From: Echinococcus granulosus
Lineage: Eukaryota; Platyhelminthes; Cestoda; Cyclophyllidea; Taeniidae
DNA: 64,000 nt
Assembly (NCBI RefSeq): GCF_000524195.1
Contig: NW_020170430.1
Coordinates: 63,799 to 127,798 of the forward strand
Direction of reading: 5' to 3'
Within the stretch, counting starts at the first letter, position 1; the number at the start of each line of letters is the position of its first letter. Shown here piece by piece: positions 1 through 64,000 of this stretch. The notes below the pieces were generated by a model. It saw only the letters and a list, made by a program, of their open reading frames with translations. It was not told the DNA's origin and did not search any database. A program made the translations under genes and the position numbers.

Positions 1-3000
1 ATACAAGCCAATAATGTTAAAATATTTCCTCAAAATAGGCGATGCATTTGCAGAGTAGATTACATATTATAAGAGCATCATTTCAAATCCAGCTTTTACT
101 GAGGTCAATAAAACTACCAGCATTTCACCTTTAGTGTTTAGCAAGTACACTGAAATTATCGAATTCATACAAAACTGGTTAGTTATACACTAATCCTCTA
201 CAATTTCCTTAATTCTGTGGTAAAGATATTTCAGTGAAAATAGCATATGCAGTCATTTTAGTCGAATAAAATATTTTTCAAACACGGCAATCCAAACGAC
301 CTCTAATCAAGCTCGTTGACAAAACCAGAATAAAATTGGGATTTGTTAAGCTTGTGGAGTCAGAGGTATCCTAAAGTTTTAAGCTACTAAATAAACTAGA
401 TTTCATCATCTTGTTATAACGTGTTTTTTCAGCACCTCGTATTTCCAAAACAAATCATCCTGTGGTTTTTCACACCATTTCAATCAATGTGTCTATAAGC
501 TTACTGAATGAGAATAGGTAGGTAGGTATAACTGAAAATATTGGAAGTCGACTGCACACCGAGCTTTCAATTCTTCCTTTATTCAGAAAGGGCGAATCTC
601 AGAAGCCAACTACGAGTTTGTACTCGATTTTGTCAAATTGGTATTAGTCACTTGTGAGCAAGTTATGCAGCTAATTCTTTACAATTTACCATTTACGTAT
701 GCAAATCTATTATTCAGTTGCCATTCAGTTTCAAGTATATGCTTATTTACCTTCATACATGAAAAAGGTGAAATAACTAATAGGAATGTAGTGCCTGAAT
801 ATGTTGTGGTCCAGCTATAGACAAAGAAAACTTGTGCTCCCATGATGGAAACTTAGTGTAGTAGTTTAAAATTAGAAAGTGAGGATAACGGACCCTGTTA
901 TGAGACACTTAGAAGTTTACACAAAAGAGATCTAACATATGAACAAAGTATCCGCGGTCCTTTTACAACAGGAGTAATAGATTGGTTTATAATCTCAGTC
1001 GAAAATGGCAGCTAAAATTCTACCTTAATACTGAAGGTTCGGGCGAAACTGACTTTAGTGAAACTTCATAATATGATGCATGATACTCAGGTAATTATAA
1101 AAATTAGATTGGAATGCTATTTTGTGTGCGTTTGCTGGGACAGCAAGTAGTGGTGTGATTTTCCACCACAAATGATTGAGAAGCATTAATCCTTTTTTAC
1201 CAATAATTGCTAGATTTTAAATAAAACGTCAAGAATACTACTTATGCTTTATCTAATAATAAAAACATGTCTAAATATTAAGCAGTGTACCTTATCAGCG
1301 AAAGAGCTTTGGTTCTGTGAATTTTCTAAACTAAAATGTTGATTTATTGAGATCTGCCACACTTTCGATACTTAAATCAACATGACCACCTTACTTCCTG
1401 CTCACAAAAGGCGCTATTTAAAAAGAATTCACCGTTTATGAGTTTATGTAGTGCCCCTGCAAATTGTACTTTTATGCCTCCGTAAGACCCATGCCCCACC
1501 ATTGACTGCATCAAATATCACAATTTAAGTGTAGCGTTTTGGGGACAGTTCCGCGATTGATTCCACATGCTGCTATTTTACGCTTTGTCTATCATTCATC
1601 GTTCATTAAGGCAAAGACCATAACCTTCTTTTTGGACGGATAAATTAACGTGGCTTTGGGCATATTAAGATCAAATTGACACGTGATTTTCCTCGTCCCC
1701 CCTTCCATTTTGCTCCTAATAGTTGTGATCAGCATTTGATTATTTGTTTATCCAAATTGCTCAGCGATCGTTGCACATCCTGTTAGACCTTTCTCCATGC
1801 ATTAAAACTCTTTCCCTTTTGGTGTTAATGGAATACTGGTTGTGAAACAGACGCAGGGAGTTTGGAGAAGGTGTGGTATCATTATGCATTACATTTGCAT
1901 TCAATGAATTTTGATTTAATCTTCATGACCACGTTTTGTATTTCACAGTAAGATTCTTGAAGTTACCTTATTAATTGAGAGAAAGTGTTTTGATACTACT
2001 GACAGGCTTTTGAAAATAAAGTAGCTTTTAATAGGAGATCCTATAGTTGTTGGTGGTTTTATAAGCAATATGTATATAATTAGTGATAGAATAATGCAAG
2101 AACACCTCCATTAACCTGCATATGAGTAACCTTACCCGTACCAAAAGGAAAACATGCCAGTCTATCTCATACGGAATTACATATGAGGTTACGGATAGCT
2201 AAACCTTCCTAGGATACCTAAATTGACGTTTGGATGTCTTGTATCTGGAATACATGCTTTATGGATGGGAATGAGTGCAAAGGTCAAATAAGCTCTACCG
2301 CATCTACTGCAGCTTCGAATTGTGGAAGCGTTACTTCTGCGTAACACTGGGAACCACATTTAACGAAACAGATCATGAAAGACTCTGATTCCAATTTGAG
2401 AGAACAGTCAACCATAAACTCTGGGCTATCTTATTCTGCATTTTCACAATGACAGAAACAAGCGGACAGAATACTCTCTGTGAAAGAGTGCATAATAAAG
2501 TGCTCTTCCAAAACAGTGCCTAGAGAATTAAAAGGAAATTACAATGTCTTCGTAAACGAAAAATATATGCACAATCGTCGCAACTCAATGAGGACAGGAA
2601 TAACACCTCGAAGCGATTCAAACCATCTTGACTCCCTTTGGTGACTAACGCGTAAAAGCCTACGAAAGATTTTTCACTGAGCCGTCCTCAAAGCAGTGGT
2701 GCCTTTCTTGAGTGAATTATACTTTAAGCTACTAAATGCGCTTTCGTTGCTTAATCATTTAACAGATAAACCAAATTTGAAATGGACTCATCTTTCCAGG
2801 AGGCAGAGAATAATGCCCATATGAACCTTTTGTGATAAATTTCCACTAAATAAATTGGTTACTTAAAAAATATAAACCTTAGTGTTGCCTTCGATAAGCA
2901 CTTTTTAAACTCCTGCATTTGCAGCTACCTTTCATCTTTTCCAACTCAGGGAGTAATCAATACTCCGCATCTTCGAATGAGACTTTTGGTAGGTAACAGC

Positions 3001-4690
3001 AGGATTCTAAAACAAGTGTCGGCTAGGTGGATTAAATATTCTTAAATGCTTTTTCCTTTTTCATTTTAGTAGCGAATTTTTACTGATAAACACATTGTAT
3101 TCTTAATAGGCATAAAACTTTCACGATGCTAGGGCGAGGTTTGTGCAAGGGGATTAGAAAATTTGTTTTTAATTGATATAACCGATTATTGGCTCCGCAA
3201 AATTGTAGAAAGCAATTAGTAATGATAACTTGTTTAAAATCTTGCATGAACAGGTTTTTGGATTTTTAACAAGTATTAAACAAAAGCCTTAATGATTTAA
3301 TTCTATTTCATAAGAGAAGTTTACATAATTTTATGAGGTGACTTCTAGTCTGTATGAAAATATTAGAATATTCAGTTCTCGTACTTAAAATTTTAATCTG
3401 GAAATGTTGTCTCTTATTGAAATGTTAATTTTTGCCTATATAATTGTTTTTTGATAAAAATTAGTTCTTAAAAGAGTTCATTCGCCAAACTTTCTTGCAC
3501 ACCGTATTCATGATGGTATATTTAACGGTCCTCATGTAAGAATAAGCTCGTTGTGTGTATTAAACAGCGCTATGTCCATTGAAAACGGCGCCAAATGGTG
3601 GTTGTGACTTTGAGCATAATCATGACATTTTGCATTGTTCCCGAGGCTGGTTTTGCGATCTATATATAGTTATGGAAAAGGCCGGTGATTCTGTCGACAT
3701 CACATACTAGCCTCTACAAAACCCACGAACCATTGCCCAATGCATCAAATAGTGCAACATCAGTGCGGCGTTTTTCCAAATTAGTTGAGTAAATGAATCC
3801 ACAAATCAATTCCCAGGTCTCTTTCTCACCTCATTTACTGTTTTACAAAATATTTTATCGCAATGTTTCGCACGATTCACCAACTCTTGATCTAAATGAA
3901 ACCAACCAATTTCTAGTAGTGTCCAAAGATTGTGCAAATTAGCAGAGGACACAAAGACAAATTTTTTGGGGAAGTTTAGCGAATTAAAAACTTCTCAACA
4001 CAAAGTAGACAATGTTAAAATAAAATTGCATTAGATAATAATAATATTTTCTCCACTGTCATACTTGCATCTGATTATTTCTTAAATTGTTTGAACATTA
4101 GAAGCAATATTGGGTGTTTGCTTTTTAATTATTAAGGGTAGGTTTCGCTCATTGATAGCAAACTACCTAGTAGCAATCTGAATTCAAAATTGTGTTTTCT
4201 TTTTATCGTAGGCTATCACAAATAAGTATGGTAAAAGAAAGGAAGGTTTTTATGTCTGATTTTGTTCATTGTAACGGCCATACCAGAAACCATGACAACA
4301 CGTACCTTGGGTAATTTATCTTTTCATTAGTGAATAGGGAGTAAACGACTACAACCATAACGTACTAGGTATGGTTCAACTGAACGAAAGGGTTGCTTTT
4401 ATTTCACACCTTGACACCTTTATATGCAGCAACCACTATTAAAAGGTGATCTTCAGGTGAGTTTCATGTAGTTTGACATTATATGGTAGAGCAAGTTTAT
4501 TGTTAGACGTTGACAAAAGTCTTGTAACTTCAAAAAGTATTGGATATTGGTAGTTTAATTAGGGTTCTTACTAACACGCCCCAGTCGGGACAATAATTGG
4601 ACACTCTGCAAACAATCAATACCTAACTTCTAAAAATGCAAATCAACGTGAGTACAGTTAAAAATGCCATATGATTCGTGATGCATTCTA
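1..4690. other. AT-rich stretch, no gene recognised
   Basis: Only short reading frames with low-complexity or AT-driven translations occur here. I see no frame on either strand with a recognisable domain, no convincing acceptor-exon-donor unit, no tRNA-like fold and no transposon protein. The only repeat noticed is a short GGTA run near 516-530. Small exons of an unrecognised gene could be missed by eye. Confidence 0.5.
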
Positions 4691-4699
4691 AGACGGCAG

Positions 4700-4955
4700 A
4701 TGGAGCAAATGTTGACAGTCAATGCGGATGTTAAGAGAACGGGCATAGGTAAAACGAGGGGTGGCGCGAGGAGACGCTGCGTAGGTGAAGGTGGTGGTGG
4801 CAGTGGCGAAGGAGCAGCAGTGCAGGAATCAGCGATTACCGGCCGTATGGTTGAGTCGCTCTCGCAATCTGTCAGTGGAACGATGGGAGAATTAGTGGTG
4901 GTGGTGAATGAGATCAGACGCCTCGAATAAACAGCGAACTGCTGTTACACAATTC
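4700..4955. other. GC-rich segment open on both strands, possible exon
   Basis: This island stands out from the surrounding AT-rich DNA. On the plus strand an ATG at 4700 opens a 76-codon frame rich in Gly, Arg and Val, just after a CGGCAG that could act as an acceptor. On the minus strand a frame runs without stops from a possible acceptor near 4950 down to about 4640. Its translation is Thr/Ser/Pro-rich with a run of prolines and a short acidic patch, which looks more like a disordered linker of a real protein. I recognise neither translation. It could equally be a non-coding CpG-rich regulatory element. Strand and function are left open. Confidence 0.25.
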
Positions 4956-7575
4956 TCACAAGTGAGCAGATGGTCTTACTAAGTAAACACACTGGTTTTA
5001 TTGCAGCAATTGGTAGGTGAAGCCATCCTATTGCACTCAACAGTTCGTTGTTTTGACACTTCGTCAAAAGCAAAATGACTAAAAGTTGCAAACTGAACCC
5101 AAGTAATCAAGTTTGAGGACATCGCTTACTAACGCTCAGCGAAAAACAATGAATCCAAGCGGCAATTCACTTACTTCCAAAAAAGGTACACCATCACACT
5201 GGAATAGAGCACTAAAACAAAGCTGCAATTGTCATATCTAAAGCTTATGTATAGACTGCCCTACTATCATAATCTACCATTATACTAGGTGGATGAATTC
5301 TTCCTAAGTTAATTAATTTATTGTTTTCGTAATAGCACATTTAAGAATTATGAGGGCTTAAGGTTTAGGTTTCCTTCTATATCAGATTACTTGTACTCAC
5401 TACTTTATTCCAAGCTTTATACACACCTTGTTGATCGAAAGCCCTGCACTGTATGGCTCTTTAATGGAGCAGCCTTAAGGACTAAAATAAATCAGCCATT
5501 TGATAAATATATCTAGTCAGTAGTTTCGTCGGCAAAAGACTTCTTGGTTACTTTTTATTGTGTCAATAATTGCATTTTCATGTTTATAAAAAGAAGGAAC
5601 ATGCTGGCTTCCTCTGCGTCACTGTAAACTCCAAAATTTTGCATAAAGAGTTACTGAATTTTAGTGAAATTGCAGTATTCCAACAGAGTGCACTTTATAG
5701 AAGTAAAGCTTAATGTAAGGTTTTCATATTTTCAGGTAAATGTACTTCAGTTTGTACTACATCATTGGCTACAATAATTTTTGAAGCTATGACGTATTCA
5801 AAATGGCTTTGTATAATCTACACAATTAATTCAATTCAAAGAAACTTTAAAATGCTGAAGCGTAGACTGCTCAGATGGCATTTAGGTACATGCGGTTTCA
5901 GTGAGGTTATGATTTTTCTTAATCAAAATTTGTTGCTTTTAAAATGACCAAACCGGTAGTTGGCCTCTGTTCGTTAAATTTTGAATATGGGTTAAACAAC
6001 AGAGAGGATCTGATTTCGCTGTGCTACCACATCAGCACACCTGAACTGCCATTCAGGTTCCAAATTTTCCAAGTAATCGCAAATAGTTGTATAGAGTTTG
6101 ACCCCGATCTCAAAATGTATGTATGGCTGAGTTTTTGAACTTATTGGCATCATGTTTATTTGCGGTAGAAAATAGTGGCAGTAGTTTTGTAATAATCTTG
6201 CACCTTAACGAAAATTTAATTTTTCTTTCAATTAAAAGTCTTAGCAGTGACTTGTGCTTTTACAATATTAGATGGAAAGAAACAACGTTCTATAAAAATG
6301 TGGAAATGATGAGAATTTCATTATTTTTGTTTCTTTAAAGAGCGACTTTTGTGGACGATTGATTTAGTTAAAATGATGTTTAATAGTTCCTGCATGAACC
6401 CATGGTACTTTGAATTGCCACATTTATCGCAAATTTATCCCTCGTAGTGTTTATCTGCTCTACAAAGGTTTATAAAAATGTTAAAAAGACGTTACAACAC
6501 AAATGTTCAAAGTTGATTGCACTGACAGCCCTTCCCTTCCTTCTCTTGTACCTCGTTTCAGCACCTTACCCGGAATTTCTTATGCATCCACACAAACACA
6601 GTCTACTTCCAGACAATAGACCCATCTCCGTCTAGTCTGTTCTCATTGGCACCTATACAGCATTGGACGTGAGTAAAACTGCCTGTCCCTTTCACCGAAA
6701 TCGTCCAATAGTTCGAATTCTAGCACATATTTTTCCACAAATACGATGCTTTTATAAGAAAGTTTTGTGGTGCCTATTTATTGCACGCTTATCCCTTTCA
6801 TTTTTCGAGGCTTGTTTGAATAAACACATCGGTACGTAACTTGGTGCAGGAGGCTGGCCTCTAAGGCGAAAGACCTATAATGATTATTTGCGCTCACTCC
6901 AAACCTCCAGAGCCTAAGTATCTTTTGAATGGGTTACCTTTAAAAACTAGACGGAGTTACCTGAACCACACAAAACTATAGTTTTTTTCTTGATTTCTTC
7001 ATATCCTTGGAAAGCTTATCGCCGCTACAATCCTTCTAACTCGATTTCCTGACTACTTTAATACTCACTTCAACATTATAATCGAAATGAAATTTTTAAA
7101 GGCCGTTTTCATTTTCTTTACCATTTTCTAAAATTTGTTTACGAATTTGCGCTCCTTCAATTAAATTTTTCGCCTCCACTCTAAGTACTGCTCGTGATTG
7201 GGAACTGAAATGCTCTGACGGTCTTTTTTACAAAGAATTTTTCGTATCAATAACTCCAGCTGCAAAATAAAGCAGGACCCATTAAGTTCTTTGGCATCAT
7301 TCGTCAAATCGATCTGAAGTTTAGTGTGCGTTTTGATTCGTAGTGATCATCAGGGGCAGTTATCCCGGCCTATACTGATAACGGCTGTGTGGAAAAAAAT
7401 TCGGGTGCTTTAATGGGTTCATACATCCCAGTCTTCCAATTGGTTGAGATTAATTTTAACTTCCTGCTAATTTTAGGTGGAGTTTAATCATTAACCAATG
7501 AGATGCGGGAATCGGGTATTAATGAGCCTGTTGGTTGGATAAGGCACTCAATGCTGTACTCAATGCAAACACAGG
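4956..7575. other. Intergenic, no gene recognised
   Basis: AT-rich sequence with several 60-70 codon frames (for example 5765-5947 and 6447-6635) whose translations show no domain, no credible signal peptide and no dibasic processing pattern. It probably includes the distal promoter of the neuropeptide gene that starts near 7.6 kb. Confidence 0.5.
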
Positions 7576-7579
7576 AAGG

Positions 7580-7587
7580 TATATAAA
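7580..7587 (+). promoter_or_regulatory. TATA box of the neuropeptide gene
   Basis: TATATAAA lies 59 bases upstream of the initiator ATG at 7646. That leaves room for transcription to start about 25-30 bases downstream and for a short 5' leader. It is followed by GGG, which fits a canonical TATA context. Confidence 0.6.
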
Positions 7588-7645
7588 GGGATGCATTTTC
7601 AAACTTTATCAGATTACGAAATAGATCCAATTTACCACCACAAGC

Positions 7646-8696
7646 ATGCGTGCAATGTTAGCTGTCCTCCTCTGTGCCTTATCCGTAGGTGACCCATGTT
7701 GCGATTTATATGCTATATTTTTAATTCAACCTCCTCTCAAGTTACACACTTAATTCTATTTTTGAATGAATTTTCCAAATAAAAGATTTGGTTATTTTTG
7801 AGTAGTTAAATCAACCATGAACGGACGTAGTAGGTGCTAATTTAAAACTTCTTAAACGCCTTAGCACTTGAACTACCTCCCCGAACTTTCATTCATGACT
7901 CCGTCAGATATGGCATTCACCAGACACAGCGTTAAAATGCAAGTAATAGATAACCAAAATGGCTTTTTTATTTCCAATTTTTACGCACGCCTCTTATTGC
8001 AGTTTTTCGGCTGCGTGTCAATGGCCCATCCTTTGTCCGATGAAGAGAGCTTGGAGCTATTTAAGCGCTACTTCGATCCTATCCGATTCGCGATGGGTCG
8101 TAAGTAATTCAAGTGACTTATTTAGTCCCCACATTACGACCTCACCTTTATCGAAGGTTAATTAAGGATTTATCCATAAAATCGGAATGGTTTTGTTCTA
8201 TGCTACCGGCTTGGTGTGAATTGATGCTGTCTCAGTAAATAGGTAAATTTGTTAAGCTTACGATATCCATTGCAGCTACAGATGATAGACTAAAATCGGT
8301 AACAAGTAAATTTGTCAAAACTGCTCCGTCAATCTTCCCTAATGAGCGGGCAGAGATGCATGGTTTTTTTGCAACCTTATGCTCTTGGCATTAAATGCAA
8401 GGAAATGGGCAAAATGCACTTACGGTGCAATTTATAATTCGGTCCATAATAAACAGCACCAAGAAGAACTCATCAGCATTACTTATTGTCTGATCTACCT
8501 CTGTTAGATTTCACCAACAAGATATAAGCTAATGTGGCAACATATCCACTTTGCTCGGGCCACTTACCCAACAAGATTATTGAGACTGCTTTTTCCACTT
8601 TTAGCCATTCGTACCAAGGAGGATTTGGATAAGCGTGAAGCGGTCGTCGCCTCGAAGCGATACTTTGACCCCATCCTCTTCAAGCACGCCTATTAG
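7646..8696 (+). CDS. Secreted neuropeptide precursor with two YFDPI-x-F peptides
   Basis: Three exons join in phase: 7646-7684 (donor GTAGGT), 8003-8099 (acceptor TTGCAG, donor GTAAGT) and 8605-8696 (acceptor TTTTAG), giving a 75-residue product. Residues 1-21 form a signal peptide (MRAMLAVLLCALS, then FFGCVSMA), split by the first intron. After an acidic spacer, Lys-Arg sites release two related peptides that both begin YFDPI. The first has 19 residues (YFDPIRFAMG... ending LD). The second is the C-terminal 11-mer YFDPILFKHAY. A six-residue spacer, EAVVAS, sits between two Lys-Arg sites. Neither spliced peptide carries a C-terminal amidation glycine. A TATA box lies upstream. Signal peptide plus repeated peptides flanked by dibasic sites is the standard neuropeptide layout. 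I do not recognise the family with certainty; cestode-specific families such as the attachins are possible, but I cannot check from memory. Translation through the second donor gives a different, amidatable end (see findings). Confidence 0.8.
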
Positions 8697-8783
8697 AACA
8701 GTGCCTGTAGAGCGAACCCTTTCTTTGTGTTATGCACAGTAAACAATCGGCATACATTTACTACATGACTGGACTCTTTAAAT

Positions 8784-8820
8784 GGTGGGATTGGGGGCGA
8801 GGATGGTGGGGGAGGTGGGG
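8784..8820 (+). other. G-rich tract just past the neuropeptide gene
   Basis: Four runs of three to five G fall within 37 bases, beginning about 90 bases after the stop codon. One loop is about 10 bases, so it is an imperfect quadruplex motif. G-rich tracts downstream of cleavage sites can pause polymerase, so a role in 3' end formation is possible. No perfect AATAAA was seen between the stop codon and this tract. Confidence 0.35.
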
Positions 8821-11700
8821 TGAGAGGTGACCTAATTTGCTTTCAAGAGGATGTATTTGTGTACGCGTGTGCACAATGTGAAGTCGGTTCCTTTAAATCA
8901 CACTATACCAGACAATGTATAAATCCTCAAACGAGGCTTATGATCATCTTCGCAACACGTGATCCACTTTTCAGTGGTCATCTAATCTGTGCTTGTATGC
9001 TATCATCGTGGAGTATGCATTTTATTACAACCCAGCTACACTTAACATACATACGTCTGAAGTTCACTTGAATTTTTGCATTGTTTATAACTACAATTGG
9101 TTTTGAGGGGTTGTTTTAAAATTGATTACATTTAATATCCGTAGTAAGACAGCTTAGAATTAGGTTCTCGTCTTTACTGAAGCAGATGACAAGTCAAATC
9201 AACGTGCACATTGTAGAAGAGAGTATTTATTATTTGCAGTATGACACTTGCCACTTATAAGATCGGGTATTTTGGTCTATTAATCGAGATGGATGACACG
9301 AGTTAGTACATTAATCCCAGTGCTGCCTTCTATGGTCTCTTATTTAAACACACTGAATTTATATTTAGTCAAACTGCAGTCACATTTATTACCGTCAGAT
9401 TTATGAGAAACGCAACCTGGGCATAGTTGTAACCGACCTATAACAACCACAAGTCTCTAAGTAATTCTGAAAGAGAGTAAAAGATAGATTTGGCATTTCG
9501 TCTTAACCGAAAAAAAAATTTTGATGCATATTTGTATATTTAACTTCAAACACCCTAAAATATTTTAAATAAGCAGACTGAGTGAAGTTATTATTTACCA
9601 TGTTAATTATATGGAGCAACATCGCCGTCGCTTGGAATTTATACTCCGGTTAAATACCAAATTTGACTGCCTGAATTATGAGTTGGAGGATCAGGAGGGT
9701 ATATACATAAAGAAATATCAAAAAAAAATATATACGTTCACTTTAAGAGTTTAGTAAAGCCGAAATTTAGAACAACACAAAATGATACCCTACTGCTTTG
9801 CTTAATACTTAACAATGGATCTTAATGCCGGTTTTATGAATTCTCAATTTGGACTCCTTGATGTGCTCATTATACGCCCTTTTGATCAAGTGTCTCAATC
9901 AGCAAATTCAGATCAGTGCAAAGGTCATTTGAAACCCAAAATTTAGTCTACCAATCGCAAAAGCATCGAGAATGAATTGATTCAGGGGCGATGAATTGCG
10001 GGTGCGTACTACCTTTAAAATCTCCTCACAAAATCGTGCTACTCAAATGTTAACTCAAACAGAACCCTGCATTGATCGACGAAGGGGCTGTTCTCCTGCG
10101 TTCCTTCAACACCTCTTATCGACTAAATACTCTTTAAAAGTTCTAAACAGTTTTACTGCTTTTTAAGATTTCTTGGTTGGGTGAGACATTTCGTACGCAG
10201 TTCCCTCACATAGATTATCAGGAAAAAACAGAGAACCCTATCGAGTCACGACTTTGCAAATGCCCAGTTTAAGTAATCACTTCAAACACCTAATGCTCAT
10301 GCTCTTAAATAAAAAGGGACGATTTTCCAGTCGCGTTGTAGGTATTTGTTAGGCGAATTGGATGATCAAATGCCAGTGGACCTAATTTTCCCAACTCTAA
10401 TCTACGCACGCCGATCCTTTTTATCCTCGGCGTTGGTATTGCATTGAAAATGCCATATCCTTTTAACGTTTGGAATAAAAGGCGATATCTCCGATTCGAT
10501 AGAAATTGTTTCCATGGCTCATCAAAAATAAATTCTACTTGCTTAATTTAGTAGCATAAGAATCGAATTAATGACAAGGTGAAGGCTCCACATGCTGCTG
10601 GATGGCCGCTAATACGCGCCACCGCAGTAGATAGGTTGATCAGTTAACTTGTGGCGCTCTGCTAGCTAGAGAGATCAAGCAGGCCAGTTTGATGTGGTAG
10701 TTCCAGGACTGAATTTGGGAATTTACATAAACAAATGGAGCCAACAACACCAGCAAACGCTCTATTGCAAAACCAATTAAGCGTGCAGCTTCTACACGAA
10801 TCCAAGTAAGGTTCTGCTACGTAAGTGGTGTTAGTTTAGTTTCTGTTGATCAAAGTGCGCAACCAGAGGTAGAGCTCGCTGTTCAGCTAGGATGCGACCA
10901 AAGCGTTCACAACTTAGTCACTTGTGCTTAGTTCAAGTTTGCAGAGAAAACTCCGTGCACGACATCGGGTCGCCCTCCATCCTTCAGCCAGTTTCAAGTG
11001 CAAAGAACAGGATGTTTATGGTAGTGGGTAGACCACCTAACGCCTCGTAAGGAGACATTCTTTGGCAAGTTAGCTGAAATGTAACTACCTAACGGGTTTT
11101 GTTTTATCACCCCAATCTTCATGACCAAATTTATCCCGTAAGTGCATTGTTTTTGCTCCCCTCCAGTATAATTTTCTGCAGTAGATTGGCTAGATCGGTG
11201 GAAAACAGCAAATCCATAAACGCCGCGATCTCTTGCGATACACGACACATAAAATGCCCTTTCGGAAGCACCATGCGACACATTTAATATTTAGAGAAAT
11301 GAATAGCGATTCCTATTACTCAACTTATCCCCATCAAGTTTTATAACTCATTTTAGAAATTTCCATTGCAACCCCTACGTTTTAGCAAAAGCAGTCGGGG
11401 TCATTTTTTTCCTAATTGGAGAGAAATGCGTTAAAACTATTTATCATCAATCAATTGGAAGAAAAGCAAAGTAAATTCAACAGAATTAATGCATTTTTAA
11501 TTCCACATGCCATAGCAGAATCTGCCCTTTAAATGTATATGCAAATAAATCAAATAAAAAAGGATGATTTGTTTGAAAACTACAAAAAAGAACCATGATA
11601 GATGGAAAATGTAGTGTAATGTAAGGGATCAAAGAGGAGCGAGTGAAAGAGGAAGTAGGGGATGGAAGGGGCGAGACCAATAAAGGCTCAAGATGAAGAG
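8821..11700. other. Intergenic, no gene recognised
   Basis: AT-rich sequence between the neuropeptide gene and the 3' end of the branching enzyme gene. Frames of 60-95 codons on both strands (such as 10994-11281 minus) have no recognisable content. The part near 11.2-11.7 kb probably contains the 3' UTR of the minus-strand branching enzyme. Confidence 0.5.
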
Positions 11701-11707
11701 ATGGTGA

Positions 11708-14700
11708 CTAGTAGAGAGCGAGGGCCATGCATACCCGCGAGGGGATGTAGACGTACATGCTGCAGCGTCGGTTGTCCCACCCCTCCTCTGTGGTCGGCAT
11801 AGCCATTAAGTCATCGACACGATTGAAGCCGCCAAACTCCTCTCGGTCCGAGTTCAGGATGATCTTGTAGCTGCACGCGTACATGGGTTGGAAGAGAGAG
11901 GCAACATGTTAATCGATGGCTCCCAATGATGGTGCAGGCGAGGCAAGGGCAAATAACAACACGAGCTCACCTTCCAGGGGTGTCAACGCCGATGCGGTAG
12001 TTTGTGAAGCTCGTTTGTGGGTGAAAATTGAACACAAACAGTACACCAGCTCGCTCAAACACAATCACCTTGTCGTCTTCGTGCTTTCTGCTAACGTAGG
12101 CCTAGAATAAAATGTGCAATCAGTGGAGGCTCAAATGCGTCAGTCTACACTAAAAACAAGATTGCAAGGCCTCATACTTCTTGGTACTGATAATAAGGGG
12201 CGAATGTATTAATTGTAGTGGAGCATGACACAGTCCCTCAACTTTTTGCTTAGATACATTTCCAAAAAGGTAGAGGTAGATGTAGGTATTAAGTGAAACC
12301 AGGTCAAAATTAAGGCATAAACTAAGTAAAAGTCGCATTTTATCAAATGAAAACTCAAAAGTTCATGTACGCAATTCCACTTCCATCAAAAATAGGTAAA
12401 ATGGTAAAAACGATGTCCTTTTTGTCAGTTTTTAGCTAAATATATGTAAAGTGGCTTCTAGGCCGAAATTTTCGTAAGAAATTCTTATCCACAAAATAAA
12501 TCAAATTTAACTAGGGCAATTTTCGGCTATCCTATGGATCGTACCATCACGATGTTTTCAACAAAAGGACCAAAAATCCCACGCCATTCGGTATCACTGA
12601 AAATTGAAGATACACTTGAGCCGTTATCACGATTAAAATAACGAGGTAATGTCAGTAATTTGCATAATAAGTCTACTTTGCTGTAGTTATAACGAAATCT
12701 CGCGTTGAAAAGCTGAAGACTTGTTAAAGGATGGGCTGGTCAATGGATGCGAAAACTGGCGAATAGATAGAGGGCTGGATAGATGTAGAAATTGATGAAT
12801 TGAACTGATAGATGGATAACAGTAACTGACCTGAGGAGCGCTGAGCCAGTGGTACTTCTCCTCCAGGTGTTGCATGGCACGATCCCAGTTATTAAGAAAT
12901 TTGTACTTGAGCAGGGGATCGTCGACGAGATGCCACTGCCGACGCGCATAATGGTAACTGCTGTTGTTACCTTGTCGTGGGAAGTCCAGCCACTCCGGGT
13001 GACCAAACTCGTTGCCTGTGTGAAGAGCAGAGGCACCGCTTCAATCCTCGAATCAACCTCCGATCTCCCCTCTGATCGCCTTCCCCTTTCCCGTCATTCC
13101 ATTTACACTTAGTTTATATATTTTTTCGCATTTTAGTAACCACAAGGTTCATTCACTGAGCAAGTGATTTACATTTGTTGATATTTTATAAATTATTCCG
13201 GTAACTATTGATCTAATGGAATATTTTTAAGTACTAAATAGTATGAAAAGGAACAACCCTTTATTGTGTCGAGTAGATACGCTCGACAACCTCAATCCCA
13301 CAAACCACTGTAACTTACCCTAAAATAGTCAGCATTAATAATTGAAATGGGCCTAACCAAAAAGTTCTTTGAAAAAAAGTATGGTTTTAAATCTTTTGTG
13401 AACAACGAAGTTTTGGATAATATGCTAGCTCTTAAACATGCTTAGGCGTGCAAGTCGTTAGTTTTCACCATTTTCAATATGGTATTTTGGAGCTTATACT
13501 GGTTACATGGATTGCATCGGTTTAAAAGCATTGCTAGTCGTGGTTGCGGATGGACCCGATAGACGCAAAAGTGATGACCGACTGGTAAGGTCATTCTGCC
13601 TGTGACTCACCCCAACCCGCCAGCTGAACACACTCCTCCCCAGTTTGAGAAAGTCACGACCGATGCATTCTTTGGACAGGCGGGAAAAACAGAATGACGC
13701 GTTATAAGGGCATATTTTTGCATTTTGAATATCGACTTAGCAACCCTTGGACTATTCCTTACCACTCTGCAGTCAGAGGTTTTGATACCAATATTTGAGC
13801 ATGATTCAGCCCTTGCGATCACAACATGGATTTGTCCCCAAATGGTTCACTAGGATAAATGGCAGCAGAACAATCATGTATGCCACCATCATCCACTTCA
13901 AAAAGCGTACATTCTCAAGCAGAATTAAAGCAGTGCACAGCATTCTATCAGCCCGCCGACGAAAGTGGGGCGTAGCCGATTCAGTAATAGCAGTGACTGT
14001 CCCTACTTTTTTAGTAGTGCAAACATGAGCTGTTTTCTTACGGTAAGCAGTAGGAGAGGCACCATACACCAAGCTTTCCTAAGCTTGTTGCCTACAAGAT
14101 GATTTTAGACATCTCTAGCATCAGACGTCCACATGCTTTGCCTTCTGGAGGCATTGCACTTTGGATTCCCACTACAGACACCGACAACGGTAGCATATGG
14201 ATTAGGCGAATCGAAGATGCTAGGAAAATACAGGAATCAGCACGCAGCAAATGCGCTGATTCTAGTAGAGCATTTACTGTTGGTGGTGGTGGTGATTGCC
14301 GTAACCCACTGCAATCACGCATATACACATACACCTGATCATGACAGCAGATCGGATAGCAGAGAAAAGAAATCCCAAGACCTGCTAATCTACTAGCCTA
14401 TATTAGTTTATCTTTTTTTTTCGCGGCAGACCAAGCAATACAGTGAAGAAAAGATTGCATCGAAGAAGAGGTTAGAGAAATACGCACCCATGAAATTGAG
14501 ATATCCCTCGCCGCCGAGGGCGTGGGTGATGAATCGTATCATCTTGTGCAGCGCAATACCCCGATCAATGATAAGACTGGGATCAGAAAGAGTACTCATG
14601 TGGGTGTACATCTCCTTGTCCATCAGCCAGAAGGAGATAGTCTTGTCGCCCACCAGTGCCTGGTCGTGGCACTCTGCGTAGGCAATGTTAGCCTCACCCC

Positions 14701-17700
14701 ACCGTCGGTTCGTCAGGCTGTGTACTATCTTCCCCATGTCCCAGTCCTCATCCGAGCGTTTCTTTAAAAACTACACATTCGCACAAAAATGATGGCTTTC
14801 ACATACGGGGAAATCGCATCTGTTTGCTATCAATGCGCAAATCGCTCCAAAAAAAGCTTGCAAGCAGTACATTTGCGTGAGATTCCGAACCAACAGAGAA
14901 GTTTCAACAACTTTGCAAGTTACCATTCTAGAAGTATGCTTCGTAAAACGCTTGAGCACTGAAGTGGCTATGTATCTATAATGAGTACTAATACAAAAAT
15001 TTCGTTGCTTAAATCCAAAAATGGTAGTTTACACTAAATAACTTGGGAAGGTAACTGCGGTCCTCAATGATATAAGATAGAAGCCTTCACGACTCCACAC
15101 AATCCGCTTCCAGTGCCATGATGCATGATTAAGCAGGTGGTTTAAGAATAAACCAATGAAGCATGTCGTGCATGGGGTCCGTTACATCCGGGTTACGGAG
15201 GTACGTTGCACTTATGGAAATTAAAACTAATATTAACACACACCATATATAGGTGATAGGCACTAGTGACCACTTCATAGTGTGATATTGAGATGGTTTG
15301 CAAGCCGATAAGCGAAAGAACATAAATACGAATTGACGTAAGTAAGCAATTCCCAATTTTCACTCGCAAAAGCAGGTACAAGGCATCAAAAGTACCACAA
15401 AGAATAACCGAAGAATTGTGGATTGTTATTCAAACGTGCTAATTTATGGTTCAATTGCAGAATTTCAGTCTTTCAGAAAAAAAAAATAGTAGTCAATGCT
15501 ACGTCAGCTAATGAACTTGGTCACTACAGCTTGATAATGCGCATGGATTCATAAAGCACGAATAACTGTTCAAGAAGTTCAAGAAGGTAAAACGATGCCA
15601 GTGTAAAAAACTAGTTGTAATAAAGAATAAAAGATCTCATTTACCTGGAACTAACTATTAATAGTTCAATATACAATGTTGAAAACAATTCGGGGTGAAA
15701 TATATGGCATGGACTCAGCATTTAAACTTGCTTCCTCGTCCTAGATTATCATGGAGCCTGAGCTGGCGTAGACATCGTCACGTCTACCCTACCATCACTA
15801 ACACCATCAAGGCCTGGAGTTTGCGTTGTTTACACCAAGCATTCATCACACCACAGTTGACTGCATTGTAATACCGACGTGGGTTCCACGGAATATTTAC
15901 TTTGTGTAAAGGTCACCAGACCCTAGAATCTACATGATCACGCCTAGTAACGGTGTCAGAATATGAAAATGCAACAAATTAAAATCTGAGTTAAATGTGA
16001 TCCTTTGAGTGGGTGACCAATGGTAAGCGGTGAAGGATGTGGTGCTTACCGCAATCCAGAGATCGGGAATGGCCATGGCGAGACGGTAGTCGAACCCCGC
16101 ACCTCCCTCGTCCACGGGACGACACAGAGTGGGCATTCCACTGACCTCCTGCGTTGAAAAATAGTCAATACAGTCGCATCTATTGACATCAGCTTTTTAG
16201 CACATTACAATTAGCTTCGGTTTTGATCTGAATTTGTTTAAACTAACATTCCTAAAGATTGATCTTTCGACCATATAGTGGCAATGGAGAGCAGAGAATT
16301 TGAAAGCGGAGAACTCTCAAAATTCCAATTTTAGCCTTGAGCTCTAACCTACAGAGGTATTCAAACAAACCAAATACCAATGCCCATGGAAATCACGTAC
16401 GCACTTTTAAAATGACGTGTAGTAGGCACAAATGGCATGCTATCCAAAATATGTCACACCAATCTTTTTACTTTAATCGCAACTCCAAAAATGATAATAT
16501 ATTTTCTCAATTTTGCTACTTATATGGTTTGTCTAGAGCTAAATGAAATCTAACGCACCTCCGCAATGGTGATAACAAAGGGATACTTCTTGTGTAGGAA
16601 GCTATTGGCTAGCATGAGGTAGGTCCACGACTCCGTATCCACCGACAGCCCAAAGTACTCGCCGTAGGATCCGGAGAAATTGGTGTTGAGGCCGTGATGA
16701 TGGTAGATCATCGACATGACGCCGTCAAAACGGAAACCATCAAAGCCATACTCGTCAATCCACCACCGCAGATTCGAAAGGAGGAAGCGAAGTACTTCCA
16801 ACCTGGAATTTAAACACCGTAATTACTTAGACAGTAATCCAACTTAGTAGTCACCATGGTAGATTTATGTTTGTGAACAAGCAACCAAAGATTTAAAAAC
16901 CCCTACAATTCCACGAAGTTTATAAACATAACTGCATCATGGGATCAAAATTATGAGTAAATCATTGGCATGCCTAGATAGGTCTTAAATATGCCGTCGT
17001 AATGAGAATACTAGTGTGACTTCTAGAACACTTAATACTACGTTATAAAAGATTAGTCAAACGTACTCAGTGTAATTGAAGAGACGCGAATCCCAGAGCT
17101 GATGAACTCCTCTGGCATGCGCATGAAAGTAGCAAGAGTCTGTTCCATCGAACTGATTCAATCCATCCGCGGTATTCTTAGAGGCATGACTGTGGACCAC
17201 ATCGAGAAAGACAATGATGCCCTGGCGATGACACTCATCCACCAGCTCCCTCAACTCATCCGGTGTGCCATAGCGGCTGGAAGCAGCGAAGAAGTTGGTC
17301 ACCTGGTAGCCGAAGGAGGCATAGTAGACGTGCTCCATAACCGCCATCAACTGGATACAGTTGTAGCCTAGGTCGACGATCCTCGGCAGCACCTTGTCCT
17401 TGAACTCCAGGTAAGAGCCTACCTTCAACTCCGACGTCGCGATGCCAACGTGGGTCTCGTAGATTCGCAAAGCCCTTGGCCTAGGCGGATGGGAGTATTT
17501 GAATTCGTAGCGCTGCAATACAGTCAGGTTTCGTGAAAGTGAGCCTACCGAAGGTGGATTGTAGAATACTTGATCATATACTATGTTCTTGTCAAAGTTT
17601 TTCACGTAAGTCGCCCACGGGCTGAGACGATCATGCTTGGTTCCATCTGGGCCAATAACTAGAAGCTAAAAAATTGAGAGAATAAACAGCAAACCAATTA

Positions 17701-18541
17701 CCTTGACTTTCGAGAGATGCGGTATCACCGGTTTCCCATCACCAGAAGTCGGTGGAATAACAAGTTCCCACTTTCCAAATTCCATTTTTTTGAAAGGATA
17801 CTCAAATTCATTCCAATTATCTATTAAGAATATATTCATTGCGATTCCCAGAACAAACTGAAATCTCCCCGAAGATAAATTGCTTTGGCTCCTGGGGCCC
17901 ATTCGCGACATCTAATGGCTCCATTTGGATCCACGTGGGTCCCAAATTGTTTGTATCCTTGAGTAAATGATTCCATTCCACCTACGCTATCTATCCATTT
18001 CTGATAATCCTCGAAACACTTGTATCTAAAAATTAAACAATACGTGGTCCAAGCAAAGTCGATTGTGGCGGAGTCTATCAAAATAATATCTCAAAGAAGG
18101 TACCTACGAATGTACCCACTATATGCACTGTGAAAGTGGGAACTCATGCCCACTTCCAACGTGCTTCAGCTGACTTCTGCCATATAGCAATATCACGAAT
18201 CAATTAGTTTTAAGATGTTGAAAAGTATTATGAAATAACGAGAAGACGAGGCATATATAGTTACGAGGTCAATTAGTCAGATACTAGGAAATACCTTACC
18301 CTCAAGCATGAATTATAGTCAGAACCCTTAAAAATATTCTCCAAACTCAGAGACTTATCCAATAATACCGAAACCCCAACCTCACAAACAAGTAATCATA
18401 TGCAATTCCAGAACACGATATAAACAACACCTACCTCCGTTTGATTTCATACCTATACGGTTCTAGCCACGGATCAAGTTCAAATAAATGCTCCTCGCTG
18501 GGAATTTTAACCGCATTTATTTCTTCGGAAGTGTAAAACAT
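11708..18541 (-). CDS. GBE1: 1,4-alpha-glucan (glycogen) branching enzyme, 10 exons, complete
   Basis: Makes alpha-1,6 branches in glycogen, the main energy store of tapeworms; cytosolic GH13-type enzyme. Exons on the minus strand: 18541-18435, 18025-17859, 17820-17702, 17665-17067, 16802-16559, 16148-16050, 14770-14488, 13015-12831, 12101-11971, 11870-11708. All have GT-AG borders and consistent phase, giving 698 residues (human about 702). An N-terminal CBM48-like region (REWAPGA, GDFNNWN, FGKWEL) precedes the catalytic barrel: DVVHSHA from residue 286, DGFRFDGV with nucleophile D357, TIAEEVSG with acid/base E412, and AECHDQ with H480 and D481. The C-terminal beta domain ends in YIPSRV. The intron at 17821-17858 is only 38 nt, while others exceed 1 kb. 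The start at 18541 gives an N-terminus ([10 protein letters not shown]) that aligns with the human one. Nothing suggests loss of function. Confidence 0.96.
13600..14400. other. Branching-enzyme intron segment with open frames on both strands
   Basis: This part of the 1.5-kb intron between exons 7 and 8 holds frames of 71-88 codons in several registers on both strands. None has a recognisable domain. It may be an old, degraded repeat or simply stop-poor sequence. I did not find terminal repeats. Confidence 0.25.
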
Positions 18542-18559
18542 GGTACCTTCGAAAGACTA

Positions 18560-20950
18560 GGAGAAGCTACACTGGTCTACCTTGCCGTCAATCCGCCTAT
18601 TTACCGGATTAGATACATGTCAAGTATTATAACAAAAACATCCTGAAAAAAAATTATAAAAACTCTGCATGATACTTCAGTCAAAAGGCTGAAATATTTT
18701 TGCCACACAGACGGAATATTCTGAGTCCGCAAAAATAAACCTCACCATATATATCATCAATGTGCGCGTTTGTCAACCATGCAATTTACTGTTTGACGTC
18801 ATTTTTTGGACCTTAAAATACATTACACTCCATAAAACATAACACAAACAAAAAAAATTTTGGGGACTTGTTTGGGTTAGTTTGGCTCTAATCCTAAGCA
18901 ACTGCATTTAATTCTCCAAATGTTCTCTTGGGTCATAATATTGAAATGCTTTAATTGTTTGCTTACCCCTCGGTTTTAGTAAAGGAAATACTTAGGCCCT
19001 CCGTCATTGTATGTTGCCTGAATGAGCCTGCCTCTGGGCCATGCCAATAGCCCCAATCCCCTCTGCATGCTGAATATATGCATATTCTGCCTGAGAATTC
19101 TGTCAACTTTCGGCTTCTGGGAGGTTGGAGGGCGCTGCATTAATGGCAGTGGGAATTGAACTCGATCTTAAAGGGCATCTGTCCAGATTTCTGCTGGGTG
19201 ATAAGTATTAGCCTAGCGGAAAAGTGCATATGCTGCGGATAGAAGAATCTGTGATGACCCCTATCAGAAGGGCTGAAAATGATGCCTACCTTCGGCAACT
19301 AGCTCAGTTTGGTGTTCTGAAGCGACATTAACCGTGAACCATCTGGAAAAGTTCGTTACAGTCCTGTGTTTTGAACATGTACGATGACATCAATTTGTAA
19401 ACACGCGATATCTCCTCCACTTCTCCGCAAGCTGGATAAAACAGACGGATATGACTGGTCATCTCTGAAGTGAAAACGACGTGGAAAGGAGGAATCAAAA
19501 CAAAACCCTACCCCAACAGAACTATATTTGGTCTTGTCTTTCGCTGCATGACTCTGCTTTTAGACTAGTGTTCTTACCGCTGGCTATGGATACTCCAGAT
19601 GGTCAGCACATTCCCTGTCTCCGAACCCAGTTCTCATATAGGACGAAACTTCAGATCCAATAGAATTGCAAAAGGCATTATTGACACTGCGGTCAAGTAT
19701 CTTCCTAATAGGATGGAAATCCGAGTATGCTGTGATGGCCGACGCGGAAGGTTGTATAAGGGTAGTGCTGGGCAGGACGCTCAAAGGAAGCGAGGAGCTA
19801 TGTAATGCGTTAGTTGTTTGTTTAACTCTCTATTTTGGTAAAAAACAGGCCAATTACGGACTCTGCCATTGTGTCTCCTTCAGAGGGGCTGGTCTCTTTC
19901 CCATGACAGTAGATCCAAGTCCTACTGGAAGTATAGGGGTGCTGGAGTAAGCTATACTAATATGGGGGGCTTATTATTAACAAAGAAGATGTAATGCCTT
20001 CAGTATGAGTAGAACGCCATGGTACCGATTAGACTACGAAGACTAGAAAGCCTTCATTCTCAAGTGTACGATAATACGGATGCTAAGCTCACTTTTACTT
20101 AGGTGGGGGTGAATTAAAATGAAAATTCTATAACAGTATTTCGGCCTTTATTGACATGATAGCCACAATGTCACTTACTAGTTGATTACCCATTTTACGT
20201 CATCCACTCGTTATCAATATTTTTAGAATGTACACAATTTGCACCTTTTCGATGTGATTCAATTAATTGTAATGCCTCTGTCGTGCCCATAGCCTTTCCA
20301 GAAGTCGTAAGAATTCATGGGATTTTAGCAGAAAGTACAGTACCGACGTACAAAAGGCATGAGAGGCTCCTGACGTGGTCGGGTAGACATGTCGCCCAGC
20401 GAAAGTACGGTCTTCAGAGACCTACGTACCCACCCAATCAAACGCAGAGTCAAATGCACTATCGAAGCATTAAAGAGCCTTTCTCTTTTGAGCATTGCCT
20501 TTAATGCTCCCCTTGGTCATTCTCCTGCGTAGGCCATTGCAGTATGGTCGGTGCTTAGAAAAACCACCTGCAAACCAGTCGCAAGTCAATGAATTCACGC
20601 ACAATTGATTCCAGTGTCGCTATTATATGTTGGTAACTCCACTAGGACTGTCGTTTCGATCATAACAAAGAGTCTTTTTGACAGCTCACCCTGTGTGTGA
20701 TCCCAAACAGCTGTTCCAATCTAAGATAAGGACTTTGGTCTTTCGCTAGATCAGTCTTTCATTTCTGATTCATCAATCTTTTAACCAGTCCTGACTGACG
20801 ACGTGGGTCTTTAAGTTTGTTTTAGCTAATAAAGGAAGTAGGTTGAATTATTGAGTACGAGGTTTGAGAATTTAGAAGTAAGTTAGTAACAATTTCTAGA
20901 AATATTCATTGCAATGAAATTCATCGCCACTAAAATAATTTACTTACAAT
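18560..20950. other. Intergenic between branching enzyme and kinase, no gene recognised
   Basis: It should contain the branching enzyme promoter (near 18.56 kb and above) and the kinase 3' UTR (just below 20.96 kb). Plus-strand frames at 19481-19950 and 20283-20504 have no recognisable domains and are not supported by paired splice sites. Confidence 0.45.
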
Positions 20951-20960
20951 CAGAAAAAAA

Positions 20961-22043
20961 TCAGAATTCTTCAAATATTGTGAAATTATTTTCTGAGGCC
21001 TTCTGATCTGCATTTTCCTGTACTGAAGGTCTGGGCGTCATCGCGTAGTCGTAAGGTGGGGAGAGCTTTTGCTCGAAGAGACCATCCCAGTCTATGCTGA
21101 CGAACCACGGATGGTTTCGAATCTCCCGCGGGCCCTCCCTCGCCAACGATCCGTATCGTCGGGACACCTCGCGCTGCAGCAACTGTCGCAATAGGTGACG
21201 CAGCAATTCACCTATGCGTACCAGCCCACTCGCGATGACATTCCCCAGTGGATCGCATCGGGGATCGAGGATCTTGGCGTAAGTGTTGGCAACATCACGA
21301 CTGACAAACGGCGACGCACCGACAACCATCTCGTAGAGCAGGATCCCAAAAGCCCACCAATCCACAGAAAAACCATATCCACGATGCTTTAAAATCTCTG
21401 GTGCTAGATACTCTGGTGTCCCACAAAAGGTGTACGTCCGATGGATCACAAATTTTGCAAAACCGAAGTCAACCAACTTCACATAGCCGTTGTGAGAAAT
21501 CATTATATTCTCCGGCTTTATATCACGGTGAATGATTTGCAGGTGGTGGAGATACTCCAAGGCCAAAAGCACTTGTGCCCCGTAGAATCGGGCTAATCGT
21601 TCATCGAAGCGATGCAAATGTCGCAGCATTGAAAAGAGATCACCACCTGGCACGAATTCCATCACTAAATAGAGTCGTTTCAAATCCTGAAAAGCATAGT
21701 TGAGCTGCACAATAAAGGGCATGTCGCACAGAGCCAAGATAGCGCGTTCGTTGTTGACATGGGTGACGTGACCCTTGCTTATGACAAACGCCTTCAGCAG
21801 TATCTTGGCGGCGTGCCAGGTCTGTGCTGTTTTGTGTCGAAGGAGGCGTACCTCACCGAAGCCCCCACGTCCAAGCGTCTGGTAGAAGAAGAAGTCAGAG
21901 CACTTGCTCACGGGTAGTTTTGGCGGCTGCAAGCGGTGGTTGGCCTTGTCGCGCTTGACCTCCACCAATTCGTCAATTCGCCTCCTCTCTGCAGTCAAAA
22001 AATCCACCCAAATAGAAGCACCGGAGCTCCCGATTGACCGCAT
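20961..22043 (-). CDS. PKA-like AGC-family protein kinase, single exon
   Basis: A 360-residue Ser/Thr kinase similar in length and layout to the cAMP-dependent protein kinase catalytic subunit. Visible motifs: glycine loop GRGGFGEV (residues 58-65), ATP lysine K80 in HAAK, alpha-C glutamate E99 in NNERAIL, catalytic loop HRDIKPEN with D174, DFGFAK with D192, and an activation segment RTYTFCGTPEYLAPE whose T205 matches the PKA activation threonine. The C-tail ends IFEEF, an FxxF hydrophobic motif like that closing PKA. All catalytic residues are present, so it should be active. Unlike every neighbouring protein gene it has no intron, which suggests a retrocopy. An in-frame TAG sits two codons before the ATG, supporting the start. 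That same TAG-GAG could alternatively be a splice acceptor joining an upstream exon. It may be a divergent PKA-C or PRKX type; substrates and regulatory-subunit binding cannot be judged. Confidence 0.9.
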   Translation of the reverse strand: MRSIGSSGASIWVDFLTAERRRIDELVEVKRDKANHRLQPPKLPVSKCSDFFFYQTLGRGGFGEVRLLRHKTAQTWHAAKILLKAFVISKGHVTHVNNERAILALCDMPFIVQLNYAFQDLKRLYLVMEFVPGGDLFSMLRHLHRFDERLARFYGAQVLLALEYLHHLQIIHRDIKPENIMISHNGYVKLVDFGFAKFVIHRTYTFCGTPEYLAPEILKHRGYGFSVDWWAFGILLYEMVVGASPFVSRDVANTYAKILDPRCDPLGNVIASGLVRIGELLRHLLRQLLQREVSRRYGSLAREGPREIRNHPWFVSIDWDGLFEQKLSPPYDYAMTPRPSVQENADQKASENNFTIFEEF

Positions 22044-22049
22044 CTCCTA

Positions 22050-23250
22050 GCCGGAGTTAACGAGAGCAAGCACTTACGCTCTCTGTGCTAGAGTATGAGA
22101 CTGACATAGAGAGAGGGAGACGTACGTAACCAATCGACCTTTGCCCAATTAACTAATCATCTTAATCGTATGCGTGTGTGCGACCAGGTACCCACAATAG
22201 ACCCAGACTCATAGATGGACAGTGAACAATATTGAGCTGTGTGATACTTTGCAGCATTAAAAAACGATTTGTTTCCTCGACCTTGGCAAGTAAGGTAAAA
22301 TGCACCTGCAATATCTCAAAAACAATTTGTTCCAAGGCCGGTAATAAATTCGAAGTTTAAGCCATTTTTTCACAAGCCCCTGATCTATGGAGGTGGTAGT
22401 TCTCACAAAATGGACCGAAAAACCCACCTTCGGGTCAACAAGAAGCACAAGGAAATCTTGACTTCCAATCCGAATTTTGATCAAATTTAGCTGGTACAAA
22501 CTACCACAATTTTACACGATAATAACTACTAATTCGATAAAAATCCCCATTCAAGTCGACATCTTATGAAACCAAGAACTCTAAAAACTTTGCCGTGAGT
22601 AACTTAAGGCAGTAAATGGTAAGTTGCATGATACTGTATGCCAGCTAAAATTCCCATTCACCCACTGTTTATACATGACCTGGGACAGTGATGTTACTGA
22701 CCTCCTCCCTTTTTTATATTTCAGGGATAGTGCTTTATGGAAAGCAAACATTTTCCTAGATACTTCGGGGTCAGATTCTAACAAACTTTCAACCGGTGTC
22801 CCATAAAGTTACAATCACGTTTTGCGATATCTTCTTTGTACAAATTCAGGATAATAGATGACCAGATCTCAATTGAGGTAGAATCAAGTGCATTCTTCCT
22901 CTGAGAATACATAGAGGAGACTAGTTTAAGGTGCAAATGGGCAATCTGACTCACGCTACTTTATTATCAAAATTCCTTCTTAAAAGGCTTCCTTCAGATG
23001 GCCTTGGAGATACCTAAACTGCAGTGGTTTAACTTCATCGCACATTAAACAACAGTTTACGAGCGTTTCGATCTTACGTCGAGTAGTAAGTACGACAATC
23101 AAAATCGATTGAGCTATGTACTAGCCGTCGACTAAGAATACCTTGAATTCAATAATATTCTACAGAATATTTACGAAAGCAGGCGATGCAGCATTATTTC
23201 CTGATATTTTCGGTAATATATAAAAATGCAAGGGTGTAAATGACTATCAA
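22050..23250. other. Intergenic, kinase promoter and SerRS 3' flank
   Basis: No coding region was recognised. Frames at 22257-22499 and 22581-22784 (minus) lack domains. Purine-rich GAGAGAGGGAGA lies at about 22110, upstream of the kinase start. Confidence 0.45.
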
Positions 23251-23254
23251 AACG

Positions 23255-23488
23255 TCACAAAGTTATCAGAGGTGATTCCTCCATCTGCATTCTCCTGATC
23301 CCATTCATATAAGGCCAGAGAACACAGGGTATATCAATGCTCCCGTCCTGTAGCAATGAAAAAGCGATTTGGATTAATTTTTTAAAACGTACTAATTAGT
23401 AATAATATAACACATTCTAGATCGGTGGCAGAATCAGAGCATGTTTCAGGTCTCAGGAGATGGAAGGCGTGATTGGCATAAGCAGAGT

Positions 23489-23525
<37 letters not shown>

Positions 23526-25773
23526 TGTGAAAGTCATTTGACCCGTTAATTGGTCGTTATTTGACCCAATGAGTGAAAACATCCCAATTTATAAAATATA
23601 TCTTACAGAGTTCTGATGTGTTTCAACAAGGGCCTTTAGAATTCGCGTAACAGCACAGCCGGTCCCATTTAACTAACGAAAATCAGAAAATAAAAACAAC
23701 AGGTCGTAGTTGCATACGAAAAACTAGAAGAGTTAAAAACAACTCAACACAAGAACCTACCGTGTAAGCGTAAGGATGACGCTTCGCTGCAGAGTCCTGC
23801 TTCCAAAGGATGTTCAATCGAATAGCTTGATAATCAGTGCAGTTTGATGTGCTCGAAATCTGAACTACCAAAATACACTACTTGTGACTTTTCCTCATTC
23901 CCATGCCTGAACAACACTTGATCGGTAAACACTCCGCTGAATTGTAAGATAAAAGACCACCAAAAAATGATATCAAACAGTTCACCTGGCAGCATTCCTA
24001 AAAACTGAGGCAACAGTTATTGAATGTAAAAGGCTCCTAGGTCTAAACATGACTGCACTAAGGACATGCCACAAATACCGTTACCTCCCCAAATATTCCT
24101 TCACCGGGCATAAGCGCCTCGATGTCAATTTTTCGATGAGCAGAGTTACCGAGCTCGCTTGTGGGCATCTCCAGGACACTGGAGAAGAGTTAAAAAATAA
24201 TCTCATTCAGATAATTCACATCCAAAGAACAATTATTTTAGGACTAATAATACCAAAGAAATTCCCTCTTGAAAACTAGGCACCAATCTTTAACGGCTAA
24301 CACAAACAAACCGGAAGTGTAGTTCGAGATCTGAATAGAGTTTCTTTTGGAATTCAACAATCCTTTCAAAGACCTTGTCCCCGACTTCCGGAGAGGGTTC
24401 GGTCACACAAAATATTTCCACCTAAAAACACACCTGGGCTGTTAGAAAGGACAACATCAGCATGATACAATCCAAAAGAATGACGAGAGACACACTTTGG
24501 TGAATTGATGCGTCCGATAAAGGAGAGACTCCTGTGGTGCAATCTCATGACGGAAGCAGCGGCTGACTGCACAGAAGAACTCCGCCTCGGCGGTCCCCAC
24601 CTCACCAAACACACGGTTCGCACAGAATGCTGCCAGTGCCATCTCTGCTGTCCCCGACAGAGAGAATAGGGTTCCATTGCCAACACCACTTCCCTTTCGT
24701 TCGGCAATATTGAATATCTGTAGACAGAGGTGTCTACAACTTAGAGTATCGTTCAGCGGCCCAAGGACAGACAGCCAGACCATGAATTGCAGCCAATTTT
24801 CAAATGAAAAGTTTCATAAGCAAAAAAAGCCAAATCAGATACCTGGTTCCTATCACCAGTGGTGGGAAACCCGCAGCGTTGGATGACAGAAGAGAGGAGA
24901 AGGTCAGGAACCGCGATAAGTTGGAATCCGGCTTCGCGGGTCCGATTAAGGGTGAGTTGGAGCAAGGCGGCTTCAAGGACGGCAAGGCTATCGTAGAAAG
25001 CATAGGCGCGGGAACCGCAACCAGCCACAAGCGCTCCCGACGACCTCAGCGTTCCATGTCCTGTTCTACGAGCTCGATTTCCGCATCTGTGGGGAACGAC
25101 TTCGTTCGACAGTAAGTCAACCTCGTTCTTCGGTTGTGATACTTCAAAATAAGGTACAACAATAGTGCAATTACTTGTTCTGCCTAAGCGGAGAAATGAG
25201 GAAGTTTAAAAGCGTACGCACTAAGTTTTGGTGAACCATGGAGATGGAGAAGTCGAAACTTGCTGGGATCTCCTACGGGCTACAAATGAAGAGGTGCATA
25301 GTTATAATGAAGAGTGATGTACTCACTGTACTTGGGTGGCTAAAATTCGGTAATGAAAGGTAGAGATGCTCTATCCTAGACTGGAGATCTTTTTCGCCGT
25401 TTTGAAGGCGCTGATAAAGTGAAAGCTAAAATGTGGAAGGCAAAAGAATTAAAGCAAATTCCACACGAAGGGATGCAAGTTGGGGAGACTCGACACCTAC
25501 CATTTCGTCTAAATTCGCCTCGGAATTTCGCTCAATCAGGTTCTGGCGCATGCGTTGAATGAACTTGGCACAGCCCAATTGGTGGAAATCACCCTTCGTG
25601 CCCTGCACGAAGGGTGATAATACGGAGGCAAAGAAACGGCGACCACCACTTGGACTCCAGATATTCCCTGCCGCAGCCCGGAAAATCGACTGCACAACTG
25701 ACAGAATTGTACCGGAGTGCTTAAATTCGATATAAACAGCAGATAGGAATTAACACATCTCAGCGATACTCAT
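23255..25773 (-). CDS. SARS2: Seryl-tRNA synthetase, probably mitochondrial
   Basis: Charges tRNA-Ser; a class II synthetase, resembling the animal mitochondrial enzyme. Phase-consistent exons on the minus strand: 25697-25501, 25410-25327, 25279-25222, 25141-24843, 24717-24496, 24421-24312, 24178-24085, 23859-23761, 23672-23607, 23347-23255. The N-terminal part matches the tRNA-binding arm ([12 protein letters not shown]), followed by [13 protein letters not shown] and [12 protein letters not shown]. The catalytic core has [10 protein letters not shown], motif 2 around [10 protein letters not shown] and [23 protein letters not shown], and motif 3 [16 protein letters not shown]. It ends in DGSIDIP like the human C-terminal region. 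About 440 residues. The 5' end is the weak point: exon 25697 is internal. The best first exon is 25773-25755 (MSIAEM plus one base), joined by a 57-nt intron with a weak donor, GTTAAT. This gives an Arg/Ser/Ala-rich leader that fits mitochondrial import. Confidence 0.9.
23494..23523 (+). repeat. (TA)n microsatellite in a SerRS intron
   Basis: A perfect TA dinucleotide run of about 15 units between the last two SerRS exons. It is likely to vary in length. Confidence 0.95.
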
Positions 25774-25779
25774 GGTAGG

Positions 25780-26970
25780 TAGATTATGAAATTCTAGGCG
25801 AAATACACTAAAAAATACAGAGCCATAAGCTCTAAAAGCCGGCCCTTTGATGGTCAGCCTCGTGAACAAAAGATGAGCCATAAATCAATCCCACGGTACC
25901 CCTATCCAGCGCTTGTACATCAATGGTTGGAAATCTCGACTAATTTTTAGGCGTGTTTTGGATCGGAAACGATACAGGGCAGTTAATTTGATTGGTAATT
26001 AAGTTTAGACTGCCAATCAAGCGCTCAGACGCATTCACATTTTTTGACGCAGTGTCCACGGCCTCACCAACCCTTTTGCCCTCCGAAAAGTAAACTGCAA
26101 GAGGTAGGACTCAAACATCCAGTTTCCACAGATGATTCTGTCAGGAGGAAACAGCAACATCTTCAACAGCACCAATCCGTTGTGCCTCATTCTAGAGTAC
26201 ATCAAGTTTGGGTCTGGTTACACTCGCGACGATAGTATTTTTAAACACCATCAACCCACTATGTGCTCCATATTAGCTGTTGGATAGTCGTTTCAAGTTG
26301 TCTTTGATGGGTACCTACTAAAATCCTGGCATTCAGCATTTTATCCTAGATGCGGTACTTTGAGAACAGTTATCATTATAAGGATTGGATATCCATGACC
26401 GAACAGATTTTCCAAGATTATGCAAAGGAAAATTTACCTCAGTGCTTTTAATGTCCAGACTGGACCATATCAATGTCTGAATTACACTCTACCAAAATAT
26501 TCATATTCCGTGTTAGAGCGGTAAAGCACATTATTCCAGGAAGCGCTAAGCAGATGCGAGTCTAAAGAGCACACACTAAGATGCTTATTCAACAGAACCA
26601 AATACACATACAAATCCGATGCTGAGGAGCCATCACTTGAAGAGGTATGAACCAACTTAGAAACGGAAGAATGGATGCATTTTTGATCAGCTTACTGCAT
26701 CACTGCACCGCGCATTTTAAGAAAGGTGTTTTATAAAATCGGATACTCCCTGACCGTCTCCTAGTAAATTCAACACTGGGATTTGCAATTAGAACTGGGG
26801 AAGGGTATGTACTGAGAAGGTAAACAAGGTTCATAAATATAAAATTGGTAAAAAATTAAAAAATCTAGGAGGCCTCCTACAGACTAAAAAAAGCCGATTC
26901 ACCACTCCAAAAGCCGAATCAAAGAATCTAGCATTTTATTAAATTCCCTTGCAATGTACACGAAATTGAA
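25780..26970. other. Intergenic between TTC27 3' end and SerRS
   Basis: No coding region was recognised. A 63-codon plus-strand frame at 26044-26235 is Gln/Pro-rich but unsupported by splice sites or similarity. It should hold the SerRS promoter and the TTC27 3' UTR. Confidence 0.45.
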
Positions 26971-26975
26971 AAGTA

Positions 26976-29900
26976 TCATGTTGCATCACCTAAGTCATTC
27001 AGAGCAGCATTAATGGTGCCGTTAAGATCCGACAACATTTTAGTGACTGCGGCAAGTTCCTCCTGAGGCTCATTACCCACGCACTTATTAATGGCCGACT
27101 AAAATAGAGTAGAAAAAGTAAAGAGGCAAAATCGGTCCTTGAGTCATGCGAACTACCAAGTTGTTTTAGAAAGGACAATGACCTTAAGTCTTGCGATGTA
27201 CACGTTGATATTCATTCTAAGAGAGGAGAGAGCGGAAGTAATGAAGAGCTTCATCTCTGGATCTGATGTAAAGTTGTCCACGCAGCCGGTGGAAATGAGA
27301 AGCTTCGCCATGGCTTGCAGGTCCGCCAGAAGCTCCTCTCGCGCAGTCTTATTGAATTCCCAGTCCGGAGTCGCAGATCGGAGGCGGCATTGATAGGACC
27401 GTTGGATGTACTGAACCGCCTGTAAGGTTGAATATAATCTAGTAATCGGCGAATCATATTTAAAAAACGATCAATTAGTGCAGAAAAAACCAACAGTCGG
27501 TTAGGGCAAATGCCTCAAATTGCCACGAATGCAACAACATTAGAAACAAATCGTTATTTGACAACAGATGTAATAAGACAAGTGAGCAAAACCCACTCGT
27601 TGGAATTGGACAGGGCCCGCTTCAGCATTAGAATCAAGAATAAGATTCGCATAGTATCGCCAGGTGTCCGCATCCGAGGGGTTCTGGAAAACAGAGGCGT
27701 AAAAAGTAACAGCCACAAACTGGTAGGGAACGGAAAGGACCAGTCAAACTCACGGTAGCCGTGACGCGACCAAAGAGGGTGAGGAGGTCTTTGCGGTACC
27801 TAGCAGCGCCGCAGTTCTTGCTGTCCGGTAGGTTTTCAGACACCGCCTTTGTGAGCATGCCCAGAACCTGCGAGTCGATGTGCTTTTGGCGCAGGTCAAT
27901 CAGGCGATGGTAGGCGCTGATCACGTCCCCAAAGGAGCCCTCATCCATACCAACCTGAAGCAGAGGCAGCGAGCCCTCTCTTTCAAGAACATATTCTACG
28001 CTGACGTCCAGGAGAAAGATGGTGGTAAATGGAACACAACACTGACCAGCAAAATGTTCTCCCAAATTCTCCATGAATCGAAGTTCCATTTGGTAGCCTC
28101 TTTCAGCAAGGCCAATGACTGTGCTCTAAAGTAGATAGGCGAGTAAAACTGATAAAGCTGTCTTTAACCGCGTACGTGCGTTAATTTCGTGGAAATTTGA
28201 TAGAAAACGGTCACCAATTTTTATTCTCACTACTAGTAGAACCCAACCAGCGTACCTTCTACGGTTTGCAAAATGAATATCGATCACAAAGACACCTCAC
28301 CTGCGTCCACTAAAGATCACCGCGCTTGCCAAATTGTTCCAGGCTTCGAAATTCTGGAATGAAATAAATCTCCATTAAAATGAATTAACTGAGTGTTCTG
28401 GCACTATTTGTAAGGACAGAAAACTACCGACCCCTACCCATTTCGGCTCGGGAAATGCGAATACTGAATAAATAGCAATTTTTTTGGGAAAAAAACAATG
28501 AGCATAACTTAAACGTTAAACGACTCTTAAAATCTAGAACTTACATCAGGTTCAAGTGCGACACAATATCTGAAGGCTCTTTCAGCCTGTGGAAAGTCGT
28601 GTAGTTGAAGATAACAGCAACCGAGTGTAAACCAGAGGTTGACCTTGTTTAGGGGTGAAAATTAGGCGTGGATCGACGCAAAAACGATCACAGTATAAAA
28701 TAAATACCTGAAAACGGTTTATCTCCAGGGAAGCCTCAAAGCACTCAGCAGCCTTCTTCACATTCTACAAAATAAAATGACAGGAAAAATGCATCTTTTT
28801 TGGGAAAATGGACCAAAAACTCGCAATCAAAACACCTTGTCTTTCCTAAAAGCGTAGTATCCCAGACTGCGAACGGCTCTGGCTGATCTGTGTTTCGACA
28901 GCTCCCAAGCGGTCCTGTAGTGTGCCATGTCAGAAGTCACGTCACCAAGACAACAATAGAGTTCCGGAGTCGCACATCCACTAGCAATGCGCTCACGAAT
29001 CACCTCTTCAGCCTACGAGTGGAGTCCGATGATTAGCATTGGCAAAAGCAATTACTACTCACCAAGTCACGCTTGCCGAGTGAAGTATAGGAGTTAATAA
29101 TTTCATCCCACTGTTGCCATCGGAGATAAATATCAAGCGCGCTTTTGGTTGAGCCGATTTTGGTGAGAACACGAGCGAGCGACAGCTAATTTTGTTGTCG
29201 TAAATTCAAATACACGCACCTCTATCTGCCACTGCGATGGCATTCGGGACCAGAAAAAGTGTTGCATGCCTCTTTGTTCTGTCTCAGGTGCTGGAGAAGA
29301 AAACTGAGCTGCTATTTCTTCAAGCTGACGAATAGCCCTTTCTGTCCTGGCTAGCGACCGCCTTTCGTATGAGCCTCGTTTGAAGAGCGCTTCAGTGAGT
29401 ATGGGCCACGAAACTGCATTTTTCGGAACACTTTCTGAAGCCCCATCATCTTTTACCTTATTTTTATCCGCCCCCGCAACCGCACGAACGACGGCTGTTA
29501 CGTAAGTCAGTGACTGCTCGTCGATCAAATCGTCATGTGGATGTGAACGACGGTGCAGTTCCCTACCAATCGATGAGACGAGTTACAAGGAGACGTGTGA
29601 TAACCCACCCGCTACACAAAACAAATGCCTGTTCGGGGACCGAAAGCTTCGGATCCGCAGCTGCTGTAACATCCACGAATCTGATGAAATCCAATAAATT
29701 ATCATCCTCAAGAGGACAGACCTAAATCCAAGTCAGGACGTGAAAAGAAACCAACTTTGGGTTGAGCGGTTGAGCCATCTGATAGAGATTGAAAAGAATT
29801 TGCGGCGTCAGTTCTCTCAACAACTAAAATAAGTTGTGACAAAGGGTTCTCTTGAGCCTTGGTCCTAGTTCCGAGCTCGGCTAGAAAAAACGCATATCTA

Positions 29901-30757
29901 TGGTCTACATATATGATACCTGAAAACTGAACTTTCAGGCCCAAAAGACATTCACACAGCTCTTTAAAACGATGCGCTAAGTTGAAATCATAATAAAAGG
30001 CAGCCATGAAACAGCCCAGAAGGCAAAAGGAAAGGCAATCCTGGTCGCATCTAACAGCGAGATCATTCAGCTCAACTGACATGATATCAGAGAAAGTGAG
30101 AGTAGCTACCATGTTTCAAAAGTTCGTCGAGATCTGCCTTGATTGAAGGACAACGTGTTTCACCGTATATATTTTGGTATAGATAAGTAGATTTCATATG
30201 AATCACAGCATAAAAGAAGGCCTAAACCATAAGTTAACAAGAAATGTACCATAATTTTGGAAGACGTAATCATATGCCCGGAAAATTCTTTACAAAACCA
30301 GAGCAGGGATAGATTACGAACTAGGGGAAATGGCGTTTCACCATCGATAGATAGATACTTATAGGCCAAGTCGTCCATTTGGGAAAGGTCCAGAGGAAGG
30401 TCAGATGGAGGACCTACAAAGTTATTCTTAACGTAGGCACTTAAAAGGCACTCTAAAGCCTGTAAAGGAGCCAGTGAACTAGGTGAGGATGAAGAACAAA
30501 TGAATAAAATACATCACTGCAAGGTCCTCGATAAATTTATTGAAGTTCGGGTTCCTCATCTCTAACCGCTTAACATATTCTAGGACTGTTGGGAGGAGTT
30601 CTGTACTCTTACTCCCCATGACGTGACAATGTTCACGGCGAGTCGAATCAGATGAAGCGCCCTTTAGTGAAGCTGCTATAATCACTTGTAACAGACTTAA
30701 TAAAATGGTCACAAAAAGTTACCAATACGTGAAAGCAAAGGTCTCAACGTTGTCCAT
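26976..30757 (-). CDS. TTC27: Tetratricopeptide repeat protein 27 homologue, 18 exons, complete
   Basis: Conserved TPR protein related to the yeast protein Emw1; its molecular role is poorly defined. All 18 exons join in phase to 799 residues (human 843): 30757-30723, 30695-30518, 30459-30250, 30137-30110, 30075-29920, 29880-29722, 29663-29609, 29562-29220, 29185-29063, 29012-28836, 28764-28708, 28643-28545, 28353-28301, 28125-28047, 27954-27754, 27683-27597, 27419-27183, 27098-26976. Family landmarks: SIDGETPF near the N-terminus, then RTKAQENPLSQLIL, RTERAIRQLEEIAAQF, ELYCCLGDV, TAWELSKHRSARAVRS, LWFTLGCCYLQL, FRYCVALEPD, EAWNNLASA, WRIWEN, ISAYHRLIDLRQK and LLTLFGRVTA. Several introns are tiny (34, 39, 53 and 34 nt) and one exon is only 28 nt. 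The weakest junctions are around residues 255-285, where the family itself is poorly conserved. The gene is divergent from the beta-adaptin gene at 31.5 kb. Confidence 0.93.
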
Positions 30758-31520
30758 AATAAAAAAGGAACGTCGACGATTATACCCAAAATTCATGGAA
30801 TTTTACAAGAAAGCGTGATACTTACTTTAGGACTTCCCCATCATTTATTACAAGGTTGCAAACAAAAAATGTTTGTTGCCAACGCTGCTTAATTTGCTTT
30901 TATTTAAGATAAAGCTTTATGAACTATACTAAGTGGGCGTTTAATTACACATTTCCTACTTCAGCGATGTACGCCTAAATTTACAAGGTGATTTCCATCT
31001 AAATATAGGTAATTTTAAATTTGGAGTTTACTTTAGGCTTGTGACTTTCGATTCACTAGTAACTAGAAAAGGCATTAAGGTGAACTTCCCCTGTTTCTCA
31101 AAAGCAAGTATTTTTTACTGTTGCCCCAAATCATCTAGATTGACCACATTTACATATGTCTTGGACTGCTTTGATATTTTCATATGGTTATGTATCTGCA
31201 CTTCTTCTAGACGGGTTTCCTCGCGGGTTTCTTTGGATGAAAAATCCTCACTACAACATTGTTTTCTTATTTCCGTAAGATTTTAAAATCTAAGTTTACA
31301 TTTTGCAGTCTTTATTTTTTATTTTCCAATACAGATTGTGGCCAGGTTTGAATCAACTATCGTCATTGCGGCTCATACAATATTGTTGGAACGGTGTAAT
31401 ACTTCAGGATGCAAAACGTTGCTGCTTCTGTAACAGATACTTTCGGAAACATGAAGTACTGTTGTTGAGGTTACGTTATACCATTTCTTTAGGCCATGGT
31501 TCCAAAAAGTTACTAATCAG
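30758..31520. promoter_or_regulatory. Divergent promoter region between TTC27 and beta-adaptin
   Basis: The two genes are transcribed away from each other, with 763 bases between the TTC27 ATG and the first recognisable beta-adaptin exon. No TATA box or other clear element was identified. A plus-strand frame at 31303-31650 runs out of frame into the adaptin exon and is not credible. Confidence 0.5.
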
Positions 31521-34500
31521 GCCAAGACAACTGATTCAAAATATTTTACTACCACCAAAAAGGGTGAAATTTTTGAACTTAAAGCCGAACTACAAAGTGA
31601 GAAGAAAGAAAAGAAGAAGGAAGCGGTCAAAAAGGTTATTGCTAGCATGACCGTTGGGAAGGATGTTAGGTATCTCGCTTCATTCTGAGTTATTTCAGCG
31701 CCTTGTTTCCCGATGTGATGAATTGCATGCAAACGGACAACCTGGAACTGAAGAAACTCGTTTACCTGTACCTTATGAATTACGCCAAAACTCAACCAGA
31801 TACTTCGATAATGACCGTGAGCACGTTTGTCAGGGTGAGTTGCGTAGTAAGGAAACTATTTCTTAGGATTGTGATGACCCTAATCCATTAATTCGGGCTT
31901 TGGCGGTACGAACAATGGGTTGCATTCGCGTTGAAAAAATCACTGCATATTATTGTGATCCACTGCGAAAGTGTCTAAAGGATGAGGATCCATACGTTCG
32001 CAAAACCGCTGCAATTTGTGTAGCAAAACTCTATGACATTGATCCAACACTGGTTGAGGACAATGGGTTCCTCGAGTTACTAAAGAATCTTCTGAGTGAT
32101 AGCAATCCTATGGTTGTTACGAATGCCGTAGCTGCGATTTCTGAAATATTAGAGACAACGCAGTCGGATGCGGCTATAAACCTTTTGAAAATTGATCAGC
32201 AGATTGTAAATAAGCTGCTGACGGCATTGAATGAGTGTAACGAGTGAGTTCTCATTGTCAATGACTGTGGCCCCTGATCATTTTCGCAGTTACACTCGTG
32301 TAAACTACGGTTCTTCTTTCTAGATGGGGTCAGGTTTTTATTCTCGACGCCATTACGGAGTACACTCCTTCAGATGAGCGGGAGGCTCGTGGTATTATTG
32401 AGCGAGTCATGCCCCGTCTACAGCATGCCAACGCAGCAGTTGTCCTGTCTGCAGTCAAGGTGATCATTCGCACCCTCAGTTTCATTGATCCGGTGTCTGA
32501 TTTAGCCCAGACCACCTCCAAAAAATTGGCACCTCCTCTGGTGACTCTACTCTCTGCTGAGCCCGAGATTCAGTACGTAGCTCTGCGAAACATAAACCTT
32601 ATCTCTCAAAAGAATAAGGACCTTCTCAAACAGGAAATCAAGGTGATCCAATACTTTCGTATCTTATTCCTTGTCTTCCAGGCCTTTTTCGTAAAATACA
32701 ATGACCCGATTTACGTGAAGTTGGAAAAACTCGATATCATGATCAGACTAACAAATCAGGCAAACATCGCTCACGTTCTCGCTGAATTGAAGGAATATGC
32801 AAAGGAAGTGGATGTAGATTTTGTGCGCAAGGCTGTGCGCGCTATTGGACGGTGTGCCATCAAGGTTGAGGCGTCTGCTGAACGCTGCGTCAGCACATTA
32901 GTTGAGTTGATAAATACCAAGGTCAATTATGTCGTTCAAGAAGCTATTGTCGTCATAAAAGTAAATCACCTGTGCTTTTTATCGGCTTCATCTTTACTAG
33001 GATATTTTCCGTAAGTATCCCAACAAGTATGAGAGCATTATTGCTAATCTTTGTGAAAATTTGGATACTTTGGATGAACCAGAAGCCCGAGCCTCAATGA
33101 TTTGGATTATCGGCGAGTACGCAGAACGTATTGACAACGCTGACGAGCTTCTGCAATCCTTTTTGGATGGGTTTCATGATGAAAACACTCAAGTTCAACT
33201 CCAGCTTCTCACAGCTACTGTAAAACTGTTTTTGAAGAGACCCTCTGACACCCAGGTACGTAGATCTAAGTCTCCTCAGTCGGCTTTTGTATCGCCTTAA
33301 ATTTCTAATGTACGTGTTTGTAATCCTTGTAGGAACTTGTTCAAAATGTCCTGGGTTTGGCCACTTTGGAATCAGATAATCCTGACTTGCGCGATCGTGG
33401 CTATATTTATTGGCGTCTTCTGTCGACTGACCCCACTGCAGCGAAGGAGGTCGTTCTTGCGGAGAAGCCGTTGATCTCTGAGGAGACTGACTTGCTTGAA
33501 CCCTCCCTATTAGATGAATTGATTTGCAACCTTGGCAGTTTAGCCAGCGTCTACCATCAGCCCCCGAGCGCATTTGTAGAGGGCAAGCATATCTCGAGAA
33601 AGCACCTCTTTGCCACTTCAGCAGCTGCTAGTAAAGCCGGTGAGGCTGGCGGACTGCAGCAACCTACTACTACGGTCATTCCTACCCAAGAGACATTGAT
33701 AGGAGATCTCTTGGATATCGATGCTGTGCCGAACACATCGATGGCACCACCAGTTGGCTACACAGGTACTCCTATCCCTGGGATCGACGTGGAAGCACCG
33801 GATCTCCTTGGTGACGGTCTTGACGACCTCCTTCCTGGTGTCCCTCCGAAAACTTCCGCTGCGGCACCAACGGGTAAGTAGGAAGCCCCTTACTTGGGTC
33901 TGCTATCTGTGTTCTTGAATTTAATTAAGCCTTTTCATAATTTACAAAGGTGCGTCTGAGTCCACCGCTGATGCGCTGGCGGATATTTTTAGAGGGATGA
34001 GTGCAGGTAGTGGGGTATCCTCAACTTTCACCGTTCCCGCTAGCCACGATCTTGCCTCCATTGTGATGACTCCTGCCGCCTCTTCTGCCTACGTTCCACC
34101 GCCTACCACATGGTTGGAGTCCTCGCGGGGCAAGGGTCTTGAGATTGCAGGTACATTCAGTGTGAGCCCCTCCACCAATCAACCTCAGATGGAACTCACC
34201 TTCACGAATAACGCGCTTTCTCCTATGACCGGATTCGCGATCCAGTTCAATAAGAACAGTTTCGGACTGGCTCCCGCTCAATCTCTCAATGTGCCCAGCC
34301 CTCTGCAACCCAAGCAGTCGGCTAAAGTGATACTACCTTTAGGATTCGGCAATCAGGTTGTGAAGGTGGATCCACTTATGAACTTGCAGGTGGGTGTGCC
34401 AATTTTTTCAATTTTTTCCCAAACCTTTATGTTCACTTTTGGCACAGTACAGTGGTATTTTTGCGCATCAATCTGCAGTCCAATTAAATTCTTTTTTTAT

Positions 34501-35839
34501 TTAGTAGCAGTAATGACAGCAATAATTTGCAGTTTTCATTATCAGAATAGTATTTCAATAGTTTTTTGCAATAGCAGCTCTTTTGAAAGCAAATAGGTCT
34601 TGCTTTTGATATAATTGGTTTCTTTAAATAATTCAACCCTTCAGTTTACCCCTGTTTTTACCGATTCAATCATGAGTTTTGGTCGTTTATCGAGATACCT
34701 GGGTTTATCAAATGTTTTTTGGTGTTTCATACAAATAAAAGCTGCACAGGGCACTAGTTTGAATGCTGATGACATTTTCCAATAGGCTGGATCTCCTAAG
34801 TATTATACCTGTTTGAGTTAGAGGTATGTGCCTAATAAGCCGAATAATGCCTTTTTTAGAACGCGCCCTTCTAGGTTTTGCGTGCATTTCACCTTTACCT
34901 TTTAAGTACATGGCCGTCATTAAGACATTTCATGCTTATCTTGCCGAGGGAGATGGAGCTCGCCTTTTTATTTGTAGTTTGACTCGCTGATGACCGCCGC
35001 TTTTTGTTGCCTTAAAGGTGGCAGTGAAGAACAATGTGGACGTCTTCTACTTCGCCTGCCTCGTGCCCATCCACGTGCTCTTCACAGCGGCGGGAGAGAT
35101 GGAGAAGATGGTTTTCCTCGCCACTTGGAAGGACATTCCCGCTGAAAACGAGCAGCAATTCGTTCTCACTCCCCTCTCTCTGGATGCGGGTGTGTTACCA
35201 CAGCTTCTTACAAAAGCGTAGTCCTTCGGTCGTGCCCTAATCGGCCCAACCCTTGTCCGGTTCGATTAATGAAAGGCACCCTGTGACAACGCGCTATAAA
35301 TTTGCTTCGTGTCCAGTTTTAATTATTTTTAAGCTAGCTTTTTCAAAAACAGCTAAGAGATTTGTATCTCTCTTTAGGTATATAAATCTTTCTCTTTTAT
35401 CATTTTTTGCTCTTGAATCTCTATTTTCTGTCTTGCGGTGCAGTTATTCCTAGTGTTGTAGATGCCTGTTCACAGAAATTGCGCAACAATAATGTCTTCA
35501 CCATTGCCAAGCGCAACGTCGATGGGCAGGATATGCTCTACCAGTCGATCAAGCTGTGCAACGGAATCTGGGTTTTGGCAGAACTGAAAATTCAACCTGG
35601 CAATCCGTCCTACACAGTGAGTGCTCCTGTCTTCCTTTCTCAGTGATATAACCTCATATTTGTTAAAATAATCACATTTTGGCATTTTATTGAGCTGATG
35701 CCTTCGAACTTTGATCATGCGACCTTTTTCTTACCCCTATCCCATTGTTTTCTTTGCTTTCTAGTTGTCTCTGAAATCGCGGGAAATGGATGTGCACCCC
35801 TATGTGAGGGAGGCATTCCACGGAATTCTCTCCAATTAA
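31521..35839 (+). CDS. AP2B1: Beta-adaptin, large subunit of AP-1/AP-2 clathrin adaptor
   Basis: Links clathrin to cargo membranes at the plasma membrane or trans-Golgi; many invertebrates share one beta subunit between AP-1 and AP-2. Exons: 31521-31669, 31699-31834, 31867-32243, 32324-32642, 32682-32960, 33001-33255, 33333-33873, 33950-34389, 35018-35189, 35444-35616, 35765-35839. They are in phase throughout and encode 971 residues. The trunk starts [20 protein letters not shown] and carries the conserved [39 protein letters not shown] and [17 protein letters not shown]. The Ala/Pro-rich hinge contains LLDID, which fits the clathrin box L-phi-x-phi-D/E. The ear domain ([34 protein letters not shown]) is complete. 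Introns 1 and 2 are only 29 and 32 nt. The first recognisable exon follows a splice acceptor and has no ATG, so the start lies in a missing upstream exon or comes from a spliced leader. Confidence 0.95.
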
Positions 35840-37117
35840 CTACCACGATTTGCATAAACTCACCACCACGAATAACACTCATTCGTAGCTGTGATTTCCA
35901 GGCTTATTGCGCCCTTACAATGACCAACTACTGCGTTTACCATCCCATCTTATTGTTGTCAACCCCCCCATCATCCTATGCCTCCCCACTCTTCCTTTAT
36001 CCTCTGTGGTGCTTTCTATTGTTTATGTGTTCAGCTGTTGTGGACCATTTAAAATAATAATAATTCCGCATAAAGTGTCATTTAGAACAAACGCTTTTTG
36101 GATATTACGAAATAGGGTAATAATTGGCTCGTCAGTTTTTAGTACACGAAACAATGTAAAACTATTGCCCCCCAAGCCTTGTAAGCCGTTTTGCATTAGA
36201 AGCGACTGTGCTCAACGGTTACATATAATTTTACTCCGTACTTGTGAGTAGCAAAACCGAATCTGTCCTTACATGGAATCAGTTTATTCTGATCTTAAAT
36301 CAGCTTGAGTGGGGTCATGCTGCTGCTACCCATGAATATTAAGTAGGAGTTGGCAGCTAGTAAAGTCAACTACGTTAACTTCTTAGCTCAGGATAAACGG
36401 TGCATTAAGCAGTGTGGGAGGATAAGGAATAAGGTCCTGATTTTAAATGTATACCAATTTGTTCGGTTTCACCAGAATTGGGCTTTTGGCTAGGCCCTTG
36501 AGAGGTCACAATGGCCGCTTTAATAAATATCAAAACGGTGTCCTAGCCTGGGAAACAATGTCAAATCTGGATATCATATAATTTGTATATGAGTCTTGGA
36601 GAAAGCGCATTTTTGAAGAGCCCAATTGAAGTCTGCAGAAGGTTAAATTCAAAACGCGAAATATAAGACCTGTTTTTTTCACTAATGTGCCGTGAATCAG
36701 TGAGTAAGCATTGCATACTTTGCCCCCAACCATGGTTATCTCTATTTCGCACCTCAGATTGGTGATGGTGCAATGTTATGCATTTGTCTCACTTATAAAT
36801 ATACCCACTACTACTTCGCACACCATTGTCCGCCATGACGAAGCAGACTATGCCCCTTTTGTGTCAGCTCAATGCAGCACATGTAATAAATGAAGCCTTC
36901 AAACACCTACAGATTAAATGCAATGATACTATTATTTGTAAAAACACTTCATGAAAAAATATTTGTGACAAGTGCGCATTACATGCACAGATTACAAGCA
37001 TTGACGCATTATATACATGTAGTATGTGTGCACAGCAGAGATTAAAACGATGAAAACGCGGACACAGAGGTGAGTCAAAAGAGAAAATGCTACTCGGGAG
37101 ACGTTACGGTGCTTGCC
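35840..37117. other. Convergent 3' flanks of beta-adaptin and the nuclear receptor
   Basis: The plus-strand adaptin and minus-strand receptor end facing each other, with about 1.28 kb between stop codons. No coding region was recognised. AATAAT repeats near 36054-36063 could serve as a non-canonical polyadenylation signal for the adaptin transcript. Confidence 0.45.
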
Positions 37118-40100
37118 TCACTCGCTCGAATTAACCAATCCCCTGTCGCCTGCGGGGAGTGACTGCGTGAGGCCTCCGAATTGGCTGTTATCCTCCAATT
37201 GAAACATTTGTACAAAGAGATCGGGAAAGTGAAGTTCGGGACGGGATTGCCGCAGATCCCGCACAGCTGCACGATGAGCCTCATTCATACTTGAGAGGCT
37301 CGGAAGGAGCTTTATTAGTTGTGTGAACCTTTCATCGCTCGAGTACCGCACTAAATCGGGGGAAATAAAGCGTTCGTCAGTGCAAACACTCAAACTTTAA
37401 GCTTACACGTCGAATCTATCACCCCTGTCCGCATTTTATGTTTTAAAACTCCAAATTCTATCTACAACTACTATCTATTAAGCTCTACCTGAACACTTTA
37501 GACTTATCCTAAATTGACTAAGCAATCGTGTCGTATGCTCATATGTTTCATGCATTCCACTTTACTTATTTTAACTAACAGTGGGCTGATTCAGTAATCC
37601 AGTTATTCAAAATGCGAGAAATCTGTTTCATTCTTCGGTATGCTCGCAGTTTTAACAAAACATTTGTGTAATTTATCATTATCTACGCATGTGCTTGGAA
37701 CTTAGTTCAATGCAAACAAAATATGTAACGATACTGAAAAATGGAATCTCGGCAGATACGTTTCGTACCTGTGATGTATTGCTGAAGGGCGGAGGCGGCA
37801 TGATTGTAAATTTCGTAAATCTTTTCTGCCTCAAGTAATTTCTGGTTGGCTGCAAGAAAAGCATAAATAATCAAAAGTAAAATAGGGTCTAACATCATTC
37901 GAGACGGAAGTATCAATGTATTGAATAAGTCTCAAGCTAACCCACCTCTAAACAAATTATCATTTAACTTATTGGAGGGCGCAGCTCATGATGCGAAGCC
38001 CATTAGAAATTCAACTTATGAATTTGATGGACTCTTGGTCAAGCCGAGTGAAGTATCTTGATTTATGCACTTAGTAAATTCTAAGGAATCGCTCATAGAC
38101 CGTATATGGAATGCTATTTTTTTCAATAGAACAGCGAAGTATGCTGGAACTTACAGTCTTTCACTGTTTATCTCACATGCCGTTTGTATGGCTATAACAA
38201 AACTGCTTTTGCACTCGTATTCCCTTCAAAATTTCCATAGATAACCCAACAACCAAAAAATATTTTAACCTTCCTCTCGTAAAATGAACTTTTACACCTT
38301 ATGTCAAAGTTTGGCTAAGTTTTGTTCTTTTCGATTTCGGGAATCTGTAAAGCTAAGTTGAAAAGAATACATTGGTAGAGAAACACTTACATCCGCGAAG
38401 GAAGATGATACTGCAGAGAAGAGCGGCCTCCGTATTGTCTAGACTTAGGGGTCCCAGGAAGCCGGTGAGTTCGTAAAAGTGGTCTACCATGGGGTTGATT
38501 TGGGGGAACTCTGCGAGCAGATGGCGTCTCTCATGGGGTGAAAAGTTGTAAAAGTTGAAGTCGCCGCCTGGCAGGGCCTCGCGCGATAGCTGCACCAACA
38601 CAATGGGGTACATGGAGGCTTGCAAGAGGAACTTTGTGTCTGCCCGGGGCAGGTCGCAGAACCCAGGGATAGCGCGTGCAAAGCGAATAATCTGGTGTGC
38701 GTGTGCCTCAAACTGCACCATCATGTGCGCCCACATCGTCGTCGATGTCAACTCCGATTCGAGCAAAAAATTTCCCGTCACCTGCACGTATACCATTTTA
38801 CTAAATTATTTTCAGTAAAGCATTATTAAATCGTCTCAGTTTTGCTCTTAGTATTAATTTTCAGCCATAAGAACCGGTCGGATCCATCGCACAACTTAAT
38901 TGCAACTTTTAATGCACATACCCGCTGCCGACAGTTATCTAAGTGGACGGCCGCTTCAGATACATAATCGGCGAATGCTTCAAGAGACATCTCCGAGGTG
39001 AAGGATACTGACGTCTGCGGAGGCATACCCTTTCCCATTGGTGCCCCATTGTGACTCCTGGTGTCAGGTTCAAACGACTTTTGATTGGAGTAAAGACTGT
39101 TTATTGGCAGGTAGTCATCCGTTGTAAATCGATCTGAATAAAGTAAACATTTGACGTATGGTTCAGTTTGGTAAGGTTGTTCATTCCTCTTAAACTGAGA
39201 GAGCGAACAATTCGAACTTCAGTACTCTTACCCTCAAATTTTTACCAAATTTTTATTTTCAGTTAATTAACTTGGTAAATTGAATTTTTAGGGGTTAGGG
39301 TAGCCTGAACTCGTTAAGTAATTTAATCTAACATGAGATAAAGAAATACGCACTTCTCTACCGGGTCGATTATGATAAAAGGGAAAAGCGATTAATGTGC
39401 CATTTCGAAGAAATATTGCCTCCATCTAACTGAGCACTTACCTTCACCCAGGGCAAATGACTGAGCTATTGAAGAGACACCTGGCTCGTCAACCTTTCCC
39501 ACCATCAGAGCGTCTACGGACAAGTGGCCTCGAGACCGATTTGCCAGTTTACCCGCCTCATCCTCAGGTGAACTGCCCCCTCCTCTCGCCATTGCTACTA
39601 AATCGCTCATCACCACCTCTGTTTGCCCCACCGCCGTCGCTGCCACTGCCTTTCTCGCAGCGGAAGTCCCATTTGCACTCTCGTTCTCTTTTTTCGCCTC
39701 CATAGGCTGAAGGCTGCTGATCCGCATGTGTCGCAGTGGCGATGGCTGCTGCAAACCATCGATCGGTGGAAAGTGTTCACCTACATGACCAGCCGTCTGG
39801 ACCTGCGTCGGTCTCCCCGCTGAGATCGTCTCGTTGCTTCCACTACCGCTGCTACTGTTGCTGCTACTGCTGTTTGCTGACTGAACTTGCTTGGCCAGTC
39901 GTATGAGACTCGATAGCTGCAATGAAACCGTATATATACGTATAGAATTCGCTGGAATTATGCTCAGTGTACCGTACGCATACTCAATTGATAAAAAGTA
40001 TCGTTTGTATTTTTGATTCACTATAACCAAATAAATATGATTTAAAATATCATTTACAACCATGCATTTTACTAAAGATAATTGCGTATATAAATACAAC

Positions 40101-43100
40101 ACCCTCGCAGTATCTTAAAATAAAAAATTAGAGTTTACGTTCGTTGTTTTTTTTGAGCAAAACGGCTTGTTGGGTTACTTTAAAAGCAAACATTTGAAAA
40201 AGGCTGGAAGCTAGGTTGGTGAATTTGATCAGCCTCTTGTCTGTTTTTCACTGAGATCAAGTTTTTGTATGAATTGATTAATTATAAAATGTTACTTCAC
40301 ATATACTTCTACTTATTTACTATTTACCCCTCCCTTTTTCAGCTTATCATAGTGTTGAGTCTTTGTGATTCTGTGAAGTGATCTAAATTTATGAATCACA
40401 ACCGACATCTTGCATCTAATAATGGATCCATGCATGGAAGGTAAAAACTAATGGAATATTTTTTTTGGAACAGTCATGCAGCAATATTCATTTGACAATG
40501 ACCAAACATACGGCCGCCTTTTCGTAGCTGCTCATGGTAACCGCAGAGGCGGAAGAGTTGTATAAATGTGAAGTGTTCGTGGGCAGAGTCGCAGTTGCTG
40601 AAGCAGTCGTTCCTGAACCCTGCTGATGTTGCTGTTGCTGCATCGCAGTAGTCTGCATGGTGGGGAGAATAGGGTCATCAGGGCTGGCAGAAGCACCGAC
40701 GGGGTTATGCCGCGGACCTCGCAACGAACTTGCGTCGGACCCAGCCCGAATCCTCGGTGTCACCCCACTATAGCGACTCCCGTAAGTGTCTATCGCTGCA
40801 GCTACTCCCGCAGCACTCGCATACTGCGGCATCTCACTCTCACCTGCTAACTCCGCCAGCTTGGCGAAGCGCTGCTGTTCCAGGCTCGCGTCGGTCTTGT
40901 TGGAGGGGGAAATGGCAGTGATTTCAGGTAGACCGACGTGACCAGTCGTCTCATAGTAGGAAGGGTAGTTCGCAGGAGTCCAGGGAGGAAAAAGGAGGTC
41001 TTGTGTGGCTCCACTTTCTTCCACCTTCGTCGGATGGTATAGGGAACTGCCTGTCTGCTGCAGTGTCTGTTGCTGCTGTTGTTGGTGATGGTGGTGCTGG
41101 CGTTGTTGTTGCTGTTGGTGCTCGAAATAGACCGTCGTGTTTGAAGGGTTCGACAACCCAGAAGAGGGTGGAGGTGTTTGAGTAGTGGAAGAACTGAGCT
41201 TTGATTTGATTCTTTCGATTTCTATGGCACACATGTGTTTCACCGCATTCGGTTGTCTCCCAATTCGACTGCCTATAGTTTTAAAAGTATCCTGCTTTAT
41301 CAACAAGACCGTAAGGCCGCTTTAATCGAGATAGCATAGTAGATTAGCGGCAAATATGAAAAGCTGACGTGCTACGCAAATAGAACTAACCTCAGATGTT
41401 ACTTTACTTCAATCTTAAGCCACCTAGGGGCGTAGACAAATCTTAGAAAGTTTTGAGTGATAAGCTAGGAATGCTAAGATTTTATTCGTTTCCTAAAAAA
41501 ACTGAGAATCTTGACAATATCAATCAATAAATAATGTAATAATTTTACCCGAAATAAATACGGTTTTACTTGCAGGTTAACGTTCTTATTAAGTTATAGT
41601 CCGTAAATGTATCTTTGGACAGAAAACAACAGGTAAACGTATGGTATTATCAACATTAATGTATTTGGATGATTCAAACGACCATGACCAAAACTACCTC
41701 AAGCCAATAAAAAGCACGAAATTTGAGAGTATCAGGGACAGCATTAAAAGTAGCACATTACAGGATCAAGGATATAATTATGTATTTTTATTTAATCATG
41801 TAAATTCAGTCAAATAAAGACGGTCTACAAACCTGTTGTCAAATTCCTTTTTATCCATAGGAATCTACCAAACTAAAAAAATTTCCTGTGCGGCCCAGAT
41901 AATGAAGTAACGAGTAGATTAAGCTGGAGGTAGCCTGTCTTCTTACCATCTTTTGACATGCCAACAGAGAGGCACTTGCGATAGCGGCAACTCTTGCAGT
42001 TGTTGCGGGTGGCTAAGGTGATGAGGCACGTACCTCCGTTGCGGCAGGTATACCGCTGATTATCCCTCTCACTTATCGTCCTTCTGAAAAAGCCCTAAGA
42101 GTAGAGATATTTATGGTTAGGCAACATTTAATCTGTTAGGTCTGTGTAAGCATTCACTCCCCAATAAATGCGCACCTTACAGCCTTCGCAGGTGATGGCA
42201 CCGAAATGGAATCCGGACGACTGCGCGCCACAAACGCGGCAAGGGATGATCGAGATGTCATTGGCCGGACACACTGCAGCCCCTACAATTAGTTGTAGGA
42301 AAAGGAAAGTCGAATTCACCAAATTTTTTAGGATGCGAAACATGATTTAATGGTGTCTGATATTCGTGTGTACGTGTGTGTGTGAGTCACAGCAATTTCT
42401 TTGCATTTCTGGGTGGGAAACACACAAGCGACAATCATACTTGTTCCTCCAGTTTCATAAGCTCTTTCTAATTGGAAAAAAAGACAGAGCTGCTGAAACA
42501 ATTAACTGTGCATGGGCTTAGCTTATGAAAAATTGGGCTCTTGTGCGACAGGTAGAGATCATCGTGAGTTATTGAAATCGGCAAGTGCCTTACACTTAAC
42601 CAGAGTTTAGAGAACTTCAATTACTTACCCTCAAAATAAGAATTAATGCATTAAATTTAAAAAACGACAAAAATTGGAAAAGGACTTTGTTAATAAGGAT
42701 TTTTTTGCAAAATCGATGCTTTCGTTTATTTTAATTTACTTACAAATCTTCGCCCTAATATTATAAGAATAAATAGCAGACCAATAAAGATATTTATATT
42801 AAAAGACAGGAAGTCTATCCAAAAAGGTGTTGATAAAGTCTATCACTGAAACGTTGTCGTTACTCAAGGAGAATGTGCCAACAAAATTCATCTTTCTGCC
42901 GTGTTCGTGAGCTACCAGACGTCTTGATGGTTGAGAAACTTTCTTGTAGACCGTTAAAGCCTGAGAGCTCATTGTAACTGTGGGGCCAAAGATGGGTACG
43001 TGAGTGATAAACGACCGCTCAGATTAACTGGAGCAGTCAGGACACGACCTTCAGAACACTGTACGCGCGTTTGCGCGCGCTGGTCTGAGTCCTTACATGG

Positions 43101-46100
43101 GGGCCACCCACCAAAGCGTGAGAACGCACGTCCACTCACCTGCTCGGTGTTCTCTTCGCTGTGCACGCGTTCACGCACTGATTGTCCCTTCCCGGCCCCC
43201 CCCCCAGTTTCCCAGGCTGACCCTTACATATAACCACTTGTCCCGGAAGACACTGTGATGTACGCTCGCGCTTATGCATGACAAAAGCGGAATACCAGTG
43301 TACTCCTGCACGTAAGGCAAAAGTGGGAAACAAAATATGCATGTGTTTTTACTGCTGCTGATGCTGTTACAAGGAATTCCGCATACTCAAGTAAAGGCGA
43401 GAGGAGATGTCGTATTTTTTTCAGGTAGCGAATTTCTTTATACTTTGGCGGACTGCAGTCGTTGTCCTTGCACTAATAGGTAATCAGTAAGAAGGTCTCG
43501 ATTTGTAACAAGTTGTAGACCCCATGTAATTTATTGAGCGTTATATCAATTATTAGTTGTCAAATTAAATATGATTGAACAGATGGGTTTCACCTGATAC
43601 CCATTCCATCTCCGATTTCTCAACTGCATCGCAAAATGGCATACTGTTCGAGTACTTGTTTTGCATTCCGTAGCTTCATTATACAGAAATAAAAGTGGAA
43701 TTCCATTGGCAGTACTCTTCACTCTTCTGACTTGAAACTTTATCCCTGGGTTGGAGTCACTAATTATTTCCACCAGCAGTAATTCCCAATCCATCAAACT
43801 CAACTGCCCTGATTAGAACGGCCGGACTCCAATGAATTATTTTTTCCTCTCTACCTTTTTTATATTTTGTGAAATGTATAATGGCTTTGCTTTTAGAGAG
43901 CCATAAGATCAGTCATTCACCTGTGAGGTAGGCACATCCAGGACTTCCCCTTTTACCTGTACCAAATGAATAGTAGTGTTCTATTAATAAGGATTAATAT
44001 CCGGGATATTATCAGACCCATCTCATCGACCACACGCTATCACTTTCAACACCATTAGCTTGCATTAGTAGTAGGCACTCCTAGCATAAATTGTCACTGG
44101 ACCATTCGCTTTGACCGCCTCAGTTTTACTTCATTCCCCAAAGGTAAAAGTGAAATTCCAACAAGATATTCCTTTCACCCATTCTAAGTTGAGATGGCAG
44201 CTCAATTGCTATTTAAAAAATATTTTTGGCGAAGTCGATTTACTTACCTTCAGCGTAAACTCCAAAATCCATCTTATTTGTCCTAGTCATGAAGCAATAC
44301 AAGCGACGTTGCTTCCCTTATGTGATGTAATTTCTACACCACGTTATTTGTCTACTTTAACGAAATCTATAAAACATGGTAGCAGATCATTTAGACCTTC
44401 GGGCAAACGGGTAACATTCTGTGGCAATTTTGTTCCCCCTTCCTCTGCCATGCGCGAACCGCGCAGTTATACGTGAAGGGAGAGGACGCAGTCACCCAGA
44501 TCCGAAATGCATGCTTTGGCAGATGGAATGTGAATTGCAACGCTTGAGGCTTGATAGCTTAGCGAATTGAGGAAAGTGACTCAGTGTTGAGTCACCACTT
44601 TCTGCACCGCTTTCTGGACGCTCTCTTGTTGTTATTATTCCAGGAGCGCCTTCCGCCTGCGGAACACCAAGTCACCCCCACCTTTCTGGTTATTTGCCCT
44701 TCTAAAAGGGTCTTGCTTTTTCCCCTTACCTACTAAAGCCAGCTTTAATTTTAAGATACACAGTGTATCCGATCATGTTGCACCGATCTTCAAGCTAATA
44801 GTGACGCTCAAGTTGATCACGAGGAACCCAAAATTATCCCGATCCCAACTATCATTCCGGCCTGAATTTGTGAGAGCTCGTCACAGTTAGATAAATACTA
44901 ATTATGGAAGTTGCACTTGAGAGTAAGATTTTCGCCTCACCGGGGAGAACCATGCCAATTCGAAGGCACTTGTAGAATCGACATCTTTGGCAGTGGGTCC
45001 GAGTGTCCTTGTTTACCTCACAGGCGTTCACCTTGGAACAGGAGTACTTGGCGTAGTTTTCATTCTTGGAGCTCCGGATGAAAAATTTCTGTGTGAAGGA
45101 AATAATACAAAGAGGAACTATAATAACAATACACTTTGGTGTCTTAAGGAGGCCGTCAAGCACTTCCTGACCCCAATTCAAACACCGCTAAGGCGTGACA
45201 TGCTCAACCCATTGGTCTCTACGGGAATGCGCCTAAACCTCAACCACCACCAATTCTGTTGAAGCATTGATGAGCTGAGGCGCAGTTATCAAGATTCTGC
45301 CAATCAAACAAGCGTGCTGCTTATTGATAAGAGTTACGCTATTGGTTGAGAGGTGCACGCGCGCGCAAGGTAACAGGCGCGTTAATCTAAGGGATGTGGG
45401 AAGTGGCTCGCGTACCGTTTCATCGGTAGCATTGCCATCCCCATCCCACCCTACGCCTTTCCCCTATTCTCCGGAAAATGGGCCACTTTTGACAGGGCTG
45501 TTGGTTCACGTGCTGTACACCCACATTCTGCAGGATAATACTCAATCGTGCGCACTTGGATGGATGATGTGCAGTTCATTGGCTCTCTCGCACTCCCACC
45601 TCCTATTCCATATAACGAGATTTTGCTACATCCACAAGAGACTGATACCATAAAATTTGAGTGTGTAATGACTTTCAGCAAAATGATGCAGCCCGCCTAG
45701 TGTAGACTGCGCTCAACCATAGCATCGTAGGAATTATAGTCAACTTCTGAGTTCTTTGTAAAATCAATCTTTATGTCACCTTGAAGAATGCCAAAACTGG
45801 TAGAGTGTCAATTTCAAATGATCTTTTTAGACATAATGAGTACTTTTTCTAACATAAGAAGCCTTGATTATCAAAAGCTCTTGACTGATCATTCGGCAGG
45901 GTGTGAAACCGGTCTCGGAATTCTGTTGTCGAGTTAAAGACTTTTATGAAGGCAGGGCTAATATTGCTCATCTTAAAGGTAACTAATGGGATTAAAATGA
46001 ATCACCAGAAATTACTTGCTAAAATTCCCCTTCAAGCTAATAAGTAGTACCGATGCATTTCACAAGAAATGTATACATTCCCATCAAAATTTTCAGTGGG

Positions 46101-49100
46101 ATAGAGGGGGTGGAGGAGATAGGAATGCTCCATTTATTAATGAACGAGGCCATTCTCCTCTCTGTCTCTTTTAATACATTTACACCACTTCTACGACCGC
46201 TTACGTCTCCACTGGAGATTTGTTTGTGTTTGTGTGTAAACGTAATTGGTCTGAGTGTGCAGCGGTGCCCTGCAAATGCGGGAAAAGACTACGTGGTGTA
46301 TAAGCTTGTGTTCAAGTGACACATTCCTCTGTCAAAATGGCCTGCTTTTGCTCAATGTTTCTAAGCTTACTTCTCCCCACAAATTCTTGTAGCGTGGATT
46401 TACTCATGCAAAATTAACGAGAAATTTGTAAATCTAATGCAAATAACTTCTTCCCAAAGCCAGCCGATTTACTCTTTAACTGACTTAGATAAAAAAATTA
46501 CGATTTTAGATATACATTAGAATTAGAGTAATTTACTGATCGCTTCAAGTTAACTCCATTTCTTAAATTTGATTTAAGGTGATCAATCACTAGGCCGCTG
46601 ATACACTTCCACCTTTTGAGACACATTGCTCATTTTGCAAACTAGAAGTGACAATTAGTTCCTCGGCCCTAATCACTGGAGACTATCGGCACACAGAGTT
46701 CCTTAAAATGAGCCTGTCATCTTTTAGGTCACTAAATTATTTCAAAATGAAAGGTTGCCAACTGATGTATATACATTTGCACCTAAGTAGCCCACCTTGC
46801 ACGCTTCACATACGTAGGCGTTGCAGTGAAATCCAGCAGAGACATCACCGCAGATGTCACATGGGGTCTTCTCCTTCATCGCTGTCACGTCATTAGTGAC
46901 CTTGGCTCTGGTTGACCCCGAGGACCTCGACACTGCGATCATGGTAGGCACGCGTTGTCGAAGGCTTTCCTTCGCTACCTGACAGAGCTGACTGTTCGGC
47001 GGTACTAGGTGGTTCATCATGGTACCCAGCATCTGCCGATAGCCAGTTTGATCGAAGCAGACATCCTGGGGGTTGACCACCAGCTTCTGGCTCGAGGTAT
47101 CCATTGCGACGTACTGGTTGGCCTGGTAGATACCAGTAGAGTAGCCGGGCTGGAAACCAATGGGCTTGTTTATTTCGCTAGTCTCATACTGACGCGAGTA
47201 GGTAGAGTAATAGGGGTCACTTTGGGGTTGCGGAGGAGAAAAGTAGGTGTGGGTGGGAGTGGCAGAGGAGGATGGAGGTACCGCTAAGGGGTACTGAGAA
47301 GGGTCTGAGAGATGGCTTCCTGATGGCATGAAGTCCTGTGGCTCGTATCCCGACGATGTGTGCGCCTGGGAGAGATGCATTTCGAGATCCGGTGATGGTG
47401 AGCAACTTTCGGGAATGCCTGTGGTGTGAATCAATGGTGATCGTTCCACACTCGAACTTGAAGGCGAACAAAAATAAAACCAATTACGATACAACTTTGA
47501 CGGCCTTCTAGGTATGCTAAAATGTTTGAAGTCACCTGTAATTGCCATTTGGGAGTGGTGTGCTAAACAGAAAGAGACAAATGTACCGGTGGTTAGGCTA
47601 CATATTCGTAGACTTGTCCGCTTGTTCGGCAAGCCCGAATATGTACATGAGTATGTCGATTATACCCGTTTCGACTAACTTAAGTTGGTACATTGCACAC
47701 ATTCGAACACATAGACGAACAAATGGTATGCGCGTAACGAACACACCGACACCATTACGCACAACTAAGACCTCGGCATCATAGTCTATATGATCAGACA
47801 TACGAAAGCTAAATACCTTGAAACAAAACGGATCTGTGGAGTATGTTACTTAAACACTGATTTATGGAGGCCAGGCTAGAATAGTGTACCGTAAACGTAG
47901 CTAATCAAGTAGGATGAAGTGAAACTTAAAGTTATCCCAGTTCAAATCATTTTGCTATTTGTTGTTCCCTTATTGATAGCGATAAATTTGTTTTTTACGA
48001 TCTGGTGATGGAAGTGGATATTAAAAGCCACTTTAATGGTAATAGTCTTGAAGTTTAATCCAAAAATTTGAACGGTGGTGTGCGTGCGAGTGCTGAAGTT
48101 TTGATGCAATTAAACAAGTGGGAGGGAAGGCCTATCTTATGAATGAGGTATAAATTTGGCCATGGGGTGAGGTATGAGATAGGGCGAGACATAGCGAAGT
48201 ATGCTTGTGATTTTATGGGATCTGTACGCGCATATGCTGCAGAGTGCGACCGAATTTGTCTGCAAACTCGGCTTAGTTTACCTAAGCGTGGGTACATGCT
48301 GAACAAACGCAGTCCCGTTTCTCTACAACTTAGACCTCCACTTATACCACACGCATACACAGGCGTTCATTTTACGGCTCCCTCCTTCGAGTGGAAAACA
48401 TAGACGACTCGAAAGGGTGATGCGTCCTATGCCCTTGAAATTTCAGCCGGGTTGACCAGTATACTATTGAAAACTCTCAACAGATTTAACCTATTTAAGA
48501 ACACTTTCCTTCAAATCTGTTAAGAAAAAATAGTTTACAGACAGAGGTCGACCTAAAATTTTACTACTTTTAAAATGTAAATAATGTACTCAAGATTACA
48601 AAGCAAATTTATTTCTTTATTTGGAATTACACCTCATGCTTCAACAAAGAAGGAAAGGAGAGCGGCAGCTGTAGAAGCACCTAAGAAGTGATATTGAGGG
48701 ATATACAGTCAAGTGAAAGCTTTTAAATTAACCGTGTCCTATAGATAACGAGACGCTACTGTACATCTTTAAGCCATCGTGATTGCCATTATGATCATTT
48801 TTAATGAAGAAATACGATTTTTAGCGTTATAGCAATGAGATTGTACTGTAGAGTGCAAAATTCCGGAGTATTTCGATTAAGTGCATTCATTTTTTGATCG
48901 TCTCTCAAAATAACTGCAAATATCGCTGTACTGGTCATTCTTTCCTTGAACTCTTGTCACATGCCGAATGCCCATGTATTCCCCAGGGGAGAGACAATCG
49001 ACCGTCGTGTAGTCGTGATTTTATCCTTCCAATGACGCATGCAATGCTGCGTGTAAGTATCAAATTGCGCGGTTGACGCGCTCGTACACACAGACTCAAC

Positions 49101-50014
49101 TGCTCCTCCAGCGAGAATGGGCTTTGCGACACTAAATCGACCGCATTATCGCATCCTTGCAGCAACTTCATACGCAGCATTAGTGTAAGCTTTTGAATTT
49201 GATTAAGGAAGACAATATCCTTTCCATCAACATGACAGAACATTCAAACAGCAGGGGTCTCATCAAATAACTTCCAGTAAAGAGTGGATTGCAGTCTATT
49301 AAACAACTCACTGTCAATAGCAACAAGGCAATAATAAAACTTTCCAATGTGTCGTAATGTTGAAATCGTATGCTTAAAAGTGGCAGAATGCAACAAGTAC
49401 CATAGTAAACAGCAGCAGAAGTCATCAAAACGTCTGGTAGCAATGTCGCATACACGTGACGTCCCAATTTTCCAGTTTGAGCCCGGTGCTAGAGTTGTGT
49501 GCCAGGTATTCTTTATTGACTTATGACAAATGATTGAACCAAGTCATGCTCCAAGCGGATTATTTGAGAACAAAATAGAGCGGACGTAAAATGTTCTTGC
49601 TTTGAGAAAAATTAATTTTCTATTAGATTTTGAGTGGGAATTGATGCAGTCAAAAAGGACAATTAGAGTTACAGTAAAAAATAAAAAAAACCTAAGCAGC
49701 TGTGATGGTCACTATCACTTTGAAGCCCTGGTGATAAATATATTAAACATATGGTTCGCCAGAAAAGCGGAGCGGTGTTTTTACAATGATATTATTCCAG
49801 TGCACAAGGATTCATAATAGCAGGAGTGGGTAGGAAGTTTACCCTAAATGATGAAGCCACATAAGAGGTTAAGCATGGATTTTAAAAAAATAATACAGTC
49901 ACATTACCAAAGTTCCAGGGACGATTTAGGAGGTTCATCCTTGCCCTCCGCTAACTCTCGCTTGATCACAATCATGGGATCAGCAGTGAGCAGAGCGAAG
50001 TCATAGAAGTCCAT
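37118..50014 (-). CDS. 2DBD nuclear receptor: two tandem DNA-binding domains plus ligand-binding domain
   Basis: Ligand-regulated transcription factor of the double-DBD class. Twelve coding exons join in phase to 1,116 residues: 50014-49908, 47562-47536, 47456-46796, 45088-44941, 42282-42176, 42094-41947, 41272-40512, 39916-39442, 39133-38922, 38781-38391, 37849-37769, 37350-37118. Residues 17-20 (IKRE) fit a SUMO consensus. DBD-I: finger 1 at 244-265 with P-box CEACKK, and a complete second finger. DBD-II: finger 1 at 329-350 with P-box CEGCKG, and a complete second finger. Only about 15 residues of linker separate them. A long hinge (about 400-880) has a Gln/His tract (about 451-472) and a Ser-rich tract. 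The LBD carries a signature-like [20 protein letters not shown]. Helix 12 reads LFVQMF (1084-1089), with Gln where Glu is usual. The first ATG in the 5' exon was taken as the start. The 27-nt exon at 47536-47562 is the least certain, although it restores phase exactly. Confidence 0.93.
41050..41125 (-). repeat. CAG/CAC-rich tract encoding poly-Gln/His
   Basis: Imperfect trinucleotide tract inside the receptor hinge exon, giving runs of Gln and His at residues about 451-472. It is translated, mixed in codons and probably variable between strains. Confidence 0.8.
42960..43260. other. CpG-rich segment inside the intron between the two DBDs
   Basis: This stretch of the 2.7-kb intron is much richer in CG dinucleotides than its flanks (including an alternating CG patch near 43063-43080) and contains a run of ten C at 43196-43205. 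Frames here carry no recognisable domain. It could be an internal promoter or enhancer of the receptor gene. Confidence 0.3.
45100..46780. other. Receptor intron splitting DBD-I
   Basis: Large intron between the two zinc fingers of DBD-I. Nothing else was recognised in it; frames at 45324-45653 and 46053-46319 (plus) are unsupported. Confidence 0.5.
47570..49900. other. Receptor intron 1, no other gene recognised
   Basis: Intron between coding exon 1 (49908-50014) and the 27-nt exon. Frames of 60-102 codons occur on both strands but without domains or splice support. Confidence 0.5.
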
Positions 50015-50048
50015 CGCACAACCTCCAGCCAGACGCAATACAGCCGAA
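50015..50048 (-). other. 5' UTR portion of receptor exon carrying the start codon
   Basis: A splice acceptor (TTCACAG) ends at 50049 on the minus strand, followed by 34 bases without an ATG before the initiator at 50014. An upstream non-coding exon or a spliced leader therefore probably joins here. Confidence 0.5.
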
Positions 50049-50049
50049 C

Positions 50050-53000
50050 TGTGAATGCTGCACTGATGTTAACCGTTTGGTGCCGTAGTCGGGGCTCCTA
50101 TTCTTGCCCAACCCCGGACCAACTACTGCCCTGCCCGCGTGAGAACGCGCACCATCGATCGATAATTTTTCATTAGCCTCGCCACAATGACTCATTAGCC
50201 GGGATGAGCGCATGCGGTACGGGAGCGCGGGAAACAAATTTTTTGGTTTTGAGCGTAATTTATGTCTGTGTGCTTATAATTCATGTCTCCTAGGGTCAAC
50301 TAATTCAAGTTGTTCCCATGGAAGACCGGCGATGCGGGGAACACCAACTGTTTGATGGGCGTGTGAGTGTGGGTTTGATGTGAGTAATGGATACTTATAC
50401 AACGTCCAAAGTTTCCATCTTTAATAGGCATTAATATTGACAATGGTATAAAATTTACTTATATTTACCATTTAAGGGCTTATAAGTCTTTTAAGATGAT
50501 ACTAAGAGTTTACTGAGGAAGAACCCACGTAATTGGAAATGAACGGTTTAGAAGTGCCTTCAAAGCTGACAGTCGGGGTAGATGAAAACAGTCGCGGAAT
50601 CTTCACTCATTTTAGACATCGGAAGCGTTGCTTGTAGCACATACAGTTGAAAATAGGAGAATCCAAACATTTCACTACTCTATCACAACAATGAGGCTTA
50701 TTCATAAAAAAGCATTCCAGACAAGACGATTTGATGAAACCTGCTTGCGCTTAAAAATGTAATTGTGACCGCCAATGATAGACCAAACATTATCGCAAAA
50801 CTTATATAATTTTAATTAGGTTGGATTTTACCGCAACTATCTACCAAATTGCATTTGGGGTATCCAAATATTTTTACTCTTGGAGGGGATACTATCAAAA
50901 CATTTCGCAAAATTACTACCACCTGAGAAAGTTGTGGGCTTGTAAACGATTGATGGAGGACGATTTTGTAAACCACAAAACTCATTTCGCCAAATATATG
51001 ATAAAACTAAATTATTCTGACTGGAATTAGAAATAGGTCTTATGTTGTTTTACACCAGTCTTTCGTACACTAACTGCAGAAAAGATAATGACTCACAATA
51101 ATCTTTGGGGAATTTCAGTAAGGAAAATATTGCAATTTTGGTTAGAAACATAAAATCACAGTGCCAGTGTAATTTTTCAATTGGTAGTTGCTAAAGTTTT
51201 GGTAAACGGCTGGACAAACTAATCCGAAAATCCTTAACTTTCACCTTAGTGGCTGAATGCACGTGACTGAAAATTCGCCCCTACAAACGCAGCAATAAGG
51301 CCAAATCGCTCCCATAACCGCGTCGGTTTTTCCCACTCCTTTTTAAGTAAAACGGGTTTGCAGTTTGATAACTGAGCGAATAAATACTTCGGGTCCATTA
51401 CCTCCACTGAAACGTTGGTTGCGGCGTTCCTACGCAAATTAACTGACTCTAACTGGGACATGCTTAACAGCGTCATAAAACAATGAAACAACTGAAATGG
51501 GCACCAAAGCCTCCTCATAGGTTAAATACTCTTTAACATTATTTTAGCTTAAGATGGCTCTTTTTATTCACCCAGACAATGGAAATAAAGACTTTAAACT
51601 CGACAAATTCGATGTCAGCTTAAAGGAAATTCAGTTTTAATTTGCTACCTTTGCTGGATTAATTCTACTTAACTGAGCAATCTATTTGCGCACCTAATGC
51701 TAAAAATAGATAATCTTTTAATAAAATGGATAAAAGTAAAAGCAAAGGATAGTTCGAGTTGATAAACATTGCTTGGATCCCATTTAACGTACTTTTAAAC
51801 AAAATACAAATGAACGCCTCAAACGTAGATTATTTGCATCGACGAGTGAAACAATGGTAAACTGTTTTGTTTATTCAGCATTCTAAAAGGTTACTAAAAA
51901 GTTCTTAAAATGGGGAATGGGAATGTTTAATGTTGACACAATTCAGCACCCGCACTACGTTTGCTCATGGACCTATTGACCGTTGTTTTAGGGGAAGAGC
52001 CGCCTATTCGTCTAATCATGAAAGATCTCGCACAATTTTGTAACAAATTTCCAAAAAATTGTCATTGGTATGGACTACGATTCCCTAGTGTGGTTTACCA
52101 ATCTGTAAATCAAAGCCGCGTAAATCCATTTCCCTGTAGTAGCAAGAGTCTCCCGTAAGCGAGGTGGTGGAGTTTATATGGGGGTTAAAACTATTACCAA
52201 AGATTACTTTATAAATGAAAAAGTTAAGTTTATAATGTGTGCATGAATAAATCTGTCATATATATAGTCAGTCGGTCAAAAGAGTTTCATCATTAGCTTT
52301 AGTCTTGGGATATTCCGATGGTTCATTTTAGGAAAAGGATTATGCTAATAAAAGAAAGGGTATATCGTGTGTATTGCCACTTTGATTTTTTAAAAAAAGT
52401 GACATAACTGTGCAGAGGGATTACAAGGAGCACTACTAATCCATTTTACTGCGAAATTTTGGTACGGCTTTATAGCAAATATTATACCTTCATGCAAATA
52501 CTGCAACCGAATTGGAGGTAAGGTTAAAAAACCATCCATTGTAAAGGAGAAGCTAGACTAATGTCATTCCAAATGTTATGCCAGAGCATGCCGACCTGGA
52601 AAATTTAGTTCCAGTAATTTGCTAATGTAATTCATGTTAAAATTTCGAGTGAAAAGTGCATTTACCCAAACTATTGCATTGTTTGGCAGATTGTGACTAA
52701 AAATAGCCAGCGCTAACTAGGTGTACTTTAATGAAAATTCCATGTCATGCATTACAAAATTTGCACGCGTCCGTTTAGTAGAAGGAATTCTATTTATTAT
52801 TCTACGAAAATATCTGAACAAGTCAAAGGATGGGAAAACATCATTTTGGTGTTAAAGTTATTTTGGACATCTTTACAGAAGAACGCTATTGAAAGTCATT
52901 TTAAAATTGTGTGAATGATATGGGGGGAGTAAAACTTTTTGATAAAACCTTAGCGCCATCACATAAATAGAATTGCAGTTTGATACGACCATATGGATGT

Positions 53001-53870
53001 ACCAATGATACAGGAGCGGACGCAAAATGCGTGCGAGAGTAAATACTGGCATAATCTTATTTGCATATACGATGATACTGCATGAGTGTCCTAATCGGAA
53101 CTAGAAAATCTCGTTTGAGGGGGAAATTTCGGCAGCTCGACTACAAAGAGTTTAACTATGCACAATTTCCTACCTCTACACAATTTCCTACCTCTACAGA
53201 TGCGGGCGAAGGTTTAAAACTTAGGCAGCCAATCGACTTAATCCTAAACTGATGCAAAAAATTCGATGATAAACACTAAAAAGCCGCTAGATCATAATGA
53301 ATTAGGCAATGGAAGGACTGGGCCCCATAGCAGTGCTTTTGACACAAACTTATTTGATTGACGCAGCTCAGTTTTACATAATAATGCCCTACGGACTGGT
53401 CTAGGAGAGTTGGTCCTCAGTGATCTGGTGATGAAGAATGACAAGCCATCGAAGGCAACCGCGGGGTACCAACTCCTATTAGGGAAGGGAGGGGAGGTGT
53501 GGCTAATTTGGTATGGTTGGCGTGACATGGCGTTAAGGGTGCTAATGATGCTCCTCCTACCCTAAGTAAGTGTGAGAGGGTGCTTAACTGGGCTGTCTCC
53601 CCAAGGGAGTATACAGCCGTTTTCGTCGCCAGAGCAAGGAGTGGAGATGGAAGGAAAGAGCGAGAGCTAGAGCAAGCAAGAGAGCGTTTGTACTGGTTCA
53701 CACCAACCTATCTGCAAATGGGTTCACCACCGCACACACGCGCCCGCGTGTTATGATCCGAATCGGGGTCAAGTGGCGTGTTGTGTAGCAAACCGGACCA
53801 CCAGAACAAGGAAATATAACGAGGTCACACGCACATATACATAGAGCCCACACATGTGCGCATGGACCGA
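50050..53870. other. Probable 5' intron or intergenic region of the receptor gene
   Basis: Mostly AT-rich with no recognised coding region. A GC-richer, CT-rich stretch at 53290-53700 has open frames on the minus strand without similarity to anything I know. Confidence 0.4.
53161..53196 (+). repeat. Two perfect 18-bp tandem copies
   Basis: The unit CACAATTTCCTACCTCTA occurs twice head to tail with no mismatch. Confidence 0.9.
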
Positions 53871-53881
53871 GGAGACTCACC

Positions 53882-54660
53882 TTTCCGAGGATTTCGAGTA
53901 AGTGAAGGTGACAACGACGACTGATGATGCCTCTGCTGCTTCAGGATCCAGCTCCTACTGCGACACGGCGACTGTGTTGGTACAATGCTTGTGTGTGGGT
54001 ACGTATGTGTGCGTATGCGTGCGTGTGTGTGCGCGTGTTGTTCATTTAGCCATTCTTGCTACGTGCGCGCATGCGTGCTGAGTAAAATTATGACCCGATT
54101 GGCGGATACTTTCGTGTCTCCTCCCCGCCTCTAAACCCTGGCATTCGCCCTTCTCCCCTCCCCCCTTCCGTCGTTGGTGAGGTAACAAAACACCAGGCAC
54201 GCGTGCGCAGTGGTGCGTATGTATGTGTGCTGGTGCATGAATGCGCGCCGTTACTTCCCCTTGTGCGCACAACGGCGTCCGCCATTGCGCGCTTGCCGAA
54301 TAGTCTGCGCGCGGGCCAATGGTTGAAGGGCGCGACAAATCGAATTTGCGTTTGCTGGGCGCCCATTTGCTAGTGGCAAACTGGAATCCGGATACTGGGT
54401 CTTGCGCAGGAGCACGTGCACACACACACGCACGCGCGGTGTTGCGTAAGCCCAAGTCCGCTGCTGCTGCCGGTGCAAAGAACGTAATCTGGAACAGGGA
54501 CACACACACAGCGCGTCTGGTTCGTCTGGTCACATAAAAAGCAAACCCCTCAAACACATACTTGCCCATGAATGCAAACACACGCATACAGCCGCATGAG
54601 TCAAAGAGCTTTTGGTGTTGGCCGTTCACAAGCACTGGATTCAAACGTTTCGGACGCAAG
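53882..54660 (-). promoter_or_regulatory. CpG-rich putative promoter and non-coding first exon of the receptor
   Basis: This roughly 0.8-kb segment is strikingly rich in CG and in alternating purine-pyrimidine runs (GT/GC-rich at 53989-54039; CA/CG-rich at about 54416-54437 and 54500-54512), unlike the AT-rich flanks. On the minus strand a good donor, CGGAAAG/GTGAGT, lies at 53881, so a non-coding exon ending at 53882 could splice to the acceptor at 50049 in front of the receptor start codon. A 205-codon minus-strand frame covers the island, but its translation looks like CpG and repeat sequence rather than a protein. The link to the receptor is inferred from orientation and splice sites only. 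Confidence 0.35.
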
Positions 54661-54699
54661 ACTGTCCGCTTTTCAGGTGACCTGCTGCGCGGTACTTAA

Positions 54700-57600
54700 C
54701 AAATGCCTTGTTTTTTTGTCGTACCATAGGAGAGGTGTCTTACGGCTCTAAGTCTTACTTTGTGCTTTTAGCTTACCCGAACTACCCTCGAGCGTTCCAG
54801 AGAATATTCGGAAAAACAGTGAAAATCAACAATTCTTTCGACAGAGTGAGCAAAGAAGAGTTTAGTACCATTGTTGTGATTTGATTGCGATACTTTTCGT
54901 AAATGTACATCGATTTAATTTGGCCTATCAACAGTCATTCACTTCAGATATTTTTTAAATACATTTCGTAGTTTACAAATGTTCACAAACTTGAAGCCGT
55001 ATTATTCATCGAGTTCCATAACCCTGACGTATAATAAACTATTCATAAAGTAATGCTTAAATATATTCCATTTATTAATTTCACGAAACTTATTTCCAAA
55101 TAACAGTTTTTCGATCTGATTTGTGCTGATTTACTGGTCTGTACAGAAAAAGATTGAAACCTATGAAATGATCATTTGAGGGGGCAGTCAATCTTGACCA
55201 CGTTTTGAGTAAATCACAAAAGGTTTGTTATTTACTGAACAACTGGCAAAACCTATAGAATTCAAACCATGTATTTTAACAACAGATCTCACTTGGAATC
55301 AAGGGACTAAAATAGGGAATATGGCAATACTATTGGAGAGAGTGATTAAATCTGGTTCTTTATAATTATCCAATCTTTGGACCTAAACAGGCACAAAGGA
55401 AGACGTGCTAAGAAACTCAAATTAAAAATATAATGTTCTGATAAGACGCAAAATGTTGTAAGAAAGAACATTAGGACTGTAGATGTTACAACTGAATGGA
55501 CTTATAAAAGAATTAGATAAAAAACTAAGGAATAGGAAATAAAACGTTTTTAGACTTAAAATCACAATTCAAATCTTGTTTTCTAACTATCGTGTCCTTG
55601 TGGTGCAGCGGGGTGTTATGACAACCTTTGCATGATTAACCAATCTACTAATTGACTCCCTTAAAATTAGAGGGACAGCTAGTACGATATAAACTAAAAT
55701 AACGAACCCAAATAAGCATAACATTGGCACAAAAGAAAATCCGCCTATTGTGCCTCCTATCACTTAATTAATTGAGCAATTTTTACCCCGAAGGCAAAGA
55801 ACCACGCTCCATTTAGCGCTTTGTAGCAGCTACAACAGCGCTAGAGCAAGTGAATGATGGACAGAGCAGCAAGTGGCGCTCTTCTTTGCACAGATTCTCA
55901 CTGACTCTGCTAACCATACTATATCCCATTTCTTCCAATAATAATTTCTTGAATTCCTCATTTAAACGTCAATATATATTTCCAATAAGACGTGCCTGCC
56001 AATGAGAGTAAACATATTTAGAATAATAATTTAACTTTTACAAAAGACCAATGAACCGTTGAACTAGATTTCTCCATTAAATTTTCTTCGATCTAGGTAA
56101 TTAAAAAAAAGAATTATTTGAATTCTTCTTATCCTTGGATGTGCAACGCCATGGTACATGAAATAAATTTTACACGTGAAAATATGGTCACACCGTTCAG
56201 CATGTGTTCTTCCATATAGGCTCTAACCACTTCTTAGGATATCTCGCACAATTTTCTAAGTAAATTTAAAATGTAAATTTAAATAATGCAAACAATGCAT
56301 CCACTACTTCATGATTGTCTTTCTGGCATGCAATGGTAGGGCTTAAGGCTTGAGCAGACAGAACGCTAAGTATTTAATACTTTGAATCAAAACCATCTGA
56401 AAATTCCATGCTCTTGGTATTAGTGTTGTTTGCCTACAAGTATTTAGGCCGAGACTCCGGTTTCTTGAGTTAATCGTAGTAGGCTACTTATATGTTCTAT
56501 TGGAAGTATAAACCGTATTCAATTCTTTTTCCTTCAATATTTTTTACATCCATTCATTTAATTAAGGAACAAATATTTGCTATCATGTTCAGATTATAAA
56601 TTATTTTGAATTCCCAATGAGCTGAGTTACAGAAATTTAAAGGCGAAAGAAACCACTAAATATCACAAGTGGTGATAAATATAAAAATGCCGTTTTGCTT
56701 ACTTTCCATAAACTTTTGTATTCTGGTCGCCACTACTTATTTACCTTTATACAAATCAAATCAAGTTAGAGAAAAATGTACAATAACATTGTTCTTAAAA
56801 TAAAAATAAATAGGTAGAAAATTAAGCTAACCACAAGAAGCAAAGAGTTATACAACACAGATATAAGAGATTTTTAACTACTGAAGAGATGGGTAAGATT
56901 ACATACGATAACTTGAAGCTCCTTCAGCTCCAAAATAATGAGAAATGTGGGGTTAAATTTAAGAGTTATTTTCATAGACTTATCAGGCTAAAACCTTCAC
57001 TGTCATCTACTCATGCAAGCGCAGGAATGCAAGAGCCATTAAAAACAGTGGAAATAAAAAAATTGGTTAACATTCCCCTACATTAAGGATAAATCCGCTT
57101 CAAATGTATCATTACACAGTCATGAAAATTAAAGCCTGGTCAAATTTTTGCATAGCAATATCAACAGGAAAGTGGTCACACTTGCTGGTTTTTCTCACCA
57201 CCAACTGGGATGTGTCCGTTCACAGCTTGCAATTATCATGTGTGTATAGCCAGTGAAATAAAAAAACTCTTCCATAAATTTATTTTAGGGGTTAAACACA
57301 AGTTTACATTGAGCAAATTTGTGCTTTTGATGGAAGGAGATAAATTAGATGCTAGAATTACTTTCACATTGATATTTATTCTTCACTGGTGTAAAAGACC
57401 AAAAAGAATGACCACCCTCCATTTAATGTATAGACGATAGGTTTATCTACCTTACCAAACACCTTTCACGAACAGTGGTTGTGACCGTGGCAGCATTGGT
57501 ATCATCAACGCTGCAGGGATAGGAGTAAATTCAGGGAGAGGTGTAAGGATGGGAGGAAGGGGTTGTGTGCTCACATCCCAGTCCTCACACTAAATGGAAT

Positions 57601-60600
57601 GATTTATAAGTCTCCGCCCATAAATGCTATTTCCACTGGCACATGAGCTATGAAGAGGCAGAGGCGTAAACACGCAAGCTTGTATTTGAAGGGGGGAGGG
57701 ATAGAGGACCATGGAACACCCCTTGCACCCACTTCCTCTATCCCACTTGACACTCGAGGACGAATGGGTAAACTGGAGGACGGATGGATGGGTGACGATT
57801 CCCACGCAGCGGCGATTGATGGACTTTGCCGAAACAGGCGCCACGCCTGTGGAACCACGCTCACACCCTACCTCAACCATTCACTCCGCCACTCTTTCGT
57901 GGGTACACAAACTTTTTCTTTATCTCCCTTTTCGCACTTCTATCAATGAAAAACATCAAATGGCAGACCAGATGCTATGTTTATGACGCTGCAGATCACT
58001 TTGAGAGAATTCGATTGAAAGTTCATTGTAAAAAAACAAGCCACCTAGTATGATTCTTCAGTCTAAAGTAGAGATAAGTGGGCAACCGTAATGTATTTTT
58101 CCCATCGCTCGTGCCTTCATCTAAGGCAGCGTCTACTAGCCAATATTTTGGTGTTTTAATGGCATTTAAGGTGTGTAGACATTGTGTTAGTCAGAAAATA
58201 TAAACGATTACCGGAAAAAAAGATTAATGGAATGTAGATAATGAGTACAACAACTAGTTTGAAATGTGACGAGATATCTTAACAATGCCTAAAAATAGAA
58301 GTTTATTTTTTGCTTGAGTCTAATAAGGAGGCATTCAAAGAAGTTGGTGTGTAATATTCAATTTATATGTATAAGCAAATTAGCTAATTTGGAGGAAAAT
58401 TATCCATTTGCTAAACCAGCGATTGAAATCACCAGTATTAGTCTTAGGTGTGTTATACTTTAAAATGGAAAAGATTAGAAACTACCTGGAACATTTAGCA
58501 GCGCTGATAACCATTGCTTTGCATTGTGGCTATCAAGACTAAAATTGATTTGCTAAAGCATCCCATCTACTGCAGTATACTCACATTAAGAAACCTTAAA
58601 ATACAAATATACGTGCAAATTTTCCCGTAAGGTTCGTATTTAAAAAAATGTGATCCCAAATCCGAGTATCACGGTTGCTACCATACCTGTTAAGAAGCTG
58701 GACAAATAAGACAACACAAATGGTGAAGCGGGAGGAGAAGGGGTGGATGAAAGGGCTACATGGCTTCCCACATTAATTTCCACAGTAAGTGTGGTGATCC
58801 TTAAAGGACAAATCTTAACGACGACAATTGAAAGCACTACTCAAGATGTCATCATCTAACATCTAGGACAAGTTCCCACCAGAGCGGTGTCAAACCACTT
58901 CAGCCACATGTTGTAATGTCCGAATCTCTTTCTCTTCACCGCCCCCTCCCTTTGTAAGTGGTATTTTTGTCATTGTAGGCGAATGCCACTAATGCACAGC
59001 GAAAATGAAGGTAAATTATTTTCAAAGTGCGGAAGTGAGTGAGGGAGGCAGGGATGTAGGGAGGGAGGGAAAGTGTGGTTTTGAAAAACATCTGGTCCCA
59101 TTCCCACCGCACAACAGTCATAAATTTTTACCTACCCTTAAGAAACTGAGGTAACCAGTTACGTTAACAACCTACCGCAGATTTACACTAATACTAACAT
59201 AAAAGGAACTACCGGGGCTTTCTACCACAATGTAGTCGCTGGCAGTAGTTAAGTTGGTTCATGCGTTATGAGCAACAAAATGAATATGAAATATGTTAAG
59301 TAATTATACCTTAACGACCAGTTGATAACTAACATCTACAAATCAACAGAAGTGAATTCGAGAAGGCAAATTTGAGTGAATTTGGAAGCAAATCACTAAT
59401 AATTAGCAAGTGATTAAATAGTAATCTACTAACAATTAAACAATAATCTTATTAAAGTAATATACAAAACTAAATACTTTTTGAACATTTACAAAGAACA
59501 CATTTGTTGCTATAACAGTTTTCCAAAAAAATTAAGTTAGTGAACGCTATAATTCCATAAGAAATGTGTCATAAATCCTACCGGCAATCATTTCGTAAGA
59601 CTTAATGAAAGGACGCTAGTTTCCCAAAATACGACAATATGTTAAGAGATTAAGATAAAACTAGCCGCATTTATAAGCTATTTCAGTCGCGTACACGACA
59701 AGCCACGTTTCCATGTGCAGTGCCCGCGCCCAATAAGCGTATTAGACATCTGCTGAGCATTTGGTAAGCGGCGGTACCTCATGGGTCGCTTATCGAACGC
59801 TCGTCTGTGCATTAGGCATCGTGAATAAGACAGAGAGGTTAGGCAACGTCTAATGCATATTTAAAAAGTTTTAAACCAGTTATCAGTCAGACTTCTGATT
59901 TGTAGATGCTGTAGGCGCATGTAATCCCCGTAGCGCACACCATGATTCCCACTTACCTTAAAAAAGCTGACCTGAAATCCTACTTTTTCAGAAAATCTAG
60001 TATACTATGGAAAAGCTTCCAGTTTGCTTAAAGGAAAAATTCAGGTTTCTGTGTTTTAAAGCTGAACATATATTTGTACGAGAGTAAGGGAATGTTCACA
60101 ATTATTAACATTTCACTGGAGTAAATGATAACCTGCAAATTCGATTAAAAATGGATCTAACTATTAAGATTCTCTGCTTACTTGATTTAGTAAGTAAGCA
60201 ATAACAGAAGTTATTTGTGATACATGAAATAAATCCAATGCTTATGTAAAAATAACCACACGCCCTGCAGAGAAACATCTATAAAATTTAGAGCAGAGTT
60301 TTTTTGTGAATGAAAAAACCACGATATCCTCTCAAACGTACATGATAGGCCCTAGTTAATGTCACGATTAAAAAAATCTTTGCTTGGGACAGATAGCTAA
60401 CAATAGAGCAATTTTACTGAGTGTGATTTAATATGCTAAACTTTGATTTATCTTGAGGAGAGAAACTATTCAGCCATGGCATGGTATTTTCCACTTTTCG
60501 ACGTCTGTGGTCGTACCTTGCTAAACCGTTATTAATCATTCATATGCATTGTCGATCCTACACGTGCTCTAATTTGCTAAAAATCATAAAACCATGAATT

Positions 60601-61440
60601 TTCGGGTGATTACTGATTGTCTTTTTACAAACTAGGATTTTGCCCTTTTGCACCCACTAGAATAACTTAGTCGACAGCATGCATGCTTGATATTGGACAA
60701 ATTAAACTGTGGAAACAGCCTTTTGAATAGACAAACTTCTATTTTGGTAGTTTTAAGTAGTAAAGTTATTTTAAATGTTTTCTTGGTAATTATAGAAGCA
60801 GATAAACAACAAGGTGCATAACTCCTGAATAAGTACACCCAATTCAAGAAGGCAACAGGTAGAGACATCTGAATACTTTTCTTTCTTTACATGAGCCAGT
60901 ATAGCTTAACGCTACTGCTACCCGAATCTGAGGGAAAATCAGCTACCCCTGATCAGATGTTTCACCCTTTAAACATAATAGAACTAAAAGAAGTTAAATG
61001 TTTTAGGCTAGAAACACTGTTGTTTGCATATCAATCAATGCATTTACAACGCAATTCGGAACAGCCAGTTATCATGAATTGATAAGTAGTAAATGGTACC
61101 CATTTAAAACTTATAACATACCGCACGGCTAAAGTATTTCTACTAAAGAATTGCAAACATGCCGATTGCGTTTTCAAATAATGTAATCTTCGAAAAAATT
61201 AGAGATTATTGGCTTCGCGATTTGGCATCCTATTTGAAACCATACACGACCCGCCGAACAGAATGAAAAACTAAAATTAGGTTAAAATATGTCTGAATGT
61301 CATATTCATCCTTTATGGCAATTTCTGTTATTCATGAATTACGACTTATTAAGCTTTAAAATAAATTAGCTTATTTTGATAAAAAGAAGCAAAAAACCGC
61401 CCGCCTTCCGACTAAGTAGTGCAGATGAAAGCAGCTAAGC
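54700..61440. other. AT-rich region, no gene recognised
   Basis: Long stretch with few open frames. A GC-richer patch at 57480-57950 has overlapping frames on both strands but no recognisable protein. A minus frame at 58640-58837 ends in a hydrophobic segment (SFLTGMVATVILGFGITFF) that could be membrane-spanning, but it lacks other support. No RNA genes or transposon proteins were identified. Confidence 0.4.
59051..59069 (+). other. G-quadruplex motif
   Basis: Four GGG runs with loops of 5, 1 and 1 bases (GGGATGTAGGGAGGGAGGG) fit the canonical quadruplex pattern. No gene was recognised close by. Confidence 0.6.
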
Positions 61441-61460
61441 GCTTGACATTGTCTCTGCAG

Positions 61461-62489
61461 GGAGAAACGATGAAGACAAGCTTTGATGATCTCAAAGTCA
61501 GGTCGAAACTAAACCGCCAAAGCCCCTTCCGCTCCCTCAACTACTGGGCGCAGACCAAGATTAACGAAAAATTACTTCGCAATCAGTAAGTTGAGCAGCT
61601 CGCAGATTAAGAACTGATGCTCTAATGAATGAAGTCAGCCAGTACCTTTTAGAATGACATGAAAGCGAAATCCGGTAACACCAGAAACGCATTCATTTGC
61701 ATCCGCGCGAGAGTAACGTAGATGGGCATTGAAAGAGGCATTATTTTTTGATAAAGCAGTAAGGAGAAATAAGGAAATAAGCTGTTATGCTACCTGAAGG
61801 ACAGAATTCTGGTAAATAAAACAGCAAATGCCCGCGGCTTTTAAAATAAGCAGGCACCCAAATAAATGAAGAATGCCACTTTGGGCAGAGCCAACCCGTC
61901 CAGAAATTACGGGCGAATATGAATGAAACAATTCTGGATCGCAAAATGTGTGGTTGGGAAGTACAAAAATGACTGATTAACTGTGGGAGAATAGTTCAAA
62001 TGCACATAATAACATCGGATATGTGTTTAGCAACAGCATGTGTATATTTGAATTTTCTTGTAAATGACTGCAATTGTGTACCTCCGGAGTTTTTACCTTA
62101 TATCATTTTTTGGAAATTCTTAAGCCTAGGCGAGGATTCCAGCCATCTTTGCGTAATCCCAATGCCGTTGCCATCCCTTGGGTAGAGAATCCCATCAGCT
62201 GGATAGCGACAGGATAAACGGTTGGTTTCCTTTTCATTCCTACCACAATCGTGTTCCAATTTTAATTATTGTATTTAGAATTTGTAGGAAATGTTGTGAT
62301 AATGATGGTGTAGTTTTCTCTGAAATGCTAAACTGACACAAAATTCAGTTACGCATTTTGCGTGGAATTCAAAACAATTTTAGTTTCAGGTTTATGTGGA
62401 AAGATGGTGCACCTAGTCTGTTTATCGCCTTCAAGTGCGCCAGAATCGAGCATCTAAGATTATTATTAAAAATTAATGATGCATGTTGA
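61461..62489 (+). CDS. Unrecognised two-exon coding candidate
   Basis: Exon A (61461-61585) sits between a strong acceptor, GTCTCTGCAG, and a consensus donor, GTAAGT. Only one of its three frames is open. It encodes about 41 residues rich in Lys, Arg, Asn and Ser, including FDDLKVRSKLNRQSPFRSL and NYWAQTKINEKLL. A possible following exon begins at 62390 after TTTCAG and keeps the phase (CA plus G), adding about 33 residues (FMWKDGAPSLFIAFK and so on) before TGA at 62487-62489. Exon A contains an ATG (61470-61472) that could be a start if the upstream bases are leader. I do not recognise the protein. Exon A is fairly convincing as an exon; the join to the second is tentative. Confidence 0.35.
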
Positions 62490-62499
62490 AAGACTTTTA

Positions 62500-63400
62500 T
62501 TTTTATTCTGATCAAAAATTAGGCTCTAATTATGAAGTAAACTCAAGAATTGAGTGCAGTGCTTACAAGTAGACGAAACTACTAACAGAGTAGATGTTCT
62601 GCTCCTAACCCTGCACTGGAGTCGCTTTAGATGTCATCTTAAAACGCATAAGTTGCGTTGATTATTGGTTAATAAATCTTTTGCCTGTGATTTCGTCCTT
62701 TGTCAAAACTATATTTTTTTAAGAAAATCTGACCCAATTACAAGCTGGACTTGGAGTTATAGCATAAAGAAGTACTAAAAGGGTATTAATGGTTACTTTT
62801 GAAATCCATTAATTTAATTGAATTTGACACTTGCTTGCTTTAAACTTTGGATAAATTTCGTCTTCGGCAAAAATGGTCTTAGATTTACCGAAAGTCATTG
62901 CGCTGCCTTTACGATTAATTCTTCTTTTTTGAGAACTGTTTTTACACAAATAATGAACAATAAGAACGAAAATCAAGATCACATAAATATTTATTTTTGT
63001 GATCGGTTCATACAAAAAGCTCATCATCGGTGCTCAAGAAATCCACATTCTCGATCATGACATGAACTAAAATTAAAGATAAACACAAATAAGTTAGTCG
63101 AAATCGACATAGAATAAATACGGTTAAATACGGTCACCTAATCTTTAGGACCTTTGACATGAAAAATGTGTTAAAAGAAATTGTTAAGTAACACTGCATT
63201 TTTCTTACATGCTGTGTCTGTTAGTAGAGTATTTGTACTCATTAGTAAGTTGACCTATGTCATTATCTTTAAATCCAGAGGGCAAATCTATCCAACTACA
63301 TGGTATAAACCTGATTCATGAGGGCCTAGCCAAGAATAAGTGATTGTCATGACATGTGCGCACAGTAGATATGAAGCTGATAGGGACTACAATGGAAAAG
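62500..63400. other. Region downstream of the GNFFRFamide exon
   Basis: AT-rich. On the minus strand, an acceptor TTTTAG at 63067-63072 followed by a short frame could be the last exon of the GNFFRFamide gene; in the predicted phase it adds Phe-Met-Ser and a stop. Nothing else was recognised. Confidence 0.35.
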
Positions 63401-63405
63401 GGTAC

Positions 63406-63590
63406 TTTTTCGAGCAAGTCGATTCGATGATGATATGGTGGGCTTCGCTTTCCGAATCGGAAGAAGTTGCCCCTTCGCTGACGCAGAGACTCAAAGAGCT
63501 CCTCCAACCGACTCTCCAGGGCATCGATGGCTCCGCGGTCTGCAAGACCCCCCTCTAGGCTGCCCTCCTGCCCATCGGTACGCGTCACCG
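63406..63590 (-). CDS. FMRFamide-like neuropeptide precursor exon encoding GNFFRFamide
   Basis: This minus-strand exon encodes an acidic spacer (SRLEELFESLRQ) followed by Arg-Arg, GNFFRF, Gly-Lys-Arg, then SPPYHHRIDLLEK. Cleavage at the dibasic sites and use of the Gly as amide donor gives GNFFRFamide, a known excitatory neuropeptide of tapeworm muscle. Probable acceptor at 63591-63592 (ATTACAG, phase 2) and donor GTACCC after 63406. An in-frame stop about 30 bases upstream of this acceptor shows that the exon is internal, so the signal-peptide exon lies upstream (above 63.6 kb), possibly outside the window. I could not place it with confidence. A single peptide copy is present. Translation could also run through the donor, ending about 30 codons later. 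Confidence 0.88.
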
Positions 63591-63599
63591 CTGTAATCG

Positions 63600-64000
63600 C
63601 ATCCGCCGGATACAAAACACGGTATTAGGCTCAAATGCCTTACATAATTAATTTGAGCTAAATATGAGAGCCAAATTTCCTGAGATATGTGAAGTAATAA
63701 AGTGGTTACTATTTTGTTCATTAAGGTTATTCAGTTTGATTAAAATTGAAGAATAATTTCCACGGTTTTGCTCCTGGCAAAGAAGATAATGCTCAGTGTC
63801 AATTGTTAGCTACCTATCATAGAGACGAGACTACTTACTTTATACCAAAGGTGAAGTTAGAAAGAAGAAGTTAAGTAGCTGAAGCGATTTAAGGTGTAAA
63901 TCTTTTCACTTTGAGTTACTGCGTCCCAAAAAATGTCTTATGCGTAAGTATTTTTTTATGAAAACATCTGTCTGGGAGTATCGAAAAGTGGTTAAAATAC
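63600..64000. other. Upstream flank of the GNFFRFamide exon
   Basis: AT-rich. A minus-strand ATG at about 63721 begins a hydrophobic-looking frame (MNKIVTTLLLHIS), but its possible donors do not give the phase needed to join the peptide exon, so it was not accepted as the signal-peptide exon. Confidence 0.35.

What the first reader, a model, noticed from the sequence alone, without database searches (positions are those of the whole stretch)
41947..47456. Two DBDs of the nuclear receptor share the same exon structure, a sign of exon-pair duplication
In both DBDs an intron falls directly after the first zinc finger (after CEACK and after CEGCK, both phase 0). In both, the second-finger exon is exactly 148 nt and ends in phase 1 with a single G. 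This matched architecture, with opposite P-box identities (CEACKK versus CEGCKG) and a linker of only about 15 residues, suggests the 2DBD receptor arose by tandem duplication of a finger-1/finger-2 exon set, followed by divergence of the first copy. That 2DBD receptors exist in flatworms is established; the duplication reading is inference from gene structure.
Basis: partly seen in the sequence, partly recalled or inferred. Interest (0 to 1): 0.78.

Follow-up and report, generated by a model that had tools for sequence, protein, structure and literature searches.

The report
Two-DBD receptor with ancestral exon borders
A tapeworm gene-control protein carries two DNA-gripping domains whose coding pieces are cut at the same places; those cuts also occur in ordinary one-domain receptors, so they do not prove how the second domain arose, but they would let splicing make hybrid versions.

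Summary
On the minus strand, both DBDs are split directly after finger 1 (CEACK| and CEGCK|, phase 0); both finger-2 exons are 148 nt and end in phase 1 with G. The gene is a known kind: a 2DBD nuclear receptor, one of three found in this cestode-like genome.

The inference is weaker than stated. The finger-2 end (GM + 3 codons + 1 nt) recurs across receptors: 6 of 6 DBDs of the three 2DBD genes have it, but so do 8 of 12 single-DBD receptors found here. The finger-1 border is also in one single-DBD gene, E78-like (1 of 12). Equal length is not kept in the paralogues (148/145, 220/142). So the borders do not separate tandem duplication from acquiring a second NR1-type DBD. Trees place both DBDs near NR1; in one row set they are sisters (95/85), in another this dissolves.

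A new lead: matched phases allow in-frame exon skipping. One annotated hemichordate protein has finger 1 of DBD-I joined to finger 2 of DBD-II at exactly this border.

The parts
46796..47548 (-). coding exon 1 (753 nt): A/B region + finger 1 of DBD-I (CDICGDVSAGFHCNAYVCEACK), ends phase 0; the ATG is one in the open frame, not proven to be the start
44941..45088 (-). coding exon 2 (148 nt, 0 to 1): finger 2 of DBD-I, ends GM+3 codons+1 nt
   Evidence: Pfam zf-C4 48.1 bits
42176..42282 (-). coding exon 3 (107 nt, 1 to 0): linker + finger 1 of DBD-II (CEGCK)
41947..42094 (-). coding exon 4 (148 nt, 0 to 1): finger 2 of DBD-II, ends GM+3 codons+1 nt
   Evidence: Pfam zf-C4 55.4 bits
40512..41272 (-). 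coding exon 5 (761 nt): C-terminal extension (GSRIGRQPNAVKH) and hinge
39442..39916 (-). coding exon 6 (475 nt): hinge
38922..39133 (-). coding exon 7 (212 nt)
38391..38781 (-). coding exon 8 (391 nt): part of the ligand-binding domain
   Evidence: Pfam Hormone_recep E 4.4e-4, 20.2 bits, below its cut-off 23.5
37769..37849 (-). coding exon 9 (81 nt): presumed ligand-binding domain
37119..37350 (-). coding exon 10 (232 nt): presumed end of the ligand-binding domain, AF-2-like LFVQMF, stop
   Evidence: AF-2 reading by comparison with the consensus quoted in PMC6844482

Best explanation
The window holds a 2DBD nuclear receptor (NR7 / 2DBD-NRA kind; by elimination the gamma paralogue). Its two DBDs share exon borders because each is an ordinary receptor DBD that kept old receptor introns: a phase-0 intron after finger 1 and a phase-1 intron after GM+3 codons. 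DBD-II is bounded by phase-1 introns on both sides, so it is a 1-1 symmetric cassette that can be added in frame. The most likely history is that such a cassette of an NR1-like receptor was added in an ancestor of bilaterians, by tandem duplication within the gene or by recombination with a near relative; after that DBD-I diverged (CEACKK). The borders do not choose between these two routes. Shown: borders and phases as read from DNA, presence of the borders in other receptors, three paralogues. Inferred: cassette history, its date (from the presence of both DBDs in hemichordates, amphioxus, rotifers, molluscs and flatworms) and function as a two-DBD transcription factor.
For: Borders and phases. 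Three 2DBD genes, 6 of 6 DBDs with both borders. Same 3' border in 8 of 12 single-DBD receptors (8 or more GT of 12 at a fixed site about 9e-8 at 1/16 each); same 5' border in 1 of 12. [quoted passage not shown] Finger-1 exon of DBD-II enters in phase 1 and is 107 nt in 3 of 3 paralogues (in one of them the sequence further upstream was not readable). Trees: DBD-I one group (99/98), DBD-II one group (97/84), both beside NR1 (53 rows). The core pattern found both DBDs in 21 of 23 chosen proteins, flatworms to amphioxus.
Against: No cDNA. The upstream phase-1 intron that a complete cassette copy would give DBD-I is not seen in 3 of 3 paralogues (the frame is open upstream). Exon borders of 2DBD genes of other phyla could not be read from DNA. 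I+II sisterhood is unstable when two receptors with P-box EACKG are added. Only 1 of 12 single-DBD genes has the finger-1 border, so its wide age rests on one gene here, on E75 isoforms (exact border not given) and on recalled vertebrate gene structures.
Confidence: 0.7

Rival explanations
1. Tandem duplication of the finger-1/finger-2 exon pair inside one NR1-like gene, followed by divergence of the first copy (the first reader's reading; it is one of the two routes left open in the best explanation).
For: Both borders in 6 of 6 DBDs of 2DBD genes, together in 0 of 12 single-DBD receptors of this genome. In the 53-row tree DBD-I and DBD-II are one side of a branch against 22 other rows, 95/85; in the 55-row tree the split DBD-II + NR1 without DBD-I has AU p 0.044. 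DBD-II is a 1-1 symmetric module.
Against: Each border occurs in single-DBD receptors. I-II identity is 36-56%, and in score below the best of 26 single-DBD matches in 24 of 24 pairs, for DBD-I and for DBD-II. With two EACKG rows added, the other rows form one side in only 14% of bootstraps. In the 52-row tree none of four alternatives is rejected (p 0.17-0.21).
Confidence: 0.45
2. Recombination or fusion: an NR1-type receptor gained a DBD from another receptor gene; the equal borders are ancestral introns of both donors.
For: DBD-I's best solved-structure match is ERR gamma (67.8 bits), DBD-II's is NR1D1 (89.9 bits). Pairwise data. DBD-I groups with an EACKG single-DBD row at 94/71 in one tree. 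Wu et al. 2007 conclude a recombination event (PMC1810520).
Against: DBD-I with ERR costs 6 to 8 log units, p 0.065-0.17: disfavoured, not rejected. No single-DBD gene with both borders was found here (0 of 12).
Confidence: 0.35
3. The borders coincide because introns were inserted independently at like sites in both DBDs.
For: AAG before the finger-1 intron in both DBDs is a context often named for intron gain (recalled).
Against: Same nucleotide, same phase, both borders, 6 of 6 DBDs; the 3' border recurs in 8 of 12 single-DBD receptors with 6-8 of 9 donor consensus bases.
Confidence: 0.03

Closest known systems
2DBD nuclear receptors (NR7; 2DBD-NRA1 / gamma of Schistosoma and cestodes)
   Same: Two C4 DBDs in tandem, P-boxes CEACKK and CEGCKG, 17 residues between the DBDs, RIGRQPN extension; ten coding exons, the number reported for Eg2DBDalpha (PMC6844482)
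   Different: Nothing in kind; model of 1101 aa against 830 for Eg2DBDalpha
Taenia solium P0059 ('Nuclear receptor ROR-beta') and Cichlidogyrus P0001
   Same: 85% identity over 763 aa; 80% over 184 aa spanning both DBDs
   Different: P0059's annotated model lacks DBD-I and finger 1 of DBD-II
E78/E75/Rev-erb (NR1D/E) single-DBD receptors
   Same: Phase-0 intron directly after CEGCK in the E78-like gene of this genome; insect E75B has one finger through 5' exon choice (PMC4499807, passages)
   Different: One DBD; no intron at GM+3 in the E78-like gene (frame open for 120 aa)
Nr2f, Ftz-F1, HNF4, TR, NR4A single-DBD receptors
   Same: [quoted passage not shown] PMC8608329, PMC4854414)
   Different: No intron directly after the finger-1 CxxCK in those genes here

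Membership tests
2DBD-NR (NR7) | two complete C4-type DBDs in one reading frame | tested here: met
   gene model; zf-C4
2DBD-NR (NR7) | P-P module EACKK-EGCKG of group A (PMC10497141) | tested here: met
   CEACKK and CEGCKG
2DBD-NR (NR7) | 17-22 residues between the DBDs in most members (PMC10497141) | tested here: met
   17 residues between GM and the first zinc-binding Cys; the paper's way of counting was not checked
2DBD-NR (NR7) | DBD-I and DBD-II group with those of other 2DBD-NRs | tested here: met
   a knirps-type row falls inside DBD-II
2DBD-NR (NR7) | C-terminal ligand-binding domain | tested here: inconclusive
   exon 8 alone 20.2 bits, below the Pfam cut-off 23.5; relatives such as P0059 bear PF00104
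2DBD-NR (NR7) | homodimer, no heterodimer with RXR (stated for Sm2DBDalpha; abstract, passage) | not testable with these tools
   needs biochemistry
tandem exon-pair duplication | same borders and phases in both copies | tested here: met
   6 of 6 DBDs
tandem exon-pair duplication | borders not already present in single-DBD relatives | tested here: not met
   8 of 12 and 1 of 12 single-DBD receptors; both together 0 of 12
tandem exon-pair duplication | the two copies are each other's closest relatives | tested here: inconclusive
   95/85 in one row set, dissolved in another

The most novel reading that the evidence does not exclude
Because both DBDs keep the same phase-0 border, skipping exons 2+3 (255 nt here, 255 and 327 nt in the two paralogues) joins finger 1 of DBD-I to finger 2 of DBD-II in frame and makes a single hybrid DBD with P-box EACKG; skipping exons 3+4 leaves DBD-I alone. 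Animals may use this to switch one gene between two-DBD, hybrid and one-DBD receptors. A Glandiceps talaboti protein (P0070) already has the hybrid form, either by splicing or by exon deletion, unless its annotation is wrong.
Probability: 0.2. Interest if true: 0.6.

Novelty: new member of a known kind. Interest (0 to 1): 0.34.

Why it matters
2DBD receptors are widespread but how they gained the second DBD is open. The result says which gene-structure argument cannot settle it alone (the borders also occur in one-DBD receptors) and what could (donor families carrying both borders; dense trees). It also yields a concrete, cheap test: look for exon 2+3 skipping in existing RNA-seq. A hybrid receptor would change how DNA-target choice in this family is read.

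Tried and rejected
Literature: nine searches. Human TR/RAR exon sizes (a 148-nt finger-2 exon in TR) are recalled; one search gave no sizes, so they are not used as evidence.

Independent intron gain: rejected as above. ERR as donor of DBD-I (suggested): not favoured by trees.

Knirps/Egon (NR0A) as a DBD-II relative: seen in one tree on a long branch, not pursued. P0060 and P0063 (CEACK followed by non-receptor residues) look like gene models running into an intron after CEACK; they agree with a border there in a mussel and a fluke but are not proof. The pattern that pulls out DBDs failed once and was corrected.

Rows left out of trees: Bugula and Watersipora from all (one core match each); P0070 and seven other single-DBD candidates, with Tcrassiceps, Rotaria, Neoechinorhynchus, EmultilocGamma; also NRB, C210, C242, Hdiminuta, Mcorti, Saccoglossus, the knirps row and own C263, HR96, HR3. 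One search used 12 of the 24 pairs plus three new pairs and a Saccoglossus DBD-II, and left out own C74, C263, HR96, HR3. C256 was in no tree (its finger-1 exons were not fully resolved).
Full report
What is there. The window lies in an unnamed 103.6-Mb, 272-contig assembly. On the minus strand 47548-37119 a ten-exon model gives an open 1101-aa protein with two receptor DBDs. Best matches among the proteins then in hand: Taenia solium P0059, 85% over 763 aa; Cichlidogyrus P0001, 80% over 184 aa. Published Eg2DBDalpha also has ten exons (PMC6844482, part 1 of the Results). The search with the zf-C4 family gave 27 exon-level matches, which I resolved into 15 receptor genes: three 2DBD genes (window = C223; C210; C242) and 12 with one DBD. 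This is a lower bound.

The observation. All stated borders, phases and lengths are right. The exon between them matters as well: finger 1 of DBD-II sits on a 107-nt exon that enters in phase 1 and leaves in phase 0, in 3 of 3 paralogues. So DBD-II is a 1-1 symmetric cassette (1 to 0, 0 to 1).

What the borders mean. I looked at the same two places in each of the 18 DBDs. A GT exactly GM + 3 codons + 1 nt is in 6 of 6 DBDs of 2DBD genes and in 8 of 12 single-DBD genes (NR4A-, TLL-, HNF4-, FTZ-F1-, COUP-, TR-, HR39-like and C263; not E78-, HR3-, HR96-, TR4-like), with 6-8 of 9 consensus donor bases in the eight. Eight or more GTs of 12 by chance would have a probability near 9e-8 (taking 1/16 per site). 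[quoted passage not shown] The phase-0 border after CEGCK/CEACK is in 6 of 6 DBDs of 2DBD genes and in 1 of 12 single-DBD genes, the E78-like C270. One of the six, C242 DBD-I, uses a GC donor. Both borders together: 6 of 6 and 0 of 12. Family labels of the single-DBD genes are mine, from P-box and neighbouring motifs, in part recalled. Hence the shared architecture is what two ordinary receptor DBDs could show; it speaks against independent intron gain but does not choose the route. Equal length is not a kept trait: finger-2 exons are 148/148, 148/145 and 220/142 nt.

Trees. In the 67-row tree DBD-I is one group (100/95); DBD-II is interrupted by a knirps-type row. In the 52-row tree, without fast rows, DBD-I (100/95) and DBD-II (96/91) plus one single-DBD row with P-box EACKG stand apart from the rest (91/80); holding I+II together costs 0.96 log units (p 0.188), and none of four alternatives tested is rejected (p 0.17-0.21). 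In the 53-row tree I+II stand against 22 others with 95/85; holding II or I with NR1 instead costs 2.72 (p 0.374 each), I with ERR 8.14 (p 0.065). Adding two EACKG rows dissolves the sisterhood (one side in 14% of bootstraps; I+II costs 0.02, p 0.492), while DBD-II+NR1 without DBD-I has p 0.044, DBD-I+NR1 without DBD-II p 0.071 and DBD-I+ERR p 0.118. I chose and changed row sets after seeing trees, so these p values are guides only. Pairwise scores run against close sisterhood: in 24 of 24 proteins both DBDs score better with the best of 26 single-DBD receptors than with each other (taking the best of 26 tilts this). There are only 72 columns. Conclusion: both DBDs look NR1-like; sisterhood is possible and mildly favoured, not shown.

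Comparison with print. Wu et al. 2007 (PMC1810520; abstract, sections 7 and 9 and search passages) already say that the extra DBD came by recombination and, in the legend of Fig. 6, by DBD duplication in an ancestor. Wu and LoVerde 2023 (PMC10497141; abstract, sections 17, 23, 24 and search passages) give the P-P modules and linker lengths that the window meets. Intron positions inside DBDs are used for HR96, RXR and COUP-TF in PMC8363021 (section 21 and passages). In the parts read I found no border comparison of DBD-I and DBD-II.

A consequence worth testing. Equal phases make two in-frame skips possible: exons 2+3 (255 nt) and exons 3+4 (255 nt); the sums are multiples of 3 in 3 of 3 paralogues. 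P0070, annotated in Glandiceps talaboti, looks like the first: finger 1 matches Ptychodera DBD-I at 20 of 22 and DBD-II at 15 of 22 positions; finger 2 matches Ptychodera DBD-II at 38 of 49 and scores 225 with it against at most 138 with any of 24 DBD-I rows; its C-terminal part is 53-54% identical to two Ptychodera 2DBD receptors. The first half does not separate I from II on the mean over all 24 rows (91.9 against 91.7); its best single row is a Ptychodera DBD-I (122 against at most 106 for DBD-II). Among the 144 proteins that the three searches gave me (the first search listed 120 of its 296), P0070 is the only one that I read as such a hybrid; four others with CEACKGFF (P0076, P0105, P0112, P0126) look like a separate receptor type with one DBD in the model. 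63 of the 144 bear both CEACK and CEGCK. Whether P0070 is a spliced form, a deletion or a wrong model is unknown. Insect E75B, which has one finger through 5' exon choice (PMC4499807, passages), is a precedent for such use. Biomphalaria pfeifferi P0043 has another N-terminus running straight into KFF, the start of the DBD-I finger-2 exon, which fits the same border in a snail.

Verdict. Confirmed observation, known receptor kind, over-read inference; one testable lead.

Noticed in passing
P0016, P0023, P0128 (Ptychodera); P0044, P0051 (Bugula, Watersipora); P0026, P0029 (acanthocephalans): Proteins with CEACKK (CEACKR in P0128) and CEGCKG finger-1 motifs in hemichordates, bryozoans and acanthocephalans; the words Hemichordata, Bryozoa, Acanthocephala and Saccoglossus do not occur in the main text of PMC10497141. 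In the two bryozoan proteins the full core pattern fitted only the second DBD.
   Followed up: partly
P0070: Annotated Glandiceps talaboti receptor with a hybrid DBD, finger 1 of DBD-I type and finger 2 of DBD-II type.
   Followed up: partly
P0072-P0120 (many insect knirps/egon-like): Knirps-type single DBDs are among the best single-DBD hits to the window's DBD region and have a GRRSN.FK extension beside the window's GRQPNAVK; one tree puts one inside DBD-II on a long branch.
   Followed up: no
L011 (C242), finger-1 exon of DBD-I: GC donor (AAG|GCAAGA) at the border after CEACK in one paralogue.
   Followed up: no
P0055 against the groups of PMC6844482: E. multilocularis protein named '2DBD gamma' has the long DBD-I spacer that Alvite et al. 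assign to group beta: a naming clash.
   Followed up: no
window 32304-34593 +; 20964-22043 -; 17060-17662 -: Neighbours: adaptin exons, a protein kinase, an alpha-amylase domain.
   Followed up: no
window 41000-41140 and 39830-39900: Q/H-rich and S/N-rich runs in the hinge exons 5 and 6.
   Followed up: no
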